NCBI RefSeq assembly: GCF_900090235.1
Contig: NZ_LT607750.1
Coordinates: 1,252,501 to 1,316,500 of the forward strand
DNA length: 64,000 bases
Direction: 5' to 3'
Source of the DNA: Micromonospora echinaurantiaca
GTDB taxonomy: Bacteria > Actinomycetota > Actinomycetes > Mycobacteriales > Micromonosporaceae
Part shown: positions 1 through 64,000 of the stretch, in pieces
Numbering within the stretch: the first letter of the stretch is position 1
How the letters are laid out: every line of letters begins with the position of its first letter
Notes under the pieces: generated by a model
What the model was told of the DNA's origin: nothing
The model's input: only the letters and a program-made list of their open reading frames with translations
Database searches by the model: none
Position numbers and translations under genes: made by a program

Positions 1-258
1 CGGCGCGTGGTTGGGCAGCATCACCCCACCGGATCCCAGCCGGATGGTGCTGGTGTGCGCGGCCAGGTGGGCGAGCAGCACCGCCGGCGCCGACGAGGCG
101 ATCGCCGGCATGTTGTGGTGTTCGGCCACCCAGAACCGGTGGTAACCCAGTTCCTCGGTCCGCCGGGCCAGCTCGGTGGTGTGCCGCAGCGCGTCGCCGG
201 CGGTGGTGCCGGCCGCGACCGGAGCAAGATCAAGAACAGAGAGCGGTACGTCGATCAC
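1..258 (-). CDS. Partial LLM-class (luciferase-like) flavin-dependent oxidoreductase
   Basis: Only the N-terminal 86 codons lie in the window; the gene continues past position 1. Read on the minus strand from a GTG at 258 (a TTG at 270 is also possible), the product starts with a short beta strand ([11 protein letters not shown]) and then carries [15 protein letters not shown], the hallmark of bacterial luciferase-like monooxygenases where the AEHH residues sit near the flavin. It is followed by the conserved S/A-x-P-A-V-L-x-A-H-x-A and [10 protein letters not shown] segments. Members use FMNH2 or F420H2 to oxidise small organic substrates; the substrate here cannot be told. It lies 46 bp downstream of the Lrp/AsnC gene on the same strand and may share its transcript. 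Confidence 0.8.
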
Positions 259-304
259 ACGGCTGGCCAACCCGCGGCCCGCCGGATTTGTTCCCCGCAG
301 CGAC

Positions 305-784
305 TCAACCCACCCCGCGCGCCTGCTCGAAGATGAGGCTGGTCTGGGTGTGCTGCACCGCCGGATCCACCGCCAGGTGGTCCAGCACGAAGTCCCGCAA
401 CGCGTCCGCCGACGCCGCCCGCACGTGCAGCACGTAGTCGTCCGCGCCGGCCACGTGGAACACCGACACCACCCCGGGCAGCCGCACCGACCGGGCCCGG
501 AACGCGTCCACCACCGGACGCTCGTGCGCGGTCAACCGCACCGACACCAGCGCCTGCAACGGCAGGCCCACCGCCGCCGGATCCACCTCCGCGTGGAAAC
601 CCCGGATCGCCCCGCACTCGCGCAACGCCCGGGTCCGGGCCAGGCAGGTGGACGGGGCCACCCCCACCCGCTCGGCCAGCGCGTTGTTCGGCAACCGGCC
701 ATCCGCGGCCAGCTCGGCCAGGATCGCGCGGTCGACGTCGTCCAGCGCCGGGAAGCGCCGCACATCATTCGCTACAGGGGGCAT
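305..784 (-). CDS. Lrp/AsnC family transcriptional regulator
   Basis: A 159-residue protein of normal Lrp/AsnC size. Residues about 10-60 form the winged HTH ([17 protein letters not shown], then [21 protein letters not shown]), and the C-terminal half is the RAM/AsnC ligand-binding domain with [16 protein letters not shown]. The start chosen is the ATG at 784 because GGAGG lies 8 nt before it; an in-frame ATG at 799 is an alternative. It is divergent from the PLP enzyme starting at 886. Lrp-type regulators next to methionine gamma-lyase or cystathionine gamma-synthase genes commonly control them in response to an amino acid, so this enzyme is the likely target. The effector is unknown. Confidence 0.9.
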
Positions 785-885
785 GAAAGCATCCTCCATC
801 GAATCGTCGGGAGATGCCAAGGCTGGCCACCGAATCATCTGCGGAACTGTTGCTAGAGATCGGCGTGATGTTCGATGCTCTCCGC

Positions 886-2046
886 ATGACGACCGTGGAC
901 ACCCGAGCCGTGCACGCCGGCCGCGACGACCTCGCCGCCCTCGGCGTCCACGTGCCCCCGATCGACCTCTCCACCACCAACCCGCTGCCCTCGGTCGACG
1001 CCGGCGGCGACGCCTACGAGACCCTCGCCACCGGCGGCACCCTCCCGCCCGACGCCAGCGCCGTCTACCAGCGGCTGTGGAACCCCACCGTGGCCCGCTT
1101 CGAGACCGCCCTCGCCAGCCTCGAAGGCACCGCCGAAGCCGTCGCCTTCGCCAGCGGCATGGCCGCCCTCACCGCCACTCTGCTCGCCGCCACCTCCGAC
1201 GGCCGCCGCCACGTCGTCGCCGTCCGCCCCCTCTACGGCGGCACCGACCACGTCCTCGCCACCGGCCTGCTCGGCACCACCGTCACCTGGGCCCGCCCGC
1301 ACGAGGTCGCCGCCGCCGTCCGCCCCGACACCGCACTCGTGGTCCTCGAGACGCCGGCCAACCCCACTCTCGACCTCGTCGACATCGCCGCCGTCGCCGA
1401 CGCCGCCGGCGACGTGCCGCTGCTCGTCGACAACACCGTCGCCACCCCGGTGCTCCAGCGACCCGCCCGGCACGGCGCCGCGCTCGTCCTGCACAGCGCC
1501 ACCAAGAGCATCGGCGGCCACGGCGACGTCCTCGCCGGCGTCGTCGCCTGCGACACCGGCTGGGCCACCCGGCTGCGCCAGGTCCGCGCCCTCACCGGCG
1601 CCATCCTGCATCCGCTCGGCGGCTACCTGCTGCACCGCGGCCTGCAGACCCTCCCGGTCCGGGTACGCGCCCAGCAGGCCGGCGCCGAGAAGCTCGCCGG
1701 CTGGCTCGCCGACCACCCCGCCGTCGTCCGCGTGCACCACCCCTCGCTGCATGACCCCGCCGGCCTCGTCGGCCGGCAGCTGACCGGCACCGGCAGCCTG
1801 CTCGCCTTCGAGGTACGCGGCGGCGCCCCCGCCGCGGCCGCCGTGGCGAACGCCTGCCGGCTGATCACCCACGCGGTCTCGCTGGGCGGCGTCGACACGC
1901 TCATCCAGCACCCGGCCTCGCTGACCCACCGCCCGGTCGAAGGGGAGGCCAAGCCGACCGGCGGGCTGCTGCGCGTCTCCGTCGGCCTGGAGGACCCGGA
2001 AGACCTGCGCGACGACCTCGCCCGGGCGCTCGCCGAACTCGGCTGA
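886..2046 (+). CDS. PLP-dependent trans-sulfuration enzyme (cystathionine gamma-synthase / methionine gamma-lyase family)
   Basis: 386 residues, full length for the Cys/Met-metabolism PLP family, fold type I, cytosolic. Visible motifs are YQRLWNPTVARFE and ASLEGTAEAVAFASGMAA near the N terminus, the PLP-binding stretch LVVLETPANPTLDLVDI, LLVDNTVATP, and the Schiff-base lysine in LHSATKSIGGHGD (about K207). The C-terminal HPASLTHRP segment is also typical. Enzymes of this family make or break C-S bonds in cystathionine, homocysteine or methionine; the sequence alone does not separate synthase from lyase. The neighbouring divergent Lrp-type regulator favours a catabolic methionine gamma-lyase-like role. 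The ATG at 868 is an alternative start. Confidence 0.85.
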   Translation: MTTVDTRAVHAGRDDLAALGVHVPPIDLSTTNPLPSVDAGGDAYETLATGGTLPPDASAVYQRLWNPTVARFETALASLEGTAEAVAFASGMAALTATLLAATSDGRRHVVAVRPLYGGTDHVLATGLLGTTVTWARPHEVAAAVRPDTALVVLETPANPTLDLVDIAAVADAAGDVPLLVDNTVATPVLQRPARHGAALVLHSATKSIGGHGDVLAGVVACDTGWATRLRQVRALTGAILHPLGGYLLHRGLQTLPVRVRAQQAGAEKLAGWLADHPAVVRVHHPSLHDPAGLVGRQLTGTGSLLAFEVRGGAPAAAAVANACRLITHAVSLGGVDTLIQHPASLTHRPVEGEAKPTGGLLRVSVGLEDPEDLRDDLARALAELG

Positions 2047-2141
2047 CCGCTGCCGGCCTTGGCCGTCAACTCCCGGCGGTTGGGCCCGAGCGGTCAGGCC
2101 CGGCGGTCGGCGGCGGTTGCCGATGGCCGGCGAGGCTCAGC

Positions 2142-2891
2142 TCAGGACTTCGGGCCGACGTGCCGGTCGAGGGCGGCGACCGCCTCCCGGCGCGCCACCG
2201 AGAGGGACCACGGCAGGTTCATTCGCCAGGGGATTCCGAGCAGGTCGAGTGCCCACTGGCACAGCGACATGATGTCGGTGGACCGGTTGGAGAACATGTA
2301 GCGCGGATAGACGTACTCCCTGCCGCGGACGGTGACCCGGTTGGTGAACCGGCTGCCGTCGGAGTGGAACAGCCCACGCAGGAAGTGACCGGGGTGTGCG
2401 GTGACGATCTCCCGCTGCCAGTCGGCGAGGACGATCGGCCGCTGGTGCTTCTTGCCTGGGCCGTGCTGGGGGAACAAGCATGGCCAGTGCTTGCCGGTGC
2501 TCTGCACCGCGACGCAGCCGCGCTTCTGTATGCGCTGGACCTTGTTCGCCAGCACCGCTCGCATGGCGCTCTCGCACGCCTCGATGAGATGGGGCCATGA
2601 GTCGGAGCAGTAGATCCGCAGGACCGGCACCCGATCCGAGGTGACCAGGTGCCCGTCGCCGAGGTAGAGGCCGAGCAGGTAGGCGTAGGCGGCGGGATCT
2701 GTCTGATTCTCGACCGTGGGGGAACAGCGGAAACACCGGGCAGCGGTGCCGACGACGGCGGGTTCGGGCCGGTCGACGCACCAGTGCCAGACGGTCGTGT
2801 AGGGCAGGGAGAGGGCGCGGGCTATCGAGCGGATGTTGTCGCCACGAGCGCGGAGAGCGCGGGCGCGCGTCCGGAATTGGGGTGGATGCAC
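2142..2891 (-). CDS. HTH protein with two LAGLIDADG-like motifs, next to tRNA-Leu
   Basis: About 249 residues from a GTG at 2891; the frame stays open back through the tRNA-Leu gene, so the start is uncertain. Residues about 5-40 look like a helix-turn-helix (RALRARGDNIRSIARALSLP then YTTVWHWC), followed by a Cys pair (CFRCSP). Two LAGLIDADG-like helices are visible: AYLLGLYLGDGHL and, about 100 residues on, HFLRGLFHSDGSR, each with the acidic Asp-Gly end. This is the layout of single-chain LAGLIDADG homing endonuclease-like proteins that are often seen as free-standing genes in actinobacteria. Catalytic activity is not shown, and a purely regulatory role is possible. The gene starts about 33 bp after the tRNA 3' end and converges on the PLP enzyme. 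Confidence 0.7.
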   Translation of the reverse strand: MHPPQFRTRARALRARGDNIRSIARALSLPYTTVWHWCVDRPEPAVVGTAARCFRCSPTVENQTDPAAYAYLLGLYLGDGHLVTSDRVPVLRIYCSDSWPHLIEACESAMRAVLANKVQRIQKRGCVAVQSTGKHWPCLFPQHGPGKKHQRPIVLADWQREIVTAHPGHFLRGLFHSDGSRFTNRVTVRGREYVYPRYMFSNRSTDIMSLCQWALDLLGIPWRMNLPWSLSVARREAVAALDRHVGPKS

Positions 2892-2923
2892 ACCCGGATC
2901 ATCGAACAGGTGTATGACAGAAG

Positions 2924-3007
2924 TGCCGGGAGCGGGACTTGAACCCGCACGCCCTCTCGGGCAGATGCTTTTGAGGCATCCGAGTCTGCCGATTCCTCCA
3001 TCCCGGC
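2924..3007 (-). tRNA. tRNA-Leu (anticodon CAA)
   Basis: An 84-nt class II tRNA. The acceptor stem GCCGGGA pairs with TCCCGGC; the anticodon stem GATGC/GCATC encloses the loop CTCAAAA, giving CAA for the UUG codon. A long variable arm (TGCCCGAGAGGGCGT) and a T-arm GCGGG-TTCAAGT-CCCGC follow. The 3' CCA is not encoded: the discriminator A is followed by CTT. It is divergent from pdtaR and lies directly upstream of the HTH/LAGLIDADG-like gene. Confidence 0.96.
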
Positions 3008-3045
3008 ATCCGCCCCTCGGGCGGGTGTCGCTCACTGTACCCGAC

Positions 3046-3051
3046 TAGGCT
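3046..3051 (+). promoter_or_regulatory. -10 element candidate for pdtaR
   Basis: TAGGCT matches the actinobacterial TANNNT -10 pattern and lies 15 nt before the first possible pdtaR start (3067). No clear -35 is visible. Confidence 0.4.
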
Positions 3052-3105
3052 CATGCGGGAGCATGGGTGGTAGCCGTGCCGAGATCGATGGTGGGGGTAG
3101 GGCTC

Positions 3106-3726
3106 GTGGCCGAGACGCAGACGGATGCCGAGCGCAGGCGGGTACTGATCGCCGAGGACGAGGCGCTCATCCGGCTGGACCTCGCCGAGATGCTGGCCGA
3201 AGAGGGCTACGAGGTGGTGGGGGAGGCCGGCGACGGCGAGACCGCCGTCCGGCTGGCCGAGGAGCTCAAGCCGGACCTGGTCATCCTCGACATCAAGATG
3301 CCGATCATGGACGGGCTGGCCGCCGCCGAGCGGATCGCCGGCGCCCGGATCGCCCCGGTGATCATCCTGACCGCGTTCAGCCAGCGGGACCTGGTGGAGC
3401 GGGCCCGGGCGGCCGGCGCGATGGCGTACCTGGTGAAGCCCTTCCAGAAGAGCGACCTGGTCCCGGCGGTGGAGATCGCGCTCTCCCGCTACTCGGAGAT
3501 CGCCGCGCTGGAGGCGGAGGTCGCCGGGCTGACCGACCGGCTGGAGATCCGCAAGACGGTCGAGCGCGCCAAGGGCGCGCTGATGACGACGTATGGGATG
3601 ACCGAGCCGCAGGCGTTCAAGTGGATCCAGCGCACCGCGATGGACCACCGGATGACCATGAAGGAGGTCGCCGAGCGGATCCTCGCCGAGACCGCCGGCG
3701 GCGAGGTGGCCCAGCCGAGCGCCTGA
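3106..3726 (+). CDS. pdtaR: ANTAR-domain response regulator (PdtaR, Rv1626-like)
   Basis: 206 residues from a GTG at 3106, which is preceded by a GGGGG-rich Shine-Dalgarno; GTG 3067 and ATG 3088 are upstream alternatives. The N-terminal receiver domain has the acidic pair in LIAEDEALIR, the phospho-acceptor Asp in DLVILDIKMP (about D62) and the conserved Lys in YLVKPF. The C-terminal ANTAR domain (KTVERAKGALMTTYGMTEPQAFKWIQRTAMD) binds paired-hexaloop RNA and acts by antitermination or translational control. In mycobacteria PdtaR is phosphorylated by the sensor PdtaS; no sensor kinase gene is present in this window. The gene is monocistronic and divergent from tRNA-Leu. The polA-rpsA-coaE-uvrB genes that follow are also near it in Mycobacterium. 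Confidence 0.93.
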   Translation: MAETQTDAERRRVLIAEDEALIRLDLAEMLAEEGYEVVGEAGDGETAVRLAEELKPDLVILDIKMPIMDGLAAAERIAGARIAPVIILTAFSQRDLVERARAAGAMAYLVKPFQKSDLVPAVEIALSRYSEIAALEAEVAGLTDRLEIRKTVERAKGALMTTYGMTEPQAFKWIQRTAMDHRMTMKEVAERILAETAGGEVAQPSA

Positions 3727-3768
3727 GGTACGCCGGTTCGGGGGGCACCGCGCCGGCCCGGTGATCGA

Positions 3769-3774
3769 TAGCAT
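3769..3774 (+). promoter_or_regulatory. -10 element, leaderless layout, for lipoprotein gene
   Basis: TAGCAT ends 7 nt before the ATG at 3782, which would put the transcription start at or next to the start codon. Confidence 0.45.
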
Positions 3775-3781
3775 CGGATCC

Positions 3782-4960
3782 ATGCGTGGTCGGCGGTTGA
3801 TGGCGGTGCTGGGCGGGTTCGCCCTGCTGCTCGCCGGTTGCGAGGGCAGCACCGCGCACGATGGCGACAACCCGCAGCCGGTCAGCCCGGCCTGGCAGGA
3901 GCTGACCCTCCCGGCGCCACCGGGCCCGCCGGGGCGGCTCCTGCTGCGCGACGCGGTCGCCTGCGCCGGCCGCTGGTACGTGGTCGGCGGGGTGGCCGAC
4001 GCCGCGGGCGCGACCCGGCCGGCGGCCTGGACGAGCGGGGACGGCACCTCGTGGAGCGCGGTGCCGATCGCCGCGGATTCCTTCTACGGCAAGCAGAACG
4101 TGCTCTACGCGGTTGGTTGCCGCGACGGGGTGGCCGCCGTGGTCGGGGCGAAGGTCGGCGGCGCGCACGGCTACCCGCGGGTGAGCACCTGGCGGCAGCG
4201 CGACGACGGCGCGCTGGTCGAGGTGGCGGCGTCGTTCGAGACGTACGGCGGGCCGACGGCGATCAACGTGGCGCGGCTGGCCGGCGGGCCGGCGGGTTGG
4301 TTGATCGTGGGCAACCGGTCCAGCGGCGCGGCGGCCTGGGTCTCGCCGGACGCGGCGGACTTCGTGCTGATCGAGGGCGCGCCGGAGCTGGCGTCCGACA
4401 CCCGCGGGGTGAGCTGGGCGTTCGACGCGGTGGCCGGCGCGGGGGGTTGGCTGGCCGTGGGCGGCGTGCTGCCGGCGGGCCGGATCGACCGGGACCCGGC
4501 GGTGTGGACGTCGGCGGACGGGCGGTCCTGGCGGCGAACGACCCTGCCGGGCAGCGCCGACCACGAGGAGTTGCAGCGGGTGGTGCTGGCCGGCGACACG
4601 GCGGTCGCGGTGGGGTTGCGCGGCCGGACGTTCGGAACGTGGCGGCAGTCGCCGGGCGGTGACTGGGTGGCGGCGGGTGGCTTCGGTGCGCTCGGCGCGG
4701 GCGGGGTGCCGTCGGTGAGTTCGCTGGGCGCGGCCGGCGGTCGGCTGGTGGCCGCGGTGTCCGACGGGGCGCGGCACAGCCTGTGGACGTCGTCCGACCT
4801 CGGCGGCTCGTGGCACGAGGTGGTCCCGGCGACGGGGTTGCCGGCCGGGGCGGACCGGGACGTCAGCGTGCTGGCGGTGGGGGAGCGCTGGTGGCTGGCG
4901 GTGGACGACGGCAGCCGCAGCGGGTTCTGGTGGGCGCCCGCCGGGCCGGCGCCGGGGTGA
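3782..4960 (+). CDS. Secreted lipoprotein with Asp-box (BNR/sialidase-like) repeats
   Basis: 392 residues with a lipoprotein signal peptide: positively charged MRGRRLM, a hydrophobic core and the lipobox LLAGC, so the mature protein should be membrane-anchored outside the cell. The mature part repeats a beta-propeller-like unit with Asp-box signatures (WTSGDGTSWSAV, WTSADGRSWRRT, WTSSDLGGSWHEV). Such propellers occur in sialidases and in many non-enzymatic surface proteins; no sialidase catalytic triad could be assigned, so the function is unknown. It follows pdtaR by 55 bp but has its own promoter-like element. Confidence 0.75.
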   Translation: MRGRRLMAVLGGFALLLAGCEGSTAHDGDNPQPVSPAWQELTLPAPPGPPGRLLLRDAVACAGRWYVVGGVADAAGATRPAAWTSGDGTSWSAVPIAADSFYGKQNVLYAVGCRDGVAAVVGAKVGGAHGYPRVSTWRQRDDGALVEVAASFETYGGPTAINVARLAGGPAGWLIVGNRSSGAAAWVSPDAADFVLIEGAPELASDTRGVSWAFDAVAGAGGWLAVGGVLPAGRIDRDPAVWTSADGRSWRRTTLPGSADHEELQRVVLAGDTAVAVGLRGRTFGTWRQSPGGDWVAAGGFGALGAGGVPSVSSLGAAGGRLVAAVSDGARHSLWTSSDLGGSWHEVVPATGLPAGADRDVSVLAVGERWWLAVDDGSRSGFWWAPAGPAPG

Positions 4961-5299
4961 ACGGTCGGCCGGTCGCCGGCTGATCGATTCGGGTCACTGA
5001 CCGGCCCGGAACCGGCCGGTGAGCCGGGGTCGGGCCGTCCCGCGATTCGGTCAGCCAACCGCCTAAGGACCGGTCAGGGGATTGACCTGTTACGGCAAAT
5101 GTTTGGATCCCGTGCTTCTTCGTAACGGTTTCGCAGACCCCGGCTCCAGGCCTTCCGAGACGGTATGAGTGTCGGTACGCTCCGCCATCACGAGCCGTAA
5201 CGCAGGGGGCGTCCCTGCGGGGTGGGTGGAACTGCGGGTTGCTGGCTGTCCCCGTTGGTGGGGTTGGTCGGGCCCGCATCTGGAGGAGGTCAGGAAGCC
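4961..5299 (+). promoter_or_regulatory. 339-nt leader/intergenic region before the liv operon with three CGTAAC boxes
   Basis: No gene is seen here. The hexamer CGTAAC occurs three times: inverted at 5089-5094 and direct at 5121-5126 and 5196-5201. A small hairpin (CGCAGGG at 5201-5207, CCCTGCG at 5213-5219) follows the last box. TACGCT at 5176-5181 is a possible -10. A good Shine-Dalgarno (GGAGGAGGT) stands before the GTG at 5300. The boxes could be a regulator site for the liv operon. Confidence 0.35.
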
Positions 5300-6448
5300 G
5301 TGAGGCGAAGCTATGTACGGGCGCTCGGCACCGCCGCGCTCGCCGCGACCCTGGTTGTCGCAGCTGGTTGCCAGGACTCGGGTGGCGATGGCGGCACCGC
5401 GTCCGGCGACTGTGGCGGCAAGATCGCGATCTTCGGCGCGTTCACCGGTGACAACGCGGGTCTGGTGATCCCGTCGCTGAACGGCGCGAAGCTCGCCGTG
5501 AAGCAGCACAACGAGAAGAACCCGGACTGCAAGGTCGAGATGGTCGAATTCGACACGCAGGGTGACCCGGCGCAGGCGACCCCGGTCGCCAACCAGGTCG
5601 CGGGCGACGCGTCGTTCCTCGGCGTCATCGGCGGTCACTTCTCCGGCGAGTCGGACGCGACCATGCCGGTCTACGAGGCCGCGGGTATGGCGATGGTCGC
5701 CCCGTCGGCGACCCGGACCGACCTGACCCAGAAGGGCAACAAGTCGTTCTTCCGGGTGGTCGGCAACGACGGCACCCAGGCTGGCGCGGTGTCGACGTAC
5801 CTGAAGGCGCAGAACGCGTCGAAGGTCTTCCTCATCGACGACGGCAGCGCGTACGGCGCCGGCATCACCGCCGAGCTGACCAAGAACCTCGGTACCGCGC
5901 TCGCCGGCAGCGACAAGATCCAGGAGCGGCAGTCGCAGTTCGACGCGACGATCTCGAAGATCAAGGCCGCGGGCGCCGACTACGTCTTCTACGGCGGCTA
6001 CACCCGTGAGGCTTCTCCGCTGGTGCGGCAGATGCGCCAGGCGGGCGTCCAGGCCAAGTTCGTCGGCCCGGACGGTCTCTACGACCCGGCGTTCCCGCAG
6101 GGTGCCTCCGGCGGTGCCGAGGGCTCGATCATCACCTGCCCGTGCCTCCCGGCCGACAAGGCCGGCGGCACCTTCTCCGCGGACTACCAGAAGGAGTACG
6201 GCCAGGCGCCGGGTTCCTACGGTGCTGAGGGCTTCGACGCCGCGCAGATCTTCGTGGACGCGTTCAAGGACGGCAAGAAGAGCCGGGCGGACATCCTGGC
6301 CTACGTGAAGGCCTACGACAAGCAGGGCGTGTCGAAGTACATCAAGTTCGCCGACAACGGCGACGTCGACCCGTCCAAGGTCGTCATCTGGTCGTACCAG
6401 ATCAAGGGCACGGCGTTCGAGCCGCTGCAGGAGCTCAAGCTCAGCTGA
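5300..6448 (+). CDS. Branched-chain amino acid ABC transporter substrate-binding lipoprotein (LivJ/LivK type)
   Basis: 382 residues from a GTG at 5300 preceded by GGAGGAGGT. The signal peptide (VRRSYVRALGTAALAATLVV) ends in the lipobox VVAAGC, so the protein is lipid-anchored outside the membrane. The rest is a type I periplasmic-binding-protein fold of the LivJ/AmtC family, with KIAIFGAFTGDNAGL at the start of lobe 1, GVIGGHFSGESDATMPVYE and APSATRTDLT in the ligand cleft, and FVGPDGLYDPAF. It captures leucine, isoleucine or valine (or a related ligand such as urea or short amides, which use similar proteins) for the permease encoded by the next four genes. It is the first gene of a five-gene operon. 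Confidence 0.93.
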   Translation: MRRSYVRALGTAALAATLVVAAGCQDSGGDGGTASGDCGGKIAIFGAFTGDNAGLVIPSLNGAKLAVKQHNEKNPDCKVEMVEFDTQGDPAQATPVANQVAGDASFLGVIGGHFSGESDATMPVYEAAGMAMVAPSATRTDLTQKGNKSFFRVVGNDGTQAGAVSTYLKAQNASKVFLIDDGSAYGAGITAELTKNLGTALAGSDKIQERQSQFDATISKIKAAGADYVFYGGYTREASPLVRQMRQAGVQAKFVGPDGLYDPAFPQGASGGAEGSIITCPCLPADKAGGTFSADYQKEYGQAPGSYGAEGFDAAQIFVDAFKDGKKSRADILAYVKAYDKQGVSKYIKFADNGDVDPSKVVIWSYQIKGTAFEPLQELKLS

Positions 6449-6509
6449 CGACAGCACGGAGTACGGCCGGGGTGTTCGCCCCGGCCGTACTCGATGCAAG
6501 GAGACCCCG

Positions 6510-7493
6510 GTGAATTTCGACGACCTCTTCGGCCACATCGGCCAGCACACCGTCGACGGACTGTCCAAAGGAGCGATCTACGCACTGATCGCCCTGGGCT
6601 ACACCCTCGTCTACGGCGTCCTGCGTCTGATCAACTTTGCCCACTCCGAGGTGTTCATGGTCGGCACCTTCGCGGTGCTCGGACTGTGGACCGCGTTCGG
6701 CGTGGAGAACAACCCGCCGATCGGCCAGGCGGTGCTCTTCCTGGTGCTCGGCCTGATTGTCGCGGCGCTCGCCTCCGGCGGCACCGCCCTCGCGATCGAA
6801 CGCATCGCGTATCGGCCGCTGCGGCGCAAGAACGCGCCGCCGCTCATCTTCCTGATCACCGCGATCGGCCTCTCGCTGGTGCTGGTCGAGGTCTTCGGTC
6901 TGGTGCTGCCGAGGCTCCTGGGTGACCTGGTGCCCTCGATGTTCGCCCGGGAGCGGATCATCCTCGGCATGCCGACGATCATCGAGCAGAAGACGCTGTT
7001 CACGATCGCCGGCACGGCGATCACCAACATCCAGCTGATCGTCTTCGTGGCCGCCGTGGTGATGATGGCGGTGCTGGACTGGTTCATCAACCGCACCCGG
7101 TACGGCCGGGGCGTGCGGGCGGTGGCGCAGAACCCGGAGACCGCCGCCCTGATGGGGGTCAACCAGGAGCGCGTGATCATGCTGATCTTCGTGCTCGGCG
7201 GCATCATGGCCGGCGCCGCCGCTCTGCTGTGGAGCATGCGGTTCGGCTTCACGCAGAGCAGCATCGGCTTCGTGCTCGGCCTCAAGGCGTTCACCGCGGC
7301 CGTGCTCGGTGGCATCGGCAACCTGCGCGGCGCGCTGCTCGGTGGCCTGGTCCTCGGCATCGTCGAGGTCTACGGCGCCACGCTCTTCAAGTCCAGTTGG
7401 GAGGACGTCATCGCCTTCATCGTGCTGATCGTGGTGCTGATGTTCCGTCCGACCGGTCTGCTGGGCGAGTCGCTGGGGAGGGCCCGCGCATGA
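6510..7493 (+). CDS. livH: Branched-chain amino acid ABC transporter permease LivH
   Basis: 327 residues and strongly hydrophobic, with about eight membrane segments. The N-terminal GLSKGAIYALIALGYTLVYG and RLINFAHSEVFMVG are characteristic of LivH, as are the cytoplasmic RYGRGVRAVAQNPETAALMG (contact loop for the ATPases) and AFTAAVLGGIGNLRGALLGG. It forms a heterodimeric channel with LivM. The Shine-Dalgarno is AAGGAGA. Its stop codon overlaps the livM start (ATGA), indicating translational coupling. Confidence 0.96.
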   Translation: MNFDDLFGHIGQHTVDGLSKGAIYALIALGYTLVYGVLRLINFAHSEVFMVGTFAVLGLWTAFGVENNPPIGQAVLFLVLGLIVAALASGGTALAIERIAYRPLRRKNAPPLIFLITAIGLSLVLVEVFGLVLPRLLGDLVPSMFARERIILGMPTIIEQKTLFTIAGTAITNIQLIVFVAAVVMMAVLDWFINRTRYGRGVRAVAQNPETAALMGVNQERVIMLIFVLGGIMAGAAALLWSMRFGFTQSSIGFVLGLKAFTAAVLGGIGNLRGALLGGLVLGIVEVYGATLFKSSWEDVIAFIVLIVVLMFRPTGLLGESLGRARA

Positions 7494-8647
7494 TCGACAA
7501 GATCAGGGACCTGGACCGCGGCCGGGTGGGCGCCCTGCACGCGGTCGGCGACCGGTGGCGCGCGCTGCCGAAGTGGCAGCGGGGCCTGGGGTTCGTCGCC
7601 TTCGTGGTGTTCCTCTACTACCTGCCGCTGCTCGGCATCCCGGGCCTGACCTGGCTGCGGACCGACTCGATCTCCGGCGGCAGCAACTGGGCCGGTGTGC
7701 TCTTCACCTGCGCCATCTACGTGCTGGTGGCGATCGGCCTGAACGTCGTGATCGGTCTCGCCGGTCTGCTCGACCTCGGTTACATCGGCTTCTTCGCCAT
7801 CGGCGCGTACGCCGTGGCGCTGTTCGGCTCGGTGAACTCGCCGGTGGTCAAGTGGTTCCAGCGGGAGTTCGACCTGCCGCAGACGTGGGCGGTCACCTGG
7901 GCGGTCTGCGCGTTCATCGCGCTGGTGCTGGCGCTGATCTCCGGGGTGCTGCTGGGCTGGCCGACGCTGCGGCTGCGCGGTGACTACCTGGCCATCGTCA
8001 CGCTGGGCTTCGGCGAGATCATCCGGATCGTCGCCCGGAACCTGGAGAACGTCACCAACGGCCCGCAGGGCATCTCGGCGATCCCCGGCCCGGAGGGGCC
8101 GCCGTCGGCGGACAACGGGGTCTTCGGCCTGGTGGACGTGAAGCCGTGGTACTGGCTGGCGTTGACGCTCGTTCTGGTGATGGTGTTCGCGGTGCGCCGG
8201 CTGGAGCACAGCCGGGTCGGCCGGTCCTGGCTGGCGGTCCGCGAGGACGAGGACGCCGCAGCGGTGATGGGCGTGTACCCGTTCAAGTTCAAGCTGTGGG
8301 CGTTTGCCATCGGCGCGGCGCTGGGCGGCCTGTCCGGCTTCCTGTTCGCCAGCCGGTACGCGTTCATCGACCCGACCCAGTTCAACGTGAACCTGTCGAT
8401 CCTGTTCGTGGCGATGGTCGTGGTCGGTGGCTCCGGCAACATGGTCGGCGTGTCGCTGGGCGCGGTGCTGCTGGCGTACCTGCCGGAGCGGTTCCGGGAG
8501 GTCGCCGACTACCGGTGGCTGGCCTTCGGTCTGGCCATGGTGCTGGTGATGGTCCTGCGCCCGCAGGGTCTGATCCCCAGCCGGCGGCGGGCCCGCGAGT
8601 TGCAGGACCGCGCGGCGGAGGCAGAGGAGGCGCCCGCTCATGTCTGA
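7490..8647 (+). CDS. livM: Branched-chain amino acid ABC transporter permease LivM
   Basis: 385 residues from the ATG at 7490 that overlaps the livH stop. A cytoplasmic N-terminal extension of about 35 residues precedes the membrane segments. Family markers are VLVAIGLNVVIGLAGLLDLG, LRGDYLAIVTLGFGEIIRI and the ATPase-contact loop SRVGRSWLAVREDEDAAAVMG. The C terminus (VMVLRPQGLIPSRRRARELQ) is typical. It pairs with LivH in the inner membrane. livG starts before livM ends, so the operon is tightly coupled. Confidence 0.96.
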   Translation: MIDKIRDLDRGRVGALHAVGDRWRALPKWQRGLGFVAFVVFLYYLPLLGIPGLTWLRTDSISGGSNWAGVLFTCAIYVLVAIGLNVVIGLAGLLDLGYIGFFAIGAYAVALFGSVNSPVVKWFQREFDLPQTWAVTWAVCAFIALVLALISGVLLGWPTLRLRGDYLAIVTLGFGEIIRIVARNLENVTNGPQGISAIPGPEGPPSADNGVFGLVDVKPWYWLALTLVLVMVFAVRRLEHSRVGRSWLAVREDEDAAAVMGVYPFKFKLWAFAIGAALGGLSGFLFASRYAFIDPTQFNVNLSILFVAMVVVGGSGNMVGVSLGAVLLAYLPERFREVADYRWLAFGLAMVLVMVLRPQGLIPSRRRARELQDRAAEAEEAPAHV

Positions 8648-9581
8648 CCAGAGCACCAGCACCACGGCGCCGAAGATCCCGACCCAGGCCGGGCCGCGAC
8701 CCGTGCTGCTCGAGGTCGACAACGTCACGCTGCGGTTCGGCGGCGTGGTCGCTCTCGACGGGATCAACTTCCAGATCAACGAGGGCGAGATCCTCGGCCT
8801 GATCGGCCCGAACGGCGCCGGCAAGACCACCACCTTCAACGTGATGACCGGGGTGTACAAGCCGACGTCCGGGGCGGTGCGGTTCCGCGGCGAGCGGGTC
8901 ACCGGCCGCAAGCCGCACCAGATCAGCCGGCTGGGCATCTCCCGGACGTTCCAGAACATCCGGCTGTTCCCGGAGATGACGGCGCTGGAGAACGTCATGG
9001 TCGGGACGGATTCCCGGCACAAGACCAGCGTCCCCGGCGCGCTCTTCCGGCTCTACCGGCTGCGGCCGAAGCCGGAGGAGTTGCCGCAGGTCACGGCGGA
9101 AGCCGGGATCGCGCGGACGTGGCAGGAGATGCGCCGGACGTTCGCCAAGACCTTCGGTCTGTCCCGGCACATCCTTGAGGAGCGGGCGGCCGAGGCCAAG
9201 GCGATGGAGTTGTTGCGCTTCGTCGGCATCGCCGACCGGGCCAACGACGCGGCGCGCAACCTGCCGTACGGCTACCAGCGCCGGTTGGAGATCGCCCGGG
9301 CGCTGGCCACCGAGCCGAAGCTGATCTGCCTGGACGAGCCGGCCGCCGGCTTCAACCCGGCGGAGAAGGAGGAACTGCTCGCCCTGATCCGCAAGATCCG
9401 TGACAAGGGGCTGACCGTGCTGCTCATCGAGCACGACATGCGGCTGGTCATGGGGGTCACCGACCGGATCGTGGTGCTGGAGTTCGGCCGGAAGATCGCC
9501 GATGGCGCGCCGGCCGAGGTCAGCCGGGATCCGAAGGTGATCGCGGCCTACCTGGGGGAGTCCACCGATGACGCTGCTTGA
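8640..9581 (+). CDS. livG: Branched-chain amino acid ABC transporter ATP-binding protein LivG
   Basis: 313 residues, somewhat longer than the usual 255-260: there is an N-terminal Ser/Thr-rich tail of about 20 residues and an insertion between Walker A and the signature motif (about residues 125-175, rich in RLRPKPEELPQ). Walker A is GPNGAGKTT, followed by the Q-loop, a signature region PYGYQRRLEIARAL (the LSGGQ equivalent is degenerate, as is usual in LivG), Walker B LICLDEPAAGFNP and the H-loop LLIEHDMRLVMGV. It powers uptake together with LivF. The start overlaps livM by 8 bp and the end overlaps livF by 14 bp. Confidence 0.95.
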   Translation: MSDQSTSTTAPKIPTQAGPRPVLLEVDNVTLRFGGVVALDGINFQINEGEILGLIGPNGAGKTTTFNVMTGVYKPTSGAVRFRGERVTGRKPHQISRLGISRTFQNIRLFPEMTALENVMVGTDSRHKTSVPGALFRLYRLRPKPEELPQVTAEAGIARTWQEMRRTFAKTFGLSRHILEERAAEAKAMELLRFVGIADRANDAARNLPYGYQRRLEIARALATEPKLICLDEPAAGFNPAEKEELLALIRKIRDKGLTVLLIEHDMRLVMGVTDRIVVLEFGRKIADGAPAEVSRDPKVIAAYLGESTDDAA

Positions 9582-10281
9582 GCTCGAGAACGTCACCGTC
9601 GCCTACGGCCGGATCGAGGCGCTGCACGGCATCAGCCTCACCGTCAACGAGGGTGAGGTGGTGGCCCTGATCGGCGCGAACGGCGCCGGCAAGACCACCA
9701 CCATGCGGGCCATCTCCGGCACCCGTTCGCTCTCCGCCGGAAAGATCACCTTCAACGGGGAGGACATCAGCAAGCTCCGGGCCGACCTGCGGGTGGTCCG
9801 GGGGTTGTGCCAGTCCCCGGAGGGCCGGCAGATCTTCCCCGGCATGACGGTGATGGAGAACCTGGACATGGGGGCGTACACCCGGCGGGACTCCGCCGGC
9901 ATCGCCGCCGACCTGGACCGGGTGCTGACCCTGTTTCCGCGGCTCGCCGAGCGGCGCAAGCAGGCCGGCGGCACGCTCTCCGGCGGCGAGCAGCAGATGC
10001 TCGCCGTCGGCCGGGCGTTGATGAGCCGGCCGAAGCTGCTGCTGCTGGACGAGCCGTCGATGGGTCTGGCCCCGATGGTGATCCGGCAGATCTTCGACAT
10101 CATCGTGGAGATCAACCAGCAGGGCACCACGGTCCTGCTGGTGGAGCAGAACGCCCAGCAGGCGCTGTCCCGGGCGCACCGGGGCTACGTGCTGGAGACC
10201 GGGCGGATCGTGAAGGAGGGGTCCGGTCAGGACCTGCTGCACGACCCGGCGGTCAAGGAGGCGTACCTCGGCGTGGCCTGA
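9568..10281 (+). CDS. livF: Branched-chain amino acid ABC transporter ATP-binding protein LivF
   Basis: 237 residues, the normal LivF length. Visible are Walker A GANGAGKTT, the Q-loop region GLCQSPEGRQIFPGMTVMENL, the signature TLSGGEQQMLAVGRAL, Walker B LLLLDEPSMGLAP and the H-loop VLLVEQNAQQAL, where the histidine is replaced by a glutamine-asparagine context as in many LivF proteins. It is the last gene of the operon and is followed 14 bp later by a U-tailed terminator. Confidence 0.96.
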   Translation: MTLLELENVTVAYGRIEALHGISLTVNEGEVVALIGANGAGKTTTMRAISGTRSLSAGKITFNGEDISKLRADLRVVRGLCQSPEGRQIFPGMTVMENLDMGAYTRRDSAGIAADLDRVLTLFPRLAERRKQAGGTLSGGEQQMLAVGRALMSRPKLLLLDEPSMGLAPMVIRQIFDIIVEINQQGTTVLLVEQNAQQALSRAHRGYVLETGRIVKEGSGQDLLHDPAVKEAYLGVA

Positions 10282-10295
10282 CCGCGTCGTAGCGC

Positions 10296-10340
10296 CGGCG
10301 GCCGTCCGTCCCGATGGGGGCGGGCGGCCGCCGCGTTTTT
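10296..10340 (+). terminator. Rho-independent terminator of the liv operon
   Basis: A 17-bp GC-rich stem (arms 10296-10312 and 10317-10333, two G-U pairs) with the 4-nt loop GATG, followed by CGTTTTT. This is the clearest intrinsic terminator in the window. Confidence 0.9.
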
Positions 10341-10387
10341 CCGTCCGGGCCCGGTGCCGCCGGGTCGGGCTTGTCGGTGGTACGGAC

Positions 10388-10393
10388 TAGAGT
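10388..10393 (+). promoter_or_regulatory. -10 element, leaderless layout, for polA
   Basis: TAGAGT is followed by 7 nt and then the GTG start at 10401. No Shine-Dalgarno is seen in the gap. Confidence 0.5.
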
Positions 10394-10400
10394 CGCCTCC

Positions 10401-13100
10401 GTGACAGCTACGACGCCGCGCTTGCTCCTCGTCGACGGACATTCCCTGGCATACCGGGCCTTCTTCGCCCTGCCGGTGGAAAACTTCTCCACCACGACGG
10501 GTCAGCCGACCAACGCGGTCTACGGCTTCACCTCCATGCTGATCAACGTGCTGCGCGACGAGCAGCCCACCCACATCGTCGTCGCCTTCGACGTCTCCCG
10601 CCGCTCCTTCCGCACCGAGAAGTACGCCGAGTACAAGGCCGGCCGCAGCGAGACCCCGACCGACTTCAAGGGCCAGGTCAGCCTGGTCAAGGAGGTGCTC
10701 GCGGCGCTGCGCATCCCGGTGGTCGAGAAGGAGGGCTACGAGGCCGACGACGTCATCGCCACCCTCGCCTGCCAGGCCCGCGACCAGGGCATGTCGGTCC
10801 TGATCACCACCGGCGACCGGGACGCGTTCCAGCTGGTCGGCGAGAACATCACCGTGCTCTACCCGCGCAAGGGCGTCTCCGACCTGGCCCGGATGGATCC
10901 GGCAGCGGTCGAGGCGAAGTACGGCGTGCCCCCGCAGCGCTACCGCGACCTGGCCGCGCTGGTCGGCGAGACCAGCGACAACCTGCCCGGCATCCCCGGC
11001 GTCGGCCCGAAGACGGCGGCGAAGTGGATCACCACGTACGGCGGGGTGGAGGGCGTCGTCGCCCGGGCCGACGAGATCAAGGGCAAGGCCGGCGACAGCC
11101 TGCGCGAGCGGCTCGCCGACGTGATCCGCAACTACGACATCAACTGCCTGGTCTCCGACCTGGAGCTGCCGCTGCGCCCCGAGGACGCCCGCTGGGCCGG
11201 CTGGGACCGCGAGGCGGTGCACCAGGTCTTCGACACCCTGGAGTTCCGGATCCTGCGCGACCGGCTCTACCAGTACCTGGAGGCGGTGGAGCCGGAGGCC
11301 GAGGCCGGGTTCGACCTGGCCGGCGAGGTGCTCACCGAGCCGGGCGCGCTGGCCCGCTGGCTGGGCGCGCACGCTCCGGCCGGCACCCCGGTCGGCCTGG
11401 CGGTCACCCTGGACACCGGCCCCAACCGGCGGCACACGGCCACGGTGACCGCCCTGGCGCTGGCCACCGCCGGCGGGGCGGCGGCCTGGGTCGACCCGGC
11501 CCGGCTGGACGCCGGCGACGAGGCGGCGCTCGCCGGCTGGCTGGCCGACGCCGAGCGGCCCAAGGTGCTGCACGACAGCAAGCCGGCCGTGCTCGCCTTC
11601 GCGGCGCACGGCTGGTCGCTGGAGGGCATCGTCCGCGACACCCAGATCGCGGCCTACCTGGCCCGCCCCGACCAGCGCTCCTACGACCTGACCGATCTGG
11701 CGCTGCGCTACCTGCACCGCGAGCTGCGGGTCGACGCGCCGGACGACGGCCAGCTCACCCTCGACGGGCTGGGCGACGAGGGTGCGGTCGAGCAGAACCT
11801 GATGCTTCAGGCCCGGGCCACCCTCGACCTGGCCGACGCGATCGACGCCGAGCTGTCCCGCGACGGCGAGCAGTCGGCCCGGCTGATGGCCGGGGTGGAG
11901 CTGCCGCTGATGCGGGTGCTGGCCGGGATGGAGCGCACCGGCATCGCCGCCGACACGCACTACCTCTCGGAGCTGGAGGCGCACTTCGCGGCCGAGGTGA
12001 AGGCCGCCGCGCAGGGCGCGTACGCGGCGGTCGGGCGGGAGTTCAACCTGGGCTCGCCCAAGCAGCTGCAGGAGATCCTCTTCGGCGAGCTGGGGCTGCC
12101 CAAGACCAAGAAGATCAAGACCGGCTACACCACCGACGCCGACGCCCTGCAGTGGCTCTACGCGCAGAACCCGCACCCGGTGCTGGCCCACCTGCTGCGC
12201 CACCGGGACGTGGCCAAGCTGAAGTCCACCGTGGACGGGCTGCTCAAGTCGGTCTCCGACGACGGCCGGATCCACACCACCTTCAACCAGACGGTGGCGG
12301 CCACCGGCCGGCTCTCCTCGACCGAACCCAACCTGCAGAACATCCCCATCCGCACCGAGGAGGGGCGGCGGATCCGCCGCGCCTTCGTGGTGGGCGAGGG
12401 CTACGAGTGCCTGCTCACCGCCGACTACAGCCAGATCGAGATGCGGATCATGGCGCACCTGTCGTCGGACGAGGCGCTGATCGACGCGTTCAACTCCGGG
12501 GCCGACTTCCACGCCGCCACCGCCTCGTCGGTGTTCGAGGTGCCGGTCGCCGAGGTCACCGCCGACCAGCGTCGCAAGATCAAGGCGATGAACTACGGCC
12601 TGGCGTACGGGCTGAGCGCGTTCGGCCTCTCCCAGCAGCTCGGGATCAGCACCGAGGAGGCGCGCGGGCTGATGGAGAACTACTTCGCCGGCTTCGGCGG
12701 GGTGCGCGACTACCTGCACGAGGTGGTGGCCCGGGCCCGGCACGACGGCTACACCTCCACCATCCTGGGCCGCCGGCGCTACCTGCCCGACCTGGGCAGC
12801 GACAACCGGCAGCGCCGGGAGATCGCCGAGCGGATGGCGCTCAACGCCCCGATCCAGGGCTCCGCGGCCGACATCATCAAGGTCGCCATGCTGCACGTGG
12901 AGACCGCGCTGCGCGAGGCCGGGCTGCGTTCCCGGATGCTGCTGCAGGTGCACGACGAGCTGGTCTTCGAGGTCGCCCCGGGCGAGCGGGAGGCGCTGGA
13001 GGCGCTGGTGCGGCGCGAGATGGGTGGGGCGTACCCGCTGTCGGTGCCGCTGGAGGTGTCCGTCGGCGAGGGCCGCGACTGGAACAGCGCCGACCACTGA
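10401..13100 (+). CDS. polA: DNA polymerase I
   Basis: 899 residues. Residues about 1-300 form the 5'-3' exonuclease/flap nuclease (LLLVDGHSLAYRAFFALP, the metal-binding GYEADDVIATLA, TTGDRDAFQLV, GETSDNLPGIPGVGPKTAAKW). Residues about 315-490 occupy the place of the 3'-5' proofreading domain, but the DxE metal ligands are not evident, as in other actinobacterial Pol I, so proofreading is probably absent. The polymerase domain has motif A (TADYSQIEMRIMAHLSSDE), motif B (RRKIKAMNYGLAYGLS) and motif C (QVHDELVFE). It fills gaps in excision repair and replaces Okazaki primers. GTG 10401 is chosen because VTATTPRLLLVDGHS matches the family N terminus and follows a -10 element directly. Confidence 0.97.
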   Translation: MTATTPRLLLVDGHSLAYRAFFALPVENFSTTTGQPTNAVYGFTSMLINVLRDEQPTHIVVAFDVSRRSFRTEKYAEYKAGRSETPTDFKGQVSLVKEVLAALRIPVVEKEGYEADDVIATLACQARDQGMSVLITTGDRDAFQLVGENITVLYPRKGVSDLARMDPAAVEAKYGVPPQRYRDLAALVGETSDNLPGIPGVGPKTAAKWITTYGGVEGVVARADEIKGKAGDSLRERLADVIRNYDINCLVSDLELPLRPEDARWAGWDREAVHQVFDTLEFRILRDRLYQYLEAVEPEAEAGFDLAGEVLTEPGALARWLGAHAPAGTPVGLAVTLDTGPNRRHTATVTALALATAGGAAAWVDPARLDAGDEAALAGWLADAERPKVLHDSKPAVLAFAAHGWSLEGIVRDTQIAAYLARPDQRSYDLTDLALRYLHRELRVDAPDDGQLTLDGLGDEGAVEQNLMLQARATLDLADAIDAELSRDGEQSARLMAGVELPLMRVLAGMERTGIAADTHYLSELEAHFAAEVKAAAQGAYAAVGREFNLGSPKQLQEILFGELGLPKTKKIKTGYTTDADALQWLYAQNPHPVLAHLLRHRDVAKLKSTVDGLLKSVSDDGRIHTTFNQTVAATGRLSSTEPNLQNIPIRTEEGRRIRRAFVVGEGYECLLTADYSQIEMRIMAHLSSDEALIDAFNSGADFHAATASSVFEVPVAEVTADQRRKIKAMNYGLAYGLSAFGLSQQLGISTEEARGLMENYFAGFGGVRDYLHEVVARARHDGYTSTILGRRRYLPDLGSDNRQRREIAERMALNAPIQGSAADIIKVAMLHVETALREAGLRSRMLLQVHDELVFEVAPGEREALEALVRREMGGAYPLSVPLEVSVGEGRDWNSADH

Positions 13101-13110
13101 CCCGCGACGT

Positions 13111-13134
13111 CCGCCGGGGTACGCCACCCGGCGG
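13111..13134 (+). terminator. Hairpin downstream of polA
   Basis: CCGCCGGG (13111-13118) and CCCGGCGG (13127-13134) form an 8-bp stem with an 8-nt loop 10 bp after the polA stop. It has no T tract. Confidence 0.45.
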
Positions 13135-13319
13135 GCGCCTCCGCGTGGCCGAGACAGCCACGCTGCCGGGCACGGGTAGCCGGACGGATGCGGCGGCCAG
13201 GGCGTCGACCAGGTCGGCCCGGCCAGGGCGACCAGGCCCGACCGGTCGGCCTCCGGCGCCAGTGCCAAGGGCACGCTGCCGGGGGTGCCCGTCCCCGCAG
13301 CTTCGGGCGGCAGATTCGG

Positions 13320-13748
13320 TCAGCGGCCCGGTCCGCGGCGCGCCTCCGGTGGCTTGCCGTGCCGCTCCAGGGCCTGCCGGGACCGGCCACCCGGCGCCGG
13401 AAGCGGCGCCTTGAGCGGGTCGTGCCCCCAGTTCATCAGCGAGTACCGCCACCGGGTGTCGCGCACGTCGCCGCTGGGCCGCTGGGCCATGTGCCGGCGC
13501 ACGTACCCGACGACCTTGCGCATGTGCCGGTAGTCGGTCTCGGAGAGCTCGCCGCGCTTGCGGCGCAGCAGGTCGATGATCCGGCGGCCCGACTCGTGGC
13601 CCACCGACTCGCCGCCCTTGGTGGCCTTGCGCCAACCGACGTGCTTGGACTCGTCGGTCTCCAGCCAGGACTTCAGCTCACCGGGCTTCATGTTCACCGC
13701 CTCGGTGAACTCCTGGTACGTCTGCTGCGGGTCCTCACTTCGGCTCAT
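13320..13748 (-). CDS. DUF3140 family protein
   Basis: A 142-residue, highly charged protein whose core (YQEFTEAVNMKPGELKSWL, then ESVGHESGRRIIDLLRRK, YRHMRKVVGYVRRHMAQRP, WRYSLMNWGHDPLK) matches the DUF3140 family found in actinobacteria and some proteobacteria and fungi. Its function is unknown; it has no membrane segments. It overlaps the DUF2945 gene upstream by 14 bp and the two families recur together, which suggests a two-gene unit. The C-terminal about 30 residues (after DPLKAPLP) are low-complexity and Arg/Gly-rich. Confidence 0.8.
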   Translation of the reverse strand: MSRSEDPQQTYQEFTEAVNMKPGELKSWLETDESKHVGWRKATKGGESVGHESGRRIIDLLRRKRGELSETDYRHMRKVVGYVRRHMAQRPSGDVRDTRWRYSLMNWGHDPLKAPLPAPGGRSRQALERHGKPPEARRGPGR

Positions 13749-13956
13749 GGCGAAGCACCTCCGGTCGGTGGGCGACGTCCCGGCCCGAGTCGTCGTTGCG
13801 GATCCGGTACTGCGGGTGCTCCGGGGACGCGTTCACGGCGTGCCCGCGCACGTGCGTCCGGTCGATGAGCTTCTCCTTCACCACTCCGTACGCGCGGCCG
13901 CTGTGACTGGCCCAGGAGACGTGGTCGCCCTCGCGGAATTCCCTCTTCTCGGCCAT
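13735..13956 (-). CDS. DUF2945 (HVA1 family, Tudor-like) small protein
   Basis: 73 residues. The segment FREGDHVSWASHSGRAYGVV is the signature of the DUF2945/HVA1 Tudor-like fold, and the tail PQYRIRNDDSGRDVAHRPEVL matches the same family. Small beta-barrels of this kind may bind nucleic acid or protein, but no function is established. It is the promoter-proximal gene of a pair with DUF3140, and the overlap implies coupled translation. Confidence 0.8.
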   Translation of the reverse strand: MAEKREFREGDHVSWASHSGRAYGVVKEKLIDRTHVRGHAVNASPEHPQYRIRNDDSGRDVAHRPEVLRHEPK

Positions 13957-13995
13957 ACGCCCTGGCTACCCGGCGCCGGTGGCCGGAAACGGCTG

Positions 13996-14805
13996 CTACC
14001 CCCGCGCCGGCTTCTCGGCGACGAAGATCGCGCTGCCGGGGAAGAGGCGGCCGCGCAGCGGGCTCCACTGCCCCCAGATCCCCTCGTGTCCCTCCGGCCA
14101 CTCCGGTTCCACCAGGTCGAGCAGGCGGAACCCGGCGCCGACCAACTCGCGGATCCGGTCGCCGAGGGTGCGGTGCTGCTCCACGTAGGTGGCGGTGCCG
14201 GTCTCGTCCTGCTCGACGTATGGCGAGCGGTCGAAGTACGAGTGCACGGCGGTCAGCCCACCCTCGCCCGGATCGTCGAGGAAGATCCATCGCATCGGGT
14301 GGGTGACCGAGAACACCCAGCGGCCGCCGGGGCGCAGCACCCGGAACACCTCGCGCATCACGGCCGCCGAGTCGGCCACGAACGGGATCGCGCCGAACGC
14401 CGTGCAGGCGGTGTCGAACGCCTGGTCGGCGAAGGGCAGGGCCAGCGCGTCGGCCTGTACCAGCGGCACCCGTACGCCGGTGCGGGCGGCGGCGAGCGCG
14501 GCGTGCCGCAACATGCCGGCGGAGAGGTCCAGGGCGACCGGCCGGGCGCCCTGGGTGGCCAGCCAGCGGGCCGCGGCGGCCGCGCCGCAGCCGAGTTCCA
14601 GCACCCGACGACCGGGCAACGCGCCGAGCAGCTCCACGTCGGCCTCGCGCACCCCCTCCGGGCACCAGACGAAGTCGAGGTCGCCGAGGAAGGCACCGTG
14701 CTCGGCCTGGTAGTCGTCGGCGTCCGCGTCCCACCAGCGGCGGTTGGCCCGGCGGGCCTCGGCGTCGCCGACCCGGCGGCGGGTCACCCGGCTGTCGTCA
14801 TCCAC
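13996..14805 (-). CDS. Class I SAM-dependent methyltransferase
   Basis: 269 residues from a GTG at 14805 (VDDDSRVTRRRVG). Motif I is RRVLELGCGAAAAARWLA, followed by VALDLSAGMLRHA (motif II acidic loop), ADALALPFADQAFDTACTAF and FRVLRPGGRWVFSVTHP, a typical Methyltransf_11 small-molecule methyltransferase. A segment RRWWDADADDYQAEHG before motif I resembles ubiquinone/menaquinone-type and toxin methyltransferases. The substrate is unknown. The gene is monocistronic, with a leaderless-type promoter and convergent to nothing close. Confidence 0.88.
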   Translation of the reverse strand: MDDDSRVTRRRVGDAEARRANRRWWDADADDYQAEHGAFLGDLDFVWCPEGVREADVELLGALPGRRVLELGCGAAAAARWLATQGARPVALDLSAGMLRHAALAAARTGVRVPLVQADALALPFADQAFDTACTAFGAIPFVADSAAVMREVFRVLRPGGRWVFSVTHPMRWIFLDDPGEGGLTAVHSYFDRSPYVEQDETGTATYVEQHRTLGDRIRELVGAGFRLLDLVEPEWPEGHEGIWGQWSPLRGRLFPGSAIFVAEKPARG

Positions 14806-14811
14806 CCGCTC

Positions 14812-14817
14812 ACGCTA
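14812..14817 (-). promoter_or_regulatory. -10 element, leaderless layout, for methyltransferase
   Basis: On the minus strand TAGCGT is followed by 6 nt and the GTG start at 14805. Confidence 0.45.
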
Positions 14818-14895
14818 GGCCCCGGCGTCGGCGTCCCGGCGCTCGGGCTCGTACCACCGACGCCCGCCGACGACGGACCGCGACCGGGCTGGGCC

Positions 14896-14919
14896 ACCCG
14901 CCGGTCGCGACCGGCGGGT
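14896..14919. repeat. Perfect 24-bp palindrome in the region before rpsA
   Basis: ACCCGCCGGTCG followed at once by its reverse complement, with no spacer. It lies in the 497-bp stretch without a gene between the methyltransferase and rpsA, about 400 bp before the rpsA start. It could be a dyad for a dimeric DNA-binding protein. Confidence 0.6.
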
Positions 14920-15093
14920 CGGCCGGACGGTCGGGGTCGGTGGTCGGGGCGGGCGAGGAGCGGGCTCCGGGCGGACGAGGCCGGTTCGACCCGGAGGCTG
15001 ATGGGGCTGCTGTGACGGACGAGACAGTCGTGGTGCTTTCCGGGCGATTTCTCGGCTTTCGCAGGTCACCAGGCGGCGAGGAGACGGGAGGGC

Positions 15094-15124
15094 TTGCACG
15101 CTGTGGTAATGCGCACGGTAGGCT
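15094..15124 (+). promoter_or_regulatory. Candidate rpsA promoter
   Basis: TTGCAC (15094-15099) and TAGGCT (15119-15124) with a 19-bp spacer, giving an rpsA leader of about 170 nt. The spacing is longer than ideal. Apart from this and the palindrome, nothing else was recognised between 14806 and 15302. Confidence 0.4.
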
Positions 15125-15302
15125 AGACGATGCGCTCGCGGATCGTGTGCCTCGGCAGGGAGCAGGTGCGCGGTCTCCGGAGCCACATCAGGATCTCACT
15201 TGGCGATCGTTCGGTGTGCCCGGCGACGGATCCGCTGGCGCGAACAGGTCACCGCGACGCAAGCCTGCGATGACACACCATCCGACCGGAGCAACCGCCC
15301 AC

Positions 15303-16793
15303 ATGACGAGCAGCATCGAGGCCCCCTCGAGCGCCACCAAGGTCACCGTCGACGACCTCGGCTCCGAGGAAGCTTTCCTCGCCGCGATCGACGAGACCAT
15401 CAAGTACTTCAACGACGGCGACATTGTCGAAGGCACCGTCGTCAAGGTCGATCGGGACGAGGTCCTGCTCGACATCGGCTACAAGACCGAGGGCGTCATC
15501 CCCTCTCGGGAGCTGTCGATCAAGCACGACGTGGACCCGGCCGAGGTGGTTTCGGTCGGCGACCACATCGAGGCCCTTGTCCTCCAGAAGGAGGACAAGG
15601 AGGGGCGTCTGATCCTCTCGAAGAAGCGCGCGCAGTACGAGCGGGCGTGGGGCACCATCGAGAAGATCAAGGACGAGGACGGCGTCGTCCGCGGCTCGGT
15701 CATCGAGGTGGTCAAGGGTGGCCTCATCCTCGACATCGGGCTGCGTGGCTTCCTGCCCGCCTCCCTGGTCGAGATGCGGCGCGTGCGTGACCTGCAGCCG
15801 TACGTCGGCCGCGAGCTCGAGGCCAAGATCATCGAGCTGGACAAGAACCGCAACAACGTGGTCCTGTCCCGCCGGGCCTGGCTCGAGCAGACGCAGTCCG
15901 AGGTGCGCACCGAGTTCCTCAACAAGCTCCAGAAGGGCCAGGTCCGCAAGGGCGTCGTGTCCTCGATCGTCAACTTCGGCGCGTTCGTCGACCTCGGCGG
16001 CGTGGACGGTCTGGTGCACGTCTCCGAGCTCTCCTGGAAGCACATCGACCACCCGTCCGAGGTCGTCGAGGTGGGCCAGGAGGTCGAGGTCGAGGTCCTG
16101 GACGTCGACCTGGACCGCGAGCGGGTCTCGCTGTCGCTGAAGGCGACCCAGGAGGACCCGTGGCGGCAGTTCGCCCGCACCCACGCGATCCAGCAGATCG
16201 TGCCGGGTAAGGTCACCAAGCTGGTGCCGTTCGGCGCCTTCGTCCGGGTGGACGACGGCATCGAGGGCCTGGTCCACATCTCCGAGCTGGCCGAGCGCCA
16301 CGTGGAGATCCCGGAGCAGGTCGTCCAGGTCGGCTCCGAGGTCATGGTCAAGGTCATCGACATCGACCTGGAGCGCCGCCGGATCTCGCTGTCGCTCAAG
16401 CAGGCCAACGAGGGCTTCGTCGAGGGCGAGGAGCACTTCGACCCGACCCTCTACGGCATGGCCGCGACCTACGACGCCGAGGGCAACTACATCTACCCGG
16501 AGGGCTTCGACCCGGAGACCGGGGAGTGGCTCGAGGGGTACGAGAAGCAGCGCGAGACCTGGGAGCAGCAGTACGCCGAGGCGCGTCAGCGCTGGGAGGC
16601 CCACACCAAGCAGGTGCAGACCTCCCGGGCCGCCGACGCCGAGGCCGCTGCCAACCCGGCCCCGGCGGTCACCGGTGGCGGCGCCACCTCGACCACCCCG
16701 GCCCCGAGCCGGCAGGCCGAGGAGCCGGCCGGCACCCTGGCCACCGACGAGGCGCTCGCCGCGCTGCGGGAGAAGCTCGCCGGCGGTAAGTGA
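15303..16793 (+). CDS. rpsA: 30S ribosomal protein S1
   Basis: 496 residues with four S1 RNA-binding repeats: about 35-105 (DGDIVEGTVVKVDRDEVLLD), 120-190 (VRGSVIEVVKGGLILDIGLR), 205-275 (KGVVSSIVNFGAFVDLGGVD) and 290-360 (GKVTKLVPFGAFVRVDDGIE). A long acidic/Ala-rich tail follows, as in actinobacterial S1. It binds mRNA and helps start translation. The start MTSSIEAPSS at 15303 matches actinobacterial orthologues; an ATG at 15270 is also in frame. In mycobacteria the C-terminal region of this protein has been discussed as a pyrazinamide-related target, but nothing here bears on that. Confidence 0.97.
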   Translation: MTSSIEAPSSATKVTVDDLGSEEAFLAAIDETIKYFNDGDIVEGTVVKVDRDEVLLDIGYKTEGVIPSRELSIKHDVDPAEVVSVGDHIEALVLQKEDKEGRLILSKKRAQYERAWGTIEKIKDEDGVVRGSVIEVVKGGLILDIGLRGFLPASLVEMRRVRDLQPYVGRELEAKIIELDKNRNNVVLSRRAWLEQTQSEVRTEFLNKLQKGQVRKGVVSSIVNFGAFVDLGGVDGLVHVSELSWKHIDHPSEVVEVGQEVEVEVLDVDLDRERVSLSLKATQEDPWRQFARTHAIQQIVPGKVTKLVPFGAFVRVDDGIEGLVHISELAERHVEIPEQVVQVGSEVMVKVIDIDLERRRISLSLKQANEGFVEGEEHFDPTLYGMAATYDAEGNYIYPEGFDPETGEWLEGYEKQRETWEQQYAEARQRWEAHTKQVQTSRAADAEAAANPAPAVTGGGATSTTPAPSRQAEEPAGTLATDEALAALREKLAGGK

Positions 16794-16809
16794 CCCGCTG
16801 AACGACGAC

Positions 16810-16853
16810 GGGCCCCGTCCCCGCGATCCGTGAGATCGCCGGGGGCGGGGCCC
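16810..16853 (+). terminator. Hairpin terminator of rpsA
   Basis: A near-perfect 19-bp stem, GGGCCCCGTCCCCGCGATC against its complement, with loop CGTGA. It begins 17 bp after the rpsA stop. No U tract, as is common in GC-rich actinobacteria. Confidence 0.75.
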
Positions 16854-16989
16854 TCGCCGTCCCCGCCCCGCCGGTCCCGCCGGCCGCGCCGTTCCCGCGG
16901 CGTGTCGCCGTTGCCGGGAGGCGTGCCCCAGGAATGGGGAAGGGTGGTGAGCGGCCGACTTGGCGGCCTGATCGTGATCAGGTTGACTG

Positions 16990-18177
16990 GTGGTCGTGCT
17001 GAGGGTGGGACTGACCGGAGGAATCGGCTCCGGCAAGAGCGCGGTGGCGGCCCGGCTGGCCGAGCGCGGCGCGGTGGTGATCGACTCCGACCGGATCGCC
17101 CGGGAGGTGGTCGCGCCGGGCACCGAGGGGCTGGCCGAGATCGTCGCCGCCTTCTCCGAGCGGGTGCTCGACGCCGACGGGGCGCTGGACCGGGCGGCCC
17201 TCGGGGCGGTGGTCTTCGCCGACGAGGCGGCCCGCCGCCGGCTGGAGGCGATCACCCACCCCCGGGTTCGGGCACGGACCGCCGAACTGGCCGCCGCGGC
17301 GGGACCCGACGCGATCGTGGTGAACGACGTACCGCTGCTGGTCGAGGTGGGGCTCGCGCCCACGTACCACCTGGTGGTCGTGGTGGAGACGGACGTGGCG
17401 CTGCGGTTGGAGCGGCTGGCCCGCGACCGGGGGATGGAGCGGGCGGAGGCGGAGCGGCGGATCGCCGCGCAGGCCGACGACGCCCGCCGCCGAGCGGCAG
17501 CGGACGTGCTGCTGAGCAACGACGGCAGCCTGGCCGACCTGCACGCGGCCGTCGACGCGCTCTGGTACGACCGGCTGCTGCCCTTCGCGGCGAACCTGCG
17601 CGAGCGGCGGGTGGTCCGGCCGGCGCGGGTCGAGCTGATCGAGGCCGACCCGACCTGGCCGCGGCAGTACGCCCGGCTGGCCGCCCGGATCCGGCACGCG
17701 CTCGCCCCCGCCGAGCCGCGGATCGACCACATCGGCTCCACCGCGGTGCCCGGACTCGCGGCCAAGGACGTGATCGACATCCAGCTCGCCGTGCCGACCC
17801 TCGCCGACGCGGACGGCGCGTTCGCCGAGCGGCTGGCCGAGGCCGGCTTTCCGCGGCTGCCCGGCGAGTGGTGGGACAACCCGCGCCCGCCCGGCAGCGC
17901 CCGGTGGCCCAAGCGGCTGCACGGCAGCGCCGATCCGGCCCGCCCGGTCTACCTGCACATCCGCGAGGTGGACTCGCCGGGCTGGCGGTACGCCCTGCTG
18001 ATGCGCGACCACCTGCGTGCCGACCCGGACCAGCGGGCGGCGTACCTGCAGCTGAAGCGGGACCTGGCCGCCGCCGCCCCGGACAGCGTCACCTACAGCA
18101 CCGCCAAGGATCCCTGGTTCGACGAGGAGCACCTGCGGGCCGAGGCGTGGGCCGCGCAGACCGGCTGGCGCCCCTGA
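16990..18177 (+). CDS. coaE: Dephospho-CoA kinase fused to GrpB/UPF0157 domain
   Basis: 395 residues, about twice the size of stand-alone CoaE. Residues 1-195 are CoaE, the last step of CoA synthesis (3'-phosphorylation of dephospho-CoA): P-loop LTGGIGSGKSAV, DSDRIAREVVAPG, and HPRVRARTAELAA. Residues about 205-395 are a GrpB/UPF0157 nucleotidyltransferase-like domain (ARVELIEADPTWPRQY, IDHIGSTAVPGLAAKDVIDI), whose role is unclear. The same fusion occurs in mycobacterial CoaE (Rv1631), so it is an inherited actinobacterial arrangement. The GTG at 16990 is chosen; GTG 16996 is possible. Confidence 0.95.
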   Translation: MVVLRVGLTGGIGSGKSAVAARLAERGAVVIDSDRIAREVVAPGTEGLAEIVAAFSERVLDADGALDRAALGAVVFADEAARRRLEAITHPRVRARTAELAAAAGPDAIVVNDVPLLVEVGLAPTYHLVVVVETDVALRLERLARDRGMERAEAERRIAAQADDARRRAAADVLLSNDGSLADLHAAVDALWYDRLLPFAANLRERRVVRPARVELIEADPTWPRQYARLAARIRHALAPAEPRIDHIGSTAVPGLAAKDVIDIQLAVPTLADADGAFAERLAEAGFPRLPGEWWDNPRPPGSARWPKRLHGSADPARPVYLHIREVDSPGWRYALLMRDHLRADPDQRAAYLQLKRDLAAAAPDSVTYSTAKDPWFDEEHLRAEAWAAQTGWRP

Positions 18178-18209
18178 CGACGGGCACCGTCCCGGCCGGA
18201 AACCCGCCG

Positions 18210-18366
18210 CCCGTGCTCAGCCGCCGCGCCAACCCGCTGGGTCGGCCTGCTGATGTCGCCGCCCGGTGCGCAGCCTCCGGCCGTGCGCACTGGTCGGCCG
18301 TGCTCAGCCACCGCCCGTGCTCAGCCGCCGCGCGCCCACCCCGCGGGTCGGCCTGCAGGTGTCGCC
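18210..18366. repeat. Two ~52-bp direct repeats downstream of coaE
   Basis: Copies at 18210-18261 and 18314-18366 both begin CCCGTGCTCAGCCGCCGCGC and end GGTCGGCCTGC..TGTCGCCG; they differ at a few bases. The core CGTGCTCAGCC occurs four times here (about 18212, 18299, 18316, 18370). It lies between the convergent coaE and the repeat-rich membrane protein gene. Confidence 0.6.
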
Positions 18367-18374
18367 GGCCGTGC

Positions 18375-20399
18375 TCAGCCGTCGGCCGGGCGGGCGCGGC
18401 CCGGTGCCGGGGCGGTCCACCGGGGCACCGAGCCGGGCGTCAGGTCGAGCTGGGCCCAGGCGCCCGGTCGGGTCCGTAGCTCCAGCCGGCGCAGCAGCCC
18501 GGACCGGTCGATCCAGTAGCGCAGCAGCGCCCGCGAGGTGCGCAGCTCGACGACGTCCACGGTCCGGCCGGCCAGGCTGTCGCCCCGGACCCGTACCGCT
18601 TGGCCGCGCTGTCCGGCCGAGCCGCCGGCCCGCAGCGCGGCGTCGACCAGCAGGTCGAGGTCGTCGGCTCGGGCCGGGCCGGCCCGCCAGCCGTCACTGT
18701 GCCGGGGCAGCGGTGGCCGGCCCGGTGCCTCGGCGGGGCCGGGCACCGCGGTGGCTGGCAGCTCCGCCCGGGCGGTGCCGTCGGGACCGTGGTGCAGCAG
18801 CGTACGGCGGTTCGGCCGGCCCAGGTCGGCGACCGTCAGGTACGCGGTGCGCCGGGTCCAGCTCAACCAGCCGGCGCCGCGCAGGTTCGTGTCGGTGCCC
18901 ACTGGCGCGGTCAGGGTGACGGTGGCGCCGCCGCGGGCGCGTAGCCGGCCCGCCAAACGGTTCAGCCGGTCCTGCTCGGCGGCGGTGAGGGCCCGCGGCA
19001 GCCCGGGCCGCCCGCCCAGCGCGTCGACCGGACGCAGGGTGGGCCGGTTGGCGCGGTTCAGCTGTACGGTCACCGGACCCACGTCGGCCAGCCGGGTTTC
19101 CAGCCGGTGCAGCCGGGCGGACTGGTCGAGCCAGTAGCGCGGGTGCTCGGCGGTGGTCAGGCCGCTCGGCGGTGGAGCCTGGAGGATGTCCATTGGTTCC
19201 GCTCCGATGGTCTCCCGCCCCAGCCAGCGTGCCGCCTCGGGTGCCGCGCCGGCCGGCTCGGGGCGGTCGGCGGCGAGGCGGAAGAGCAGGTCGAGCAGCC
19301 GCGCGAGGCCGTGCCCGGCCGGCAGGTCGTGCAGCCGCCAGCGGTCCGCCGGGGGTACCAGCGGCGGCGGGGCGGGCGTCGGCACCGCGGTGGGATCGGG
19401 GCGCAGCAGCACCACCGTCGGCGTGGCCTGGAGCAGGCCCCGCTCCGCGCCGGCGCCCGGCCCGCCCACGTCCAGGTAGACCAGCGGCCGGGACCAGTCC
19501 ACCCAGCCGATCAGTTCGGTGCGGGCGGCGCCGTCGCCGGTGGTCACGTGCAGGCCGGAGCGCAGGTCCCGGTAGTTGGTGACCCGCATGGCGGCGAGCC
19601 GCTCGTGCTCCGCGGCGGTCAGCGTCCGGGCCTGTTCCGGCGGGTCGGGCGCCCAGCTCAGCAGCCCGGCGACCAGCGCGGCGGCGGAGATCGTGGCGAC
19701 CACGGCGAGCGCCAGGAGGGTGGTCCGGCGGCGTCGGACGAGACCTCGGCGCAGACCGCCCGGGCCGCGTCGGATCCGGTCCGGCCCGCCGTCGAGCACC
19801 CGTCGGATCGCCTCCTGGTCCCGGTTCAGGATCCGGCGGGCGGCCCCCGGCGTCACGGCCTCCGTGGGCGTGGCACGGGCGGTCATGGGGCCGTGATGGC
19901 GGGGAGCCGCGCCCGACGCGGGATGGCCTGCCCGAGGCCGATCGGGCCCGGAGCGGGCACCCTCGGGAGGTGCGGTCCGGGCAGTCGCCCGGCCGCGGTG
20001 ACGGCGTGCCGCGCCCCGGGCCACCGCTTCTGGTCCGGGTTCGGTGACGGCGGCGGCCGGCTCGCGGCGGCGTGCCGGGCCCCGGGTCGGGGCTTCGGTG
20101 GGTTCGGTGGGGATCGCCGGATCGCGGCGGCCTGCGGCGGCCCGGGTCGCGGCCTCCGGGGGCTCGGTGGGGGCGGCCGCGGGGTCGTCGGGCTGCGGGA
20201 CGGCGCCCGGCGTCACGGCCTCGGTAGGGGCGGGCGCCGGGTCGCGGTGGCGGCGGGCTCCGCCACGGCGCAGAAGCCCGGTCCACCGGCCGGCCGGCTC
20301 GGCCGGTACGGCGTGCTCGGGGCGTTGGCCGCGGGGCGGATGGCTGTCGTCGGGCCTGCCGTCGGCGTCGCGGCTGCGCGCCGGTCGTGAGGTCTCCAC
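18375..20399 (-). CDS. Single-pass membrane protein with repetitive Pro/Thr/Glu/Ala-rich N-terminal region and a duplicated extracytoplasmic domain
   Basis: No known family recognised. From a GTG at 20399 the product is 674 residues; from an ATG at 19886 it is 503. The first about 170 residues are low-complexity with a recurring PTEAVTPGA-like unit (PTEPPEAATRAA, PTEPTEAPTRGPA, TEPGPEAVARGAA). A basic stretch (RRGLVRRRRT) precedes one transmembrane helix, TLLALAVVATISAAALVAGL. Outside the membrane there are two diverged copies of a unit starting LTAAEHERLAAMRV... and LTAAEQDRLNRLAGRL..., each continuing with a G-W-x-x-W-x-R segment and a short beta-rich stretch. There are no cysteines or catalytic motifs I can assign. 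No Shine-Dalgarno is seen before either start, so the N terminus is uncertain. Confidence 0.6.
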   Translation of the reverse strand: METSRPARSRDADGRPDDSHPPRGQRPEHAVPAEPAGRWTGLLRRGGARRHRDPAPAPTEAVTPGAVPQPDDPAAAPTEPPEAATRAAAGRRDPAIPTEPTEAPTRGPARRREPAAAVTEPGPEAVARGAARRHRGRATARTAPPEGARSGPDRPRAGHPASGAAPRHHGPMTARATPTEAVTPGAARRILNRDQEAIRRVLDGGPDRIRRGPGGLRRGLVRRRRTTLLALAVVATISAAALVAGLLSWAPDPPEQARTLTAAEHERLAAMRVTNYRDLRSGLHVTTGDGAARTELIGWVDWSRPLVYLDVGGPGAGAERGLLQATPTVVLLRPDPTAVPTPAPPPLVPPADRWRLHDLPAGHGLARLLDLLFRLAADRPEPAGAAPEAARWLGRETIGAEPMDILQAPPPSGLTTAEHPRYWLDQSARLHRLETRLADVGPVTVQLNRANRPTLRPVDALGGRPGLPRALTAAEQDRLNRLAGRLRARGGATVTLTAPVGTDTNLRGAGWLSWTRRTAYLTVADLGRPNRRTLLHHGPDGTARAELPATAVPGPAEAPGRPPLPRHSDGWRAGPARADDLDLLVDAALRAGGSAGQRGQAVRVRGDSLAGRTVDVVELRTSRALLRYWIDRSGLLRRLELRTRPGAWAQLDLTPGSVPRWTAPAPGRARPADG

Positions 20400-20768
20400 A
20401 GGTAGTTGAACGGGCCGGAGCGGGCCGGGGTGACGAGCATTGCGGGGCCGACGTCAGGGCGTGGGCTGTGCCGTCGGTCAGCGGCCGGGAGGCGGGGGGT
20501 GACGGGCAGGGGCGCTCGCGGCGGCCGGTCTGCGCGTCACGCGCGACCACACGGGTGCGCACGCCGGACGGACCGGGTGCTGCGACCCCGGTGCCGGGGG
20601 CGGGCCCGGCCGTTGACGGCCTGGCCACCGGCCCGGTCGGCCGCCGCGAGCGGCCTACACGAAGAGCCTAGCCGGGTGAGATGGGCCACACAATGGGAAT
20701 ATCGAAGCCGATCAGGGACCGACCGTAGTCGCCGCGGAGTGTCGGACCCCCGGCGTACCGTTGGGGTC
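20400..20768. other. Intergenic region between divergent membrane-protein gene and uvrB
   Basis: 369 bp, GC-rich. Apart from the -10 element close to uvrB and a short less GC-rich patch around 20690-20705, I see no gene, strong hairpin or repeat. No SOS (LexA-like) dyad was recognised. Confidence 0.4.
20756..20761 (+). promoter_or_regulatory. -10 element, leaderless layout, for uvrB
   Basis: TACCGT is followed by 7 nt and the ATG at 20769. Confidence 0.45.
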
Positions 20769-22880
20769 ATGGCGCTCGACATTCCCCGTCTCGACGGCCG
20801 GTTCCAGGTCGTCAGCGAGTTCCAGCCCGCCGGCGACCAGCCGGCCGCGATCGACGATCTGGAGCGTCGGGTCCGCGGCGGCGACCGCGCCACGGTGCTG
20901 CTCGGCGCGACCGGCACCGGCAAGAGCGCCACCACCGCGTGGCTGATCGAGCGGTTGCAGCGGCCGACGCTGGTGCTCGCGCCCAACAAGACGCTCTGCG
21001 CGCAGCTGGCCAAGGAGTTCAGCGAGCTGCTGCCGCACAACGCGGTCGAATACTTCGTCTCGTACTACGACTACTACCAGCCCGAGGCGTACATCCCGCA
21101 GACCGACACCTACATCGAGAAGGACTCCTCGATCAACGAGGAGGTGGAGCGGCTGCGGCACTCGGCGACCATGTCGCTGCTCACCCGGCGCGACGTGATC
21201 GTGGTGGCCACCGTCTCGGCGATCTACGGCCTGGGCACCCCGGAGGAGTACCTCGACCGGGCCGTGCGGGTCGCCGTCGGCCAGGAGCTCGACCGCGACC
21301 AGCTGCTGCGCCGCCTGGTCGACATCCAGTACACCCGCAACGACATGGCCTTCAACCGCGGCACCTTCCGGGTCCGCGGCGACACCCTGGAGATCATCCC
21401 GGCGTACGAGGAGCTCGCCGTCCGGATCGAGCTGTTCGGCGACGAGGTGGAGAAGCTCTACTACCTCAACCCGCTCACCGGCGACGTGGTCCGCGAGGTC
21501 GACCACCTGCTGATCTTCCCCGCCACGCACTACGCGGCCGGGCCGGAGCGGATGGAGCGGGCGATCCGCGACATCGAGACCGAGCTGGGTGAGCGGCTGG
21601 CCGAGCTGGAGCGGCAGGGCAAGCTGCTGGAGGCGCAGCGGCTGCGGATGCGCACCACGTACGACATCGAGATGATGCGCCAGGTCGGCTTCTGCTCCGG
21701 CATCGAGAACTACTCGATGCACATCGACGGCCGGCTGCCCGGCAGCCCGCCGCACTGCCTGCTCGACTACTTCCCCGACGACTTCCTCACCGTGGTCGAC
21801 GAGTCGCACGTGACCATCCCGCAGATCGGCGGCATGTACGAGGGCGACGCGTCCCGCAAGCGGATGCTCATCGACCACGGCTTCCGGCTGCCCAGCGCGG
21901 CCGACAACCGGCCGCTGCGCTTCGACGAGTTCCTGGAGCGGGTCGGCCAGATGGTCTTCCTCTCCGCCACCCCCGGCCCGTGGGAGCTGGAGCAGTCCCA
22001 GGGCGAGTTCGTGGAGCAGGTGATCCGCCCGACCGGCCTGATCGACCCGGAGGTCATCGTCAAGCCGACCAAGGGGCAGATCGACGATCTCATGCACGAG
22101 ATCAAGCTGCGTACCGAGCGGGACGAGCGGGTGCTGGTCACCACGCTGACCAAGAAGATGGCCGAGGACCTCTCCGACTACCTGCTCGAGAACGGCATCC
22201 GGGTGCGCTACCTGCACTCCGAGGTGGACACCCTGCGCCGGGTCGAGCTGCTGCGCGAGCTGCGCAAGGGCGACTACGACGTGCTGGTCGGCATCAACCT
22301 GCTGCGGGAGGGTCTCGACCTGCCCGAGGTGTCGCTGGTGGCGATCCTGGACGCCGACAAGGAGGGCTTCCTGCGCAGCGGCCGGTCGCTGATCCAGACC
22401 ATCGGCCGGGCGGCCCGGAACGTCTCGGGCCAGGTGCACATGTACGCCGACAAGATCACCCCGTCGATGGCGGACGCGATCGAGGAGACCAACCGCCGGC
22501 GGGCCAAGCAGATCGCGCACAACGAGGCGCACGGGATCAGCCCGGAGCCGCTGCGCAAGAAGATCCACGACATCCTCGACGACATCTACCGCGAGGCGGA
22601 GGACACCGAGCAGAACACCCGGGTCGGCGGCGCGGTGCGGCAGCTCTCCCGGGGCAAGGCCCCGGTCAAGGAGACCCGCAGCCGCGGCCGGGCGGGCGGC
22701 GCCGCGCCCGCGCGTGAGGGCATGGCCCGGGCCGAGCTGGCCCAGCTCATCCAGGAGCTGAACGACCAGATGCTGGCCGCCGCGCGGGAGCTGCAGTTCG
22801 AACTGGCCGCCCGGATCCGCGACGAGGTGGCCGACCTGAAGAAGGAACTGCGGGGAATGGACGCCGCCGGCGTGAAGTGA
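20769..22880 (+). CDS. uvrB: Excinuclease ABC subunit UvrB
   Basis: 703 residues. Walker A is [15 protein letters not shown], followed by the beta-hairpin region [20 protein letters not shown] that clamps damaged [20 protein letters not shown] (helicase motif II area), [11 protein letters not shown], and motifs V-VI in [18 protein letters not shown] and QTIGRAARN. The C-terminal UVR motif ([20 protein letters not shown]) contacts UvrC. It receives lesions from UvrA and guides UvrC incision in nucleotide excision repair; both partner genes are further along this window. The start is [13 protein letters not shown]. Confidence 0.98.
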
Positions 22881-22925
22881 CGCGCGGGCGGTCGCCGGGT
22901 CGACGGGACGAACGGGCGGTCGGGG

Positions 22926-24113
22926 ATGGACGCGGTCGAGGTAGCGGTCGACGAGATCGTCCTCGGGGCGCCCGACGCCCGGCTGCGGCCCTTCGTCGAC
23001 CGCTACATCGGCTATCGGGAGCGGGCGGCGCTGCCGCTGGTCCGCCGCGAGGTGGCCGGTGCCTTCGTGGTGGTCATCCTCGGCTGGGGCGCCCCGCTGG
23101 ACGTGGTCGACCCGCGGGACGCCGCCCGGGGCGCCCACGCGGTGGACTCCTTCGTCGCCGGCACGTTCGACGGCCCCTGCACCACCCGCCTGGTCGGCGT
23201 CGGCGAGGGGGTGGAGCTGCTGCTGGCCCCGTTGGCCGCCCGGCGGATCCTCGGCCTGCCACTGGCCGAACTGACCAACCGGGCGGTAGGGGTGGCGGCG
23301 CTGCCCGGTGGCTGGCTCGACCGGCTCCGCGTCCGGCTGGCCGTCGCCGCCGACTGGCCGGCCCGGTTCGCGCTGCTCGACGCCGCGTTGGCGGCCCGGC
23401 TGGCGGCCACCGAACCGGTCGACGCGCGGCTGGCGTGGGCGTGGCGGCGGCTCGCCGAGACCGGTGGCCGGGTCGCCGTCGGCGCCCTCGCCGGCGAGCT
23501 GGGGTGGAGCCGTCGGCACCTCGCCGCCCGGTTCCGCGACGAGGTCGGGCTGACGCCGAAGACCACCGCGCGGCTGCTCCGCTTCCAGCGGGCCTACGCG
23601 ACCCTGACCGCCGGGTCGGCCCTCGCCGTCGATCCGACGGCCGCTCGGGGCGTCCAGAGCGGCGTGACCGACCAGAGCGGTGCGACCGGCCTGAGCGGTG
23701 CGACCGGCCTGAGCGGCGTGACCGGCCAGGGCGGCGTGACCGGCCTGAGCGGTGCGACCGGCCTGAGCGGCGTGACCGGCCAGGGCGGCGTGACCGGCCT
23801 GAGCGGTGCGACCGGCCTGAGCGGCGTGACCGGCCAGGGCGGCGTGACCGGCCTGAGCGGTGCGACCGGCCTGAGCGGTGCGACCGGCCTGAGCGGCGTG
23901 ACCGGCCAGAGCGGTCAAGGCGACCCGGGCGGCGCGACCGGCCAGCGCGGCCCAGGGGGTTCGGGCGGGTCCGCCGGTCCGCTGCCGGGCGGCTGGGCCG
24001 AGATCGCCGCCCGCTGCGGGTACTACGACCAGTCCCACCTGATCCGCGACTTCCGGGAGTTCGCCGGCGACACCCCGACCGCGCTCGGGTCACATTCGTC
24101 CAATCCGGGGTGA
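22926..24113 (+). CDS. AraC family regulator with a collagen-like Gly-X-Y insertion inside its DNA-binding domain
   Basis: 395 residues. The N-terminal part (about 1-185) is a ligand-sensing domain typical of AraC proteins paired with VOC genes (LRPFVDRYIGYRERAALPLV, PCTTRLVGVGEGVELLLAPL). The first HTH is VAVGALAGELGWSRRHLAARF with the linker helix LTPKTTARLLRFQRAY. The second HTH is WAEIAARCGYYDQSHLIRDF with the conserved FAGDTPTAL end. Between the two HTH units, residues 245-328 are 14 six-residue repeats (SGATGL, SGVTGQ, GGVTGL), followed by a looser Gly-rich run to about residue 352. Normal AraC proteins have about 10-15 residues there. The VOC gene 24 bp downstream is the likely co-transcribed partner. 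Confidence 0.85.
   Translation: MDAVEVAVDEIVLGAPDARLRPFVDRYIGYRERAALPLVRREVAGAFVVVILGWGAPLDVVDPRDAARGAHAVDSFVAGTFDGPCTTRLVGVGEGVELLLAPLAARRILGLPLAELTNRAVGVAALPGGWLDRLRVRLAVAADWPARFALLDAALAARLAATEPVDARLAWAWRRLAETGGRVAVGALAGELGWSRRHLAARFRDEVGLTPKTTARLLRFQRAYATLTAGSALAVDPTAARGVQSGVTDQSGATGLSGATGLSGVTGQGGVTGLSGATGLSGVTGQGGVTGLSGATGLSGVTGQGGVTGLSGATGLSGATGLSGVTGQSGQGDPGGATGQRGPGGSGGSAGPLPGGWAEIAARCGYYDQSHLIRDFREFAGDTPTALGSHSSNPG
23658..23909 (+). repeat. 14 x 18-bp in-frame tandem repeat inside the AraC gene
   Basis: Exactly 252 bp made of 18-bp units of the form AGCGGTGCGACCGGCCTG and variants. A higher-order 54-bp period (SGATGL-SGVTGQ-GGVTGL) is repeated three times. The copies are nearly identical at DNA level, which suggests recent expansion; any change in copy number would keep the frame. 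Confidence 0.95.
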
Positions 24114-24137
24114 CCGGGCCGGCGGCAGACTCGGGGC

Positions 24138-24506
24138 ATGCGAACCATCTATCCGATCTTCCGCTACCCGGACGCCAGCTCAGCCATCGACTGGCTCTGC
24201 GCCGCCTTCGGCTTCACCGTGCACGCCCGGCACGACGCGCCCGATGGTTCGGTCGCCCACGCCGAACTCACCCTGGACACCGGCATGATCATGGTGGGCG
24301 AGCTGCCCGACCCGCGACCCCGGCCGGGGGACGAGGACTGGTCGGTCTACGTGGCGGTCGACGACGTCGACGCGCACTGCGCCCGGGCCAGGTCGGCCGG
24401 CGCCGAGATCGTCCGGGAGCCGTTCGACACCGACTACGGCTCCCGCGACTACACCGCCCGTGACCTGGCCGGCAACGTCTGGTCCTTCGGCACGTACCGG
24501 CCCTGA
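24138..24506 (+). CDS. VOC family (glyoxalase/bleomycin resistance-like) protein
   Basis: 122 residues, one VOC module: PIFRYPDASSAIDWLCAAFG at the N terminus, HAELTLDTGMIMVGEL, and the second beta-alpha-beta unit VYVAVDDVDAHCARARSAGA ending with RDYTARDLAGNVWSFGTYRP. VOC proteins isomerise, dioxygenate or merely bind small molecules; no metal-ligand set could be assigned firmly. It follows an AraC-type regulator by 24 bp, a recurrent pair in actinobacteria in which the regulator and the VOC protein probably respond to the same compound. Confidence 0.85.
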   Translation: MRTIYPIFRYPDASSAIDWLCAAFGFTVHARHDAPDGSVAHAELTLDTGMIMVGELPDPRPRPGDEDWSVYVAVDDVDAHCARARSAGAEIVREPFDTDYGSRDYTARDLAGNVWSFGTYRP

Positions 24507-24508
24507 CC

Positions 24509-24544
24509 CCGGCGGCCGGCCCGGCGGCCGGCCCGGCGGCCGGC
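24509..24544. repeat. 3 x 12-bp GC-only tandem repeat
   Basis: Three perfect copies of CCGGCGGCCGGC, starting 2 bp after the VOC stop codon. The unit is nearly self-complementary, so the tract can fold into hairpins and may serve as a terminator for the araC-VOC unit. Confidence 0.7.
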
Positions 24545-24669
24545 CGCCAGGCGGTCAGCGGCGAGGCACGACGCCAGCCGAGTGGACAGGGAGCGGTGAT
24601 TGCGGTGAGCGAGCATGGTATTGCGCTGGGTGATCGTCCTGCGTACTCTCCCTCGGTGGGGAGGCGGGG

Positions 24670-25527
24670 ATGCCGTTGCCAACGAGTCCGGTCATTCGAC
24701 GTGCGCGGCTCGGCGCCGAGTTGCGCCAACTGCGCCGGCGGGAGGCGCTCACCCTGGAACAGGTCTGCGACCGGCTGGGCTGGGCTTCGACCTCCAAGCT
24801 GTCCCGCATCGAGCTGGGGCAGAGCCGGCCGGACCTCGCCGACGTGCTCGACCTGCTGGACGTCTACCAGGTGCCGGCGCCGCAGCGGGACGCGCTGATC
24901 GTCATCGCCCGGGACGCGGCCACCAGCCGGGGCTGGTGGAAGGCGCTCGGCGAGATGGGCGAGCGGCAGCGCACCTACGCGGAACTGGAGGCGGGCGCGG
25001 CGAGCATCGTGGACTACCAACCCGCGGTGGTGCCCGGGCTGTTGCAGACCCCGGCGTACGCCCGGTTGCGGATCGCCGCCGGACGGCTGCTGGACGGCGG
25101 CGTCGACGTCGAGGCCGACGTACGGGCCCGGATCGCCCGGCACGAGGTGCTCCGTCGCCCCGAACCACCCCGGTACACGGCGCTGCTCGCCGAGGCCGCC
25201 TGTGACCCCGCCGGCGTCCCGCACGAAGTGTGGCGGGAGCAACTGGGGCACCTGGTCGACCTGGCCGAGCTGCCGAACGTGACGATCCGGCTGCTGCCCC
25301 GGGGTGTCGCCGGGCAGGGCGTGCAGCCGCTCACCCCGTACTCGTGCTACTCGTTCCCGGACCCGGCCGACCCGCGCACCGTCATGCTGGAGGCGCTGAC
25401 CACCGACGTGCGCCTGGTGACGCCGCCGGACGTCGACAGGTACGAGCGGATCACCGGGTGGCTGCTCGGCGCGGCCCTGCCGGTCGAGGAGAGCGTCGCG
25501 GAGCTGGCCCGCCGCGCCGCCGGCTGA
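24670..25527 (+). CDS. XRE-type HTH regulator with DUF5753 (Scr1-like) domain
   Basis: 285 residues. The N-terminal HTH_XRE domain (LGAELRQLRRREALTLEQVC, WASTSKLSRIELGQSRPDLADV) is followed by a DUF5753 region (ASIVDYQPAVVPGLLQTPAYARL; later RLLPRGVAGQGVQPLTPYS). This architecture is very common in streptomycetes and Micromonosporaceae, often with a small DUF397 partner as an abi/Scr1-like toxin-antitoxin-related pair. No DUF397 gene is seen next to it, so it may act alone. A strong Shine-Dalgarno (GGGGAGGCGGGG) precedes the ATG. It converges on the SDR gene with only 16 bp between stops. Confidence 0.88.
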   Translation: MPLPTSPVIRRARLGAELRQLRRREALTLEQVCDRLGWASTSKLSRIELGQSRPDLADVLDLLDVYQVPAPQRDALIVIARDAATSRGWWKALGEMGERQRTYAELEAGAASIVDYQPAVVPGLLQTPAYARLRIAAGRLLDGGVDVEADVRARIARHEVLRRPEPPRYTALLAEAACDPAGVPHEVWREQLGHLVDLAELPNVTIRLLPRGVAGQGVQPLTPYSCYSFPDPADPRTVMLEALTTDVRLVTPPDVDRYERITGWLLGAALPVEESVAELARRAAG

Positions 25528-25543
25528 TCGGGCAGGGCGCGGG

Positions 25544-26305
25544 TCACACGTGGCGGCGGAAGCCGCCCTCGGAGTCGATCACCTGGCCGGTGATCCACCC
25601 GGCGTCCGGCGAGCAGAGGAATCGCACCAGCCGGGCGGCGTCCTGCGGGCTGCCCCAGCGCCCGCCGGGGAAGAGCCGCGCCACCGCCTCGTGGACCTCG
25701 GGCGGGGCGTAGCCGGTGTCGGTGGGCCCGGGATTGACACAGTTGACGGTGATGCCGGTCGGCATCAGCAGCGGAGCGAGCTGGACGGTCAGGTTCTCCA
25801 CCGCCGCCTTGCTCGCCGCGTACGCCAGCTCGCCGGGCATCGGGCCGAGGCGCTGCCCGCTGGAGAAGAGCACCAGCCGGCCATCCGATCCGGCGGTGAA
25901 CGCCGCCGCGAACGCCTCGGCCAGCAGCAGGGTGGCCCGTACGTTGACCAGCAGGTGCCGGTCGATCTCGGCGGCGTCCAGCGCCCCGAGCGGGGTGTGC
26001 GTGGAGTAGGCGTGCACCGCCACCACCGCGTCGAGCCGGCCGTGCCGGCGCACCGCCTCGCCGACCAGCGCGGCCGGCGCCGCCGGATCGAGCAGATCCG
26101 CCCGCTGGTAGGCCGCCGCGTCGCCCAACTCGCCCAGCAGGGCCGCCACGCCGTCGGGATCGCCACCGTAGGGCTGCGCCTCGTCGAACTCCGGCAGGCC
26201 GCTGAGCAGCAGCCGCCAACCGTCCGCGGCGAGCGTGCGGGCGACCGCCGCGCCGATGCCGATCCGCCGGCTCACGCCGGTCACCAGGGCCACCCGCTGC
26301 GTCAT
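25544..26305 (-). CDS. SDR family oxidoreductase
   Basis: 253 residues, classical short-chain dehydrogenase. The nucleotide-binding motif is VTGVSRRIGIGAAVARTLA (TGxxxGxG, with SRRIG instead of the usual pattern), followed by a variable region, and the catalytic part has SSGQRLGPMPGELAYAASKAAV with the YxxxK pair (Y-A-A-S-K). The family NPGPTDTGY and the end GWITGQVIDSEGGFRR are typical of 3-oxoacyl-ACP-reductase-like SDRs. It probably uses NADPH (Arg after the Gly motif). Substrate unknown. Confidence 0.9.
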   Translation of the reverse strand: MTQRVALVTGVSRRIGIGAAVARTLAADGWRLLLSGLPEFDEAQPYGGDPDGVAALLGELGDAAAYQRADLLDPAAPAALVGEAVRRHGRLDAVVAVHAYSTHTPLGALDAAEIDRHLLVNVRATLLLAEAFAAAFTAGSDGRLVLFSSGQRLGPMPGELAYAASKAAVENLTVQLAPLLMPTGITVNCVNPGPTDTGYAPPEVHEAVARLFPGGRWGSPQDAARLVRFLCSPDAGWITGQVIDSEGGFRRHV

Positions 26306-26441
26306 GGCCGCCAGTCAACCGGCACCGGCGATCGAAGATCAACCGATATTGCCGCGCGAGTCACCGGGCCCGGCGCCCCCGAGCCCGTCGGGACCGGCGA
26401 CCGGCGCGTGCGAGCGGACCTTAGAACGGGGTACGACAACC

Positions 26442-26735
26442 TCAGGCGGGCACGTCCACGAAGTGCTCGACCAGCGGCGGGTTGGCGAAGTACGGGCCGA
26501 TCAGTTCCCGCCACCGGGTGAACCGGTCGCTGCCCCGGAAGTTCTCGTTGTGCGCCTCGACGGAGTCCCACTCGACCAGCAGCACGAAGCGGGACGGCGA
26601 CTCGACGCCCCGGGTCATCCGCACCGACCGGCAGCCGGGGGTGCCGGCGAGCACCGGATGCCCCTTGGCGTACGCGGCGGCGAACTCGTCCTCGTGTCCC
26701 GGTAGTACGTCGATGAGCGCGACCTCTAGCACCAT
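26442..26735 (-). CDS. Antibiotic biosynthesis monooxygenase (ABM) domain protein
   Basis: 97 residues, a single dimeric ferredoxin-like ABM domain: VALIDVLPGHEDEFAAAYAK, then GCRSVRMTRGVESPSRFVLL, VEWDSVEAHNENFRGSDRFTRW and the final HFVDV. Small ABM proteins either oxygenate quinones without a cofactor or degrade haem, but many have no known activity. No biosynthetic cluster surrounds it, so the name should not be read as a role in antibiotic production. Confidence 0.85.
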   Translation of the reverse strand: MVLEVALIDVLPGHEDEFAAAYAKGHPVLAGTPGCRSVRMTRGVESPSRFVLLVEWDSVEAHNENFRGSDRFTRWRELIGPYFANPPLVEHFVDVPA

Positions 26736-26805
26736 GCCGGCAGCCTTTCACGGCGCCCCGGCGGGGGAGCGCCGCGGGGGGCTGTTCCCGGGGATCGGGC
26801 GCGCC

Positions 26806-26811
26806 TAGGGT
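26806..26811 (+). promoter_or_regulatory. -10 element candidate for pnuC-nadR
   Basis: TAGGGT lies 23 nt before the pnuC ATG, and a Shine-Dalgarno (GGGGAG) sits in the short leader. Confidence 0.4.
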
Positions 26812-26834
26812 GGGCGCGCGGAAAGGGGAGCGGC

Positions 26835-27488
26835 ATGATCGACTGGCTGACCGGCACGGCGTTCACCGTGGCGGGCACCGGCACCACCCGGGCCGAGTTG
26901 CTGGGCTTCGCCACCGGGGCGCTCAACGTCTGGCTGGTGGCCCGGCAGCGGATCGCCAACTGGCCGGTCGGCATCGTCAACGTGCTGCTGCTGATGCTGC
27001 TGTTCTGGACGGCTGGCCTGTACGCCGACGCCGGCCTCCAGCTCGTCTACGTCGCCCTCGGCCTGTACGGGTGGTGGGCGTGGCTGTACGGCGGCGAGCG
27101 GCGCTCCCGGCTCACGGTCAGCCGGACCGGTCGCCGGGAGTGGTGGGTGCTGGCGGCTGCCGGCCTGGCGCTGACCGTCGGGCTCTGGGCACTGCTGACC
27201 CGGGCCACCGACTCCACCGTGCCGCTGCCGGACGCGCTGACCACCGCGCTCTCGTTGCTGGCCACGTACGGGCAGACCCGCAAGCGGGTGGAGAGCTGGT
27301 GGCTGTGGATCACCGCTGACCTGATCTACATCCCGCTCTACGCCTACAAGGGCCTCTACCTCACCGCGCTGCTCTACCTGGTCTTCCTCGGGCTCTGCGT
27401 GCTCGGCCTGCGCGAGTGGCGGGCGGACCTGCGCCGCCAGGCCAGCGCGACGCCGGTACCGCCCGGCCCGGCCCCGGTGGCGGCATGA
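26835..27488 (+). CDS. pnuC: Nicotinamide riboside transporter PnuC
   Basis: 217 residues with about seven membrane helices. The PnuC signature is ELLGFATGALNVWLVARQRI followed by NWPVGIVNVLLLMLLFWTA and QLVYVALGLYGWWAW; later TRKRVESWWLWITADLIYIP matches the W-x-x-W/ribose-contact region. It imports nicotinamide riboside by facilitated diffusion, trapped by phosphorylation. nadR starts inside its stop codon (ATGA), so the transporter and the kinase are made together for NAD salvage. Confidence 0.95.
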   Translation: MIDWLTGTAFTVAGTGTTRAELLGFATGALNVWLVARQRIANWPVGIVNVLLLMLLFWTAGLYADAGLQLVYVALGLYGWWAWLYGGERRSRLTVSRTGRREWWVLAAAGLALTVGLWALLTRATDSTVPLPDALTTALSLLATYGQTRKRVESWWLWITADLIYIPLYAYKGLYLTALLYLVFLGLCVLGLREWRADLRRQASATPVPPGPAPVAA

Positions 27489-28753
27489 CCGACGCGACGC
27501 CCCGGCCTCCGGCGGCGGTCGTTGACGGCGCGCTCGAAGCGACGCCCCGGCTCTCGGCGGCGGCCGCCGACGGCGCGGCGGCGGCGCGGCCCCCAGCGGA
27601 TCGCGCCGACGGTGTGGCGGACGCGGTGCCGGTCGGCCGGCAGCGGCACGCGCCGGGTGTTGGGCCGGCGGCGCCGGAGTTCCGGCACGGGATGGTGGTG
27701 GGCAAGTTCTACCCGCCGCACGCCGGCCACCACGCGCTGATCGAGGCGGCCGCCGCGCGTTGCGCCGCGGTCACCGTGGTGGCGGCGCCGTCGCGCCGGG
27801 AGTCGATCCCGCTCGCGTCCCGGCTGGCGTGGCTGCGCGAGGTGCACGCGGACACCCCGTGGGTCCGCTTCGTCGGCCGGTACGACAACCACCCGGTGGA
27901 CTACGCCGACCCTGCGGTGTGGGACCTGCACTGCGCCGTGTTCCGCGACGCGCTGGGCGGCCGGCCGGTCGACGCCGTCTTCTCCTCCGAGGCGTACGGC
28001 GCCGAGCTGGCCCGGCGCTTCGACGCCGTACCCGTCGCGGTGGATCCCGCGCGGCGGCGGGTGCCGGTCTCGGGGACCGCGGTGCGCGCGGACCCGGTGG
28101 GCCACTGGGACCAGCTCAGCGCGCCGGTGCGCGCCTGGTTCGTCCGGCGGGTGGTGGTGGTCGGCGCGGAGTCCACCGGCACCACGACGATGGCCGCCGC
28201 CCTCGCGGCCCACTTCGGCACCCGCTGGGTCCCCGAGTACGGCCGGGAGCTGACCGCGCGGAAGCTGGCCCGGTTGCGCGAGCGCGACCCGGCGGCCACC
28301 GTCTTCGACGTCAGCTGGGACCGCGACGACTTCGCCGAGGTGGTCCGGGAGCAGCAGGCGGCGGAGGACGCGGCGGCCCGGTCCAGCGGCCCGCTGCTGT
28401 TCTGCGACACCGACGCCCGGGCGACCGCCGTCTGGGAGGAGCGCTACCTGGGCTCGTCGTCCGCGCCGGTGCGCGCGGCGGCCCGCCGGCCGGCGCTCTA
28501 CCTGCTCACCGACCACGTCGGGGTGCCCTTCGCCGACGACGGGCTGCGCGACGGCGAGCACCTGCGGGCCTGGATGACCGACCGGTTCCGGACGGAGCTG
28601 GCCGGCTGCGGAGTGCCGGTGGTCGAGCTCACCGGGCCGCACGAGCGGCGGCTGGCCCGGGCGGTCGCCGCCTGCGAGGAGCTGCTGGCGGTCGGCTGGT
28701 CGCTGGCCGACCCGCTGGTCGCACCGCCCGACCCGGAGCACCTAGCCTCCTAG
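27485..28753 (+). CDS. nadR: NadR-like bifunctional NMN adenylyltransferase / ribosylnicotinamide kinase
   Basis: 422 residues. A low-complexity N-terminal tail of about 60 residues takes the place of the HTH found in enteric NadR, so this version should not be a repressor. The NMN adenylyltransferase domain has GMVVGKFYPPHAGHHALIEA (HxGH) and RVPVSGTAVRADP (SxTxxR-like). The kinase/ATPase domain begins VVVVGAESTGTTTMAAALA: the Walker A lysine is replaced by threonine. EYGREL, WDRDDFAEVVREQQ and LFCDTDARATAVW follow as in other NadR kinases. The pair with pnuC supports import and conversion of nicotinamide riboside to NAD. Confidence 0.9.
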   Translation: MTDATPRPPAAVVDGALEATPRLSAAAADGAAAARPPADRADGVADAVPVGRQRHAPGVGPAAPEFRHGMVVGKFYPPHAGHHALIEAAAARCAAVTVVAAPSRRESIPLASRLAWLREVHADTPWVRFVGRYDNHPVDYADPAVWDLHCAVFRDALGGRPVDAVFSSEAYGAELARRFDAVPVAVDPARRRVPVSGTAVRADPVGHWDQLSAPVRAWFVRRVVVVGAESTGTTTMAAALAAHFGTRWVPEYGRELTARKLARLRERDPAATVFDVSWDRDDFAEVVREQQAAEDAAARSSGPLLFCDTDARATAVWEERYLGSSSAPVRAAARRPALYLLTDHVGVPFADDGLRDGEHLRAWMTDRFRTELAGCGVPVVELTGPHERRLARAVAACEELLAVGWSLADPLVAPPDPEHLAS

Positions 28754-29070
28754 GACGCCCTACGGGATGTGCGCTCCGACACCCGGTCGGCCGCCGCGGC
28801 CGGGACGGCGGCTGGCGGAGGCGCGGTGCCGGCGAGGCGATCACTGGCGTGATCGCGGTGGGGCAGGACTTCAACGGTGTCCGCAGCCGGCGACCCGCGG
28901 CAGGCGCGCGTCAGGCCCGGGCCCCACACGCGCATGAGGCTCCGCAGCCCACGGCCGTCGCGGCGCTACGACCGGGTCTGCGGCGATTCGTGGTGGTGCC
29001 GGATACGGGGTGGGGGAGGACACCGAGCGCCCAGGGTGCAGTCACTGGTCGCAGTGGTGAAGAATGATGC
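28754..29070 (+). other. Region between nadR and the terC riboswitch
   Basis: 317 bp without a convincing gene. A 7-bp hairpin (GCCGCCG 28790-28796, CGGCGGC 28806-28812) may terminate nadR. A weak dyad (CACTG..CAGTG) around 29044-29058 lies just before the riboswitch; the terC promoter must be in this area but no clear -35/-10 pair is seen. Confidence 0.35.
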
Positions 29071-29200
29071 TTGAGGAGGGGAGTATTCCCCCGCGACGGA
29101 GTCGTCAGCACGGTCGAACGCCGGCCCCCCGGTGGCGCGACCCGGCCCCGTCGGTCACCGCCCCGCTCCCGGGACGGTGACGGAAGAGACCTCCGACAGT
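29071..29200 (+). promoter_or_regulatory. yybP-ykoY-like Mn2+ riboswitch upstream of terC
   Basis: The element starts with GGAGGGGAGTA (conserved GGGGAGUA loop at 29078-29085) and is closed by GAGACCTCC (29186-29194); GGAGG at 29075-29079 pairs with CCTCC at 29190-29194 to form P1. In between, GTCGTCAGCACGG and two GC-rich arms fit the two-legged yybP-ykoY fold. This class binds Mn2+ and usually precedes terC- or mntP-like genes, which agrees with terC 86 nt downstream. Assignment is by motif and context only. Confidence 0.8.
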
Positions 29201-29285
29201 CACCAGAGTCAGCGTCACCGGCACGCCGCGCCCCTGTGGGGCGTACGGTGTGCCGGACGTTGCGTGTCTGCCGGAGGAATGAACG

Positions 29286-30284
29286 TTGGACGTGTCCGGA
29301 CTGGTGTGGGCGGGGACCCTCGTCGCACTGACCGCGATCCTGCTCGTCGACCTGCTGATCATCGGTCGGCGGCCGCACGAGCCGAGCGTGCGGGAGTCCA
29401 GCCTGTGGGTGGGCTTCTACGTCGCCCTGGCCCTGGTCTTCGGCGCCGGGGTGTGGCTCGCCTCCGGCCCGAGCGCGGCCGGGCAGTTCTACACCGGCTG
29501 GCTCACCGAGTACAGCCTCTCGGTGGACAACCTCTTCGTCTTCGTGATCATCATGGCCCGCTTCGCGGTGCCCCGGCAGTACCAGCAGAAGGTGCTGCTC
29601 ATCGGCATCGTGCTGGCGCTGGTCATGCGCGGTGGGTTCATCGCCGCCGGCGCCGCGCTGATCTCCCAGTTCTCCTGGGTCTTCTACATCTTCGGCGCGT
29701 TCCTCATCTACACGGCGGTCAACCTGGCCCGCCAGGGTGAGCCGGACGAGGACGAGTTCACCGAGAACGTGCTGATCCGCTGGAGCCGCAAGGCGCTGCC
29801 GATCTCCAAGGACTACGACGGCGCGAAGCTCACCACGCACGAGAACGGCCGCCGGCTGTTCACCCCGATGCTGATCGTCATGATCGCGATCGGCACCACC
29901 GACCTGATCTTCGCGCTCGACTCGATCCCGGCCATCTTCGGCATCACCCAGGAGCCGTACCTGGTCTTCACCGCGAACGTGTTCGCGCTGATGGGGCTGC
30001 GGCAGCTCTACTTCCTGCTCGGCGGCCTGCTGGACCGGCTGATCTACCTCAGCTACGGGCTGGCCGTGGTGCTCGGCTTCATCGGCGTCAAGCTCGTGCT
30101 GGAGGCGCTGGCCGACAACAACCTGCCGTTCATCAACAACGGCGAGCACGTGGGCTGGGCTCCGCACATCCCGATCTGGCTCTCGCTCACGGTCATCCTC
30201 GGCACCCTGCTGGTGGCGACCATCGCCAGCCTGGTGAAGTCGTCCCGGGACCGGCGCCGGATGCTGGCCGAGGCGCGCCGCTGA
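29286..30284 (+). CDS. TerC family integral membrane protein (putative metal exporter)
   Basis: 332 residues with eight or nine membrane helices. The TerC signature acidic residues sit in the helices: LSVDNLFVFVIIMARF, LVMRGGFIAAGAALI and the second half TTDLIFALDSIPAIFGIT. A charged cytoplasmic loop (RQGEPDEDEFTENVLIRWSR) separates the halves. TerC proteins such as YceF/YkoY export or handle Mn2+ at the membrane, and some assist metalation of secreted enzymes. The start is TTG at 29286 with GGAGG 8 nt before it; GTG 29292 is possible. Regulation by the upstream riboswitch is likely. Confidence 0.92.
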   Translation: MDVSGLVWAGTLVALTAILLVDLLIIGRRPHEPSVRESSLWVGFYVALALVFGAGVWLASGPSAAGQFYTGWLTEYSLSVDNLFVFVIIMARFAVPRQYQQKVLLIGIVLALVMRGGFIAAGAALISQFSWVFYIFGAFLIYTAVNLARQGEPDEDEFTENVLIRWSRKALPISKDYDGAKLTTHENGRRLFTPMLIVMIAIGTTDLIFALDSIPAIFGITQEPYLVFTANVFALMGLRQLYFLLGGLLDRLIYLSYGLAVVLGFIGVKLVLEALADNNLPFINNGEHVGWAPHIPIWLSLTVILGTLLVATIASLVKSSRDRRRMLAEARR

Positions 30285-30332
30285 CCGCGCGCCGCTGACC
30301 GCGCGCCGCCGCGGGGCGGCCGAGACGTGAAC

Positions 30333-30362
30333 GAGGGGCGCTCCCACCAGGGAGCGCCCCTC
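30333..30362. terminator. Bidirectional terminator between terC and the NlpC/P60 gene
   Basis: A perfect 13-bp stem (GAGGGGCGCTCCC and its complement) with loop ACCA, located between convergent stops. Confidence 0.8.
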
Positions 30363-30378
30363 GGGCGTACGAGGTGGG

Positions 30379-31296
30379 TCAGACCCGGTGCGCGCCGACC
30401 AGGGTGGCGGTGCGGTCGGCGGGCAGCCGCTCCTCCAGCACCCGCCGCCGCAGGTAGCAGGCGTGCAGCATGCGGCGGTCGTCACCGGGGCGCGGCGTGG
30501 CGGTCACGATGCCGATGTGGTGGATCTTGCGGCCGGGGCGGGCGAAGAAGTAGAGGTCGCCGGGGCGCTCCGCGCCGAGCGGGACCGGGGTGGTCGCCTG
30601 GGCCTGGTCGTCGGCGTCGCGGGGCAGCACCACGCCGAATCGCCGCCAGGCCAGGTGCACCAGGCCGGAGCAGTCGATGCCGTACGCCGACACGCCGCCC
30701 CAGATGTAGACGACGTCGAGCAGCCGGGCGGCGACGGCGAGCACGTCGCCGGCCGTCGGCGGCGTGGTGGGCACCGGGACCGCGTGCGCGGCCGGCAGCC
30801 AGAGCGGGCGGGAGTGGCCGGGGGCGTGCACCGGGCGCCAGCCGTCGACGGGTGGCCCGGCCGGCGTCAGCCGGGTGCCGAGGATGACGTCGGGGAGGAC
30901 CACCTCGCCATTCGGGGTGGCGCGCAGCGCGGTGACCGTGGCGTCGACCACCAGCGGGTCGACGCCGGCCGGCGCGGTGGCCGGGGCGAGCTGGTCGGCG
31001 GGCAGCCAGCCGGGGTAGCCGCGCGGGTCGAGCTTGGCCGCCGGCTGCTGCACCGCCACCACGTGCGCCCAGCCGTCCGGGCGCAGCTCGGTGACCAGCA
31101 CCCGCTCGCCGAGCAGCAGTTGGCTGAGCACGCAGTCGCCGACCTGCTGGTCGGTGTTCATGCCGGAGATCCAGGCCGGGATGTCGGTGCGCGCGGCGAG
31201 GGCGGGCCGGTCGACGGGGCGTACCGCCTCGGGGGAGGTCCACAGGGTCGCGACCGCGACCCGGACCACGGCCTCGCGGCCCGGTTGCAGCTCCAC
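30379..31296 (-). CDS. NlpC/P60 (C40) peptidase, probable gamma-D-glutamyl-L-diamino acid endopeptidase
   Basis: 305 residues from a GTG at 31296 after GGTGGGGGTGG. The N-terminal two thirds hold SH3-like bacterial domains (VAVATLWTSPEAVRPVD, DQQVGDCVLSQLLLGERVLV, YPGWLPADQL). The C-terminal NlpC/P60 domain has the catalytic Cys in YGIDCSGLVHLAWRRFG, preceded by YIWGGVS, and the His in GRKIHHIGIV. There is no signal peptide, so it acts in the cytoplasm, as YkfC does in muropeptide recycling. The upstream gene is a dipeptide epimerase that would use the L-Ala-D-Glu released, the same pairing as ykfB-ykfC in Bacillus. Confidence 0.9.
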   Translation of the reverse strand: MELQPGREAVVRVAVATLWTSPEAVRPVDRPALAARTDIPAWISGMNTDQQVGDCVLSQLLLGERVLVTELRPDGWAHVVAVQQPAAKLDPRGYPGWLPADQLAPATAPAGVDPLVVDATVTALRATPNGEVVLPDVILGTRLTPAGPPVDGWRPVHAPGHSRPLWLPAAHAVPVPTTPPTAGDVLAVAARLLDVVYIWGGVSAYGIDCSGLVHLAWRRFGVVLPRDADDQAQATTPVPLGAERPGDLYFFARPGRKIHHIGIVTATPRPGDDRRMLHACYLRRRVLEERLPADRTATLVGAHRV

Positions 31297-31355
31297 GGTC
31301 CACCCCCACCTCGCGCCGCCTGTCACCGCGACCCTATGAAAGATTCCAACGACCA

Positions 31356-32453
31356 TCAACTACGAGATTGCACTTTTGCTTCAGTGACGGTGCTGATTCC
31401 GAGGCCCGGCGCGTCCGGCAGCACCACCGTGGCGCCGTCGTACCGGATCCCGTCGCGCACCGGTGACCAGGCCAGCCACCACGCCGCGTCCAGGTCGGAG
31501 ACGGCGGTGGTGCGGTAGGCGGCGACCAGGCTCGCCGCGGCCCCGATGCCCACCTGGCTCTCCATCATGGACCCGACGATCGTGCCGAGGCCGTGCGCGG
31601 CGGCCAGGTCGAGCAGGGTCCGGGCCGGGTGCAGACCGCCGCACTTGGCGAGCTTGACGTTGACCATGTCGGCCGCGCGGCGGCGGATCACCTCCACCAG
31701 GTCGCGGACGCCGAAGACCGCCTCGTCCGCGAGGATCGGCACCTGCACCCGGTCACTGACCCAGGCCAGGCCGTCCAGGTCCCACCGGGGCACCGGCTGT
31801 TCGACCAGTTCCACGTCGAGGCCGGCGTCCTCGATGCCGCGGATCACCCGGACCGCCTCGCGGGGCGTCCAGCCCTGGTTGGCGTCCAGCCGGATGCGTA
31901 CCCCGTTGCCGACGGCGGCGCGTACCGCCCGGACCCGCTCCAGGTCGCCGGCGGCGTCAATGCCCACCTTGAGCTTGAGCACCCCGAACCCCTCGGCCCT
32001 GCGCTGCCGGGCCGCGGCCGCCAGGTCCACCGCGTCGCCGGCGGCGAGCGTGACGTCCGTGGGCACCCGCAGGGTGGTGCCGCCGAGCAGCCGCACCAGC
32101 GGTACGCCGAGCCGCCGGGCGGCCAGGTCGTGCAGGGCCACGTCGACGGCGGCCTTGGCGGCCTCGTTGCCGGCCACCGCCCGTTGCACCTCGGCGCAGC
32201 GGGCCACCAGGTCGTCCGGGTCCCGGCCGGTGAGCATCGGCCCGAGCAGGTCCTTTACGCACGCCTCGGCGCCGGCGACCGAGGCGCCGGTGACCTGCCA
32301 GACCTGCGGCGCCTCGCCGAACCCGGAGCGGCCGTCGCCGTCGACCAGTTCGACGACCAGGGTCTCCACGGTGGTGGTGCGGCGCAGCGCGGTGACGAAC
32401 GGGGTGTGTAAGGGGGCGCTGAGCCGGTGGGTGCGTACCGCGGCGATCGTCAT
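31356..32453 (-). CDS. Dipeptide epimerase (L-Ala-D/L-Glu epimerase family, enolase superfamily)
   Basis: 365 residues. The N-terminal capping domain has TTTVETLVVELVDGDGRSGFGEAP; the barrel has KLKVGIDAAGDLERVRAVR with the KxK acid/base lysine, metal ligands in RIRLDANQGW, VELVEQPVP and PILADEAVFG, and the second lysine in MVNVKLAKCGGL. The end VGSMMESQVGIGAAASL is characteristic of L-Ala-D/L-Glu epimerases in the muconate-lactonizing subgroup. It would convert L-Ala-D-Glu from murein to L-Ala-L-Glu. It is the first gene of a pair with the NlpC/P60 peptidase, 59 bp apart. Confidence 0.92.
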   Translation of the reverse strand: MTIAAVRTHRLSAPLHTPFVTALRRTTTVETLVVELVDGDGRSGFGEAPQVWQVTGASVAGAEACVKDLLGPMLTGRDPDDLVARCAEVQRAVAGNEAAKAAVDVALHDLAARRLGVPLVRLLGGTTLRVPTDVTLAAGDAVDLAAAARQRRAEGFGVLKLKVGIDAAGDLERVRAVRAAVGNGVRIRLDANQGWTPREAVRVIRGIEDAGLDVELVEQPVPRWDLDGLAWVSDRVQVPILADEAVFGVRDLVEVIRRRAADMVNVKLAKCGGLHPARTLLDLAAAHGLGTIVGSMMESQVGIGAAASLVAAYRTTAVSDLDAAWWLAWSPVRDGIRYDGATVVLPDAPGLGISTVTEAKVQSRS

Positions 32454-32460
32454 GTGCGGC

Positions 32461-32466
32461 ACCCTA
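32461..32466 (-). promoter_or_regulatory. -10 element, leaderless layout, for dipeptide epimerase
   Basis: On the minus strand TAGGGT is followed by 7 nt and the ATG at 32453. Confidence 0.45.
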
Positions 32467-32578
32467 TATCCAGCACGGGTGGCGACAGGGGAGGCCGGAT
32501 GAGCGAGGGTCACCGAGCGGATCGTGGACGCGGTGGGGCGACGGCTCGCGCCAGCGGCGAGCGGAACGGGGTGGCGGC

Positions 32579-33376
32579 GTGAGGGAACGCGACTGGGCAC
32601 TGGTGGGCGCACCCAACGCGCGTGACCTCGGCGGCATGGTCGGCGCGGGCGGCCGGCGGGTGCGGCCCGGGGTGCTGATCCGCACCCCGGCGCTGGGCCG
32701 GCTCACCGACGAGGACCTGCCGGTGCTGGCCAAACTCGGCCCGGCCTGCGTGATCGACCTACGGGACCACTCGGAGCAGGCGGTCGCCCCGCCGGACCGG
32801 CTGCCCGGCGAGCCGCGGGTGCTGCACCTGCCGGTGCACGACGCGGAGCACCCGGTCTTCACGTACGTCTCGGCGGTGCTGCTCGGCCACGACCTGGCCG
32901 CGTACGCGGAACTGGCCCGGCAGGGCACGCCGGCGGCGATGGCCGCCATCTACCGCTGGTTCGTCAGCGGAGCGGTGGCCCGGGCCAGGTTCGCCGAGGC
33001 GGTGCGGGCGGCGGCCCGCCCGGAGAACCTGCCGTTGCTGTACCACTGCTCGGCGGGGAAGGACCGCACCGGCTGGCTGACCGTGGTGCTGCTGCACGCG
33101 CTCGGCGTGGACGAGGCGGTGATCCGGGCCGAGTACCTGGCGAACAACCCGCTGACCGCGAGCCTGCGGGAGGTGATCCTGGAGGCCATGCGGCAGCGGC
33201 AGCCGGCGCTGGACGAGGCGGCGGTGCGGCCGGTGCTGGAGGTGCGCCCCGAGTACCTCGACGCGGCGTACGGGGAGGTGCGCCGGGTGCACGGCTCGTT
33301 CGGGGCGTACCTGCGCGACGGGCTGGGGCTGACCGACGAGGTCATCGAGTCGCTGCGGGCGCACCTGCTGGAGTGA
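32579..33376 (+). CDS. Tyrosine-protein phosphatase (DSP-PTPase / IphP-like)
   Basis: 265 residues from a GTG at 32579. NARDLGGMVGAGGRRVRPG at the N terminus and VIDLRDHSEQ are typical of the bacterial Tyr_phosphatase_3 family (IphP, Mycobacterium PtpB). The catalytic P-loop is YHCSAGKDRTGW with nucleophile C157 and R163. PtpB-type enzymes dephosphorylate phosphotyrosine, phosphoserine and phosphoinositides. No signal peptide is seen. Its 3' end overlaps the convergent lysoplasmalogenase gene by 35 bp. Confidence 0.92.
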   Translation: MRERDWALVGAPNARDLGGMVGAGGRRVRPGVLIRTPALGRLTDEDLPVLAKLGPACVIDLRDHSEQAVAPPDRLPGEPRVLHLPVHDAEHPVFTYVSAVLLGHDLAAYAELARQGTPAAMAAIYRWFVSGAVARARFAEAVRAAARPENLPLLYHCSAGKDRTGWLTVVLLHALGVDEAVIRAEYLANNPLTASLREVILEAMRQRQPALDEAAVRPVLEVRPEYLDAAYGEVRRVHGSFGAYLRDGLGLTDEVIESLRAHLLE

Positions 33377-34043
33377 CCGGCGCCGGATGCGGCGTGCCGC
33401 GGGCGGCCCAGCCGGTGACGATCAGCGCCTGCCCGGCGGCGTAGGTCGCCATCACCCAGATCGGCGGGCCGGGCAGGGTGGCCACCTCGGCCACGCCGGT
33501 CGCGATGAGCAGGTCGGAAACGAGGAAGAGAGCGCCGCCGAGGCCGACCCGCCAGCCGTGCGCCGCGGCGGTGGCGGCCATGGTGGCCAGGGCGGCCGCG
33601 TAGCCGGCCACCGGCACGGCCAGCCCGGCGTCGGTGAGCCCGCCCCACATCCAGGCCAGCGCGGCGACGGTCAGCACCGCGTAGGCCACGCCGACGGCGA
33701 CCAGCGGCGGGCGGAGCAGCGCGGCCGCCGCGCCGCCGCGGGTGAAGGCCGCGATGTAGCAGAGGTGCGCGGCGAGGAAGAGCGCCATGCCGGTGAGGAA
33801 GGCGGCGGTGCCGTCGCCGAGCAGCGCGACGTCGCCGCCGGTGGAGAAGGCCAGCGCGGCGAGGACCAGCCGGGTCGCGGGCACGCCGCGGTCGGCGGCA
33901 GCCCGCCAGAGGTACGCGGCCAGCAGCGGCATCAGCAGCGGCTTGCTGAGCAGCACACCGAGGTCGCTGCCGGTGGCGTTGGCGAACAGGTTCGCCGCCG
34001 TCGCCACGACGAAGGCGGTCAGGATGGTGCGGCTGCTGGGCAT
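33342..34043 (-). CDS. Lysoplasmalogenase, YhhN family membrane protein
   Basis: 233 residues with about eight membrane helices. Family markers are LLSKPLLMPLLAAYLW, LALAFSTGGDVALL (acidic residue of the putative active site), AFLTGMALFLAAHLCYIAAF and LGGALFLVSDLLIAT. YhhN/TMEM86 proteins hydrolyse the vinyl-ether bond of lysoplasmalogens; activity in actinobacteria is inferred. A Shine-Dalgarno GGAGGAG lies 8 nt before the ATG and TACGCT 30 nt upstream may be the -10. Confidence 0.88.
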   Translation of the reverse strand: MPSSRTILTAFVVATAANLFANATGSDLGVLLSKPLLMPLLAAYLWRAAADRGVPATRLVLAALAFSTGGDVALLGDGTAAFLTGMALFLAAHLCYIAAFTRGGAAAALLRPPLVAVGVAYAVLTVAALAWMWGGLTDAGLAVPVAGYAAALATMAATAAAHGWRVGLGGALFLVSDLLIATGVAEVATLPGPPIWVMATYAAGQALIVTGWAARGTPHPAPVTPAGAPAATR

Positions 34044-34212
34044 CGGCGGCTCCTCCGGGGGCGGTGGCCAGCAGCGTAGGCGGTGCGGGGGCCGGAGGCC
34101 ATCGGTCGGTGCGCGCTCGCCCGGTGGCTGACCGTTCCGAAGGGCGGCTGTCGGCGCCGGCGCGCCGCTTCGTTCGCCACCGGCGGAGCCGTCCGGTGCG
34201 GCGGGGCGGCGG

Positions 34213-35085
34213 CTATCCGTCGCTGCGCAGGTCGTGGCGGGCGGCCCAGACGGCGGCGGAGACGTCGGCGATCAGCTGGCAGGCGTCGTCCTCGGCCCCC
34301 TCGCCGCTGGGGCCGCCGTCGGCGAGGTCGGTGGTGGTGCAGACGACCACCGCGTACGGGGGCGCGTCGGCGGGGAAGACCACGCCCGCGCCGTGGCGCA
34401 CCCCGCGGACCCAGCCGTTCTTGTGCGCGATCCGGGTGCCCGGGGGCAGCCCGGCGGCGAGGTCCTCGCGGTGTTCCTGGGCGAAGAGCACGTCGAGCAT
34501 GGCGGCGCAGCCGGCGGGGGAGGCCAGCGGGCCGGGCCGGGTGGCGCCGGTGGCCAGCGCGGCGAGCAGCGCGGCCAGGTCGGCGGCGGTGACCAGGTTG
34601 GTGACGCCGGCGTCGCGGGCGGCGAAGTCCTCGATGCCGCGGCCGGTGACGGCGTGCCGGGCCCCGGCCAGCGTCCAGACCTCGGCGACGGCGGGCAGGC
34701 CGACGTGCCCGATGACCAGGTTGGTGGCGAGGTTGCTGGAGCGCACGATCATCCGGTGGGCGAGCCAGCGCAGGGTGGCGGTGCCGCCGACCCGCTCCCA
34801 GACGGCGTCGTCGTTGTCGTAGTGGCGGGCGCAGGCGAAGCGGGGGGTGTCCGGCAGCGCCGAGTCGAACGAGTTGCGCACCGGGACCGGGGCGTCCAGG
34901 TCGAGGGTGCCGGCCTCGGCGGCCCGGTGCAGGGCGGCGAGCACGCCGACCTTCATGGTGCTGGCCGCGTAGTGGGTGGCGTCGGGCAGCCGGGTCCAGG
35001 TCGCGGCCGCGTCGAGCCGGCCGGCGTACGCCGAGACGGTGCCGGGCACCCGGTCCAGCCGGGCGTCGAGGTCATCCCAGGTCAT
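34213..35085 (-). CDS. Class A beta-lactamase-like serine hydrolase without signal peptide
   Basis: 290 residues. The penicillin-binding/beta-lactamase motifs are present: SxxK in AASTMKVGV (S42, K45), SxN in IVRSSNLATNLVIG, and KTG-like KNG in HKNGWVRGVRHGAGVV. The general shape is the Beta-lactamase2/class A fold. There is no signal peptide, and the glutamate of the omega loop could not be placed with certainty, so a periplasmic beta-lactamase role is doubtful; a cytoplasmic serine hydrolase or peptidase-like function is possible. It has a leaderless-type promoter. Confidence 0.85.
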   Translation of the reverse strand: MTWDDLDARLDRVPGTVSAYAGRLDAAATWTRLPDATHYAASTMKVGVLAALHRAAEAGTLDLDAPVPVRNSFDSALPDTPRFACARHYDNDDAVWERVGGTATLRWLAHRMIVRSSNLATNLVIGHVGLPAVAEVWTLAGARHAVTGRGIEDFAARDAGVTNLVTAADLAALLAALATGATRPGPLASPAGCAAMLDVLFAQEHREDLAAGLPPGTRIAHKNGWVRGVRHGAGVVFPADAPPYAVVVCTTTDLADGGPSGEGAEDDACQLIADVSAAVWAARHDLRSDG

Positions 35086-35092
35086 GCCGGTG

Positions 35093-35098
35093 ACCGTA
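35093..35098 (-). promoter_or_regulatory. -10 element, leaderless layout, for the serine hydrolase
   Basis: On the minus strand TACGGT is followed by 7 nt and the ATG at 35085. Confidence 0.4.
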
Positions 35099-35158
35099 GC
35101 CGATCATCCGGGCGGTGCCGGCGGCGGTCGTGGGGCGGCGGGCCGGCCGGGCGGTGTC

Positions 35159-35164
35159 TAGGGT
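35159..35164 (+). promoter_or_regulatory. -10 element, leaderless layout, for methyltransferase
   Basis: TAGGGT is followed by 6 nt and the ATG at 35171. Confidence 0.45.
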
Positions 35165-35170
35165 GCGGGG

Positions 35171-35836
35171 ATGACGGTCGCCGCATACGACGCCTACGCC
35201 GACTGGTACGAGGACTACGTCACCGACACGTCCGCCGACTACATGTCCCGGGTCCGGCAGCGCCTCGGCGAGCTGTTGGGCACCGGCCCCGGCCGCTGCC
35301 TGGACGTCTGCTGCGGCACCGGGGTGCACGCGGCCGAGCTGCGCCGGTTGGGCTGGGCCCCGGTCGGCGTCGACCTGTCGACCGGTCAGCTGCGCCACGC
35401 CCGGGGCCGGCTGCCGGTGTCGGTGGCCGACGCCGCGGCGCTGCCGGTCGCCGACGCGGCGATGCCGGCGGCGGTGTGTGTGCTCGCGCACACCGACGTG
35501 CCCGACTACGCGGCGGTGGTCGCCGAGGTGGCCCGGGTGCTGTCGCCCGGTGGCCGCTTCGTGCACCTGGGCGTGCACCCGTGCTTCGTGGGGGCGTTCG
35601 CCGACCGTTCCGACCCGGCCCGGATCCTCATCGACGGCGGGTACGCGGAGCGTGAGCGCAGCTTCCGGGCGTGGGCGCCGCACGGGGTACGGGCCCGGGT
35701 CGGCGCCTGGCACGTGCCGCTGGCCGACCTGCTCAACGCCGTGACCGAGGCCGGTCTGACGGTGACCCGGGTGGTGGAGTCCGGCTCGGGTCCGGTGCCG
35801 GACGTGTTCGGCCTGGCCGCGGTGAAGCCGGCCTGA
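35171..35836 (+). CDS. Class I SAM-dependent methyltransferase
   Basis: 221 residues. The N terminus AAYDAYADWYEDYVTDT is the family cap; motif I is RCLDVCCGTGVHAAELRRLG, followed by VGVDLSTGQLRHARG, VADAAALPVADAAMPAAV and the post-motif RVLSPGGRFVHLGVHPCFVG. Methyltransf_11 type; the substrate is unknown. It is divergent from the beta-lactamase-like gene and converges on typA. Confidence 0.88.
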   Translation: MTVAAYDAYADWYEDYVTDTSADYMSRVRQRLGELLGTGPGRCLDVCCGTGVHAAELRRLGWAPVGVDLSTGQLRHARGRLPVSVADAAALPVADAAMPAAVCVLAHTDVPDYAAVVAEVARVLSPGGRFVHLGVHPCFVGAFADRSDPARILIDGGYAERERSFRAWAPHGVRARVGAWHVPLADLLNAVTEAGLTVTRVVESGSGPVPDVFGLAAVKPA

Positions 35837-35853
35837 CGGGCGCGGACGACGGC

Positions 35854-35884
35854 GGGGCCGGCCCGCGCGTGGCGGACCGGCCCC
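35854..35884. terminator. Hairpin between convergent methyltransferase and typA
   Basis: GGGGCCGG (35854-35861) pairs with CCGGCCCC (35877-35884) across a 15-nt loop. It lies between the two stops and may serve both. Confidence 0.5.
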
Positions 35885-35902
35885 GGTCGGTACGGCGGTG
35901 TG

Positions 35903-37771
<1,869 letters not shown>

Positions 37772-37907
37772 ACCCTCCATACTCTCCTGTCTGCGGTTGC
37801 CGGGGTCGGGTCGGGGTCAACCCCCAGATGGCCCCGGTCTGTGGCGAAACTGCTGTCCCAGCCGCTCCGACGGCTGGCATGCTGACCCTCGTGTTCATGG
37901 GGGCCGA

Positions 37908-39311
37908 GTGCACGACCTGCTGACGTCTCTGCAGGGCCTGCCGGCCCTGCTGATCTACCTGGTCGCCGCGCTGATCGTCGCGGCGGAAACCGCCGTGATC
38001 TTCGGGCTCCTGGTGCCGGGCGAGGCGACGCTGCTGCTGGTCGGCTTCCTAGCGTACGCGGGGACGTTACGGCTCGCCCCGGCGCTGCTGGTGATGGTGG
38101 GCGCCGCCGTGATAGGCGACACACTCGCGTTCCGCGCCGGCCGGCGGTACGGGTCGCGGCTGCGCGCCAGCCGACTCGGCGCCCGGGTCGGCCCGCACCG
38201 GTGGCGGCGGGCGGAGACGATGCTCGGCCGGCTCGGCGGGCGGGGGGTGTTCACCGCCCGCTGGGTGGCCTTCGCCCGCACCCTGGTGCCCCGGCTGGCC
38301 GGCGCGGCGGGCATGCCGTACCGGCGGTTCGCGCCGTGGAACGCGGCCGGGGTGGCCAGCTGGGTGGGCGGATCGGTGCTGGTCGGCTACCTGGCCGGCG
38401 AGTCGTACGAGACGGTCTCCCGGCTGCTCGGCCGGGCCACCGGCGCGGTGCTGGTGCTGCTGGCCGCGCTGGTCGCGGTGGTGCTGGGCGGGCGGTGGCT
38501 GGGTCGCAACCCGGACCCGGCCCGGGCGCTGCTGTCCCGGGCCGCCGGGCTGCCGCCGGTGCGCTGGCTCAGCGCCCGGTACGGCATCCTGTTCTTCCTG
38601 CTCGCCATGCGGATCGGGCCGGCCTGGACGCTGCTGATCAACCTGGCCGCCGGGCTGCTGCTGCTCTTCGCCGCCGGGCTGGCCATCGCCTGGCTGCTCG
38701 GCGCGGTGGTGCGGCACAGCGGGCTGGCCGTCGTCGACGGGGCGATCGCCGGCTGGATCGCCGACCGGCGTACCCCCGGGACGGTCGACGCCACCCTCGC
38801 GGTGGTCTCGGTGCTGCGCGGCTCGGTCCTGATCGTGGTGGTGGCGGTGCTGGCCGCGGTGCTGGCCTGGCGGCACCGGCCCTGGCAGGCCGACCTGCTC
38901 AGCGTGGTCGGCACGGCCGGCGCGTTCATGCCGCTGGTGGTGCTGGCCGTGGTGACCGATTTGACCGGTCCCGGCGGCGGCGCTGTCGTCTTCCCGACGC
39001 AGACCGCGGTGGTGACGGCGAGCCTGTGCACCCTCGCCTGGCTGGTGTCCCGGCACGCCCGCTGGCCGGTGGCGGTGGCCGCCTGGACGGCCGCCGCGGC
39101 CGGGGTGGTGGGCCTCGGCGGCGCCCGCCTCTACCTGGGGTTCAGCACCGCCAGCGGCACCGCCGGCTCGGTGCTGCTCGGGGTCGCCTGGACGACCGTG
39201 TTCATGGTGGCCTGGGCCACCCGGGACCGGGCGGTGGGCACCGCCGGGCAGCCGGTGGACGGAGCGGAGGAGATGTCGTCCGGGCCCCGCCGGCCGGTCC
39301 AGCCCTGCTAG
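37908..39311 (+). CDS. DedA family protein fused to a degenerate PAP2-like domain
   Basis: 467 residues from a GTG at 37908 (GGGGGCC before it). Residues 1-200 are DedA (SNARE-associated) with [20 protein letters not shown], a cytoplasmic [16 protein letters not shown] and the conserved [20 protein letters not shown]. DedA proteins support membrane homeostasis and lipid-carrier recycling. Residues about 220-450 have the helix pattern of a PAP2 phosphatase, but the signature residues are gone: the PSGH-type motif reads FPTQTAV and the SRxYLGxHxxSD motif reads [13 protein letters not shown], with no K...RP motif. The second half is therefore likely catalytically inactive. Confidence 0.82.
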
Positions 39312-39368
39312 TGGCGGCGCCCGGTGCGGCGACGCCGGCCCCACTCCCGGTGGAAGCGCACCCGGCTT

Positions 39369-39390
39369 CCGGGGGCGGCGACGCCCCCGG
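39369..39390. terminator. Hairpin between convergent DedA/PAP2 and MMPL genes
   Basis: CCGGGGGCG (39369-39377) and CGCCCCCGG (39382-39390) with the GNRA-type loop GCGA. Confidence 0.6.
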
Positions 39391-39443
39391 CCCGCTCCGG
39401 GCGGCGCGGCGGGCCGGGAGCGCGCGCCCGAGGCCGCCCTGGC

Positions 39444-41564
39444 TCACCGCCGGGCGGCGACCGGCTCGGGGTGCGGCGGGGCGGGCTCGGTCCGCTTGAT
39501 CCGGCCCGGCCACCAGAACCGGTCGCCGAGCAGGAACGCCAGCGCCGGCACCAGCACCGTACGGACCAGCAGGGTGTCGAGCAGGACACCGATGCAGACG
39601 ATGATCCCGATCTGGGTGAGCAGGATCAGCGGCAGCACGCCCAGCACGGCGAAGACCGCGGCGAGCAGCACCCCGGCGCTGGTGATCACCCCGCCGGTGA
39701 CCCGCAGCGCGGAGCGCATGCCGGCGCGGGTGCCGGCGGCGCGGGCGTCCTCGCGGGCCCGGGTGACCAGGAAGATGTTGTAGTCCACCCCGAGCGCCAC
39801 CAGGAACACGAAGGCCAGCAGCAGCACCTGACTGTCCAGCGCCGGGAACCCGAGCAGGTGGTCGAAGAGCAGCCACGCCGCGCCCAGGCTGGCGAAGAAC
39901 GACGCGATGACGGTGAGCACCAGCAGCACCGGGGCGAGCAGGCCGCGCAGCAACAGCACGAGCACGGCGCCGACGAGCAGCAGGATGATCGGCAGGATCA
40001 GCCGCAGGTCCTTGCCGTTGGCGGCGTCGGAGTCGTAGGTGGCGGCGACCGTGCCGCCGACCACCGCCCCGGTGAAGGGGTCGGCGCCGTCGACGGCGGG
40101 CGGCGCGGAGCCGGGCACCGCGGCGACCGCGTCCCGCAGCGCCTCGATCGTCCGGTCGGAGCCGGCCGTGCCCGGCTCGGCGTCGAGCACCACGTCGACC
40201 TGGGCCACCTCGGCGCCCGCCTCGCCGGGGCGCGCGGACGCGACGCCCGGCACGGCCGCGGCGGCCTGGGTGACGGCGGGCACCGCCGCGGGTGCGGTGA
40301 GCACGGCGACCGGCTGGGTGGTGCCGGCGGGGAAGGCCCGGGCGAGGGTCTCGGCGCCGGTGACCGCCTCGGGCTTGACCCGGAACTGCTCGGTCTCCGA
40401 CAGGCCGGTGCGGATGCCGAGCGCGCCGAGGGAGAGCGTGGCAAGCAGCAGCACGGCGAGCGCCGCGACCGGCGCGGGGCGGCGTTCGACGGCGGCGCCG
40501 AGGCGGCCCCACAGCCGGCCCTCCCGGACCGCGCCGCCGACCCGGGGCACGAACGGCCAGAACAGGCCGCGGCCGAAGATCACCAGCGCGGCGGGGAGGA
40601 CGAACAGCGCCGAGGCCATGGCGAGGACGACGCCGGTGGCGCAGGCCACCGCGAGGGCCCGGTTGAGCTCCTGCTCGGACAGCAGGAGGGTGAGCACGCC
40701 GAGCACGACGGTGAAGCCGCTGGCGAGGATGGGCTCGGCGGTGCGGCGCAGGGCGGCGCGCATCGCCACGAACCGGTCCTCCTCGCGCCGCAGTTCCTCC
40801 CGGTAGCGGGCGATGAGCAGCAGCGCGTAGTCGGTGGCCGCACCGAAGACGAGGACGCTGGCGATGCCGGTGACGGCCCCGCCGGGCAGGTTGATGCCGA
40901 CCGCCGGGACGATGGTGTCCAGGGCGCGCAGGGTGAGCTGCTCGGTGGCGGCGACCACGACGAGCGGCACGATCCACAGGAACGGGCTGCGGTAGGTGAC
41001 CAGCAGCAGCAGCGCGACCACGGTGGCGGTGACGGCGAGCAGCGTGGTGTCCGCGCCGTCGAAGACCTTGGTCAGGTCGGTGGTGAAGGCGGGCCCGCCG
41101 GTCACCGCGACGGTGAGCGCTTCGGGCGCGTCGTCGAGGGCGGCGCGGAGCTGCTCGACCCGGTCGGCGACGTCCTGCTGCCCGCCGGCGGTCGACAGCG
41201 GTACGACGACCAGGGCGACCGTGCCGTCCGGGGAGACCTGCGGTGGGCTGACCCGACCGCCGGCGGCGAACCGGCCCAGCTCGCCGGCCTGGCCGCCGAT
41301 CGTCGCGCGGTCGGCCTCGGTGAGCGGGCCGCCGTCGGCGCGGCTGGTGACCACGATCGCCGGCTGCACGTCGCGGGAGGGCAACTGGTCCTGGAGCCGT
41401 TCGACCTGGGTCGACTGCCACTGCACGGACAGCCCGGTGGCCGAGACGGGTTCGGGGTTGTCCGGCGTGGGCAGCCCGAAGACGGCCGCGCCGAAGACGA
41501 GCGCGGCGACCACGGTGAGCCACGCGGCCAGCCGGCCACGGGCGACGCGGGTGAACACGGACAT
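39444..41564 (-). CDS. MMPL family transporter (RND superfamily)
   Basis: 706 residues with 11-12 membrane helices in two halves and two large extracytoplasmic domains. The N-terminal helix FTRVARGRLAAWLTVVAALVFG precedes a periplasmic porter domain (QDQLPSRDVQPAIVV). The signature VLVFGAATDYALLLIARYREEL is the MMPL motif with the proton-relay Asp-Tyr pair; the second half has FVFLVALGVDYNIFLVTRARE. MMPL proteins export lipids, siderophores or drugs. It is divergent from a MarR gene whose operator-like dyad lies between, which suggests MarR-controlled efflux. Confidence 0.93.
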   Translation of the reverse strand: MSVFTRVARGRLAAWLTVVAALVFGAAVFGLPTPDNPEPVSATGLSVQWQSTQVERLQDQLPSRDVQPAIVVTSRADGGPLTEADRATIGGQAGELGRFAAGGRVSPPQVSPDGTVALVVVPLSTAGGQQDVADRVEQLRAALDDAPEALTVAVTGGPAFTTDLTKVFDGADTTLLAVTATVVALLLLVTYRSPFLWIVPLVVVAATEQLTLRALDTIVPAVGINLPGGAVTGIASVLVFGAATDYALLLIARYREELRREEDRFVAMRAALRRTAEPILASGFTVVLGVLTLLLSEQELNRALAVACATGVVLAMASALFVLPAALVIFGRGLFWPFVPRVGGAVREGRLWGRLGAAVERRPAPVAALAVLLLATLSLGALGIRTGLSETEQFRVKPEAVTGAETLARAFPAGTTQPVAVLTAPAAVPAVTQAAAAVPGVASARPGEAGAEVAQVDVVLDAEPGTAGSDRTIEALRDAVAAVPGSAPPAVDGADPFTGAVVGGTVAATYDSDAANGKDLRLILPIILLLVGAVLVLLLRGLLAPVLLVLTVIASFFASLGAAWLLFDHLLGFPALDSQVLLLAFVFLVALGVDYNIFLVTRAREDARAAGTRAGMRSALRVTGGVITSAGVLLAAVFAVLGVLPLILLTQIGIIVCIGVLLDTLLVRTVLVPALAFLLGDRFWWPGRIKRTEPAPPHPEPVAARR

Positions 41565-41638
41565 GGCGGGCGCCTCCCGGTCTGCGGCCGGGCGGGGCGC
41601 GTCCGTGGACGGGCGGACCTATCTCCCGGCTGCCAAGT

Positions 41639-41655
41639 ATCTCGAAGACCGAGAT
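41639..41655. promoter_or_regulatory. Operator-like dyad between MMPL and marR genes
   Basis: ATCTCG and CGAGAT separated by 5 bp (AAGAC). This is the size and spacing of MarR-family sites. It lies in the 149-bp divergent intergenic region; TATGCT at 41671-41676 is a possible marR -10. Confidence 0.55.
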
Positions 41656-41713
41656 TATCGACCGCTGAGTTATGCTGCAACTCGACACCGACGGGTCGAC
41701 AGGGAAGGCGGAC

Positions 41714-42241
41714 GTGGCGACGCACGGCATGTACCGGCCGCGGGACACCCGGCGCGAGTGGCTGGTCGCGGAGATCACCGCCGAGCTGCGCCGGTACTCC
41801 AGCGACGCGCAGCACATCGGGCACGCCTTCGCGGCGCTGCACGGGCTGAACGCCACCGACCTGCAGGCGCTGATCGCGGTGATGGACGCCGAGCTGGTCG
41901 GCCAGCCGATCACTCCCGGGCGCCTCGGCGAGCAGCTCAACCTCTCCTCCGGCTCGGTCACCGCCCTGATCGACCGGCTGGAACGGGCCGGGCACATCCG
42001 CCGCGACCGGGACACCGCCGACCGGCGGAAGGTCTTCCTGCACTACGCCGACCGGGGCGCCGAGCTGGCGATGGACTTCTTCCGGCCGCTCGGGCGGCGT
42101 ACCGACGAGGTGATGTCCGGGTTCACCGACGACGAACTGGCGGTGGTGCACCGGTTCATGTCGGCGATGAGCGCCTCCATGCGCGAACACCGGGACGCCG
42201 TCCGCTCGACCCGCCCCGCCCCGGCCCGCCGCCCGGGCTGA
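41714..42241 (+). CDS. MarR family transcriptional regulator
   Basis: 175 residues from a GTG at 41714 preceded by AGGGAAGG; an ATG at 41672 is in frame but lies within the likely promoter. The winged HTH is ITPGRLGEQLNLSSGSVTAL with wing RRDRDTADRRKVFLHYADRG; flanking helices form the dimer interface (REWLVAEITAELRRYSSDA, LGRRTDEVMSGFTDDEL). It is divergent from the MMPL transporter and 5 bp upstream of the CocE-like hydrolase, so both may be under its control. Confidence 0.92.
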   Translation: MATHGMYRPRDTRREWLVAEITAELRRYSSDAQHIGHAFAALHGLNATDLQALIAVMDAELVGQPITPGRLGEQLNLSSGSVTALIDRLERAGHIRRDRDTADRRKVFLHYADRGAELAMDFFRPLGRRTDEVMSGFTDDELAVVHRFMSAMSASMREHRDAVRSTRPAPARRPG

Positions 42242-42246
42242 CCGCG

Positions 42247-43908
42247 GTGCTGGACCGGCTGGCCACCCGGGTCGCCACCGCGGTGCTGCGGCTGCCCGCC
42301 GCGCGTACCCGGCGGGTCACCCTCACCCGCGACATCCCGGTACGGGTCCGCGACGGGGTGCTGCTGCGCACCGACCACTACGCCCCCGACCTGCCCGGCG
42401 CGCCGGCCGTGCTGATCCGCACCCCGTACGGGCGGAGCGGGCCGATGCGGCTGCTCGGCCGCCTCGCCGCCGAACGGGGCTTCCACGTGGTGATCCAGTC
42501 CTGCCGCGGCACGTACGGCTCGGGCGGGGTGTTCGAGCCGCTGGTGCACGAACGCGATGACGGACTGGACACCCTGGACTGGCTGCGCCGCCAGCGGTGG
42601 TGGACCGGGGCGTTCGGCATGTTCGGCGCCAGCTACCAGGGGTTCGTGCAGTGGGCGCTGGCCGCCGACGCGGGTGACGACCTGCGGGCGATGGTCGCCG
42701 TGGTGACCGCCTCGGCCACCCGCGACTCCACCTACGCCGGGGACTCGTTCGCGCTGGACACCGTGCTCACCTGGGCCGAGCTGCTGCAGGCGCAGACCGT
42801 GCCCTGGCTGGCCCGGCAGTGGGAACTCAAACGCGGGCAGCCCCGGCTGGCCGCCGCGCTGGCTCACCTGCCGCTGGCCGAGGCGGACCGGATCGCCACC
42901 GGGGTGCGGGTGCCGTTCTTCCAGGAGTGGCTACGCCACCACACCCCGGCCGCCGACTACTGGCGTACCCGGGTCTTCGACGACCGGATCGCCCAGGTGC
43001 GCGCGCCGGTGGCGATGGTCAGCGGCTGGCACGACATCTTCCTGCCGGCGCAGCTGCGCGACTTCGCGGCCCTGCGCGCGGCCGGCGCCGCGCCCCGGCT
43101 GACCGTCGGGCCGTGGACCCACGGCAGCCCGGGGCTGTTCGTGGCGGCCCTGCGCGACGGGCTGGACTGGCTCGACGAGCACCTCGCCGGCCGCCCGGTG
43201 GCCCGGACCTCGCCGGTGCGGGTGCACGTCGGCGGGGCCGGCGGCGGCTGGCGGGACCTGCCGGACTGGCCGCCGCCGGCCACCCCCGTCCGGTGGCACC
43301 TGCACCCGGCCGGCGCGCTGGCCACCGAGCCGGCGGCGCCGTCCGCCCCGGACGGGTTCTGGTACGACCCGGCCGACCCCACCCCCTCGCTCGGCGGCCC
43401 GCTGCTGGTCGCCCAGCGCGCCGGACCGGTCGACAACCGCCCGGTGGAGGCCCGGCCCGACGTGCTCACCTGGACCAGCGCGCCGCTCGCCGACCCGGTC
43501 GAGGTGGCCGGCCCGGTGCACGCCGAGGTGCACGTGCACAGCGAGCTGTCCTATCTCGACGTCTTCGTGCGACTGTGCGACGTGGACCGGCGCGGCCGGT
43601 CCTGGAACGTCTGCGACGGACTGGTCCGGGTCGAGCCGGGCCGCTATCCGACCGACCCCGCCGGTGTCGTACGGGTGCCGGTGGAGCTGTGGCCCACCGC
43701 GCACCGGTTCGCGCCCGGGCACCGGTTGCGCGTGCAGGTCTCCGGTGGCGCCCACCCCCGGTACGCGCGCAACCCCGGCACCGGTGAGCCGCTCGGCACC
43801 GCCATCACGCTGCGTGCGGGTCGTCGGGAGATCCTGCACGATCCCGAGCACCCGTCGGCGATCGTCCTGCCCGTGCTGAGTTCTGTTCCGCCGCTCCGTC
43901 CACGCTGA
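42247..43908 (+). CDS. CocE/NonD family hydrolase (X-Pro dipeptidyl-peptidase-like)
   Basis: 553 residues from a GTG at 42247. The alpha/beta-hydrolase core has the oxyanion/N-terminal segment RTPYGRSGPM, the nucleophile in GMFGASYQGFVQWALA, the acid in AMVSGWHDIFLPAQL and the base in TVGPWTHGSPGLF. The C-terminal jelly-roll X-Pro domain (AGPVHAEVHVHSELSYLDVF, LWPTAHRFAPGHRLRVQVSG) is typical of CocE and glutaryl-7-ACA-type acylases. It hydrolyses esters or amides; the substrate is unknown. Start 5 bp after marR suggests co-transcription. Confidence 0.92.
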   Translation: MLDRLATRVATAVLRLPAARTRRVTLTRDIPVRVRDGVLLRTDHYAPDLPGAPAVLIRTPYGRSGPMRLLGRLAAERGFHVVIQSCRGTYGSGGVFEPLVHERDDGLDTLDWLRRQRWWTGAFGMFGASYQGFVQWALAADAGDDLRAMVAVVTASATRDSTYAGDSFALDTVLTWAELLQAQTVPWLARQWELKRGQPRLAAALAHLPLAEADRIATGVRVPFFQEWLRHHTPAADYWRTRVFDDRIAQVRAPVAMVSGWHDIFLPAQLRDFAALRAAGAAPRLTVGPWTHGSPGLFVAALRDGLDWLDEHLAGRPVARTSPVRVHVGGAGGGWRDLPDWPPPATPVRWHLHPAGALATEPAAPSAPDGFWYDPADPTPSLGGPLLVAQRAGPVDNRPVEARPDVLTWTSAPLADPVEVAGPVHAEVHVHSELSYLDVFVRLCDVDRRGRSWNVCDGLVRVEPGRYPTDPAGVVRVPVELWPTAHRFAPGHRLRVQVSGGAHPRYARNPGTGEPLGTAITLRAGRREILHDPEHPSAIVLPVLSSVPPLRPR

Positions 43909-44066
43909 ACAGACCCCATCTGAACTGGGCGTTTGTCCATCGACCGAGTTATGGTTGGGCAACGCCCGGCGTTGTGCACCAGTTGGCCGGGCGCGCGCGT
44001 GCAGCCCCCTCGCCGCGTACGCGGCGTCACTGTCGTGTCCGGCCCCCGACCCGACGAGGGGGACCA

Positions 44067-44951
44067 ATGACGCGCGCACCCACCAACCTGTTGACCGTGC
44101 GCAACCTGCTGCTCGCCCATCTCAACGTCGATCCCGACCGGGTGCGGAGCCAGGACCTCGAACCGGCCGAGGTCGGCATCGTCGGCGACGCCTCGCACCG
44201 CGGCGGCTACCACTGCGGCTCCGACCGGGTGGTCGCCGGCGACTACTCGGTGGTGGAGTCGCCCCGGGACCGCAACGGGCTGACCCTGGACGCCGCGGCG
44301 CTCGACGTGGGGCAGTTCGAGGTCCGCTCCGGCGGACGCACCCACGACCTGCGCAGCTTCTCCGTCTGGTGCGTCGGCCAGTGCGCCGCCAACGCGCCGG
44401 ACACCCGGGACATCCGCGAGATCATCTACTCCCCGGACGGCAGGGTCGTCCGGCGGTGGGACCGGCTCAACCGGCGCAGCACCGGCGACAACTCCCACCT
44501 GTGGCACACCCACTTCAGCTTCTTCCGCGACGCGATCAAGGCGGGCCGGGACCAGACCCCGCTGTTCCGCCGCTACCTGACGACCATCGGCCTCATCGAG
44601 GGAGACGACATGACCCCGCAAGAGCATGCCTGGCTGGAGACCATCCACCGCAACCTGACCGTCCTGGACGGCCGCAACCCGGTCGGGCAGGTCTACACCC
44701 GGATGGCGATGGGGGAGGACCACCTCAACACCAGCTACGTGGTGCCGCACCCGAGCCTGCAGAGCCTCGGCGCACAGCTCAGCGCGGTGCAGACGGCGCT
44801 GAGCCAACTCGCCGGCAAGGACGTCACCGACGAACCGGCGATCATCGCGGGCGTGCTGGCCGGGCTGACCCCGGAGAAGATCGCCGCGGCGATCCCACCC
44901 ACGCTGGCCCGCCAGGTGGCCGAGGAACTGGCCCGTCGGCTCGCCTCCTGA
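44067..44951 (+). CDS. Hypothetical protein with possible M15-like zinc-peptidase motifs
   Basis: 294 residues; family not recognised with certainty. A short helical N terminus is followed by VGIVGDASHRGGYHCGSDRV, DYSVVESPRDRNGLTL and DAAALDVGQF, then later HLWHTHFSFFRDAIKAG. The order H...D...HxH is reminiscent of D-Ala-D-Ala (M15) peptidases and of phage endolysin-like proteins, but spacing is not standard. The last 60 residues are helical (LGAQLSAVQTALSQLAGKDV, LTPEKIAAAIPPTLARQVAE). No signal peptide. The Shine-Dalgarno GAGGGGG is strong. No neighbour points to a role. Confidence 0.6.
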   Translation: MTRAPTNLLTVRNLLLAHLNVDPDRVRSQDLEPAEVGIVGDASHRGGYHCGSDRVVAGDYSVVESPRDRNGLTLDAAALDVGQFEVRSGGRTHDLRSFSVWCVGQCAANAPDTRDIREIIYSPDGRVVRRWDRLNRRSTGDNSHLWHTHFSFFRDAIKAGRDQTPLFRRYLTTIGLIEGDDMTPQEHAWLETIHRNLTVLDGRNPVGQVYTRMAMGEDHLNTSYVVPHPSLQSLGAQLSAVQTALSQLAGKDVTDEPAIIAGVLAGLTPEKIAAAIPPTLARQVAEELARRLAS

Positions 44952-45164
44952 GCCGGCCACAGCGGGCCGCGGTGCGCGCTGGACGGGCGGTGCGGCCCGG
45001 GTCGCGGGTGCCGGCACGGGTTGCCGGCGCGGCGCGGGTCGCGCCGGTGCTGCCCGGCGAACCGGATACCGCAGCGTCATCACGATGACTCTGCGGTATC
45101 ACCGTCCTTGCCGCGTGGTTCCCGCCGCCCGGGCCCGAGACTTCCGCCGTCGCGACCGGCCCCC

Positions 45165-45206
45165 GCAAGAGCAGTTGCGCAATAGCTCTTGCGAAATCGC
45201 TCTTGC
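45165..45206 (+). promoter_or_regulatory. Repeat-built operator before arsR-MFS
   Basis: The octamer GCTCTTGC occurs twice in direct orientation (45185-45192, 45199-45206, 14 bp apart) and once inverted (GCAAGAGC, 45165-45172), with the palindrome TTGCGCAA (45175-45182) in the middle. TTGCGA at 45189 and CAGGCT at 45213, 18 bp apart, could be the promoter, so the repeats cover it. The arrangement fits autorepression by the ArsR protein. Confidence 0.65.
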
Positions 45207-45224
45207 GAATGGCAGGCTGGCGGC

Positions 45225-45800
45225 ATGCCGGACCCCGACGTACGCCAGGTGACCGACTCGCGCGTCCTGGCCGCGCTCGCCCACCCGCTGCGCCGACGCC
45301 TGATGGACGTGCTGAAGGTGCACGGGCCGTCGACGGTCGGCGCGCTCGCCGAGCGCACCGAACAGGCCCCGGCCAACGTCAGCCACCACCTCAAGGTGCT
45401 CGCCGCCGCCGACCTGGTCGCCGAGGCGCCGGAACTGGCCCGCGACCGCCGCGAGCGGTGGTGGCGCCTGGTCAGCCGGTCAGTGGCGTGGTCGAGCGCC
45501 GACTTCGACGCCGACCCGGCGACCCGGGCGGTGGCCGACGCCGCCACCTCGCTCAACCTCGACCGGCACGTCGCGCTGGCCCGGGCCTGGCACGCCGCCG
45601 GCGACGACGCGCACGAGGCCTGGGGTGACGGACCGTTCTCCACCGACCGCTGGCTGCACCTCACCCCGGCGGAGCTCGCCGAGCTGAGCCGCGAGCTGAA
45701 CGACCTGCTGGCCCGCTGGGCCGAGCGGAAGGCGCTCGACGACGGCCACCGCCGCGAACCGGTCTTCCTGTTCGCCCACGGCTTCCCGGCCCGGCCGTGA
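45225..45800 (+). CDS. ArsR family (HTH_20) transcriptional regulator
   Basis: 191 residues. The winged HTH is VLAALAHPLRRRLMDVLKVH then TVGALAERTEQAPANVSHHL and LVAEAPELARDRRERWWRLV. No cysteine metal-binding motif is present, so this is a non-metal ArsR/HTH_20 member. The C-terminal helical part (LNLDRHVALARAWHAAGDD) is seen in regulators of drug efflux pumps. The GTG of the MFS gene overlaps its stop, so the two are co-translated. The promoter region contains repeats that should be its operator. Confidence 0.92.
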   Translation: MPDPDVRQVTDSRVLAALAHPLRRRLMDVLKVHGPSTVGALAERTEQAPANVSHHLKVLAAADLVAEAPELARDRRERWWRLVSRSVAWSSADFDADPATRAVADAATSLNLDRHVALARAWHAAGDDAHEAWGDGPFSTDRWLHLTPAELAELSRELNDLLARWAERKALDDGHRREPVFLFAHGFPARP

Positions 45801-47089
45801 GCCCGGCGACGGCCACCCGGCCCGCCGGGCAGGACGCCGACAGCCGCCCGGCCGGGGAGCTGCGCGGGCACCGCGACTTCCGGCTGCTCTGGGCCGCCCA
45901 GACGGTCAGCAGCCTCGGCAGCAACGTCACCGCGGTGGCGCTGCCCCTGGTCGCGGTGACCGTGCTCGACGCCAGCACCTTCGCGGTCGCGGTGCTCACC
46001 GCCGCGGCCTGGCTGCCCTGGCTGCTGATCGGCCTGCCGGTGGGCGCCTGGGTGGACCGGCTGCGCCGACGGCCCGTGATGATCGCCTGCGACGTGGCCT
46101 CGGCGCTGCTGTTCCTCAGCGTGCCGCTGGCCGCCGTGCTGGAGGTGCTCACCGTCGGGCAGCTGCTGGTGGTGGCTCTCGGCGGTGGGGTGTCCCGGGT
46201 CTTCTTCGAGACCGCCGACCAGGTCTACCTGCCGGTCCTGCTGCGCCCGGAGCAGCTGCCGGCCGGCAACGCCCGGATCCAGGCCACACACACCGCCAGC
46301 TACGTGCTGGGCCCGGGGATCGCCGGCCTGGTGGCGCAGCTCGCCGGCGCGGTCACCGCGCTGCTGCTGGACGCGCTGAGCTTCCTGGTCTCCGCGGTCT
46401 GCCTGCTGCGCATCCGGCGGGTCGAGCCGCGGCCGGAGCCGGCCGGGCGTACGTCGTCGTTGCGCCGGGAGATCGCCGCCGGGATCCGGTTCGTCGCCGG
46501 CGACCCGTATCTGCGGGTGCTGACGCTGTTCGGCGCGGCCAGCAACATCGGACTGGTCGGCTACCAGGCCGTCCTGGTGGTGTTCCTGATCCGCGAGGTG
46601 GGGGTGGCGCCCGGCCCGGTCGGCGTGCTGGTCGCGGTGATGAGCCTCGGCGGCATCGTCGGCGCGGTGCTGGCCACCGGGCTCGGGCGCCGCCTCGGCA
46701 CGGCCCGGACGATGCTGGTCGCGGCGGCGTTCACCGGGCCGCCGGCGCTGTTGATCCCCCTCGCCGGGCCGGGGGCCGGGTTGGTCTGGCCGGCGCTCGG
46801 CGGGGTGCTGGTCAGCCTCGGCGTGGCGGTGGGCAACGTGCTCAAGAGCAGCTTCCGGCAGGCGTACCCGCCGCACCACCTGCTCGGCCGGGTGACGGTC
46901 ACCATGCAGCTGCTCAACTACGGGACGATCCCGCTCGCCGCGGTGGCGGCCGGCGCGCTCGGCGCCGCCTTCGGCACCCGCGCCGCGCTCGGGGTGATGA
47001 CCGGCTGGCTGGCGCTCACCCCGCTGATCCTGCTGGTCGGGCCGCTGCGCCGGCGGCGGGACCTGCCCACCGCGCCCGGAAGATCCTGA
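45797..47089 (+). CDS. MFS transporter, EntS-like drug/siderophore exporter group
   Basis: 430 residues, 12 membrane helices. RDFRLLWAAQTVSSLGSNVT and the loop 2-3 motif GAWVDRLRRRPVMIACDV are typical of MFS_3 (enterobactin exporter-like and macrolide-efflux-like) proteins. VSRVFFETADQVYLPVLL and RIQATHTASYVLGPGIAGLV are also family-specific. It probably exports a drug or metabolite by proton antiport; the substrate is unknown. The GTG start overlaps the arsR stop. Confidence 0.92.
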   Translation: MSPATATRPAGQDADSRPAGELRGHRDFRLLWAAQTVSSLGSNVTAVALPLVAVTVLDASTFAVAVLTAAAWLPWLLIGLPVGAWVDRLRRRPVMIACDVASALLFLSVPLAAVLEVLTVGQLLVVALGGGVSRVFFETADQVYLPVLLRPEQLPAGNARIQATHTASYVLGPGIAGLVAQLAGAVTALLLDALSFLVSAVCLLRIRRVEPRPEPAGRTSSLRREIAAGIRFVAGDPYLRVLTLFGAASNIGLVGYQAVLVVFLIREVGVAPGPVGVLVAVMSLGGIVGAVLATGLGRRLGTARTMLVAAAFTGPPALLIPLAGPGAGLVWPALGGVLVSLGVAVGNVLKSSFRQAYPPHHLLGRVTVTMQLLNYGTIPLAAVAAGALGAAFGTRAALGVMTGWLALTPLILLVGPLRRRRDLPTAPGRS

Positions 47090-47097
47090 CGCGCTGC

Positions 47098-47124
47098 GGC
47101 GGCGGCCGGTCCCCGGCCGCCGCC
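47098..47124. terminator. Bidirectional terminator between MFS and cold-shock genes
   Basis: A 12-bp perfect stem (GGCGGCGGCCGG and complement) with loop TCC, starting 8 bp after the MFS stop and 11 bp beyond the cold-shock stop. Confidence 0.75.
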
Positions 47125-47135
47125 ACCGGCATCGG

Positions 47136-47339
47136 TCACATCGGGCGGACGTTGTCCGCCTGTGGACCCTTCTGCCCCTGGGTCACCTCGAACTCGACCT
47201 TCTGGCCCTCGCTCAGCTCCCGGTAACCGCTCGTCGCGATGGCCGAGTAGTGGACGAACACGTCCGGACCCCCGCCGTCCTGCTCGATGAAGCCGAAGCC
47301 CTTTTCCGAGTTGAACCACTTAACCGTGCCGGTTGCCAT
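47136..47339 (-). CDS. Cold-shock protein, CspA family
   Basis: 67 residues, normal CspA length: one OB-fold with RNP1 KGFGFIEQ and RNP2 VFVHYSAI, beginning [13 protein letters not shown] and ending [11 protein letters not shown]. It binds single-stranded nucleic acid and prevents RNA secondary structure. AGGAGAG lies 4 nt upstream of the ATG (47339). A long untranslated leader is likely between the promoter and the ATG but no cold-box was recognised. Confidence 0.97.
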
Positions 47340-47511
47340 GCATCTCTCCTGTTCGAAGCGGCCGACCGCCGGCCGTCGGCCGATGATCGCCCTGTACCTT
47401 TCCGACAGTAACCGGCCAAACGCCGATCTGCCGGGCGAAGTGCCGCAGGCGATGCGAGCAGTTCCGCGGGCCGGCATCGCGAAAGCCGCGCGGCGGCCGG
47501 CCCGCTACGGC

Positions 47512-48204
47512 ATGCTTGCGCCGGTGACCGAAGTCGCGAACGCCGCCCTCACCGACCTGGAGCGGGAGATCCTCGCCCCCGGCGGTGGGCTGGACCGGCT
47601 CCGGCTGGTGCGTACGCCGTTCGTGCCCGAGGTGCGGCTGCACCTGGCCGAGGACGCCATCGTCTGGTGGGCCCGGATGGAGGCGCACGCCGGACGCCAC
47701 CTCCCACCGCCGTACTGGGCGTCGGTCTGGGCCGGTGGCCAGGCCCTCGCCCGCTACCTGCTCGACCACCCCGAACTGGCCGCCGGCCGCCGGGTGCTCG
47801 ACCTGGCCGCCGGCTCCGGACTGGTGGCCATCGCCGCCGCGCTCGCCGGCGCCCGGCGGGTGGTCGCCAACGACATCGACCCGTACGCGGTCGCGGCGGT
47901 CACCGTCAACGCCCGGGCCAACCGGGTCACCGTCGCGGCCACCGGAGGCGACCTGCTCGACACCGACGGCGCCGGGGTGGACCTGCTGGTGGCCGGGGAC
48001 GTGTTCTACGACGCGCCGCTGGCCGCGCGGATGCGGGCCTTCCTGCACCGGGTCGCCGCCACCGGCGCCGACGTGCTGGTCGGCGACCCCGGCCGGGGTC
48101 ACCTGCCGGCGGGGCTGACGGTGGTCGCCGACTATCCGGTGCCGACCACCGAGCCCAGCGTCGACTCGCCGGTGCGCCGGGTGCAGGTGCTGCGCCCCCG
48201 CTGA
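47512..48204 (+). CDS. Class I methyltransferase, lysine-methyltransferase (ETFB/Methyltransf_16-like) type
   Basis: 230 residues from the ATG at 47512 (GTG 47524 possible). PPPYWASVWAGGQALARYLL before motif I, RRVLDLAAGSGLVAIAAALA (motif I), VVANDIDPYAVAAVTVNARA and the catalytic-region DLLVAGDVFYDAPLAARM are features of the Methyltransf_16 family, related to ETF-beta-subunit lysine methyltransferases and PrmA. A protein lysine target is therefore plausible but unproven. It is divergent from the cold-shock gene. Confidence 0.82.
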   Translation: MLAPVTEVANAALTDLEREILAPGGGLDRLRLVRTPFVPEVRLHLAEDAIVWWARMEAHAGRHLPPPYWASVWAGGQALARYLLDHPELAAGRRVLDLAAGSGLVAIAAALAGARRVVANDIDPYAVAAVTVNARANRVTVAATGGDLLDTDGAGVDLLVAGDVFYDAPLAARMRAFLHRVAATGADVLVGDPGRGHLPAGLTVVADYPVPTTEPSVDSPVRRVQVLRPR

Positions 48205-48293
48205 CGCCCGGGCCGCGACTCAGGGACCACCCGGAGGGGGATTCAGGGGCGCGTGGGGGAGCAAACCCGATGTCCACGGTGGTCCGTGGGCCA

Positions 48294-48299
48294 TAGCGT
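48294..48299 (+). promoter_or_regulatory. -10 element, leaderless layout, for dedA
   Basis: TAGCGT is followed by 7 nt and the ATG at 48307. Confidence 0.45.
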
Positions 48300-48306
48300 A
48301 CGGGGC

Positions 48307-48915
48307 ATGGCGGATTGGTTGACCCAGGTCGGAGAGCTTCCCACCACCCTGCTCATGGGGGTGCTCGGGGTGGTCATGCTCTTCGACGCCGTACCGCTGC
48401 TCGGGGTGCTGGTCCCGGGCGACGTGGCGATCCTCGCCGCGGTCGGGGTGGGGCGGCCGGCGACCGGCCTGGCCACGTTCGCCGCCGTGGTGGTCGGTTG
48501 CCTCGCCGGCTGGTCGCTGAGCTTCCTGGCCGGCCGCCGGTGGGGCGACCGGCTACGGCACAGCCGGGTCGGCGGCTGGATCGGCGAGTCGCGCTGGGCG
48601 GCCGCGGAGCGGATCCTGCGCCGCGGGGGCGGCCGGATGGTGCTGGTCGCCCCGTTCCTGCCGGTGTTCAACGCGCTGCTGCCACTGGCCGCCGGCGGGC
48701 TGCGGATGTCGTACCGACGCTTCCTCGGCTGCGCGACCCTCGGCGCCGCGGCCTGGGCCGGCCTCTACCTGGTGCTCGGCACCGCCTCCCGGTCACTCGC
48801 GGGGCTGCTGCCCGGGCCGGCCAGCCCGATGCTGGTGACCATGGCGGTCGGGCTGCTGCTGGCCACGTTGGTGCTGCTGGGTACGCGGCGGCGGCTGCGG
48901 TCGCTGACTGCGTGA
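48307..48915 (+). CDS. DedA family membrane protein
   Basis: 202 residues, stand-alone DedA with about five membrane segments. MLFDAVPLLGVLVPGDVAIL is the N-terminal re-entrant segment (the usual E-x-x-P-G acidic residue here reads DAVPLLG...VPGD), and VLVAPFLPVFNALLPLAAGG holds the position of the conserved R-x-x-P motif, but the arginine is replaced (APFLPVF). It probably takes part in membrane lipid or carrier handling. Compare with the DedA/PAP2 fusion about 10 kb upstream. Confidence 0.85.
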   Translation: MADWLTQVGELPTTLLMGVLGVVMLFDAVPLLGVLVPGDVAILAAVGVGRPATGLATFAAVVVGCLAGWSLSFLAGRRWGDRLRHSRVGGWIGESRWAAAERILRRGGGRMVLVAPFLPVFNALLPLAAGGLRMSYRRFLGCATLGAAAWAGLYLVLGTASRSLAGLLPGPASPMLVTMAVGLLLATLVLLGTRRRLRSLTA

Positions 48916-48948
48916 CGGGTGGTTCTCGGATGACCGTGGTTGCGGTGG

Positions 48949-49024
48949 GGGGAGGGGGCCTGCCGTGCCCGGCTCCGGGCGGTCAGGCTTGATCCCTGCG
49001 CCGGGCACGGCAGGCCCCCTCCCC
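48949..49024. repeat. Perfect 25-bp inverted repeat after dedA
   Basis: Arms 48949-48973 and 49000-49024 are exact reverse complements (GGGGAGGGGGCCTGCCGTGC...), with a 26-nt loop. It lies in the 233-bp gap between the dedA stop and the convergent MBL gene stop. It is much longer than a usual terminator. Confidence 0.9.
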
Positions 49025-49091
49025 GGCGTGGGCCGGGTTCGTCCGGGGTGTGGCGGGTGGTCGCCGCCGCCGGGATGGGGGTGATCTTTTG

Positions 49092-49146
49092 AGCTGGTTG
49101 GTTGGTTGGGTGGTTGGGTGGGTGGGTGGCTGTTCCGGGTGGGTGG
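49092..49146 (+). repeat. G/T-rich simple repeat next to the MBL gene
   Basis: A run of GGTT and GGGT units (several GGG tracts with T-rich spacers) on the plus strand, which could form a G-quadruplex. It lies just past the 3' end of the MBL-fold gene. Confidence 0.6.
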
Positions 49147-49148
49147 GG

Positions 49149-49820
49149 TTACCAGCCGCGGGTTCGCCACTGGGGGAGGGCGGGGCGTTCGGTGCCGAGG
49201 GTGCTGTCCTTGCCGTGGCCGGGGTAGAACCAGGTCTCGTCGGGCAGCCGGTCGAAGAGCTTGTGCTCGACGTCGTCGATCAGCGCGGCGAACCGCTGCG
49301 GGTCCTTGTTGGTGTTGCCCACCCCGCCCGGGAAGAGGCTGTCGCCGGTCCACAGGTGCGGGGTGCCGGCCGGGTCGCGGTAGAGCAGCGCGATCGAGCC
49401 CGGGGTGTGCCCGCGCAGGTGGATGACCTCCAGCGGGCAGTCGCCGACCCGCACCGTGTCGCCGTCGGCGAGCGGCTCCGACTCGATCGGCAGCCCGGCC
49501 GCGTCGTCGGCGTGCGCCAGGGCGCGGGCGCCGGTCTTGGCGACCACCTCCTCCAGCGCCACCCAGTGGTCCATGTGCTGGTGGGTGGTGACCACGGTGG
49601 CCAGGCCGGCGTCGCCGACCAGTTCCAGCAGGCGCGGGGCCTCGTTCGCGGCGTCGATCAGCAGCTGCTCGCCGGTCGACCGGCAGCGCAGCAGGTAGGC
49701 GTTGTTGTCCATCGGGCCCACCGACACCTTGGTGATGGTGAGCTGGTCGAGCTCGCGTACGGCCGGCGCGCCGCCGGGTGAGACGTCTCCGCGGTAGGTC
49801 ATGACGGTGTCTATATCCAT
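49149..49820 (-). CDS. MBL-fold metallo-hydrolase (Rv1637c-like)
   Basis: 223 residues from the ATG at 49820, whose first codons overlap the previous gene's stop; ATG 49802 is also possible. The zinc ligands are in TTHQHMDHW (HxHxDH motif), LRGHTPGSIALLY (HTPG), the Asp in WTGDSLFPGG and the C-terminal His in FYPGHGKDS. The group includes glyoxalase II-like and related thioesterases. In Mycobacterium a similar gene (Rv1637c) precedes uvrA, so the neighbourhood is conserved. It is likely co-transcribed with the mycothiol-type enzyme upstream. Confidence 0.92.
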   Translation of the reverse strand: MDIDTVMTYRGDVSPGGAPAVRELDQLTITKVSVGPMDNNAYLLRCRSTGEQLLIDAANEAPRLLELVGDAGLATVVTTHQHMDHWVALEEVVAKTGARALAHADDAAGLPIESEPLADGDTVRVGDCPLEVIHLRGHTPGSIALLYRDPAGTPHLWTGDSLFPGGVGNTNKDPQRFAALIDDVEHKLFDRLPDETWFYPGHGKDSTLGTERPALPQWRTRGW

Positions 49821-50527
49821 TCCGGTGGCTCGGGGAGCGGACCGTCCGGGGTGACGGTCAGCACGTCGCCGCGGCTGCGTCCGATCAGCCAGGCGGCGAG
49901 TTCGGGGGCGGCGCCGGTGACCACGGGCGCGCCCGCCCGGTCGCCGATCACCAGTTCGTGCCGGCTGCCGTCGAACCGCAGCACCATCGGCGGCGCGTCG
50001 CCGCGCTCGACCAGGTCGGTCGCCACCTCGTGCAGCAGCCGGTGGCCGAACGCCTCGGGCCAGTCGGCCGGGCGGTGCCCGGCGGCCAGGTCGACGTGGT
50101 GCACCTCCAGCTCCCGCAGCCGGCCCCAGACCAGCAGGGCCGCGACCCTGGGCCCGCGCGGCGTGTCGACCGTCGCCGTCCACGCCTCGGCGGGCATCGC
50201 TGCCACCGCCTCGGCGAACCGGTCCGCCGAGCGGCGCAGGTCGTCCAGGTGGGCGTCCGGCGGGCGGCCGGCGCCGGCCTCGATGTCCGCCGCCCGGGCC
50301 GCCGCCGAGGCGTACATCGGCACCTGCTCACCGGTACGGGCCGCGGTCAGCAGGTTGACGAAGCCGTCGGCGTTGCGGGCCAGGTGCGTCAGCACGTGCC
50401 CGCGGGTCCAGCCGGGCAGCAGCGACGCGGCGGCGATGTCCGTATGGTCGAAGGTGGCCGCGGTGCGCAGCAGGCGCGCCGTGGCGTCGTCCACCTCACC
50501 GGTCAGCAGGAGCGGATCCGTGGTCAC
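49811..50527 (-). CDS. Maleylpyruvate isomerase family mycothiol-dependent enzyme
   Basis: 238 residues from a GTG at 50527. The N-terminal MDMPI_N (DinB-like four-helix) domain has ASLLPGWTRGHVLTHLARNAD with the first metal-binding His, and the second pair in WGRLRELEVHHVDLAAGH (E-x-x-H-x-x-D). The C-terminal SCP2-like domain follows (PPMVLRFDGSRHELVIGD). The family includes mycothiol-dependent maleylpyruvate isomerase and mycothiol transferases. The substrate is unknown. It overlaps the MBL gene by 10 bp; MBL hydrolases could act on a mycothiol adduct. Confidence 0.88.
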   Translation of the reverse strand: MTTDPLLLTGEVDDATARLLRTAATFDHTDIAAASLLPGWTRGHVLTHLARNADGFVNLLTAARTGEQVPMYASAAARAADIEAGAGRPPDAHLDDLRRSADRFAEAVAAMPAEAWTATVDTPRGPRVAALLVWGRLRELEVHHVDLAAGHRPADWPEAFGHRLLHEVATDLVERGDAPPMVLRFDGSRHELVIGDRAGAPVVTGAAPELAAWLIGRSRGDVLTVTPDGPLPEPPEWI

Positions 50528-50533
50528 GTCCCG

Positions 50534-50539
50534 ACCCTA
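50534..50539 (-). promoter_or_regulatory. -10 element, leaderless layout, for mycothiol-type enzyme
   Basis: On the minus strand TAGGGT is followed by 6 nt and the GTG at 50527. Confidence 0.45.
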
Positions 50540-50597
50540 ACGGTCGCCCGCCCGCACGTCGCCGGGGAAATCGCTTTCGGCGCGTCGCCGGGACCCC

Positions 50598-50603
50598 TAC
50601 CGT
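50598..50603 (+). promoter_or_regulatory. -10 element candidate for rsgA
   Basis: TACCGT lies 41 nt before a short reading frame with a strong Shine-Dalgarno and 93 nt before rsgA. Confidence 0.35.
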
Positions 50604-50643
50604 CGGCTCGAACGCGGCACCGGGCTCGGAGGAGGTGGTGATC

Positions 50644-50688
50644 ATGCCGGACTCAGCGCGCGTGCGTCACCCACTCCGATACCGATGA
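50644..50688 (+). CDS. Putative 14-residue leader peptide upstream of rsgA
   Basis: An ATG at 50644 preceded by the strongest Shine-Dalgarno of the area (GGAGGAGGTG) opens a frame for MPDSARVRHPLRYR and a TGA. The stop TGAGGA itself supplies the Shine-Dalgarno for rsgA (ATG 50696). The Arg-rich peptide may simply couple ribosomes to rsgA or act as an attenuator. No homologue is known to me. Confidence 0.4.
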   Translation: MPDSARVRHPLRYR

Positions 50689-50695
50689 GGATTTC

Positions 50696-51775
50696 ATGAC
50701 CATCGACCTGACCGCCCTCGGCTGGGACGCCGACCGGGCGGCACACCTGCGCCGTCGTACCGACCACCGCCCGGGCCGGGTGGCCCGGGTCGACCGCGGC
50801 GTCTGCACCGTGCTCTGCGCGGACGGCCCGGTCCGCGCCACCCTGGGCGGGGCGGTGCTGGCCGCCGCCGCCCACGACCTGACCCGGCTGCCCTGCGCCG
50901 GGGACTGGGTGCTGCTCGGCACCTGGCCCGACTCGCGGATCACCGTCGAGACGGTGCTGCCCCGGCGCACCGCGCTGATCCGGCGGACCGCCGGCAAGGA
51001 CGCCAGCGGCCAGGTGCTCGCCGCGAACCTGGACGCCGCCGCCGTGGTGGAGCCGGTGCACCCCGAGCCGGACGTCGGCCGGATCGAGCGGCTGCTCTCC
51101 CTCGCCCACGAGTCGGGCGCCCGGCCGCTGGTGGTGCTCACCAAGGCCGACCTGGCCGCCGACCCGGCGGCGATCGCCCGGCAGATCGCCGCCGTCGCCC
51201 CCGGGGTGCCCGTGCTGCCGGTCAGCGCCGAGCGGGGCACCGGCCTGGACCCGTTGCGCGCCGAGGTGGCGCCCGGCCGCACGCTGGGCCTGCTCGGCCC
51301 GTCCGGTGCCGGCAAGTCGAGCCTGGTCAACGCGTTGGCCGGGGCGCTGGTGATGCCGACCCAGGCGATCCGCCGGGTCGACGGCAAGGGCCGGCACACC
51401 ACCACCTGGCGGGCCCTGGTCGCGGTGCCCGGCGGCGGGGCCGTGCTGGACACCCCCGGGGTGCGGGCGGTCGGCCTGCTCGACGGCTCGGCCGGGCTCG
51501 ACCGGGCCTTCGCCGACATCGCCGCGCTCGCCACCGGCTGCCGGTACGGCGACTGCGGGCACGACGGGGAGCCCGGCTGCGCGGTGCGCGAGGCGCTGGA
51601 GAGCGGCGAACTGCCGGCGCGACGCTGGGAGAGCTGGCGGCGCCTGCAGCGGGAGGTGGCGTACGAGACCCGCCGCCGGGAGACCCGACTGGCCGCCGAG
51701 CGCCGCGGCGGCTGGCGTGGCGCCCGCCGGCGGGCCAACCGGCCGGCCCGACCGCCCTCGTCCGGCGGGTTCTGA
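50696..51775 (+). CDS. rsgA: Ribosome small-subunit-dependent GTPase RsgA
   Basis: 359 residues. N-terminal OB-fold (RPGRVARVDRGVCTVLCADG), then a circularly permuted GTPase with G4 before G1: VVLTKADLA, then GPSGAGKSSLVNALAG (G1) and LDTPGVRAVGL (G3). The C-terminal zinc knuckle has CRYGDCGHDGEPGCAV (C-x4-C-x-H-x5-C pattern). It assists maturation of the 30S subunit by releasing RbfA. A Shine-Dalgarno (TGAGGA) precedes the ATG. The extreme C terminus is a Arg-rich tail that probably binds rRNA. Confidence 0.96.
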   Translation: MTIDLTALGWDADRAAHLRRRTDHRPGRVARVDRGVCTVLCADGPVRATLGGAVLAAAAHDLTRLPCAGDWVLLGTWPDSRITVETVLPRRTALIRRTAGKDASGQVLAANLDAAAVVEPVHPEPDVGRIERLLSLAHESGARPLVVLTKADLAADPAAIARQIAAVAPGVPVLPVSAERGTGLDPLRAEVAPGRTLGLLGPSGAGKSSLVNALAGALVMPTQAIRRVDGKGRHTTTWRALVAVPGGGAVLDTPGVRAVGLLDGSAGLDRAFADIAALATGCRYGDCGHDGEPGCAVREALESGELPARRWESWRRLQREVAYETRRRETRLAAERRGGWRGARRRANRPARPPSSGGF

Positions 51776-51821
51776 CCCGCGGCGCCGGTGACCGAGAGTG
51801 GATCACCGGCGACCGGTCGCT

Positions 51822-51863
51822 CGACCGCCCTCGCCGCCGCACCGGGCCCGGCGAGGGCGGTCG
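51822..51863 (+). terminator. Hairpin terminator of rsgA
   Basis: A perfect 14-bp stem (CGACCGCCCTCGCC, complement at 51850-51863) with a 14-nt loop, starting 47 bp after the rsgA stop. Confidence 0.7.
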
Positions 51864-51976
51864 TCGTCGCCGTACCGGGGGCGGACGGCCGCGGTCGTCG
51901 CCGCACTTGCGGGGCGCGGCCGACCGGGCTGAGCTGCGGGAATGCGCCGGTCGGGAAAAGTGTCGTACCTCGGGGC

Positions 51977-51982
51977 TAGAGT
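51977..51982 (+). promoter_or_regulatory. -10 element candidate for uvrA
   Basis: TAGAGT lies 94 nt upstream of the uvrA GTG; no good -35 and no LexA-type dyad is visible. Together with the rsgA hairpin, this is all that I see in 51776-52076. Confidence 0.4.
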
Positions 51983-52076
51983 TGCCGAGGCGCTTTTCTG
52001 CGCCCGCACAACCGCTCAGAATCACCACGGAGCGGGACAGATCCTCCTCTCTTCTTCACCCGGGAGTACACGGACA

Positions 52077-55019
<2,943 letters not shown>

Positions 55020-55039
55020 CGCCCGACGGCCGCATCCTG

Positions 55040-55183
55040 CTCGCCGACCAGGCCGGCCTGGCCGATCGGGTCGGGTTGGCCGATCGGGCCGGCTTGGCTG
55101 ACCGGGCCGGCTTGGCCGATCGGGCCGGCTTGGCTGACCGGGCCGGCCGGGGCGATCGGGCAGGCCTGGCCGACCTGGGCAGC
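55040..55183 (+). repeat. 8 x 18-bp minisatellite downstream of uvrA
   Basis: Eight 18-bp units of the form TTGGCCGATCGGGCCGGC; units 3-6 alternate between GCCGATCGG and GCTGACCGG versions, and the ends are degraded. It starts 21 bp after the uvrA stop and lies in a 377-bp stretch without a recognised gene. The frame would encode LADRAG repeats, but no start codon or ribosome site supports translation. Confidence 0.85.
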
Positions 55184-55210
55184 CTGGCCCGCTCGGACGA
55201 CGCCTGCCGG

Positions 55211-55261
55211 TCACGAGGTTGGCGACGGTCGCCGTGATCGTCCGCCCGGTTAACCTCGTGA
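55211..55261. repeat. 10-bp inverted repeat with nested dyad before the Rieske gene
   Basis: TCACGAGGTT (55211-55220) and AACCTCGTGA (55252-55261) enclose a second dyad, GGCGACGGTCGCC (55221-55233). It could be a transcription terminator/attenuator or an operator for the Rieske gene 136 bp downstream. Confidence 0.6.
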
Positions 55262-55396
55262 TCAGCGGAAGTTGCCCCGGGCGAGCAGGGGCAGCGGCCG
55301 TCGTCGATCGGGTGAACCGGTGGGGACCGTGGTGCGTGTCCCAAGGTGTGGCCGCGGGATCTCCAGGGGCGGCGGCAGCCGAGAGAAAGGCGAGGC

Positions 55397-55879
55397 ATGA
55401 GTGACGATCAGGAGCTGACCGGGCCGGTCACCCAGACCCGGCGGGCCCTGCTCACCGGCGCGGGAGCGGTCGGGGCGGCGGTGGTCCTGGCGGCCTGCGG
55501 CGGCGAGGACTCCGGCGACGGGTCCGCCCCGACCAGCGGCGGGCCGGCCGTATCGAGCTCCGGCGACGCCGGCGGGGGCGACCGCCAGGGGGCGCAGTCG
55601 CTGGTCCGGACCGCTGACGTCCCGGTCGGCGGCGGCGTGGTCCTGGCCGCGGAGGGCGTCGTGATCACCCAGCCGTCCGCCGGCGAGTTCAAGGGCTTCG
55701 ACCCGATCTGCACGCACCAGGGCTGCCCGGTGACGAACGTCGACGGCGGCACGATCAACTGCACCTGCCACGGCAGCAAGTTCTCCATCGCCGACGGCTC
55801 GGTCAAGGCCGGTCCGGCCACCAAGCCGCTGCCGCCGAAGGACGTCAAGGTCACCGGAGACCAGATCTCCTTCGCCTGA
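55397..55879 (+). CDS. Rieske [2Fe-2S] lipoprotein
   Basis: 160 residues. The N terminus has a twin-arginine-like [20 protein letters not shown] followed by the lipobox Cys (LAAC), so the protein is exported, probably folded through Tat, and lipid-anchored. A Gly/Ser-rich linker leads to the Rieske domain with CTHQGC and CTCHGS, the two Cys-His pairs that hold the cluster. The fold is small (about 95 residues) and ends [13 protein letters not shown]. It probably works in extracytoplasmic electron transfer; the partner is not encoded nearby. The Shine-Dalgarno is GGCGAGG. Confidence 0.92.
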
Positions 55880-55912
55880 CCACCCGGGCGCGATCGTCTC
55901 GGGTTGCGGTGT

Positions 55913-55958
55913 CCCGGGGTGTCCCCGGTGGGGCGACACCCCGGGATGCCGCATCCCG
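55913..55958 (+). terminator. Overlapping hairpins between Rieske gene and uvrC
   Basis: CCCGGGGTGTC (55913-55923) pairs with GACACCCCGGG (55935-55945), and CGGGATGC (55942-55949) pairs with GCATCCCG (55951-55958). The two stems share 55942-55945, so they exclude each other. Confidence 0.55.
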
Positions 55959-56020
55959 GGGAGCGCCGAGCCGCCCCGGGGCGTCCGTCGCGCCGGCCGA
56001 GGGCTGTCGGGGGTGCGGAC

Positions 56021-56026
56021 TAGGCT
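56021..56026 (+). promoter_or_regulatory. -10 element, leaderless layout, for uvrC
   Basis: TAGGCT is followed by 7 nt and the GTG at 56034. No Shine-Dalgarno is visible. Confidence 0.5.
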
Positions 56027-56033
56027 TGCTGCC

Positions 56034-58016
56034 GTGGCAGACCCCTCGACCTACCGTCCCGCGCCCGGCACCATTCCGGAGTCGCCCGGGGTCTACCGCT
56101 TCCGCGACGGCACCGGCCGGGTGATCTACGTCGGCAAGGCGAAGAACCTGCGCAGCCGGCTCAACTCCTACTTCGCCGACCTGTGGGGCCTGCACCAGCG
56201 CACCCAGCAGATGGTCACCACGGCCGAGTCGGTCGACTGGGTCACCGTCGGCACCGAGGTCGAGGCGCTCCAGCTCGAATACACCTGGATCAAGCAGTAC
56301 GACCCCCGGTTCAACGTCCGCTACCGCGACGACAAGTCGTACCCCTATCTCGCGGTCACCCTCGACGAGGAGTTCCCCCGCCTGCAGGTGATGCGGGGCG
56401 CCAAGCGCAAGGGGGTGCGCTACTTCGGGCCCTACTCACACGCCTGGGCCATCCGCGAGACGCTCGACCTGCTGCTGCGCGTCTTCCCGGCGCGTACCTG
56501 CTCGGCCGGGGTGTTCAAGCGGGCCGGCCAGGTCGGCCGGCCCTGCCTGCTGGGCTACATCGGCAAGTGCTCGGCGCCCTGCGTGGGCAGCGTCTCGGCC
56601 GAGCAGCACCGCGAGATCGTCGACGGCTTCTGCGACTTCATGGCCGGCCGCACCGACACCATGGTGCGCCGGCTGGAACGCGAGATGGCCGAGGCCAGCG
56701 AGCAGTTGGAGTTCGAGCGGGCGGCCCGGCTGCGCGACGACATCGCCGCGCTGCGCCGGGCGATGGAGAAGCAGACCGTGGTGCTCGGCGACGGCACCGA
56801 CGCCGACGTGGTGGCGTTCGCCGACGACCCGCTGGAGGCGGCCGTCCAGGTCTTCCACGTCCGCGACGGTCGGGTGCGCGGCCAGCGCGGTTGGGTGGTG
56901 GAGAAGACCGAGGACCTGACCACCGGCGACCTGGTGCACCATTTCTGCACCCAGGTCTACGGCGGCGAGCAGGGCGAGGCCGACGTGCCGCGCGAGCTGC
57001 TGGTGCCCGAGCTGCCCGCCGACGCCGACGCGCTGGCCGACTGGCTGAGCAGCCACCGCGGCAGCCGGGTGACGCTGCGGGTGCCGCAGCGCGGCGACAA
57101 GCGGGCCCTGCTGGAGACGGTTGCCCGTAACGCCAAGGACGCGCTGGCCCGGCACAAGCTGCGCCGCGCCGGCGACCTGACCACCCGCGGCAAGGCGCTC
57201 GACGAGATCAGCGAGGCGCTCGGCATGCGTACCTCGCCGCTGCGGATCGAGTGCTTCGACGTCTCGCAGATCCAGGGCACCGACGTGGTGGCCAGCATGG
57301 TCGTCTTCGAGGACGGGCTGCCGCGTAAGAGCGAGTACCGCCGGTTCATCATCCGGGGCGCCACCGACGACCTCTCCGCGATGTCCGAGGTGCTGCGCCG
57401 CCGGTTCGCCCGCTACCTGGACTCGCGGGCCGAGACCGGGGAGGCGGGTGTGGAGTCCGCCGACGACCCGGGCGCCCCGGCCGGCCAGGCCGACGGGGAC
57501 GAGCCCCGGGTCGGCGCGTTGGTGGATCCGACCACCGGCCGGCCCCGCAAGTTCGCGTACCCGCCGCAGCTGGTGGTGGTCGACGGCGGGGCGCCGCAGG
57601 TCGCGGCGGCCGCGCAGGCGCTCGCCGAGCTGGGCATCGACGACGTCGCGCTCTGCGGGCTGGCCAAGCGGCTGGAGGAGGTCTGGTTGCCCGACGACGA
57701 GTTCCCGGTCATCCTGCCGCGCACCTCCGAGGGGCTCTACCTGCTGCAACGGGTCCGCGACGAGGCGCACCGGTTCGCCATCACCTTCCACCGGCAGCGG
57801 CGCTCCAAGCGGATGACGGAGTCGGCGCTGGACAAGGTGCCCGGCCTGGGGGAGGTGCGGCGCAAGGCGCTGCTGCGGCACTTCGGCTCGCTCAAGCGGC
57901 TCTCGGCGGCCACCGTCGAGGAGATCGCCGAGGTGCCCGGGGTGGGTCGCCGGACGGCCGAGGCGGTGCTGGCCGCGCTCAACGGCGACCCCGCCAAGAC
58001 CCCCTCGACCGACTGA
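56034..58016 (+). CDS. uvrC: Excinuclease ABC subunit UvrC
   Basis: 660 residues from a GTG at 56034. The N-terminal GIY-YIG nuclease has [20 protein letters not shown] (the GVY and IYV motifs) and YFADL; it cuts 3' of the lesion. [15 protein letters not shown] is the Cys-rich segment, followed by the UVR motif [21 protein letters not shown] that binds UvrB. The RNase H-like endonuclease domain ([34 protein letters not shown]) cuts 5'. Tandem HhH motifs end the protein ([31 protein letters not shown]). A linker at about residues 468-500 ([18 protein letters not shown]) is specific to this group. Confidence 0.98.
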
Positions 58017-58048
58017 CCGCCCGCGTGCCCGCGCGCCGGCGGGCTGAG

Positions 58049-58134
58049 CCACACCAGATCGCCGATGTGGCGGTATCGGCGCGGTCGGGGAAGGTGATCC
58101 ACACGGGATCGGCGAAATGGCGGTGTCCGCGTGC
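58049..58134. repeat. Imperfect direct repeats, 50-bp period, between uvrC and recQ
   Basis: Two copies of about 36 bp (58049-58084 and 58099-58134) start CCACAC and share GATCG, CGA and TGGCGGT at the same positions. They lie between convergent stops. A third, weaker copy may follow around 58150. Confidence 0.55.
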
Positions 58135-58233
58135 GCTCCGGACACCCCCACATCCGGGATCTGGAGTCGATCACCCTGATCCCCACGGTGCCGAGCGTGA
58201 GCGGGCTGCCTCGCGACCGGTGCGGCGGCGGGG

Positions 58234-60081
58234 TCAGGCGGGGGCGTCGGCGAGCACGCCGAGGATCTGGTCGCCGTACTTGGTTAGCTTGTTCTCCCCG
58301 ACGCCGCTGACCCGGGACAGCTCGGCCAGCGACGTCGGCGCGTCGGTGGCGATCTGCCGCAGGGTGGCGTCGTGGAAGATCACGTACGCCGGCACGCCCT
58401 GTTCCTTGGCGGTGGCGGCCCGCCAGGCGCGCAGCCGCTCGAACACCGACGCGGCGGCCGGCGACAGCTCGGCGGTGACCGTGGCGGCCCCGCGCGGCTT
58501 GCTCGACCGGCCCGTCGCGACGCGTTCCGGCTCGCGGCGCATCATCACCGTCCGGCGGCGGCCGAGCACCTCGGCGCTGGCGTCGGTGAGCGCCAGCGTG
58601 CCGTAGTCGCCCTCGACCGCGAGCAGGCCCTCGGCCAGGAGTTGCCGGACCACGCCGCGCCACTCGGCCTCGCGCAGTTCGCCGCCGATGCCGAACACGG
58701 TCAGCGAGTCGTGGCCGTGCTGGGTGACCTTGTCGGTGGCCCGGCCGAGCAGGATGTCGATGCAGTGCCCGGCGCCGAAGCGCTGGTTGCGCTCCCGGTC
58801 GAGCCGGAACACCGTGGAGAGCAGCTTCTGCGCGGCCACCGTGCCGTCCCAGGACTCCGGCGGGTTCAGGCAGGTGTCGCAGTTGCCGCACCCGGTCGTC
58901 GACCGCTCGCCGAAGTAGTCCAGCAGTTGGGAGCGGCGGCAGCGGACCGTCTCGCAGAGCGCCAGCATCGCGTCGAGGTGGGCGGCCAGGTTCCGGCGGT
59001 GGGCGAGGTCGCCCTCCGAGGTCTCGATCATCTTGCGCTGCTGCACCACGTCCTGCAGGCCGTACGCGAGCCAGGCGGTCGACGGCAGGCCGTCCCGCCC
59101 GGCCCGGCCGGTCTCCTGGTAGTAGCCCTCGACCGACTTCGGCAGGTCCAGGTGCGCGACGAACCGGACGTCGGGCTTGTCGATGCCCATCCCGAAGGCG
59201 ATCGTCGCCACCATGACCAGCCCGTCCTCGCGCAGGAACCGCTGCTGGTTGCGGGCGCGGGTGGCCGCGTCCAGACCGGCGTGGTAGGGCAGCGCCGGGA
59301 TGCCGTTGGCGGTGAGGAACTCGGCGGTCTTCTCCACCGAGGCCCGGGACAGGCAGTAGACGATGCCGGCGTCGCCGGGGTGCTCGTCGCGCAGCAGGCT
59401 GAGCAGCTGCTTGCGCGGCTCCCGCTTGGGCACGATCCGGTACTGGATGTTCGGCCGGTCGAAGCTGGCCACGAAGTGCCGGGCGTCGGTCAGCCGCAAC
59501 CGGGTGGCGATCTCGTCGCGGGTCGCGCTGGTGGCGGTGGCGGTCAGCGCGATCCGCGGCACCTGCGGCCAGCGTTCGTGCAGCATCGACAGGGCCAGGT
59601 AGTCGGGGCGGAAGTCGTGCCCCCACTGCGACACGCAGTGCGCCTCGTCGATGGCGAACAGGGCGATCTGACCCCGGTCGAGCAGCGCTTGGGCGGCCCG
59701 GGTGCCCAGCGCCTCGGGAGCGAGGTAGAGCAGGTCGATCTCGCCCGCGACGAAGGCCGCCTCGACCCGGCGGCGGGCCTCGGGATCCTGGGTCGAGTTG
59801 AGGAATCCGGCGCGTACGCCGACCGCGGTCAGCGCGTCGACCTGGTCCTGCATCAGCGCGATCAGCGGCGAGATCACCACCGCCACGCCCGGGCGGACCA
59901 GCGCCGGGATCTGGTAGCAGAGCGACTTGCCGCCGCCGGTGGGCATCAGCACCAGCGCGTCGCCCCCGGCCACCACGTGCTCGATGACCTCCTGCTGGAA
60001 GCCGCGGAAGGCGTCGTAGCCGAACACCCGGCGCAGCACCTCGACCGGGTCGTCGGTGCGCAGGTCGGTGGGGGAAGCCAT
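58234..60081 (-). CDS. recQ: ATP-dependent DNA helicase RecQ
   Basis: 615 residues. Motifs are [20 protein letters not shown] (motif 0), [19 protein letters not shown] (I), [20 protein letters not shown] (II), [14 protein letters not shown] (III), [15 protein letters not shown] (IV), [19 protein letters not shown] (V) and [12 protein letters not shown] (VI). The RQC zinc-binding cysteines ([22 protein letters not shown]) and a C-terminal HRDC domain ([20 protein letters not shown]) complete a full-length RecQ. It unwinds DNA at stalled forks and in recombination, and is convergent with uvrC. The start is [15 protein letters not shown] with a leaderless-type promoter. Confidence 0.97.
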
Positions 60082-60087
60082 CCGCGG

Positions 60088-60093
60088 ATTCTA
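60088..60093 (-). promoter_or_regulatory. -10 element, leaderless layout, for recQ
   Basis: On the minus strand TAGAAT is followed by 6 nt and the ATG at 60081. Confidence 0.45.
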
Positions 60094-60205
60094 CGAGCGG
60101 CCGCCGACACCCGGCCGGCCCGCGCCGCCGGGCGCGCCGGGGCGGATCCGGACAGCGCCGGACACCCCGGGACGGGCGTCCGCAGGGCCGGTCGACCGGG
60201 CGGGA

Positions 60206-60211
60206 TAGAGT
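60206..60211 (+). promoter_or_regulatory. -10 element candidate for the rapZ-yvcK-whiA operon
   Basis: TAGAGT lies 62 nt before the rapZ GTG. Confidence 0.4.
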
Positions 60212-60273
60212 CGCTGTTTGACCACATCGCGGCCGGAATCAGCCGGCCGCGGCGCCACGGCTTGGGGGTAGGG

Positions 60274-61209
60274 GTGAGCGAGGCGCGCACGGCCGAGGAG
60301 CGGGACGGCATCCCGGCGGGGATCGCCGGGCAGCCCGCTCCGGCGGAGTCGGACACCACGCTGGTGGTGGTCACCGGGCTCTCCGGGGGCGGCCGCAGCA
60401 CGGTGGCCCGGGCGCTGGAGAACGTCGGCTACTACGTGGTGGACAACCTGCCCCAGGCGCTGATGCTCGACATGGCCGAGCTGGCGTTCAAGGCCGGCGG
60501 GGCGGCCCGGCGGACGGCGATGGTGCTGGACGTCCGCTCGCGCGCCTTCTCCACCGACCTCGCAGGGGCGATCCGGGAGCTGAAGGAGCGCGGCTTCTCG
60601 CCCCGGGTGGTCTTCGTCGACGCCGACGACGAGGTGCTGATCCGCCGGTTCGAGAGCGTCCGCCGGTCGCACCCGTTGCAGGGCGACGGCCGGTTGGCCG
60701 ACGGCATCGCCGTCGAGCGTGGCCTGCTGGAGGAGGCCCGGGACCAGGCCGACGTGATCATCGACACCAGCCACCTGAACGTCAACCAGCTGCGCCGGCG
60801 GATCGAGGAGCTGTTCGGTGGCGAGGACGCCCGCCGGCTGCGTGTCACCGTGCTCTCCTTCGGCTTCAAGTACGGCCTACCGCCGGACGCCGACTTCGTG
60901 CTGGACGCCCGGTTCCTGCCCAACCCGTACTGGGTGCCGGAACTGCGCGAGCACACCGGGCGGGAGGAGGCGGTCAGCTCGTACGTGCTCGGCCAGGAGG
61001 GCGCGGACGCCTTCGTGGCCTCGTACGCCGACCTGGTCAACGCCACCACCACCGGCTTCGAGCGGGAGGGCAAGCGCTACCTGACCGTGGCGGTGGGCTG
61101 CACCGGCGGCAAGCACCGCAGCGTGGCGATCGCCGAGGAGTTGGCCGCCCGGCTGCGCCAGTCCGGCCTGGCCGCCAACGCCCAGCACCGGGACCTGGGG
61201 CGGGAATGA
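60274..61209 (+). CDS. rapZ: RapZ family nucleotide-binding protein
   Basis: 311 residues from a GTG at 60274 (GGGGTAGGGG before it). The P-loop is VVVTGLSGGGRSTVARALE, with Arg in place of the Walker lysine's neighbour as in other actinobacterial RapZ proteins. VVDNLPQALMLDMAELA and LDVRSRAFSTDL follow, then FVDADDEVLIRRFESVRRSH. The C-terminal domain has SFGFKYGLPPDADFVLDARF, FLPNPYWVPELREHTGRE and VGCTGGKHRSVAIAEEL, the RNA/c-di-AMP or UDP-GlcNAc-type sensory part. In E. coli RapZ controls GlmS through small RNAs; here the function is unproven. It overlaps yvcK by 4 bp. Confidence 0.95.
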   Translation: MSEARTAEERDGIPAGIAGQPAPAESDTTLVVVTGLSGGGRSTVARALENVGYYVVDNLPQALMLDMAELAFKAGGAARRTAMVLDVRSRAFSTDLAGAIRELKERGFSPRVVFVDADDEVLIRRFESVRRSHPLQGDGRLADGIAVERGLLEEARDQADVIIDTSHLNVNQLRRRIEELFGGEDARRLRVTVLSFGFKYGLPPDADFVLDARFLPNPYWVPELREHTGREEAVSSYVLGQEGADAFVASYADLVNATTTGFEREGKRYLTVAVGCTGGKHRSVAIAEELAARLRQSGLAANAQHRDLGRE

Positions 61210-62180
61210 CGACGGCGAAGGTGGTGGCCTTCGGCGGCGGGCACGGCCTGTCCGCATCCCTGCGCGCGCTGCGTCGCTGCGCCCCGGAACTCGACCTGGA
61301 CATCACCGCGGTGGTCACCGTCGGCGACGACGGCGGCTCCAGTGGCCGGCTGCGCGCCGAGCGGGGTGGCCTGCCCCCGGGTGACCTGCGTCAGGCGCTG
61401 GTCGCGCTGGCCGGCGACCACCCGTCGACGCGGCGCAGCGCCGGGCTGTTCCAGCACCGCTTCGCCGAGGTGCCGGCGAGCCCGGTCGCCGACGGGCTGG
61501 CCGGGCACGCGGTGGGCAACCTGGTCCTGCACGGCCTGATGGAGCTGCTCGGCGACCCGGTGGCCGCGCTGGAGCACGCCGGCGCGATGCTCGGCGCGGT
61601 GGGCCGGGTGCTGCCGATGTCCTGCGAGCCGGTCGGGATCGAGGCGCGGGTCCGTGGCGTCGACCCGGACCGCCCGGACGAGGTGCGGACCGTCACCGGG
61701 CAGCACCAGGTGGCGGTCACCACCGGCCGGGTGGAGTCGCTGCGGCTGACCCCGGCCGAGCCGCGGGCCTGCCCGGAGGCGGTCACCGCGATCGGCTTGG
61801 CGGACTGGCTGATCTTCGGGCCGGGCAGCTGGTACACCAGCGTGCTGCCGCACCTGCTGGTGCCGGAACTGGCCGAGGCGATCATCAGCAGCCCGGCCCG
61901 CCGGCTGGTCACCTTGAACCTGGCGGCCGAGAAGGAGACGCTCGGGCTGTCGGTGGCCGACCATCTCGCCGCGCTGCGCTGGTACCTGCCGGAACTCAAG
62001 GTCGACTTCGTGTTGGCGGATTCCAAGGCGGTGGGTGACCCCGAACCGGTCGAGCGTGCGGCAGAATCGCTGGGTGCCCGACTGGTCCTCGCCCCCGTCG
62101 CGGTCACCGACGGCACTCCCCGTCATGATCCGGCCGCCCTGGGCGCCGCACTGGTGCCCGTCCTGGGCGCCGATCGTTAG
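61206..62180 (+). CDS. yvcK: YvcK family (CofD-like) protein, gluconeogenesis factor
   Basis: 324 residues. AKVVAFGGGHGLSASLRALR, TAVVTVGDDGGSSGRLRAE, VGRVLPMSCEPVGIEARVRG and FGPGSWYTSVLPHLLVPEL are typical of the CofD/YvcK family. YvcK (CuvA) binds UDP-GlcNAc and is needed for growth on gluconeogenic sources and for cell-wall shape. The ATG overlaps the rapZ stop. The rapZ-yvcK-whiA order is widely conserved in Gram-positive bacteria. Confidence 0.95.
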   Translation: MTTAKVVAFGGGHGLSASLRALRRCAPELDLDITAVVTVGDDGGSSGRLRAERGGLPPGDLRQALVALAGDHPSTRRSAGLFQHRFAEVPASPVADGLAGHAVGNLVLHGLMELLGDPVAALEHAGAMLGAVGRVLPMSCEPVGIEARVRGVDPDRPDEVRTVTGQHQVAVTTGRVESLRLTPAEPRACPEAVTAIGLADWLIFGPGSWYTSVLPHLLVPELAEAIISSPARRLVTLNLAAEKETLGLSVADHLAALRWYLPELKVDFVLADSKAVGDPEPVERAAESLGARLVLAPVAVTDGTPRHDPAALGAALVPVLGADR

Positions 62181-62234
62181 ACACGTACGTAATCTCCGGC
62201 GACACGCCGGAACCGGTCCGTGAGGGGACGCACA

Positions 62235-63215
62235 ATGGCGATGACGGCGGCGGTCAAGGACGAGCTGAGTCGGGTCGACGTGCCCAAGCCCTGCTGCCGG
62301 CGGGCGGAGATGGCGGCGCTGCTCCGGTTCGCCGGTGGGCTGCACATCGTCTCCGGCCGCGTGGTCGTGGAGGCGGAACTCGACACCGGTGCGGTGGCCC
62401 GGCGACTGCGGCGGGAGATCGCGGAGGTCTACGGCTACCCCAGCGAGATCCACGTGCTCGCCTCGGGCGGGCTGCGCAAGGGCAGCCACTTCATCGTCCG
62501 GGTGGTCAAGGACGGCGAGGCGCTGGCCCGGCAGACCGGCCTGCTCGACGTGCGCGGCCGGCCGGTGCGCGGGCTGCCGCCGCACGTGGTCGCGGCGAAC
62601 GTGTGCTGCGCGGTGTCGGCCTGGCGCGGGGCGTTCATGGCGCACGGCTCGCTGACCGAGCCGGGCCGCTCCAGCGCGCTGGAGATTACCTGCCCCGGCC
62701 CGGAGTCGGCGCTGGCCCTGGTCGGCGCGGCCCGGCGAATCGGCATCACCGCCAAGAACCGCGAGGTGCGCGGCGTGGACCGGGTGGTGGTCAAGGACGG
62801 CGACGCGATCGCCGCGCTGCTCACCCGGATCGGGGCGCACTCCAGCGTGCTGGCCTGGGAGGAGCGGCGGGTGCGCCGCGAGGTGCGGGCCACGGCGAAC
62901 CGGCTGGCCAACTTCGACGACGCCAACCTGCGCCGCTCGGCGCGGGCCGCCGTCGCCGCCGCCGCCCGGGTGACCCGGGCCCTGGAGATCCTCGCCGACG
63001 ACGCGCCGCACCACCTCACCTCGGCCGGCCGGCTGCGGCTGGAGCACCGGCAGGCCTCGCTGGAGGAACTGGGCGCGCTGGCCGACCCGCCGCTGACCAA
63101 GGACGCCATCGCCGGCCGGATCCGCCGGCTGCTGGCGCTGGCCGACAAGCGGGCCCGGGACCTGGGCATCCCGGATACCGAAGCGGCCGTCACGCCCGAC
63201 ATGCTCGTGGTCTGA
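62235..63215 (+). CDS. whiA: Sporulation/cell-division transcription factor WhiA
   Basis: 326 residues from the ATG at 62235 (GAGGGG before it). The N-terminal LAGLIDADG-like domain has [40 protein letters not shown], and [17 protein letters not shown]. The C-terminal HTH is [20 protein letters not shown] and [20 protein letters not shown]. WhiA activates division and sporulation genes together with WhiB in streptomycetes. It is the last gene of the rapZ-yvcK-whiA operon, and the downstream gap gene has its own promoter-like element. Confidence 0.96.
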
Positions 63216-63284
63216 TAGGACGGTGAGGCGTCGCGGTCGCGTGCGGGATCACCACCCGACGCAGCGCGCCGCCGTGTGCTCGGA

Positions 63285-63290
63285 TAAGGT
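63285..63290 (+). promoter_or_regulatory. -10 element candidate for gap
   Basis: TAAGGT lies about 190 nt before the gap GTG. The 264-bp region between whiA and gap holds no other recognised element. Confidence 0.35.
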
Positions 63291-63389
63291 CGCTGCGTAC
63301 GGCAAGGGGGCCGGCACCGGTTCTCCTCGCCGTGCTCACCGCCTCGGGCGGTCAGGTCTCCAACGACCGCGGCGGGGTGGCCGAGATGA

Positions 63390-64000
<611 letters not shown>

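Follow-up and report, generated by a model that had tools for sequence, protein, structure and literature searches.

An AraC-type regulator of Micromonospora echinaurantiaca with a collagen-like tandem array between its two helix-turn-helix motifs, and a conserved putative operator before the adjacent VOC gene

The window, i.e., the whole stretch of 64,000 nucleotides of the Micromonospora echinaurantiaca chromosome that was analysed, encodes an AraC-type regulator in which the loop leading from the linker helix to the second helix-turn-helix motif (HTH2) contains an in-frame, collagen-like tandem array. We consider it quite probable that the protein is functional and controls the downstream VOC gene as an AraC-family regulator, with an insertion-tolerant loop and one compact operator. 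According to this reading, the inter-HTH loop would tolerate insertions, and recent slippage or unequal recombination would have multiplied a pre-existing Gly-X-Y-rich loop in steps of 18 and 54 bp. The loop so lengthened would bulge out as a mostly disordered tether of a length nearly neutral for DNA binding, so that HTH1, linker helix and HTH2 would still meet on one compact operator of 17-18 bp. This operator would directly adjoin the -35 region of the VOC promoter, from which a leaderless transcript would start, and the DNA-binding domain placed there would act on that promoter.

The regulator is carried by a genome assembled as a single contig of 7.2 Mb (coordinates in Table 1). Both of its HTH motifs fit profiles of the AraC/XylS family, Pfam HTH_18 aligning to residues 188-239 (profile positions 1-51 of 80; 51.5 bits, cut-off 33.6) and HTH_AraC to residues 357-386 (positions 11-39 of 42; 37.7 bits, cut-off 26.6), and a linker helix follows HTH1 in the AF2 model. 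The profile match is interrupted by about 120 residues; contiguity is typical of the family without defining it, and we therefore call the protein a variant member. Elsewhere in the genome HTH_18 matches 29 times, each time as one stretch of 207-243 bp with no such insert. The match to DUF6597 at residues 15-121 falls just under the cut-off (24.5 bits against 27), and the N-terminal domain may, to judge from its family, sense a ligand.

Table 1. Features of the regulator gene and of its surroundings, in window coordinates.
Feature	Position	Strand	Evidence
AraC-type regulator, 395 aa	22926..24113	+	ORF list; Pfam HTH_18 and HTH_AraC above cut-off; relatives
N-terminal cupin-like domain (DUF6597-like)	22968..23288	+	Pfam DUF6597; AF2 beta-rich; Foldseek cupin matches
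HTH1 (residues 185-206)	23478..23543	+	AF2 helices 185-192 and 196-206; block pLDDT >90
Linker helix (residues 211-233), intact	23556..23624	+	AF2 helix 211-233; P0060 equivalent 210-229
Expanded inter-HTH loop (residues 234-356)	23625..23993	+	Alignment and loop tables
Tandem array, 14 x 18 bp, collagen-like Gly-X-Y	23658..23909	+	TRF and unit-by-unit cutting
Three identical 54-bp higher-order units	23712..23873	+	Sequence; TRF period 54
Degenerate continuation of the array	23910..23951	+	TRF rows ending at 23951; sequence
HTH2 (residues 357-386)	23994..24083	+	Pfam HTH_AraC 357-386; AF2 helices 357-363 and 369-380
Conserved box GTCACATTCGTCCAATC, putative operator, overlapping araC 3' end	24089..24105	+	Core in 41/41 parsed loci
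-10-like hexamer CAGACT, 6 nt before VOC ATG	24126..24131	+	ATG-anchored column counts, 41 loci
VOC/glyoxalase-fold protein, likely target gene	24138..24506	+	Pfam Glyoxalase, 62 bits

The initial annotation had described an in-frame array of 14 units with a glycine at every third residue, flanked by intact HTH motifs and able to change its copy number without loss of the frame, and all of this agrees with our results. Unit-by-unit cutting and TRF resolved the array into 14 units, each exactly 18 bp long and each in frame 0 of the regulator gene, namely six SGATGL, four SGVTGQ, three GGVTGL and one SGVTDQ; the unit length is a multiple of three, so that copy number can change while the frame is kept. 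The Gly-X-Y pattern is unbroken over 27 triplets (residues 252-332) and continues in a looser form to about residue 352, proline being absent from all 14 units, and Pfam and AF2 both recover HTH1 and HTH2 on either side. Units of the same type are identical in DNA, so the expansion looks recent, and the super-unit SGVTGQ-GGVTGL-SGATGL is present in three repeats with zero differences. TRF scored the array at 369-462 across three rows, whereas the top score elsewhere was 290 in 400 kb sampled at 20 places of the same chromosome. Membership in a dispersed repeat family was considered and rejected, since the genome holds no close second copy of the array (the next DNA match is 71% over 131 bp) and since a 15-mer of the unit, with two mismatches allowed, matched the genome 305 times, the array's own matches included, against 520 times for the reversed control. 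Another 18-bp tandem array was found by TRF at 55043-55189 of the window, with about eight copies of GCCGATCGGGCCGGCTTG, a unit unlike that of the regulator; it is apparently non-coding and directly follows a gene that we take to be uvrA-like.

AraC proteins are usually regarded as having two rigidly joined HTHs, and the repeat was at first thought to have been inserted into the joining helix itself. The AF2 models place it elsewhere. In a short-loop relative (P0060; mean pLDDT 92.7), a linker helix at residues 210-229 is followed by an eight-residue loop and by HTH2 from residue 238, and in the model of the window regulator helix 211-233 and HTH2 (357-380) are kept, with the insert between them. 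As modelled, the insert thus stretches the loop after the linker helix, and the rigid helix is unbroken. The pLDDT is below 50 at residues 233-249 and 318-349 and reaches 80-86 over residues 261-310, where the model shows a regular beta pattern with an 18-residue period. Foldseek aligned the DNA-binding domain of the P0060 model with DNA-bound AdpA (TMt 0.78) and AraC (0.75), and its whole length best with ToxT. Among the 50 matches listed for the full window model, given without aligned ranges, CuxR came first and ToxT second; they were AraC-type and cupin proteins, none attributable to the array.

Loops were measured in 120 proteins, namely the window regulator and 119 of the 120 relatives listed out of 554 protein matches, P0106 being excluded because it lacks HTH2. 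Organism-labelled relatives are all Micromonospora, the genome sets searched contain one genome per species, and no protein nearly identical to the window regulator is found among the 120 relatives listed of the 554. The comparison of orthologues that had been suggested at the outset brought out loops that differ in length between species, from 10 to 131 residues with a median of 23, the window regulator having the longest; they are rich in alanine (22%), glycine (21%) and proline (13%). A tandem repeat is detectable in nine of the 120 loops, the window regulator included, against 18 of 2400 shuffled loops, the detection being weak in P0037, P0005 and P0035. Repeat lengths in the loops of other lineages are 5, 7, 8 or 13 residues, with units such as GPSSP (P0056), DAEAPGG (P0003), AAGAPGG(D/E) (P0027), SASGAGQ (P0025) and a 13-residue unit (P0076), compared to SGATGL here. 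These units are unlike one another, which argues for separate gains of the repeats. A quick tree built without the loop, in which 45 of 117 inner branches have less than 80% support, requires at least six changes of repeat state and at least 11 between long and short loops, counts that do not distinguish gain from loss.

The nearest listed relatives, P0001 and P0002, have loops of 48 and 39 residues devoid of the array. They nevertheless contain 8 and 5 Gly-X-Y triplets, numbers that 500 shuffles attained in 0.0% and 0.4% of cases, respectively, whereas at least five triplets occur in only three of the 120 loops, so that the run is not kept in relatives generally. Most simply, the Gly-X-Y bias is older in the clade formed by these three proteins, the array being younger than the divergence from P0001. 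A long loop rich in Gly, Ala and Pro is thus a wider theme, the collagen likeness being peculiar to this clade. Loops may differ considerably between closely related cores, since the window regulator and P0001 are 93% identical in their cores and have loops of 131 and 48 residues, and P0003 and P0005, both labelled M. costi, also share 93% core identity with loops of 84 and 69 residues. P0100 (Micromonospora rosaria) carries its long Gly/Pro-rich insert ahead of HTH1 and not between the HTHs, so that a second domain edge also accepts inserts of this kind in the clade.

Downstream of the regulator, a conserved box faces the VOC gene. Among the 59 best-scoring loci, removal of 15 duplicates left 44 distinct loci, of which 41 could be parsed, the others being L013 (which ends at a contig edge), L086 and L098. 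The core TTCGTCCAA is present in all 41 parsed loci and the full 17-mer GTCACATTCGTCCAATC in 27; L086 and L098, read separately, both carry the core, L098 being altered just before it. The core precedes the VOC ATG by 34 nt in 32 loci, by 33 nt in five and by 35 nt in four. For 18 loci, that of the window among them, the box is part of the araC coding sequence and specifies SHSSNP, or a similar peptide, at the C-terminus; in the other 23 it is located 7-108 bp past the araC stop, and the conservation is therefore of the DNA itself. The core and its spacing are alike for loops of 26-144 residues, as counted in these 41 loci from an anchor nearer HTH1 than the one used for the range of 10-131 residues given above. 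The commonest letters at positions -12 to -7 from the ATG read CAGA(A/C)T, the single best letter being found in 25-32 of the 41 loci and the alternative position showing A in 17 and C in 15, which suggests a leaderless VOC transcript with the box abutting its -35 region. Position and co-occurrence point to the box as the putative operator of the window regulator, and its fixed distance from the promoter in all 41 loci makes the VOC gene the likely target, as first proposed. The two HTHs were never seen in separate frames, lying in one frame in 41 of the 44 distinct loci and in L086 and L098, L013 being cut by the contig end. A gene that we presume to be uvrB is next to araC in 57 of the 59 loci, duplicates included, the other two being at contig edges.

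The box follows the regulator across the genus. An exact 13-mer of it matched 62 of the 71 genomes with an orthologue match versus six of the 89 without (160 Micromonospora genomes), and in 59 of these 71 it is no more than 1 kb away from the araC match. In G007, one of those with the 13-mer and no orthologue match, a more distant AraC match stands about 0.2 kb away. Of the 12 other genomes with an orthologue match, G009 has the 13-mer at the border of a different contig, on which an HTH2 piece is also found, and four have one-base variants of the box beside araC (L012, L088, L098 and L100). For the last seven (G076, G111, G127, G129, G135, G169 and G182), weaker loci that we considered in addition to the 59 best ones and together with the known case G124, the best match beside araC differs at one or two positions and is followed by an ATG after 33-35 nt. 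The loops of these seven are short (27-34 residues), so that the altered boxes are not those of long-loop proteins. A family-wide promoter pattern was found at 16 places in 13 of 61 genomes, compared to three places in three genomes for the reversed control. In the genome of the window, the 16-mer of the box has a single match with up to two mismatches besides the box itself, TCACATTCGTGCAACC at G000:C1:4649569-4649584 (- strand; two mismatches), which is possibly a further target site. Similarly, exact copies of the 13-mer occur far from araC at G076:C1:510890-510902 and G127:C1:368931-368943, possibly as further targets or by chance.

Distant relatives provide weaker support for the box, a box-like core being present near araC in only six of 19 loci. 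In L023, L025 and L026 (other families) and L062 (another genus), the core is followed 33-35 nt on by an ATG that is a candidate gene start, and in L028 and L063 such an ATG lies at other distances. Several of these loci have another ATG or GTG nearby, and the loop is legible as short only in L023, L026 and L063. A core TTC(G/A)T(C/T)CAA is found near the araC 3' end in L023, L025, L026, L062 and L063, that is in other families and perhaps in another phylum, L063 being labelled as a Proteobacteria MAG. Such cores hint that the regulator-operator pair may be old.

Both HTHs appear constrained. Over the 41 pooled loci, pN and pS are 0.13 and 0.40 for HTH2 and 0.15 and 0.35 for HTH1. The divergence of HTH2 from the consensus is 0.096 in the 29 proteins with loops of at least 40 residues versus 0.140 in the 69 with loops below 25, whereas that of HTH1 is 0.143 and 0.154, respectively. 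HTH2 divergence thus drops with loop length (Spearman -0.28, n = 120; the rows are related and a p-value is not a fair test). We rejected a relaxation of HTH2 in long-loop proteins on this opposite trend, which among related rows amounts to no sign of relaxation. Between the window regulator and its nearest relative (L051), dN/dS is 0.28 up to the linker helix (226 codons), and HTH2 shows four changes (two synonymous, two not), too few to prove selection after the expansion.

Among the 120 listed relatives, one, P0106 (Micromonospora sp. NPDC048935), has lost HTH2, and its regulator is fused in frame to the VOC protein. The box apparently still lies 34 nt before the VOC start, as deduced from the protein. 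In some members HTH2 may hence be dispensable, which fits the report that HTH1 alone suffices for tight binding by Rob (PMC8279559).

Some of these observations count against the preferred reading of a working regulator with a disordered, insertion-tolerant loop. Taken at face value, the AF2 beta pattern is a folded module; the 13-mer stands far from araC in two genomes and occurs in six without an orthologue match; a box-like core is found near araC in only six of the 19 more distant loci; the few HTH2 changes leave selection unproven; and P0106 seems to keep the box spacing without HTH2.

It is also conceivable, but rather unlikely, that loop length is a tuning knob, as the initial annotation had proposed, although here on one compact operator; it would set the entropic cost for HTH2 of reaching this operator, copy number then adjusting affinity and VOC expression. 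In favour of it, the unit is a multiple of three, identical same-type units suggest a recent expansion, and loops differ between cores that are 93% identical. In Rob and MarA, moreover, binding can depend chiefly on HTH1 (PMC8279559), and by analogy HTH2 engagement could be modulated. On the contrary, the box and its promoter spacing do not change together with loop length. We give a similarly small chance to the broader proposal of an evolvable length dial, by which lineages would repeatedly grow in-frame minisatellites that alter the ease with which HTH2 joins HTH1 on a near-invariant operator, resetting VOC expression while operator and recognition helices remain untouched.

A folded insert, whose 18-residue period (3 x 6) would form a small beta-solenoid or a collagen-like triple helix with a role in oligomerisation or docking, is improbable. 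It would account for the confident strand period over most of the array, for a Pfam Collagen score of 31.6 bits above the cut-off of 27.2, and for the 27 unbroken triplets, with the 8 and 5 of the two nearest relatives being more than shuffling gives. However, AF2 is reported to yield confident but unreal beta-solenoids on near-perfect repeats (PMC11795689). This bias may explain the pattern, on which we therefore do not build, and the report is no disproof of a folded module. Collagen was moreover put at the centre of the initial annotation, a view that loses ground since in other lineages this loop carries units of 5, 7, 8 and 13 residues, which would not be expected to share such a fold and make a collagen or solenoid function unlikely. 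The scarcity of loops with at least five triplets and the lack of proline in the units point the same way, as do NCBIfam collagen adhesin models, which score 25.6-31.6 bits against cut-offs of 325-500.

Binding of HTH1 and HTH2 to separated half-sites by means of the long tether, as was also envisaged at first, is very improbable, and we rejected it for this promoter: some 120 residues would be physically long enough to bridge such sites, but the core and its distance to the VOC gene are alike with loops of 26 and 144 residues, and the search with the whole 16-mer found only the one further match. Scarcely credible is a decaying gene or an assembly artefact, for which the fused P0106 might be quoted and against which stand the open frame, the conserved HTH2, the dN/dS of 0.28, the retained box and the single-contig assembly of 7.2 Mb; a pseudogene was rejected.

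At the level of titles and abstract openings, with subscription literature mostly outside the search and absence thus unproven, we found no such arrangement in papers on AraC loop insertions, tandem repeats or Micromonospora repeats, and no paper on this regulator-enzyme pair among those on AraC-VOC pairs and their operators. Since the loops range naturally from about 10 to 131 residues while the box that they face and its distance stay nearly the same, these relatives lend themselves to asking how much rigidity the AraC fold requires. The box also offers a candidate operator for the regulator-enzyme pair, and in some members of the genus it falls within the araC 3' end.

The window regulator resembles several known systems and departs from each. 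Like the AraC/XylS regulators (AraC DNA-binding domain, 2k9s; AdpA DNA-binding domain with DNA, 3w6v; ToxT, Rns and CuxR), it has two HTHs and a linker helix, whereas a tandem array lengthens its loop from this helix to HTH2 to about 120 residues. In MarA and Rob, two HTHs face an A-box and a B-box (PMC8279559). The window regulator also has two HTHs, and the likeness is a mechanistic analogy only. We know of no long inter-HTH loop in MarA or Rob. As in the bacterial collagen-like proteins Scl1, Scl2 and Lcl, its Gly-X-Y run is uninterrupted and Pfam Collagen exceeds the cut-off; unlike them, it is a DNA-binding regulator without proline in its 14 units and far below the NCBIfam cut-offs, and other lineages use non-triplet units. 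Finally, similarly to coding tandem repeats of bacteria such as Legionella, its in-frame units are able to vary in number, whereas its array is located inside a DNA-binding domain and the variation seen here is between different proteins of the genus only.
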